From assembly GCA_946887295.1 (NCBI GenBank), contig CAMPKP010000116.1:1-11698 (forward strand): a stretch of DNA of 11,698 bases, read 5' to 3'. Positions within the stretch are counted from its first letter, which is position 1; the number at the start of each line of letters is the position of its first letter. Positions 1 to 11,698 of this stretch are shown here, piece after piece. Position numbers and translations under genes: made by a program. Below the pieces are notes generated by a model that was not told the DNA's origin, ran no database searches, and was given only the letters and a program-made list of their open reading frames with translations. This DNA comes from an uncultured Gemmatimonadota bacterium. GTDB taxonomy: Bacteria; Gemmatimonadota; Gemmatimonadetes; Gemmatimonadales; GWC2-71-9.

Positions 1-111
1 GAAGGGCGGAGCAGATTTCTCGCCCTGCTCGGTCTGATGGTCAGCGCCGTCGCCGCACTCCTCATCGCGGCGCAATGGTCGGCCACGCTCTTCCTGCATC
101 CCTGCCAATGA
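1..111 (+). CDS. Small membrane protein, C-terminal end only (5' end outside window)
   Basis: Frame 1 is open from the first base to a TGA at 109-111, giving the last 36 residues of a protein that begins upstream. The fragment is one hydrophobic helix (about residues 6-32 of the fragment) ending in a Leu-His-Pro-Cys-Gln tail. That resembles the C-terminus of the complete small membrane protein at 9154-9561, which also ends in a helix followed by Leu-Pro-Pro-Cys, so I infer a paralogue. Its stop overlaps the ctaG-like start (ATGA), which implies translational coupling. Small membrane proteins of this sort sit beside ctaG and alternative cytochrome oxidase genes in other bacteria. Their function is not known to me. 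The resemblance is over a short hydrophobic stretch and so is moderate evidence. Confidence 0.6.
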   Translation, partial: EGRSRFLALLGLMVSAVAALLIAAQWSATLFLHPCQ

Positions 112-1346
112 CCGGGCTCGCGCTGCACGTGCACGATGGCGCGCTAGGGCCCCACGATCTGTGGCGCGCGTGGAGCTGGGAGCCCGGAGTGCTGGTCGGA
201 TTGGGCCTCGCGGCGCTGCTCTATGCGCGCGGCATGGCGCGGCTCCGCGTCCGGGCCGGACACCGGGCCCCGGCGCGCCGGCGCGAGGCCCTGTCCTGGT
301 GGACCGGTCTGGCGCTGCTGGGGATCGCGCTGCTCTCGCCGCTGCACAGCCTGGGCGAGACGCTGCTCGCCGCACACATGACCCAGCACGAGCTGCTGAT
401 GGTAGTCGCCGCACCGCTGCTCGTGCTCGGCCGCCCGCTCGTGGTGTCGCTGTGGGGCTTGCCGATGGGCTGGCGCAGGGCCGTGGGCCGCGGGGCCGGC
501 CGTCTCGGCCCCGCGTGGCGCGTCCTCTCGCGGATCGAGGTCGCCTGGCTGCTGCATGCGGCCGCCATCGTCGGCTGGCATGCCCCCTCGCTGTACCAGC
601 GCGCCGCGGCATCCGATGCGGTCCACGCTCTCCAGCACGCCAGCTTCCTGCTCACGGCGCTGCTCTTCTGGTGGTCGGTGCTGCCCGCGGCATCGCAGCG
701 CGGCCGCCACGGCGCCGCGATCCTGTCGCTCTTCTCCACCATGATCTACACCGGCGGACTGGGTGCGCTGCTGACGCTGAGCCGCACCCCGTGGTATCCC
801 GCCTACGGCGCCGGGGCGCCGCTCTGGGGGCTGACGCCGCTGGAGGACCAGCAGCTCGCCGGTCTCATCATGTGGGTTCCCGGGGGAGTGTCGTATCTCC
901 TCGCCACGCTCTGGCTGGTGGTCGCGTGGCTGGGGGCGTCCGAGCGAAGGGTCGTCTATCTCGAGCGCCTGCGGGCCGGGACTCCCGCGGTCGCGCTGCT
1001 GCTTCTGCTCGGCGGGTGCGGGGATCGGACCGCGCTCTCTCCGGCCGACGCGGCACAGCTGACCGGCGGCGATCCCGACCGCGGGCGCCTCGCCCTGCGC
1101 CATTACGGCTGCGGGTCCTGCCACACGGTGGAGGGCGTTCCAGGCGCGGCCGGGCTGGTGGGGCCGCCGCTCGGCGGCATCGGCGCCCGGGCTTACGTGG
1201 CGGGGGTGCTGACCAACACGCCCGAGAACCTGATCCGCTGGGTCATCGCGCCCCGTGAGGTGGACCCGCGCACCGCCATGCCCGATGTCGGCGTCTCGCC
1301 GGCGGACGCGCGCGACATCGCGGCCTATCTGTATACCCGCCCCTGA
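108..1346 (+). CDS. ctaG: CtaG-type caa3 oxidase assembly factor fused to a C-terminal cytochrome c domain
   Basis: A 412-residue protein. Residues 1-285 match the Caa3_CtaG membrane family: about seven helices (near 24-42, 62-80, 90-112, 143-165, 174-192, 203-221 and 252-275), with His-rich motifs such as HMTQHE (90-95) and GWHAP (156-160). This family is needed to assemble caa3-type cytochrome c oxidase, probably through copper handling. Without a stop, the frame continues into a hydrophobic stretch ending LGGC (Cys304), which looks like a lipobox, and then a class I cytochrome c domain with CGSCH (335-339) and a likely Met391 axial ligand. I chose ATG 108 because it overlaps the upstream stop as ATGA and gives a normal CtaG N-terminus; an in-frame ATG at 75 lies deep inside the upstream gene. 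No Shine-Dalgarno is evident. Seven helices would leave the C-terminus inside, so the extra hydrophobic segment would correctly export the heme domain. An internal start giving a separate lipoprotein cytochrome is an alternative. Confidence 0.88.
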   Translation: MTGLALHVHDGALGPHDLWRAWSWEPGVLVGLGLAALLYARGMARLRVRAGHRAPARRREALSWWTGLALLGIALLSPLHSLGETLLAAHMTQHELLMVVAAPLLVLGRPLVVSLWGLPMGWRRAVGRGAGRLGPAWRVLSRIEVAWLLHAAAIVGWHAPSLYQRAAASDAVHALQHASFLLTALLFWWSVLPAASQRGRHGAAILSLFSTMIYTGGLGALLTLSRTPWYPAYGAGAPLWGLTPLEDQQLAGLIMWVPGGVSYLLATLWLVVAWLGASERRVVYLERLRAGTPAVALLLLLGGCGDRTALSPADAAQLTGGDPDRGRLALRHYGCGSCHTVEGVPGAAGLVGPPLGGIGARAYVAGVLTNTPENLIRWVIAPREVDPRTAMPDVGVSPADARDIAAYLYTRP

Positions 1347-1394
1347 CGTGAGTCCGATCACCGACTCGGGCTGCGCCGACCTCCAGACTCGTTC

Positions 1395-2549
1395 ATGAGT
1401 CCCGGTCCCCGCCCCAGTGACCCGGGTTGGCGCACGCGCGACATTCTCCGAGCGGCGACGCTCGTCGCGGGCGTCTACGTCGCCCTTCGCCTCCTCTGGG
1501 TGGGCCGCTCGGTCTTCCTGATCGGCTTCTTCGGGGTTCTGCTGGGAATCACGCTGGCGGCGGGCGTGGACCGCCTGGAGCGCGTCAGGATCCCGCGGGG
1601 GATCGGAGCCCCGCTCATCGTCCTGCTCTTCTTCGGGGCGCTCACGGGGCTCGGGGTGCTGGTCGCGCCCCAGATCAGCGGTCAGCTCGAGGAGCTACGG
1701 GACCGGATCCCCCAGGCCATCGACAAGGTGGAGCAATGGGCCCAGCAGCGCGGTATCGGCATGGCGGAGATGATCCAGCCCCCGCCGGAGGAACGGCGAG
1801 AGGGATCCGGGACCGCGGCGCCGCGCGGGGAAGGGAATCGGGAGGGCGGCGCCGCGCCCCAGGTGGATATCCGCCAGAGCCTGAGCCGGCAGCTCGCGGG
1901 CGCCGGACAGCACTTCTTCTCGGTCTTCTCGTCCACCGTCTCGGTGCTGGGAGGGATTCTTCTCCTCCTGTTCGTGGCGATCTTCGTGGCGGCCGATCCG
2001 GGTCTCTACCATCGCGGCCTGATGCATCTCTTTCCCCACGGCGCGCGGAAGAAGGCCGGAGAGGTGCTGAGCGCGACGGCAACGACACTGCGGCGCTGGC
2101 TGTTGCTGCAGATGGTCGCCATGCTGGCGATCGGCGCGGTCACCACCGTGGTCCTGCTGCTGCTCGACGTGAAGGCGGCGATCGCGCTGGGCGTCATCGC
2201 CGGGCTGCTGGAGTTCATTCCCTACGTGGGGCCGATCCTCTCCGCGGTCCCGGCGGTCGCGATGGCCCTGGTGGACGGTCCCGACAAGGCGCTCTATGTC
2301 GTCCTAGCCTACACGGCGATCCAGCAGCTGGAGGGGGTGGTGCTCCAACCGCTGCTGATGAAAGCGGGGCTGGAGCTGCCGCCGGTGATCACGATTCTGG
2401 GACAGTCCCTCATGGCGCTGGTGCTCGGTTTTCTGGGGCTGCTGCTCGCGGTCCCGCTGCTCGCGGCCGTCATGGTGCCGGTGAAGATGCTCTACGTGCG
2501 AGACGTGGTCGGTGACGAGGTGAGCGTGCCCGGTGAGGAGAGCGGCTGA
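1395..2549 (+). CDS. AI-2E/PerM family inner-membrane permease
   Basis: A 384-residue polytopic membrane protein of the AI-2E transporter (PerM/YdiK-like) family. Paired N-terminal helices lie at about 18-57 and one at 70-92, followed by a soluble region, then helices at about 181-200, 236-258, 261-292, 299-310 and 332-366. The family signature is visible: LLEFIPYVGP at 271-280 and QQLEGVVLQPLLM at 310-322. Members have been linked to signal-molecule export, Na+/H+ exchange and other transport, so the substrate cannot be assigned. The region between helix 3 and the conserved core holds a charged, Pro/Gly/Glu/Arg-rich low-complexity stretch at about 128-160. A 48-base gap separates it from ctaG, with no clear Shine-Dalgarno. 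Its stop overlaps the next start as TGATG, so it is probably cotranscribed with the FNT gene. Confidence 0.88.
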   Translation: MSPGPRPSDPGWRTRDILRAATLVAGVYVALRLLWVGRSVFLIGFFGVLLGITLAAGVDRLERVRIPRGIGAPLIVLLFFGALTGLGVLVAPQISGQLEELRDRIPQAIDKVEQWAQQRGIGMAEMIQPPPEERREGSGTAAPRGEGNREGGAAPQVDIRQSLSRQLAGAGQHFFSVFSSTVSVLGGILLLLFVAIFVAADPGLYHRGLMHLFPHGARKKAGEVLSATATTLRRWLLLQMVAMLAIGAVTTVVLLLLDVKAAIALGVIAGLLEFIPYVGPILSAVPAVAMALVDGPDKALYVVLAYTAIQQLEGVVLQPLLMKAGLELPPVITILGQSLMALVLGFLGLLLAVPLLAAVMVPVKMLYVRDVVGDEVSVPGEESG

Positions 2550-3340
2550 TGGCCGAGCAGCCCGAGGAGGGAACCCGCCTCACCGCAGCGCAGATCCACG
2601 AGAACATCCTGCGCCCGGCGGAGCAGGAGATCCGCCGGCCCGCGGCGGCCCTGCTGTGGTCGGCGCTGGCGGCCGGGCTGGTGATCGGCTTCAGCAGTCT
2701 CGCCGCCGCATTCGCCGCCCACACGGCCCCCGAACGCTACGTGCAGGCCGCTTCGGCGGCGGCCTATCCGCTCGGATTCATCTTCGTCATCATCGCCCGG
2801 AGCGAGCTGTTCACCGAGAACACCCTGGTGCCGGTCATCCCGCTCCTGGAGCGGCGGGACCGCGACACCTTCCGAAACGTCGTGCGGGTGTGGGTGCTGC
2901 TCCTGGCGGGCAACCTCGCCGGGACCCTCATCTTCGCGCTGGCGCTGGCGAGGACGCCTGTCCTGCGGCCGGAGGTCGCCGCGGAGCTGCTCGACATCTC
3001 GCGGATGGCGACCACCGGCTCGTTCGTCGAGATCGCGTATGCGGGGGTCTTCGCCGGCTGGCTCATGGCACTGCTGGCCTGGCTGCTGGCCTCGACCACC
3101 TCGACCCTCGCGCAGATCGTGCTGATCTGGCTCTGCACCGCGCCCATCTCCGCGCTGCACTTCCGCCACTCCATCGTGGGCTCCATCGAGGCATTCTATC
3201 GAGCCGCCACGGGCGACGCCCCCTGGGCCGCGATGCTGGGCGGGTTCGTGACGCCCGCGGTGATCGGCAACGCGGTCGGAGGAGTGCTCCTGGTGGCGCT
3301 GCTCAATCACAGCCAGGTCAGGGCGGACCGGAAGGGGTAG
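2549..3340 (+). CDS. Formate/nitrite transporter (FNT) family channel
   Basis: A 263-residue membrane protein of the FNT family, closer in style to YfdC than to FocA or NirC. Six helices are expected; clear hydrophobic blocks lie at about 33-57, 72-84, 112-134, 159-181, 187-201 and 229-252. Family features include ELFTEN (86-91), GNLAG (121-125), FRHSI (205-209), whose His207 corresponds to the central pore histidine of FocA in its FEHSI motif, and GNAVGG (240-245). FNT channels form pentamers that pass small monovalent anions such as formate or nitrite. A GAGGAG Shine-Dalgarno at 2535-2540 lies 8 bases before the start, and ATG 2549 overlaps the preceding stop. Only four bases separate it from the PQQ dehydrogenase downstream, which makes formate (a possible methanol oxidation product) an attractive substrate, though this is inference. 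Confidence 0.9.
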   Translation: MAEQPEEGTRLTAAQIHENILRPAEQEIRRPAAALLWSALAAGLVIGFSSLAAAFAAHTAPERYVQAASAAAYPLGFIFVIIARSELFTENTLVPVIPLLERRDRDTFRNVVRVWVLLLAGNLAGTLIFALALARTPVLRPEVAAELLDISRMATTGSFVEIAYAGVFAGWLMALLAWLLASTTSTLAQIVLIWLCTAPISALHFRHSIVGSIEAFYRAATGDAPWAAMLGGFVTPAVIGNAVGGVLLVALLNHSQVRADRKG

Positions 3341-3344
3341 CTCC

Positions 3345-5204
3345 ATGAACCGTGTGGGGTCCGCTCGGCCGGCCCGTGCCGTCGCCACCGTGATCCTGGC
3401 GCTGCTGGCCGCCTGCGGCCGCGAAGGCACCACCGCACGAAGCGAGACTACCGCGCGGGAGTCACGTCCCGCCGGCGCCCGTGCGACGGCCCGGCCGATG
3501 CTCCCTCCCGGCGCCGATACCACCGAGTGGACCATCCCCGCGCGGGACTACGCCAGCACCCGCTTCAGCGAGCTGAGCCAGATCGACTCCGGGAACGTCC
3601 GCCGGCTCAGACCGGCCTGGACCTTCTCGACCGGCGTGCTCCGGGGGCACGAGGCCGCTCCCATCGTGGCCGACGGCACGATGTACGTGGTCACCCCCTT
3701 CCCCAACCTGCTCTACGCACTGGATCCCGTCACCGGAGCCCTGAAGTGGAGGTACGACCCCCGCACCTCCCGGGCGTCGCAGGGCGTGGCCTGCTGCGAC
3801 GTGGTGAACCGCGGGGCGGCCTACGCCGAGGGGCGGGTGTTCTTCAACACCCTCGACGTGCACACCGTCGCGGTGGATGCCGGGACCGGCAAGGAGATCT
3901 GGAAGACCCGGCTGGGCGACATCAACCGCGGAGAATCCATGACCATGGCTCCGCTGGTCGCGGGTGGCAGGGTGTACGTGGGGAACAGCGGCGGCGAGTT
4001 CGGGGTGCGCGGCTGGATCACCGCACTCGACGCGGCCAGCGGCAAGATCGTCTGGCGCGCCTACCACACCGGGCCCGACGCCGACGTGCTCATCGGGCCG
4101 AGGTTCAAGCCGTTTTATCCCTCGCATCGAGGAAAGGATCTCGGCGTCACCACCTGGCCGCCGGACCAGTGGAAGGTCGGCGGCGCCGCGGTCTGGGGCT
4201 GGATCTCGTACGATCCGGAGCTCGACGCCATCTATTACGGGACCTCGAACCCCGGGGTCTGGAACCCGGCGATGCGGCCCGGCGACAACAAGTGGGCCGC
4301 CAGCATCTTCGCCCGGGACGCGCGGACCGGCGAGGCGCTCTGGGCCTACCAGACGACCCCCCACGACGAGCACGACTACGACGGTGTGAACGAGCTGGTC
4401 CTGCTGGATCTGGATATCGGAGGTCGCACCCGCAAGGTGCTCGTGCGCCCGGGCCGAAACGGCTTCATGTACGTCATCGACCGCGAGAACGGCGAAGTGC
4501 TCTCCGCCGAGCCGTACGGGCCCGTGAACTGGGCCTCGCACGTGGACCTGAAGACGGGGATTCCGGTACTCGATCCCGAGAAACGGACCGGCAACCGCCA
4601 GGCGAGAAACGTCTGTCCCGCCGCGCCGGGGATGAAGGACTGGCAGCCGTCGGCGTTCTCGCCCCGAACCGGGCTGCTCTACCTTCCCCATAACAACCTC
4701 TGCATGGACTACGAGGGTGGTGAGGCCGGCTACATAGCTGGAACGCCCTACGTGGGGGCCCAGGTGAAGATGTACGCCGGCCCGGGCGGTCACCGGGGTG
4801 TGTTCTCCGCCTGGGATCCGGCCCGGCAGCGGGAAGTGTGGGCGATCAAGGAGCGATTCCCGGTGTGGAGCGGCGCGCTGGTGACGGCCGGCGACGTGGC
4901 TTTCTACGGCACGATGGACCGGTGGTTCAAGGCGGTGAACGCGCGCACCGGGGAGCTGCTGTGGCAGACCCAGGTCGGCTCCGGGATAATCGGACAGCCC
5001 GTCACCTATATGGGCTCCGACGGGCGGCAGTACGTCGCGATCCTCTCGGGTGTCGGCGGGTGGGCCGGCGCGCCGGCACTCGGCATCCTTCCCGAAATCG
5101 ATCCGTTCATCGCGCTCGGCTTCGCCAACGCCACCAAAGATCTGCCGCGATACACGGCGCAGGGAGGCGCGGTGAACGTCTTCGCGCTCGAGGGCGAACG
5201 GTGA
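3345..5204 (+). CDS. xoxF: PQQ-dependent alcohol dehydrogenase, XoxF-like, lanthanide-type active site
   Basis: A 619-residue protein of the methanol/ethanol dehydrogenase family: an eight-bladed propeller holding PQQ in the periplasm, oxidising a primary alcohol and passing electrons to a cytochrome c. Visible hallmarks are the adjacent-cysteine pair Cys150-Cys151, the metal ligands Glu218 (GGEFG) and Asn302 (TSNPG), and the catalytic Asp344 followed two residues later by Asp346 (HDYDG). This second Asp marks lanthanide-binding XoxF/PedH-type enzymes; calcium MxaF enzymes have Ala or Ser there. The C-terminal region (GIIGQP, SGVGGWAG, ALGFANA, KDLP) is very XoxF-like. The N-terminus is a signal peptide with a lipobox (LAAC, Cys24), so it is probably a lipoprotein, whereas characterised XoxF enzymes are usually soluble. 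AAGGGG at 3332-3337 is a good Shine-Dalgarno. There is no xoxJ or PQQ synthesis gene in the window. The substrate (methanol or a longer alcohol) is not proven. Confidence 0.93.
   Translation: MNRVGSARPARAVATVILALLAACGREGTTARSETTARESRPAGARATARPMLPPGADTTEWTIPARDYASTRFSELSQIDSGNVRRLRPAWTFSTGVLRGHEAAPIVADGTMYVVTPFPNLLYALDPVTGALKWRYDPRTSRASQGVACCDVVNRGAAYAEGRVFFNTLDVHTVAVDAGTGKEIWKTRLGDINRGESMTMAPLVAGGRVYVGNSGGEFGVRGWITALDAASGKIVWRAYHTGPDADVLIGPRFKPFYPSHRGKDLGVTTWPPDQWKVGGAAVWGWISYDPELDAIYYGTSNPGVWNPAMRPGDNKWAASIFARDARTGEALWAYQTTPHDEHDYDGVNELVLLDLDIGGRTRKVLVRPGRNGFMYVIDRENGEVLSAEPYGPVNWASHVDLKTGIPVLDPEKRTGNRQARNVCPAAPGMKDWQPSAFSPRTGLLYLPHNNLCMDYEGGEAGYIAGTPYVGAQVKMYAGPGGHRGVFSAWDPARQREVWAIKERFPVWSGALVTAGDVAFYGTMDRWFKAVNARTGELLWQTQVGSGIIGQPVTYMGSDGRQYVAILSGVGGWAGAPALGILPEIDPFIALGFANATKDLPRYTAQGGAVNVFALEGER
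5190..5194 (+). promoter_or_regulatory. Shine-Dalgarno for the GTG-started cytochrome c gene
   Basis: GAGGG lies six bases before GTG 5201, inside the last codons of the dehydrogenase gene. It supports the GTG start, which gives a perfect short lipoprotein signal, over any longer version of the frame reaching back into the dehydrogenase. Confidence 0.6.
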
Positions 5205-5662
5205 GGGCCGGCGGCGCCATCATCGGCCTCGCGATCCTGCTCGCGGGGTGCGATGCGGAGCGGCCGTCCCGCGTCACGGACGCCCCCTCCTGGCTCGCCG
5301 AGCCGATCGCCGCCATCAGGACCAGCGAGCTGGTGGCCGGCCCCGGCGACCCGCTGCCCGAGATCGGGAATCCGGCCGCCGACGATCCCGGAGCGCTCGC
5401 GCAGGGCCGGCAGCTCTATCTGGCCTTCAACTGCACCGGCTGCCATGGCGCCGCAGGCGGTGGGGGCATCGGCCCGCCGCTGGCCGACGACGACTGGATC
5501 TACGGCGGCTCGGCTGCGAACATCTACGCGAGCGTCATCCAGGGCCGTCCGAACGGGATGCCCGCCTTCGGCCCCCGCATGACCGGCGACGCGGTCTGGA
5601 AGCTTGCGGCCTACGTCCGCTCGCTCGGCACCGGGACCGGGGAGCGACAGAACGATGAGTGA
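5201..5662 (+). CDS. Lipoprotein c-type cytochrome, likely electron acceptor of the PQQ dehydrogenase
   Basis: A 153-residue monoheme cytochrome c started at GTG 5201, which overlaps the dehydrogenase stop (GTGA). Residues 1-17 form a short signal ending in LAGC (Cys17), so the mature protein should be lipid-anchored. The heme motif is CTGCH (78-82), and Met120 (NGMPAF) is the likely sixth ligand. The spacing and the GMPAFGPRM region differ from the other three cytochrome domains in the window, so it is not a recent copy of them. Its position directly after a XoxF-like gene is that of XoxG/cytochrome cL, the physiological electron acceptor. I therefore infer it carries electrons from PQQ to the oxidase. 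The sequence does not by itself prove xoxG identity. Its end overlaps coxB by eight bases. Confidence 0.87.
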   Translation: MRAGGAIIGLAILLAGCDAERPSRVTDAPSWLAEPIAAIRTSELVAGPGDPLPEIGNPAADDPGALAQGRQLYLAFNCTGCHGAAGGGGIGPPLADDDWIYGGSAANIYASVIQGRPNGMPAFGPRMTGDAVWKLAAYVRSLGTGTGERQNDE

Positions 5663-6590
5663 CTGGACCGCAGCCGGCCCGGCCGCGGCGCGGATCGACG
5701 AGCTGTTCCGCTCCATGACGCTGCTGGGAGCGATCGTGTTCCTGGTATTCAGCGCGGCCCTGGCGTTCGCGCTGCTCCACCGCCGCCGGCCGGTCCAGCC
5801 TCCCGGCCCGGAGCGCGACCGCCGAGGAGCCCGGGCCATTCTGCTGCTCGGGGCTGTGGTTCCCACCTTGATACTGGTACCGCTGGCGCTCTGGACCATG
5901 CGCACCCTCGCTGCGCTGGACCCCTACGCCCGCCGGCCGGATCTGGTGGTGGACGTGGTGGGGAAGCAGTGGTGGTGGGAGGTGCGCTATCGGGACAGCA
6001 TCCCGGGGCGGACATTCGTCACCGCCAACGAGCTGCACGTTCCCGTCGGGCGCCGGGTGGAGCTGCGGCTCACCTCCACCGACGTCATCCACAGCTTCTG
6101 GGTCCCTCGCCTGCACGGAAAGACCGACCTCATTCCGGGGCGCGAGAACGTCATGTGGATCGAGGCCGACCGCCCCGGCATCTACGGGGGGCAGTGCGCG
6201 GAGTACTGCGGCCTCCAGCACGCCACCATGGGACTGACCGTGATAGCGGAGACCGCCGGCGAGTACGAGGCGTGGGCGGCCCGGCAGCGGGAATCCGCCG
6301 CCGAGCCCGAGGATTCCCTCGCGCGCATGGGGCAGCAGGCATTTCTCGATGGGTGCGCGCTGTGTCATTCGGTGCGGGGCACCCCCGCGGGCGGCAGCGC
6401 GGGCCCCGATCTCACCCACGTGGCCAGCCGGAGCACGCTGGCCGCGGGGCTCCTGCCGAACACACCGGGCCATCTCGGCGGCTGGATCGCGAACCCTCAG
6501 GCGCTGAAGCCGGGGAGCCGCATGCCGCGGGTGCCGCTCTCCAACCGCGAGTTCCGGCTCATCCACCGCTACGTGCTGAGCCTGGAATAG
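5655..6590 (+). CDS. coxB: Cytochrome c oxidase subunit II with CuA site and fused cytochrome c (caa3-type)
   Basis: A 311-residue subunit II. Two N-terminal helices (about 20-42 and 60-83) precede a cupredoxin domain. The Trp-rich patch QWWWE (105-109) is where cytochrome c usually donates electrons. The complete CuA ligand set is present: His146, Cys181, Glu183, Cys185, His189 and Met192. A C-terminal cytochrome c domain follows, with CALCH (234-238) and likely Met290, making it a caa3-type subunit. The cytochrome domain shares an NTPxxL-x-x-WI region with those at 9558-9998 and at the end of the ctaG frame. ATG 5655 was chosen because it gives a normal N-terminus and has GGGGAG (5639-5644) upstream; a longer in-frame start at 5604 lies within the previous gene. 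It overlaps the preceding stop by eight bases. Confidence 0.95.
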   Translation: MSDWTAAGPAAARIDELFRSMTLLGAIVFLVFSAALAFALLHRRRPVQPPGPERDRRGARAILLLGAVVPTLILVPLALWTMRTLAALDPYARRPDLVVDVVGKQWWWEVRYRDSIPGRTFVTANELHVPVGRRVELRLTSTDVIHSFWVPRLHGKTDLIPGRENVMWIEADRPGIYGGQCAEYCGLQHATMGLTVIAETAGEYEAWAARQRESAAEPEDSLARMGQQAFLDGCALCHSVRGTPAGGSAGPDLTHVASRSTLAAGLLPNTPGHLGGWIANPQALKPGSRMPRVPLSNREFRLIHRYVLSLE

Positions 6591-6593
6591 CAC

Positions 6594-9149
6594 ATGGCCA
6601 CCGGCGCCGAGGTCAGGTCCCCGCCGCGGCTCGATCGCAAGGACGCGTTCGAGCGGATCTGGCGCCAGCCGTCCGGGCTCATCGGGCTGCTGCGCACGGT
6701 GGACAACATCCCCATCGCCCAGCGGTACATGGCCACCGGGTTCGCGTTCTTCGCGCTGGGCGGGGTGCTCGCGCTGCTGATGCGACTCCAGCTGGGCCGC
6801 CCCGACAACACCTTCCTCGACGCCGAGACGTACAACCAGCTCTTCACCATGCACGGGACGACGATGATGTTCCTCTTCGTCATCCCGTTCATCGAGGCGC
6901 TCGCCAACTACATCCTGCCGCTGCTGCTGGGGACGCGGGACCTGCCGTTCCCGCGCCTCACCGCGCTGAGCTACTGGACCTATCTGTTCGGCGGCATTCT
7001 GCTGTACTCCAGCTTCCTCTTCGGCGTGGCGCCGGACGGCGGGTGGTTCGCCTACGTGCCGCTTACCAACAAGCAGTGGTCGCCCGAGCTCAACCTGGAC
7101 TTCTGGGACATCGCGCTCAGCGTGGCCGAGGTCGCCGCGATGGGGGCCGCCGCGGAAATGATCGTGGCGGTGCTGCGGATGCGGGCACCGGGCATGTCGA
7201 TCAACCGGATTCCCGTCTTCGGCTGGGCGATGCTGGTGACGGCGTTCATGATCATCTTCGGGTTCACCCCGCTCATCGTCGGCACGGCGATGCTGGAGCT
7301 GGACCGGAAGGGGCTCACCAGCTTCTTCGTGCCCGAGAACGGCGGCGACCCGCTGCTCTGGCAGCACATGTTCTGGGTCTTCGGCCACCCCGAGGTCTAC
7401 ATCATGTTCCTCCCGGCGGTCGGCATCGTGACCCAGATCGTTCAGGTGTTCTCCCGCCGCCCCGTGGTGAGCTACACGCTGGTCGTGGTGGCACTGATCG
7501 CGACCGGCTTCCTGAGCTTCGGGTTGTGGGCGCACCACATGTTCACCACCGGGCTGTCGCCGCTGGCGATGGGGTATTTCGCCGCCGCGAGCACGGTGAT
7601 CGCCATACCGACCGGGGTGCAGGTGGTGGGCTGGGTGGCGACACTGTGGACCGGCCGGCCGCTCTGGCGTACGCCGCTGCTCTTCGCGCTCGCCGGGCTG
7701 GTGATCTTCGTGCTCGGCGGCATCACGGGAGTGATGGTGGCGTCGGCGCCGTTCGACCTCCAGGCGCACGACTCCTACTTCGTGGTGGCCCACATGCACT
7801 ACGTCCTGATCGGCGGGGTCATCTTCCCCCTCTTCGCCGGCCTCTACTACTGGCTGCCGAAGATCACCGGCCGGATGATGGGCGAGCGGCTCGGCCGGTG
7901 GAGCGCGGCTGTGATGTTCGTGGGCTTCAACCTGGCGTTCTTCCCCATGCACATGTCCGGGCTGCTGGGGATGGCCCGGAGGGTCTACACCTATCCCGCG
8001 GGTATCGGTCTCGAGGGATACAATCTGCTCTCCACCATCGGGGCGTTCGCCTTCGCCGCGGGCGTGCTGCTCACCGTGGCGAATTTCGTGACCAGCCTGC
8101 GCCGCGGGCCACCGGCGCCCGACAACCCATGGAACGGCGATTCGCTGGAGTGGTCGGTGAGCTCGCCACCACCACAGGCGCAGTTCGGCCGGCTGCCCGT
8201 GGTGCGCGACCGCCATCCGCTCTGGGACGAGCAGTGGCGGCAGGAGACCATGCGCCCGGAGGAGACGCCGCTCTCGGACCCCGATGCACGGGAGGACGTG
8301 GCGCAGATGGACCACTGGCCCACCACATGGCGGGGAGCGCTCGTCGTGACCGTCACCGAAGGCCGGCCGCTGGCGGTGGTGCATCTGCCCCGGACCTCCA
8401 TCGCGCCGTTCCTCATGTCGGTCGGGTTGGTGGTTCTGTTCGCAGCGCTCATCGTGGACCGGTTGCCGGGGATAGCCGCCGGAGCGGCGATCATCGCCGT
8501 CTCGCTGGTGCTGTGGTTCCGGCCCCAGGAGACCGAGACCAACGCCATGGAAGAGATCGGCCGCCCCGGGGCCGACGAGCTGCCGCTGGCTCAGGCCGGA
8601 CCGATGTCGAACGGCTACTGGGGAACCGTGGTCCTCCTGCTCATCCTCGCGACCGCGCTCGCATCCATCGTGGCGAGCTACTTCTACCTCGGCGGCAACG
8701 CCCGGTCGGGTGAGGCGGGCGGTCCCATGACCACGCTCACGGGCCCGGCCGCGGCCGCGGCGCTCATAGTGGCCGGCGCGGGCGTCGCGCTCGCGGTCGT
8801 CCGCGGGATCAGGAACGGGCGGAGGGCCGTGATCCTCCCTGGCCTCCTCGTCGCCCTCGGGCTCGCCGGGGCGCACCTGTGGGTTCTGGTCGATGCGGTG
8901 AAGGGCTCCGGCCTGGCCCCTGCCGCCGACGGCCGGGACTCCGCCTTCGCCGCCGTGGCGGGGTTCCAGGCGCTGGTGAGCGTCACGCTCATTGTCATGC
9001 TCGCGGTCGCGATCGTGTGGGCGATGGCCCGCCCTGCAGACGCGCGCGGCCACGCGACCGCGTGGAACGCGAGCCTGGTCTACTACTTCACGGCGGCGAG
9101 CGGGGTGATCGCGCTGTCGGTGCTCTACCTCGCGCCGCGGACTGGATGA
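6594..9149 (+). CDS. coxAC: Cytochrome c oxidase subunit I+III fusion, A-type heme-copper oxidase (CoxN-like)
   Basis: An 851-residue fused subunit I (about 1-515) and subunit III-like region (about 590-851), joined by a polar linker. This is the oxygen-reducing core. Heme and copper ligands are all present: His87 and His402 (low-spin heme), His400 (high-spin heme), and His265, His314 and His315 (CuB), with Tyr269 for the His-Tyr crosslink and Glu267 (GHPEVY) of the D pathway. Asp116 and Asn105 of the D-pathway entry are kept, but the position of bovine Asn98 is Thr123, and the K-pathway Lys (bovine Lys319) is Gln343 in PTGVQ. The N-terminus reads DNIPIAQRY rather than the usual DHKxIG. By memory these features resemble rhizobial CoxN-type alternative oxidases. 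The subunit III part is divergent, with recognisable SYFYL and a final NASLVYYFTA helix. It starts three bases after coxB, with only a weak Shine-Dalgarno. Confidence 0.94.
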   Translation: MATGAEVRSPPRLDRKDAFERIWRQPSGLIGLLRTVDNIPIAQRYMATGFAFFALGGVLALLMRLQLGRPDNTFLDAETYNQLFTMHGTTMMFLFVIPFIEALANYILPLLLGTRDLPFPRLTALSYWTYLFGGILLYSSFLFGVAPDGGWFAYVPLTNKQWSPELNLDFWDIALSVAEVAAMGAAAEMIVAVLRMRAPGMSINRIPVFGWAMLVTAFMIIFGFTPLIVGTAMLELDRKGLTSFFVPENGGDPLLWQHMFWVFGHPEVYIMFLPAVGIVTQIVQVFSRRPVVSYTLVVVALIATGFLSFGLWAHHMFTTGLSPLAMGYFAAASTVIAIPTGVQVVGWVATLWTGRPLWRTPLLFALAGLVIFVLGGITGVMVASAPFDLQAHDSYFVVAHMHYVLIGGVIFPLFAGLYYWLPKITGRMMGERLGRWSAAVMFVGFNLAFFPMHMSGLLGMARRVYTYPAGIGLEGYNLLSTIGAFAFAAGVLLTVANFVTSLRRGPPAPDNPWNGDSLEWSVSSPPPQAQFGRLPVVRDRHPLWDEQWRQETMRPEETPLSDPDAREDVAQMDHWPTTWRGALVVTVTEGRPLAVVHLPRTSIAPFLMSVGLVVLFAALIVDRLPGIAAGAAIIAVSLVLWFRPQETETNAMEEIGRPGADELPLAQAGPMSNGYWGTVVLLLILATALASIVASYFYLGGNARSGEAGGPMTTLTGPAAAAALIVAGAGVALAVVRGIRNGRRAVILPGLLVALGLAGAHLWVLVDAVKGSGLAPAADGRDSAFAAVAGFQALVSVTLIVMLAVAIVWAMARPADARGHATAWNASLVYYFTAASGVIALSVLYLAPRTG

Positions 9150-9153
9150 GCCG

Positions 9154-9561
9154 ATGAGCCAGGGCGAGACCGAGCAGGCGATCCCGCCAGGGGTCAGGTC
9201 GCCGGGCCGAACCCTCTTCGCGATGTTCGGCGGCGTGGCTGCGTGGACGCTCCACTTCCTGGGGAGCTACGCGATCGTGGCCATCGGGTGCGTGGCCCGA
9301 TGGCGGGGGATCGTCGAGGTCGTGGTGATCATCACGGTGGTGCTGGCGGCGCTCGCCGCGTGGTCCACGCTCTCGGCGTGGCGCGGCTGGCGCCGCGTGA
9401 GCGGAGGCCAGGCCTGGGACCAGGCGCTGGGCGAGCCGCGTGGATGGTTCGCGTGGCTGATGACGATCGGTGTGCTGCTGGGCGCCACCTCGGTGCTGAC
9501 CATCCTGCTCGAGGGGATGGGAGCCCTGATGCTGCCGCCGTGCGGCTGGGACGTGCGGTGA
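9154..9561 (+). CDS. Small three-helix membrane protein of the cox cluster, function unknown
   Basis: A 135-residue protein with a polar N-terminus and three predicted helices at about 20-47, 54-77 and 96-123, ending in a Leu-Pro-Pro-Cys-containing tail. I do not recognise a named function. Its position four bases after the I+III subunit gene and in overlap with a cytochrome c gene suggests a small accessory or assembly subunit of the oxidase; the alternative CoxMNOP operon also has a small membrane subunit. The C-terminal helix and Pro-Cys end resemble the partial gene at 1-111. The stretch AWTLHFLGSYA (30-40) includes a His within the first helix that could bind metal or heme, but nothing shows this. 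GGATGAG (9144-9150) before the start can serve as a Shine-Dalgarno. Confidence 0.8.
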   Translation: MSQGETEQAIPPGVRSPGRTLFAMFGGVAAWTLHFLGSYAIVAIGCVARWRGIVEVVVIITVVLAALAAWSTLSAWRGWRRVSGGQAWDQALGEPRGWFAWLMTIGVLLGATSVLTILLEGMGALMLPPCGWDVR

Positions 9562-9998
9562 CGCCGCTCAGCGGGTGGGCTGCCATCCTCCTGCTCGCGA
9601 GCGCGGCGTGCTCCCGCGCGGATGAGGAGGCTTCCCGCGCGCGGATGCTCGCGATCACCCGCGGCGATCCCGGCGCCGGCGAGCTCGCCATCGGGAAATA
9701 CGGCTGCGGTGCGTGTCACGTGATCCCGGGTGCCGCTCGCGCGCGGGGACTGGTCGGACCGCCGCTCACCGACTTCGCGCGGCGCAGCTACATCGCCGGG
9801 GCGGTCTACAACACGCCGGCCAACCTGGTCGCCTGGATCCGCCGGCCCGACTCCGTCGAGCCGGGCACGGTGATGCCGACACTCGGCCTGAGCGAGCAGG
9901 AGGCACGCGACATCTCGGCGTATCTGTATCTCGAGACCGCCACCGGCGGGCTGGGCCCGCCACACCTGCTGCCGGCATCGCTGCTGCAGGGCGAGTAA
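9558..9998 (+). CDS. Lipoprotein c-type cytochrome, paralogue of the CtaG-fused domain
   Basis: A 146-residue monoheme cytochrome c. GTG 9558 overlaps the previous stop (GTGA) and gives a lipoprotein signal ending SAAC (Cys18). The heme motif is CGACH (50-54), with Met106 (GTVMPTLG) as probable sixth ligand. It is clearly homologous to the cytochrome domain at the end of the ctaG frame: both share a GDP start, YGCGxCH, GLVGPPL, Y-I/V-A-G, NTPxNL, MPxxG and ARDI-A/S-AYLY in the same order. It closes the oxidase cluster and probably donates electrons to CoxB or is an accessory heme subunit. An internal start downstream would lose the signal peptide. The Shine-Dalgarno is weak, so coupling to the previous gene is likely. 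Confidence 0.87.
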   Translation: MTPLSGWAAILLLASAACSRADEEASRARMLAITRGDPGAGELAIGKYGCGACHVIPGAARARGLVGPPLTDFARRSYIAGAVYNTPANLVAWIRRPDSVEPGTVMPTLGLSEQEARDISAYLYLETATGGLGPPHLLPASLLQGE

Positions 9999-10003
9999 GC
10001 CGC

Positions 10004-10009
10004 TATCTT
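10004..10009 (+). promoter_or_regulatory. Possible -10 element for a leaderless EamA transcript
   Basis: TATCTT fits the TANNNT -10 pattern and ends 8 bases before ATG 10018, so transcription would begin at or within a base or two of the start codon. The 19-base gap has no Shine-Dalgarno. No convincing -35 box is visible upstream. It marks a likely boundary between the oxidase operon and the following genes. Confidence 0.35.
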
Positions 10010-10017
10010 CCCGCCCC

Positions 10018-10932
10018 ATGCCCTCCCGATCCACCGCCCGCCTGCAGCTCGCGGGCGCGGCGATCCTCTTCTCGACCGGCGGCGCCGCGATCAAGGCCGC
10101 GGATTTCACCGGCTGGCAGATCACGTGCCTGCGGTCGGGCACGGCCGCGGTCGCGATCTGGCTCATGACGCGGCAGGCCCGCGGCCGTTGGACGGGCCGG
10201 ACGCTGGTGGTGGGTGTGGCGTATGCCGCGACGCTGACGCTCTTCGTGCTCGCCAACCGCCTCACCACCGCCGCGAACACGATCTATCTCCAGTCCACCG
10301 CGCCGCTCTACCTGGCGCTGCTGGCGCCGTGGCTGCTGCACGAGCCGACGCGGAAGAAGGACCTCCTCTTCATGGCCGCGGTGGGTCTGGGCCTGGCCCT
10401 CTTCTTCGTCGGCGTGGAGCAGCCCGCGGAGACGGCGCCTGATCCCGTCCGGGGGAACATGCTCGCGCTGGCGAGCGGCGTCTTCTGGGCGCTCACGGTG
10501 TGCGGCCTCCGGTGGATGGGATCGGCCGGCGGCGAGCGCAACTCGGCGACGGTCGCGGTGGTCGCGGGCAACGTCATCGCGTTCCTCATCGCGCTTCCTC
10601 TCGCGCTTCCATTGGGCAGCCACACGGCGGGAGACTGGGCCCTGATCGGGTACCTCGGCGTCTTCCAGATCGCGCTGGCGTACGTGCTGGTGACCAGGGC
10701 GCTGACGACCATTCCCGCGCTCGAGGCGTCGCTCATCCTGCTGATCGAGCCGGTGCTGAATCCGGTCTGGGCCTGGATCTTTCATGGCGAGCGCCCCGGC
10801 TTCTGGGCGCTGGCCGGCGGCGGCGTCATCCTGGGTGCCACGACCATCCGCGCGGTGCTCGACGCGCGCCGGGCTCCCGAGTCGGCGGACCGCCGGCTCG
10901 AGGCCGGGACACCTCGCGTCCCGGTGGGGTGA
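10018..10932 (+). CDS. EamA/DMT-superfamily transporter
   Basis: A 304-residue membrane protein with the two-repeat, ten-helix plan of the drug/metabolite transporter superfamily (EamA domains at about 8-137 and 150-283). The second repeat ends in the typical IEPVLNPVWAW...HGERP pattern (about 242-262). Members export amino acids, metabolites or drugs across the inner membrane; the substrate cannot be read from sequence. The C-terminal tail after about residue 283 is charged and probably cytoplasmic. It starts 19 bases after the last cytochrome gene and ends three bases before the aminotransferase, so it may form a separate two-gene unit with it. No link to the oxidase is evident. Confidence 0.9.
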   Translation: MPSRSTARLQLAGAAILFSTGGAAIKAADFTGWQITCLRSGTAAVAIWLMTRQARGRWTGRTLVVGVAYAATLTLFVLANRLTTAANTIYLQSTAPLYLALLAPWLLHEPTRKKDLLFMAAVGLGLALFFVGVEQPAETAPDPVRGNMLALASGVFWALTVCGLRWMGSAGGERNSATVAVVAGNVIAFLIALPLALPLGSHTAGDWALIGYLGVFQIALAYVLVTRALTTIPALEASLILLIEPVLNPVWAWIFHGERPGFWALAGGGVILGATTIRAVLDARRAPESADRRLEAGTPRVPVG

Positions 10933-10935
10933 GCG

Positions 10936-11580
10936 ATGGTGCACCGCATGCCCAGCCTGATCGAGACGGTCCGGATCCGGAACGGGGTGGCCCCGCTCTG
11001 GTATCTCCACCTCAGGCGGCTGGCCTCCAGTTGCCGGGCGCTCGGGGTGCCGCTCCCCGGAGAGCTGCCGACTCCCGAAGGCGGCCCGGACCGGGTGCAC
11101 CGGCTCGAGGTGGGCCCGCACGGGCTGAAGGTCAGCGAGCGCCCGGTGGGCCCGGATGCCGCGGTCGTGCTCGTCCTGGCCGGGGTGGTCCATCAGCCGT
11201 ACCCGCATAAGACGACCAAGCGGGTCCAGTTCGACCGCGCACTGGAGGAAGCCCGCTCGGCCGGCGCCGACGATGCGGTGCTCCTCACGGCTGGGGGACA
11301 CGTGGCCGAGTGCGCCGTCTGGGGAATCTTCTGGTGGGAGGGAGACCGCCTGTGCGCCCCGCCGCTGAGCCTCGGCATTCTTCCAGGCGTGGCCCGGGCC
11401 AAGCTGCAGGAGCTGACCGGCGGGATCGCCGAGCGGCGGGTGGGGCCCGGGGAGCTCGAGGGCAGGAGCCTGCTGGTGGCGAACGCGGCGCGGGGCGTGG
11501 TGCCGGTGACCCTTTTTCAGGGGCGTCCGGTGGCGCAAGACCCGGGAACATCACGGCTTTCGAGGGCGTTCTGGTCTTGA
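10936..11580 (+). CDS. Class IV PLP-dependent aminotransferase, PabC-like
   Basis: A 214-residue protein of the fold-type IV aminotransferase family, which includes branched-chain aminotransferases, D-amino acid aminotransferases and 4-amino-4-deoxychorismate lyase (PabC). Visible features are the N-terminal ETVRIRNG (10-17), YLHLRRL (23-29), the PLP lysine Lys92 in HKTTKR, Glu125 of GHVAE, and the LGILPGVAR loop (146-154). The shortness (relatives usually approach 270 residues) and the N-terminal pattern favour the lyase type, which makes p-aminobenzoate for folate, but aminotransferase activity cannot be excluded. The usual Asn after the conserved Glu is Gly130. ATG 10936 follows GGTGGGGTGAG; a second ATG at 10948 is an equally plausible start. 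No pabB/pabA is in the window. Confidence 0.8.
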   Translation: MVHRMPSLIETVRIRNGVAPLWYLHLRRLASSCRALGVPLPGELPTPEGGPDRVHRLEVGPHGLKVSERPVGPDAAVVLVLAGVVHQPYPHKTTKRVQFDRALEEARSAGADDAVLLTAGGHVAECAVWGIFWWEGDRLCAPPLSLGILPGVARAKLQELTGGIAERRVGPGELEGRSLLVANAARGVVPVTLFQGRPVAQDPGTSRLSRAFWS

Positions 11581-11606
11581 CCCGACCCCCTTGAACCCGG
11601 TAATTT
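11577..11606 (+). promoter_or_regulatory. Probable promoter of the tRNA-His gene
   Basis: TTGACC at 11577-11582, overlapping the aminotransferase stop, is spaced 18 bases from TAATTT at 11601-11606. This would start transcription near 11613, about 28 bases before the tRNA. An alternative -35, TTGAAC at 11591-11596, has no good -10 at 17 bases. No hairpin with a T-run terminator is seen in this gap. Confidence 0.4.
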
Positions 11607-11640
11607 TTGCGGCTCGTACGGGGCGCGCTGGCTTCGCCGC

Positions 11641-11698
11641 GGTGGTTGTAGCTCAATCGGTTAGAGCGCCGGACTGTGGCTCCGGAGGTTGCGGGTTC
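11641..11698 (+). tRNA. tRNA-His (anticodon GTG), 3' end beyond the window
   Basis: The sequence starts with the extra G (G-1) typical of tRNA-His, followed by the acceptor strand GTGGTTG. A D-arm (GCTC...GAGC) follows, then an anticodon stem CCGGA/TCCGG with loop CTGTGGC, giving anticodon GTG. The window ends inside the T-arm (GCGGGTTC), so the 3' acceptor strand and discriminator cannot be checked. The order of parts and the close match to the bacterial tRNA-His pattern make the call secure. Confidence 0.93.

Follow-up and report, generated by a model that had tools for sequence, protein, structure and literature searches.

A predicted lipid-anchored XoxF3-like methanol dehydrogenase encoded next to a lipoprotein-type cytochrome c and a caa3-type oxidase in an uncultured Gemmatimonadota bacterium

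The window analysed in the present study is the whole 11,698-nucleotide stretch of contig CAMPKP010000116.1 (GenBank assembly GCA_946887295.1) from an uncultured Gemmatimonadota bacterium. From the AI-2E transporter gene through the second cytochrome gene, the genes share a strand and either overlap by 1–8 bases or are separated by 4 bases at most, in the order AI-2E transporter, FNT, XoxF, cytochrome c, CoxB, CoxA, 135-aa protein and second cytochrome. The genes of the window are as follows.

75–1346, + strand: CtaG oxidase assembly factor with an in-frame C-terminal cytochrome c domain; the true start is perhaps the ATG at 108.
1395–2549, + strand: AI-2E family transporter (PF01594, 180.5 bits), overlapping the FNT gene by 1 base.
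2549–3340, + strand: FNT formate/nitrite transporter (PF01226, 176 bits), 4 bases upstream of xoxF.
3345–5204, + strand: xoxF, encoding a XoxF3-like PQQ methanol dehydrogenase and predicted lipoprotein of 619 aa (translation, TIGR03075, fold match to 4mae).
5201–5662, + strand: XoxG-like c-type cytochrome of 153 aa with a GTG start and lipobox L-A-G-C, Cys17 at 5249–5251 (profiles, homologues).
5655–6590, + strand: cytochrome oxidase subunit II of the caa3 type with a C-terminal cytochrome c domain (CoxB, 178.9 bits against a cutoff of 147.7; PF00034).
6594–9149, + strand: cytochrome oxidase subunit I of 851 aa with a long C-terminal extension (CtaD_CoxA, 681.1 bits against a cutoff of 670.75; PF00115).
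9154–9561, + strand: hypothetical protein of 135 aa in the oxidase cluster, of no family, with homologues at L128, L131 and L139.
9558–9998, + strand: second c-type cytochrome with a lipobox-like S-A-A-C, Cys at 9609–9611, and no Lys or Arg before it.
11642–11698: partial tRNA gene, truncated at the edge of the window (RF00005 in Rfam, 45 bits; no ARAGORN call).

The GTG at 5201 lies inside the end of xoxF, giving a 4-base overlap with the xoxF stop. Positions 1–111 contain the tail of an ORF that overlaps the probable start codon of CtaG (108); on visual inspection, this tail is similar to the C-terminal part of the 135-aa protein (9154–9561).

The xoxF ORF begins at the first start codon past the upstream stop (3345) and translates into 619 residues with zero internal stops, and its product scored 666 bits against TIGR03075 (PQQ-dependent methanol/ethanol dehydrogenase family; cutoff 480). 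Its active-site features are as follows.

3792–3797, + strand: vicinal pair Cys150-Cys151 (residue index, alignments).
3996–3998, + strand: Glu218, expected metal ligand (residue index, alignments).
4248–4250, + strand: Asn302, expected metal ligand (residue index, alignments).
4374–4382, + strand: Asp344-Tyr345-Asp346, with the catalytic Asp first and the additional Asp of lanthanide-type enzymes last (index, alignment).

Bases 4374–4382, GACTACGAC, encode Asp-Tyr-Asp, so that the first-pass annotation had read this motif correctly (index and base check), and Glu218, Asn302 and Cys150-Cys151 are intact by residue index, as it had also claimed. Cys150-Cys151 presumably forms the disulphide over PQQ, a role taken from established methanol dehydrogenase structures. 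In the alignment with 4mae, Asp344 and Asp346 fall onto Asp299 and Asp301 of XoxF2, which passages of PMC8546591 identify as the lanthanide pair. The alignment thus places Asp, matching Asp301 of XoxF2, at position 346, and the MxaF-type Ala is absent there. The extra Asp, proposed earlier to be of the lanthanide type, is accordingly present as a predicted ligand and is constant in Gemmatimonadota relatives, E218, N302, D344, D346, C150, C151 and R371 all being kept in 49/49 Gemmatimonadota XoxF alignments. Passages of PMC8546591 also give an Asp preceding the Glu ligand as the mark of XoxF1, which is excluded here because Gly217 stands before Glu218. Judged by sequence, the xoxF product is a XoxF-type PQQ methanol dehydrogenase with a predicted lanthanide-type Asp pair. 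His343 (4371–4373) precedes the catalytic Asp, at a site occupied by Trp in 5/5 reference methanol dehydrogenase chains, and is invariant across 30 close relatives in the alignment. The replacement of Trp by His was considered as a hallmark and set aside as weak, since the site is His in only 28 of the 49 Gemmatimonadota XoxF alignments (Trp 14, Tyr 5, Phe 2).

Among solved chains, 4mae gave the best sequence score (657 bits), followed by 6oc5 (578 bits), 6dam (577 bits), the calcium MxaF 4tqo (569 bits), the XoxF1 7o6z (565 bits) and the PedH chains 6zcv and 6zcw (361 and 359 bits). The top Foldseek match was likewise 4mae (52% identity, TM 0.92 by target length), and the PedH identities in the fold search were 35% and 34% (6zcv and 6zcw). 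The AlphaFold model built from a 30-row alignment (mean pLDDT 77, pTM 0.82) supports the fold only, because the input alignment was shallow. XoxF2 of Methylacidiphilum fumariolicum SolV (4mae, 6fkw), the best sequence and fold match, shares the Glu, Asn, Asp-x-Asp and Cys-Cys, but has Trp298 ahead of the catalytic Asp where the window enzyme has His343; to our knowledge, it is soluble, with no oxidase genes adjoining. The XoxF enzymes of Methylobacterium extorquens (6oc5) and Methylomicrobium buryatense (6dam), both of them soluble, have the same lanthanide ligand set but belong to a separate clade. The calcium methanol dehydrogenase MxaF (4tqo) shares the fold and PQQ site but has Ala in place of Asp346, whereas PedH, also a lanthanide PQQ dehydrogenase, is distant in both score and identity.

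The homologues used were the best 120 of at least 7995 scored candidates; P0002 and P0003 were 100% identical to the query, and the nearest named relatives among the matches listed were Gemmatimonadales with 80–81% identity. With MxaF as the outgroup, the query fell in a starred clade apart from 7o6z (XoxF1), XoxF2, 6oc5, 6dam and MxaF. Because the tree contained no XoxF3-labelled sequence, the name XoxF3 rests on the Gemmatimonadetes and Methylocaldum XoxF3 described in parts of the published literature. The usual neighbours of XoxF3, namely genes for a XoxG-like cytochrome, cox and ctaG, lie in the window (75–1346, 5201–9149). On the tree and the gene neighbours together, we provisionally group the xoxF product with XoxF3 and call it XoxF3-like.

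Two further features precede the propeller domain of the enzyme.

3345–3416, + strand: predicted signal peptide of lipoprotein type; the lipobox L-A-A-C includes Cys24, encoded at 3414–3416 (lipobox rule, alignment).
3417–3521, + strand: low-complexity tether, residues 25–59, from Cys24 to the propeller (length, composition, pLDDT).

In the leader, MNRVGSARPARAVATVILALLAAC, a basic n-region is followed by hydrophobic residues and then by LAAC, which ends in Cys24, and the AlphaFold model has a helix at residues 11–21 and low confidence at 23–41 (pLDDT under 50). The 30-row alignment comprised the query and 29 sequences hand-picked from the best 120 homologues (67–82% identity to the query). 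Cys24 was invariant in 30/30 rows and was the sole invariant column before W62, the leaders otherwise diverging; because it is conserved amid a diverging leader, which is the main evidence of this study, Cys24 is probably functional. The lipobox rule was our own pattern of position, hydrophobicity and Lys/Arg in the n-region rather than a trained predictor. The query leader passed the relaxed rule, and homologue leaders passed the relaxed and strict rules in 94/107 and 85/107 cases, respectively, where 107 is the 121 rows, query included, minus 11 truncated or unparsed rows, the query and two near-identical rows. Failures under the relaxed rule (13 leaders) came, for example, from a missing Lys/Arg, hydrophobicity just short of the threshold, a polar residue or a late start. 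An [AGS]C stood 22–75 residues ahead of the domain in 107/107 homologues, which is a weak test alone. As a control, Met residues inside these proteins were treated as starts, and the relaxed rule matched 0/1103 of them; two Pseudomonadota leaders that it matched (L024 and L042) were judged false. The tether, rich in A, G, P, T and S in the Gemmatimonadota relatives, was 31–60 residues long among 46 relatives’ genes and 32–38 residues long in 35 of them. The LAAC lipobox noticed in the first-pass annotation is thus real as a motif, with Cys24 in place, and predicts a departure from the soluble periplasmic state typical of studied XoxF enzymes. The enzyme is probably lipid-anchored and membrane-tethered rather than free, a prediction made earlier that holds with Cys24 conserved where the surrounding sequence diverges.

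The protein search, run in a phylum sample around a Gemmatimonadales genome, gave matches at E 1e-150 or better in 102/395 genomes, some of which are perhaps other than XoxF3, and 47 regions were examined (8 loci from searches and 39 further fetched). The relaxed rule was passed by 46 of 47 Gemmatimonadota XoxF3-like leaders, these being 49 XoxF rows minus L129 (cut by a contig end) and L158 (masked); the exception, L157, is without a lipobox. On a FastTree tree of 126 rows, with 33 of 123 forks open, cut N-termini unlabelled and three labels set by hand, a lipobox occurred in 46/50 Gemmatimonadota rows, three of the four without it (L091–L093) being outside the XoxF3 group. The corresponding counts were 4/42 for Pseudomonadota after three hand edits (5/42 before), 3/11 for Acidobacteriota, where five of the eight without are XoxF2-like, 2/3 for Myxococcota and 0/4 for other phyla. 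The fewest changes explaining the lipobox on the tree numbered 11, and the lipobox seems to follow phylum more than enzyme lineage because Gemmatimonadota rows fall in several clades. A second XoxF group (L090–L093), from four genomes also carrying the lipidated-type XoxF3, forms its own clade (support 100), with a lipobox in 0/4, Trp before the catalytic Asp and, by eye, an ordinary signal peptide. Among more distant PQQ enzymes, L094, L095, L096, L100 and L101 are without a lipobox and L098 and L099 have one. The notion that Gemmatimonadota lipidate every periplasmic dehydrogenase was thus not supported, given L090–L093 and the five of seven distant PQQ enzymes without a lipobox. A predicted lipid anchor on XoxF3 appears to be the rule in the sampled Gemmatimonadota, not a single-enzyme quirk. 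Tandem XoxF pairs, each member with its own lipobox, were seen upstream of one cytochrome in L133 (6898, 8796) and L134 (7584, 9482).

The N-terminus of the neighbouring cytochrome, MRAGGAIIGLAILLAGC (GTG read as Met), contains a lipobox by eye. The XoxF-adjacent cytochromes of relatives passed the relaxed lipobox rule in 41/45 cases; among the four failures, L146 and L149 have a lipobox by eye, L054 is misframed and L162 is truly without one. Under a looser rule in which Lys/Arg was not required, the cytochrome had a lipobox at 50/52 loci with a XoxF lipobox versus 20/43 without, the two misses being L162, whose XoxF has a lipobox, and L044, where a lipobox is visible by eye. Outside Gemmatimonadota, the counts were 8/9 versus 19/42 (Fisher p 0.026, uncorrected for descent). 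Phylogenetically independent-pair tests were not significant, with too few pairs to confirm the cytochrome association, and phylum is a confounder for the lipoboxes on both XoxF and the cytochrome. Oxidase genes adjoin 48/48 loci with a XoxF lipobox and 40/46 without, and ‘no cox’ is under-counted because that label required 4 kb on both sides, while ‘cox’ required only a match within 9 kb. A lipobox tracking an adjoining oxidase was thus rejected, since cox genes also adjoin 40/46 loci without it; the oxidase adjoins XoxF regardless of the lipobox and by itself does not explain why XoxF would be anchored. The earlier picture of a fixed dehydrogenase beside tethered cytochromes holds as a prediction for the neighbouring cytochrome, which carries a lipobox at 50/52 loci with one on XoxF, but oxidase adjacency does not account for it. 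XoxJ gave no match within the window (best E 0.43), and XoxJ matches occurred in 33 of the 47 relatives’ regions, which are of unequal length, with three such genes above the TIGR03871 cutoff. XoxJ is a common rather than a defining neighbour of XoxF3, and PMC10875860 lists it for four of the Gemmatimonadetes XoxF3 systems. In the cytochromes next to XoxF, the lipid Cys is often followed by x-Arg-Glu (Arg at +3 in 31/41, Glu at +4 in 32/41), perhaps a sorting or docking signal, and the window cytochrome has Cys-Asp-Ala-Glu in place of this pattern.

An FNT gene, upstream of xoxF in the window, also recurs near XoxF3 in 9/47 regions (L004, L137, L138, L145, L146, L150, L152, L154 and L156). Among 43 Gemmatimonadota genomes picked for carrying XoxF, FNT matches with E-values of 1e-8 or lower were obtained in 29. 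An FNT start lay within 16 kb of a listed XoxF in at least 13 of these 29 genomes versus about 0.4 expected, and within 6 kb in at least 7 versus 0.16 expected, counts that are lower bounds because many contigs are short and the XoxF considered are those among the matches listed. The linkage probability of 3e-17 overstates independence because the genomes are related. Nitrite and other small anions are further possible substrates of FNT proteins. According to passages of PMC10875860, formaldehyde is among the compounds that XoxF enzymes are able to oxidise, and this reaction would yield formate. No report of XoxF together with a formate transporter was found in the literature searched.

Considering the ligand set, lipoboxes, operon-like layout and conservation, which are read from the sequence, we think it likely that the locus encodes a lanthanide-dependent, lipid-anchored XoxF3 methanol dehydrogenase passing electrons via a lipoprotein cytochrome c to a caa3-type oxidase; lipidation, the membrane concerned, the metal, the substrate and the electron path are what we infer. 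XoxF would be exported by Sec and cut by signal peptidase II before Cys24, which a lipid would then anchor, and a flexible tether of about 35 residues would hold the propeller domain out into the periplasm. There PQQ, together with a lanthanide bound by Glu218, Asn302, Asp344 and Asp346, would oxidise methanol. The lipoprotein cytochrome c, whose gene overlaps the end of xoxF, would take up the electrons and transfer them to the caa3-type oxidase encoded after it, and so to O2. A wider scheme, which we put forward tentatively and consider doubtful as a whole, is a membrane-surface C1 respiratory unit, in which anchored XoxF3 would take methanol via formaldehyde to formate and FNT would import the formate, with no cytoplasmic formaldehyde pathway needed and with electrons going to the anchored cytochrome and a dedicated caa3 oxidase.

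XoxF may instead be a lipoprotein of the outer membrane, acting at a distance from the oxidase in the inner membrane, and the cytochrome would then span the periplasm between them, although we regard this as rather unlikely. In E. coli, Asp after the lipid Cys keeps lipoproteins in the inner membrane; at that position XoxF seldom has an acidic residue (3 Asp and 1 Glu among 46), but 21/41 cytochromes have one (Glu 15, Asp 6), and the window XoxF and cytochrome have Cys-Gly and Cys-Asp, respectively. However, sorting rules differ between phyla, and Glu, the commoner acidic residue, is not the classical signal. A PedH-like role, as a lanthanide dehydrogenase acting on larger alcohols or aldehydes, is improbable. 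In its favour, the substrate is not readable from sequence, and passages of PMC10875860 (2024) state that there are no biochemical data for XoxF3. Nevertheless, methanol dehydrogenases are far closer to the window enzyme than PedH (657 versus 361 bits; 52% versus 35% identity), and the FNT linkage suits a C1 product. An ordinary soluble periplasmic XoxF, cut by signal peptidase I near the Ala residues with Cys24 incidental, is very improbable, because although purification of characterised XoxF enzymes has yielded soluble proteins and the 38/42 Pseudomonadota rows without a lipobox imply that the enzyme can work without one, there is no ready reason besides lipidation for a Cys24 that is invariant amid diverging leaders, and 46/47 Gemmatimonadota leaders pass the rule. 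The lipid-anchored XoxF3 is thus the reading that we retain.

Voutsinos et al. (2024; PMC10875860) describe, in passages of that paper, XoxF3 clusters with XoxG, cytochrome, CtaG and a small hypothetical protein in Gemmatimonadetes and Acidobacteria. The Gemmatimonadetes clusters are from the same phylum as the window and share these genes with it, and the transporters linked in the same passages are NRAMP, MscS and TonB-dependent ones. Words starting with ‘lipo’ and the term ‘signal peptide’ are absent from the main text of PMC10875860, and no lipidated XoxF is described in the titles or abstract openings of the papers that searches of the open (non-subscription) literature listed; the lipoprotein in passages of PMC10260701 is unrelated to XoxF, and the word ‘lipoprotein’ is absent from PMC11996626. 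The type of gene cluster is thus already published, and a lipid anchor on XoxF3 came up in none of these searches. An excerpt of PMC12482762 reports higher XoxF3 levels in the proteome of a methanotroph exposed to cerium and ore, which is consistent with lanthanide use. XoxF3 was also the commonest methanol dehydrogenase type in a weathered-granite study (340/411 sequences; passages of PMC10875860). The predicted anchored XoxF3 is worth an experiment but is not a new system, being a known kind of enzyme in a known cluster. A lipid anchor would affect expression and where the enzyme is sought, namely in the membrane fraction, with Cys24 either kept or cleanly removed, and the FNT linkage points to formate as a product to look for. 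Furthermore, the predicted anchor gives a clear prediction of how methanol electrons may enter respiration in Gemmatimonadota.
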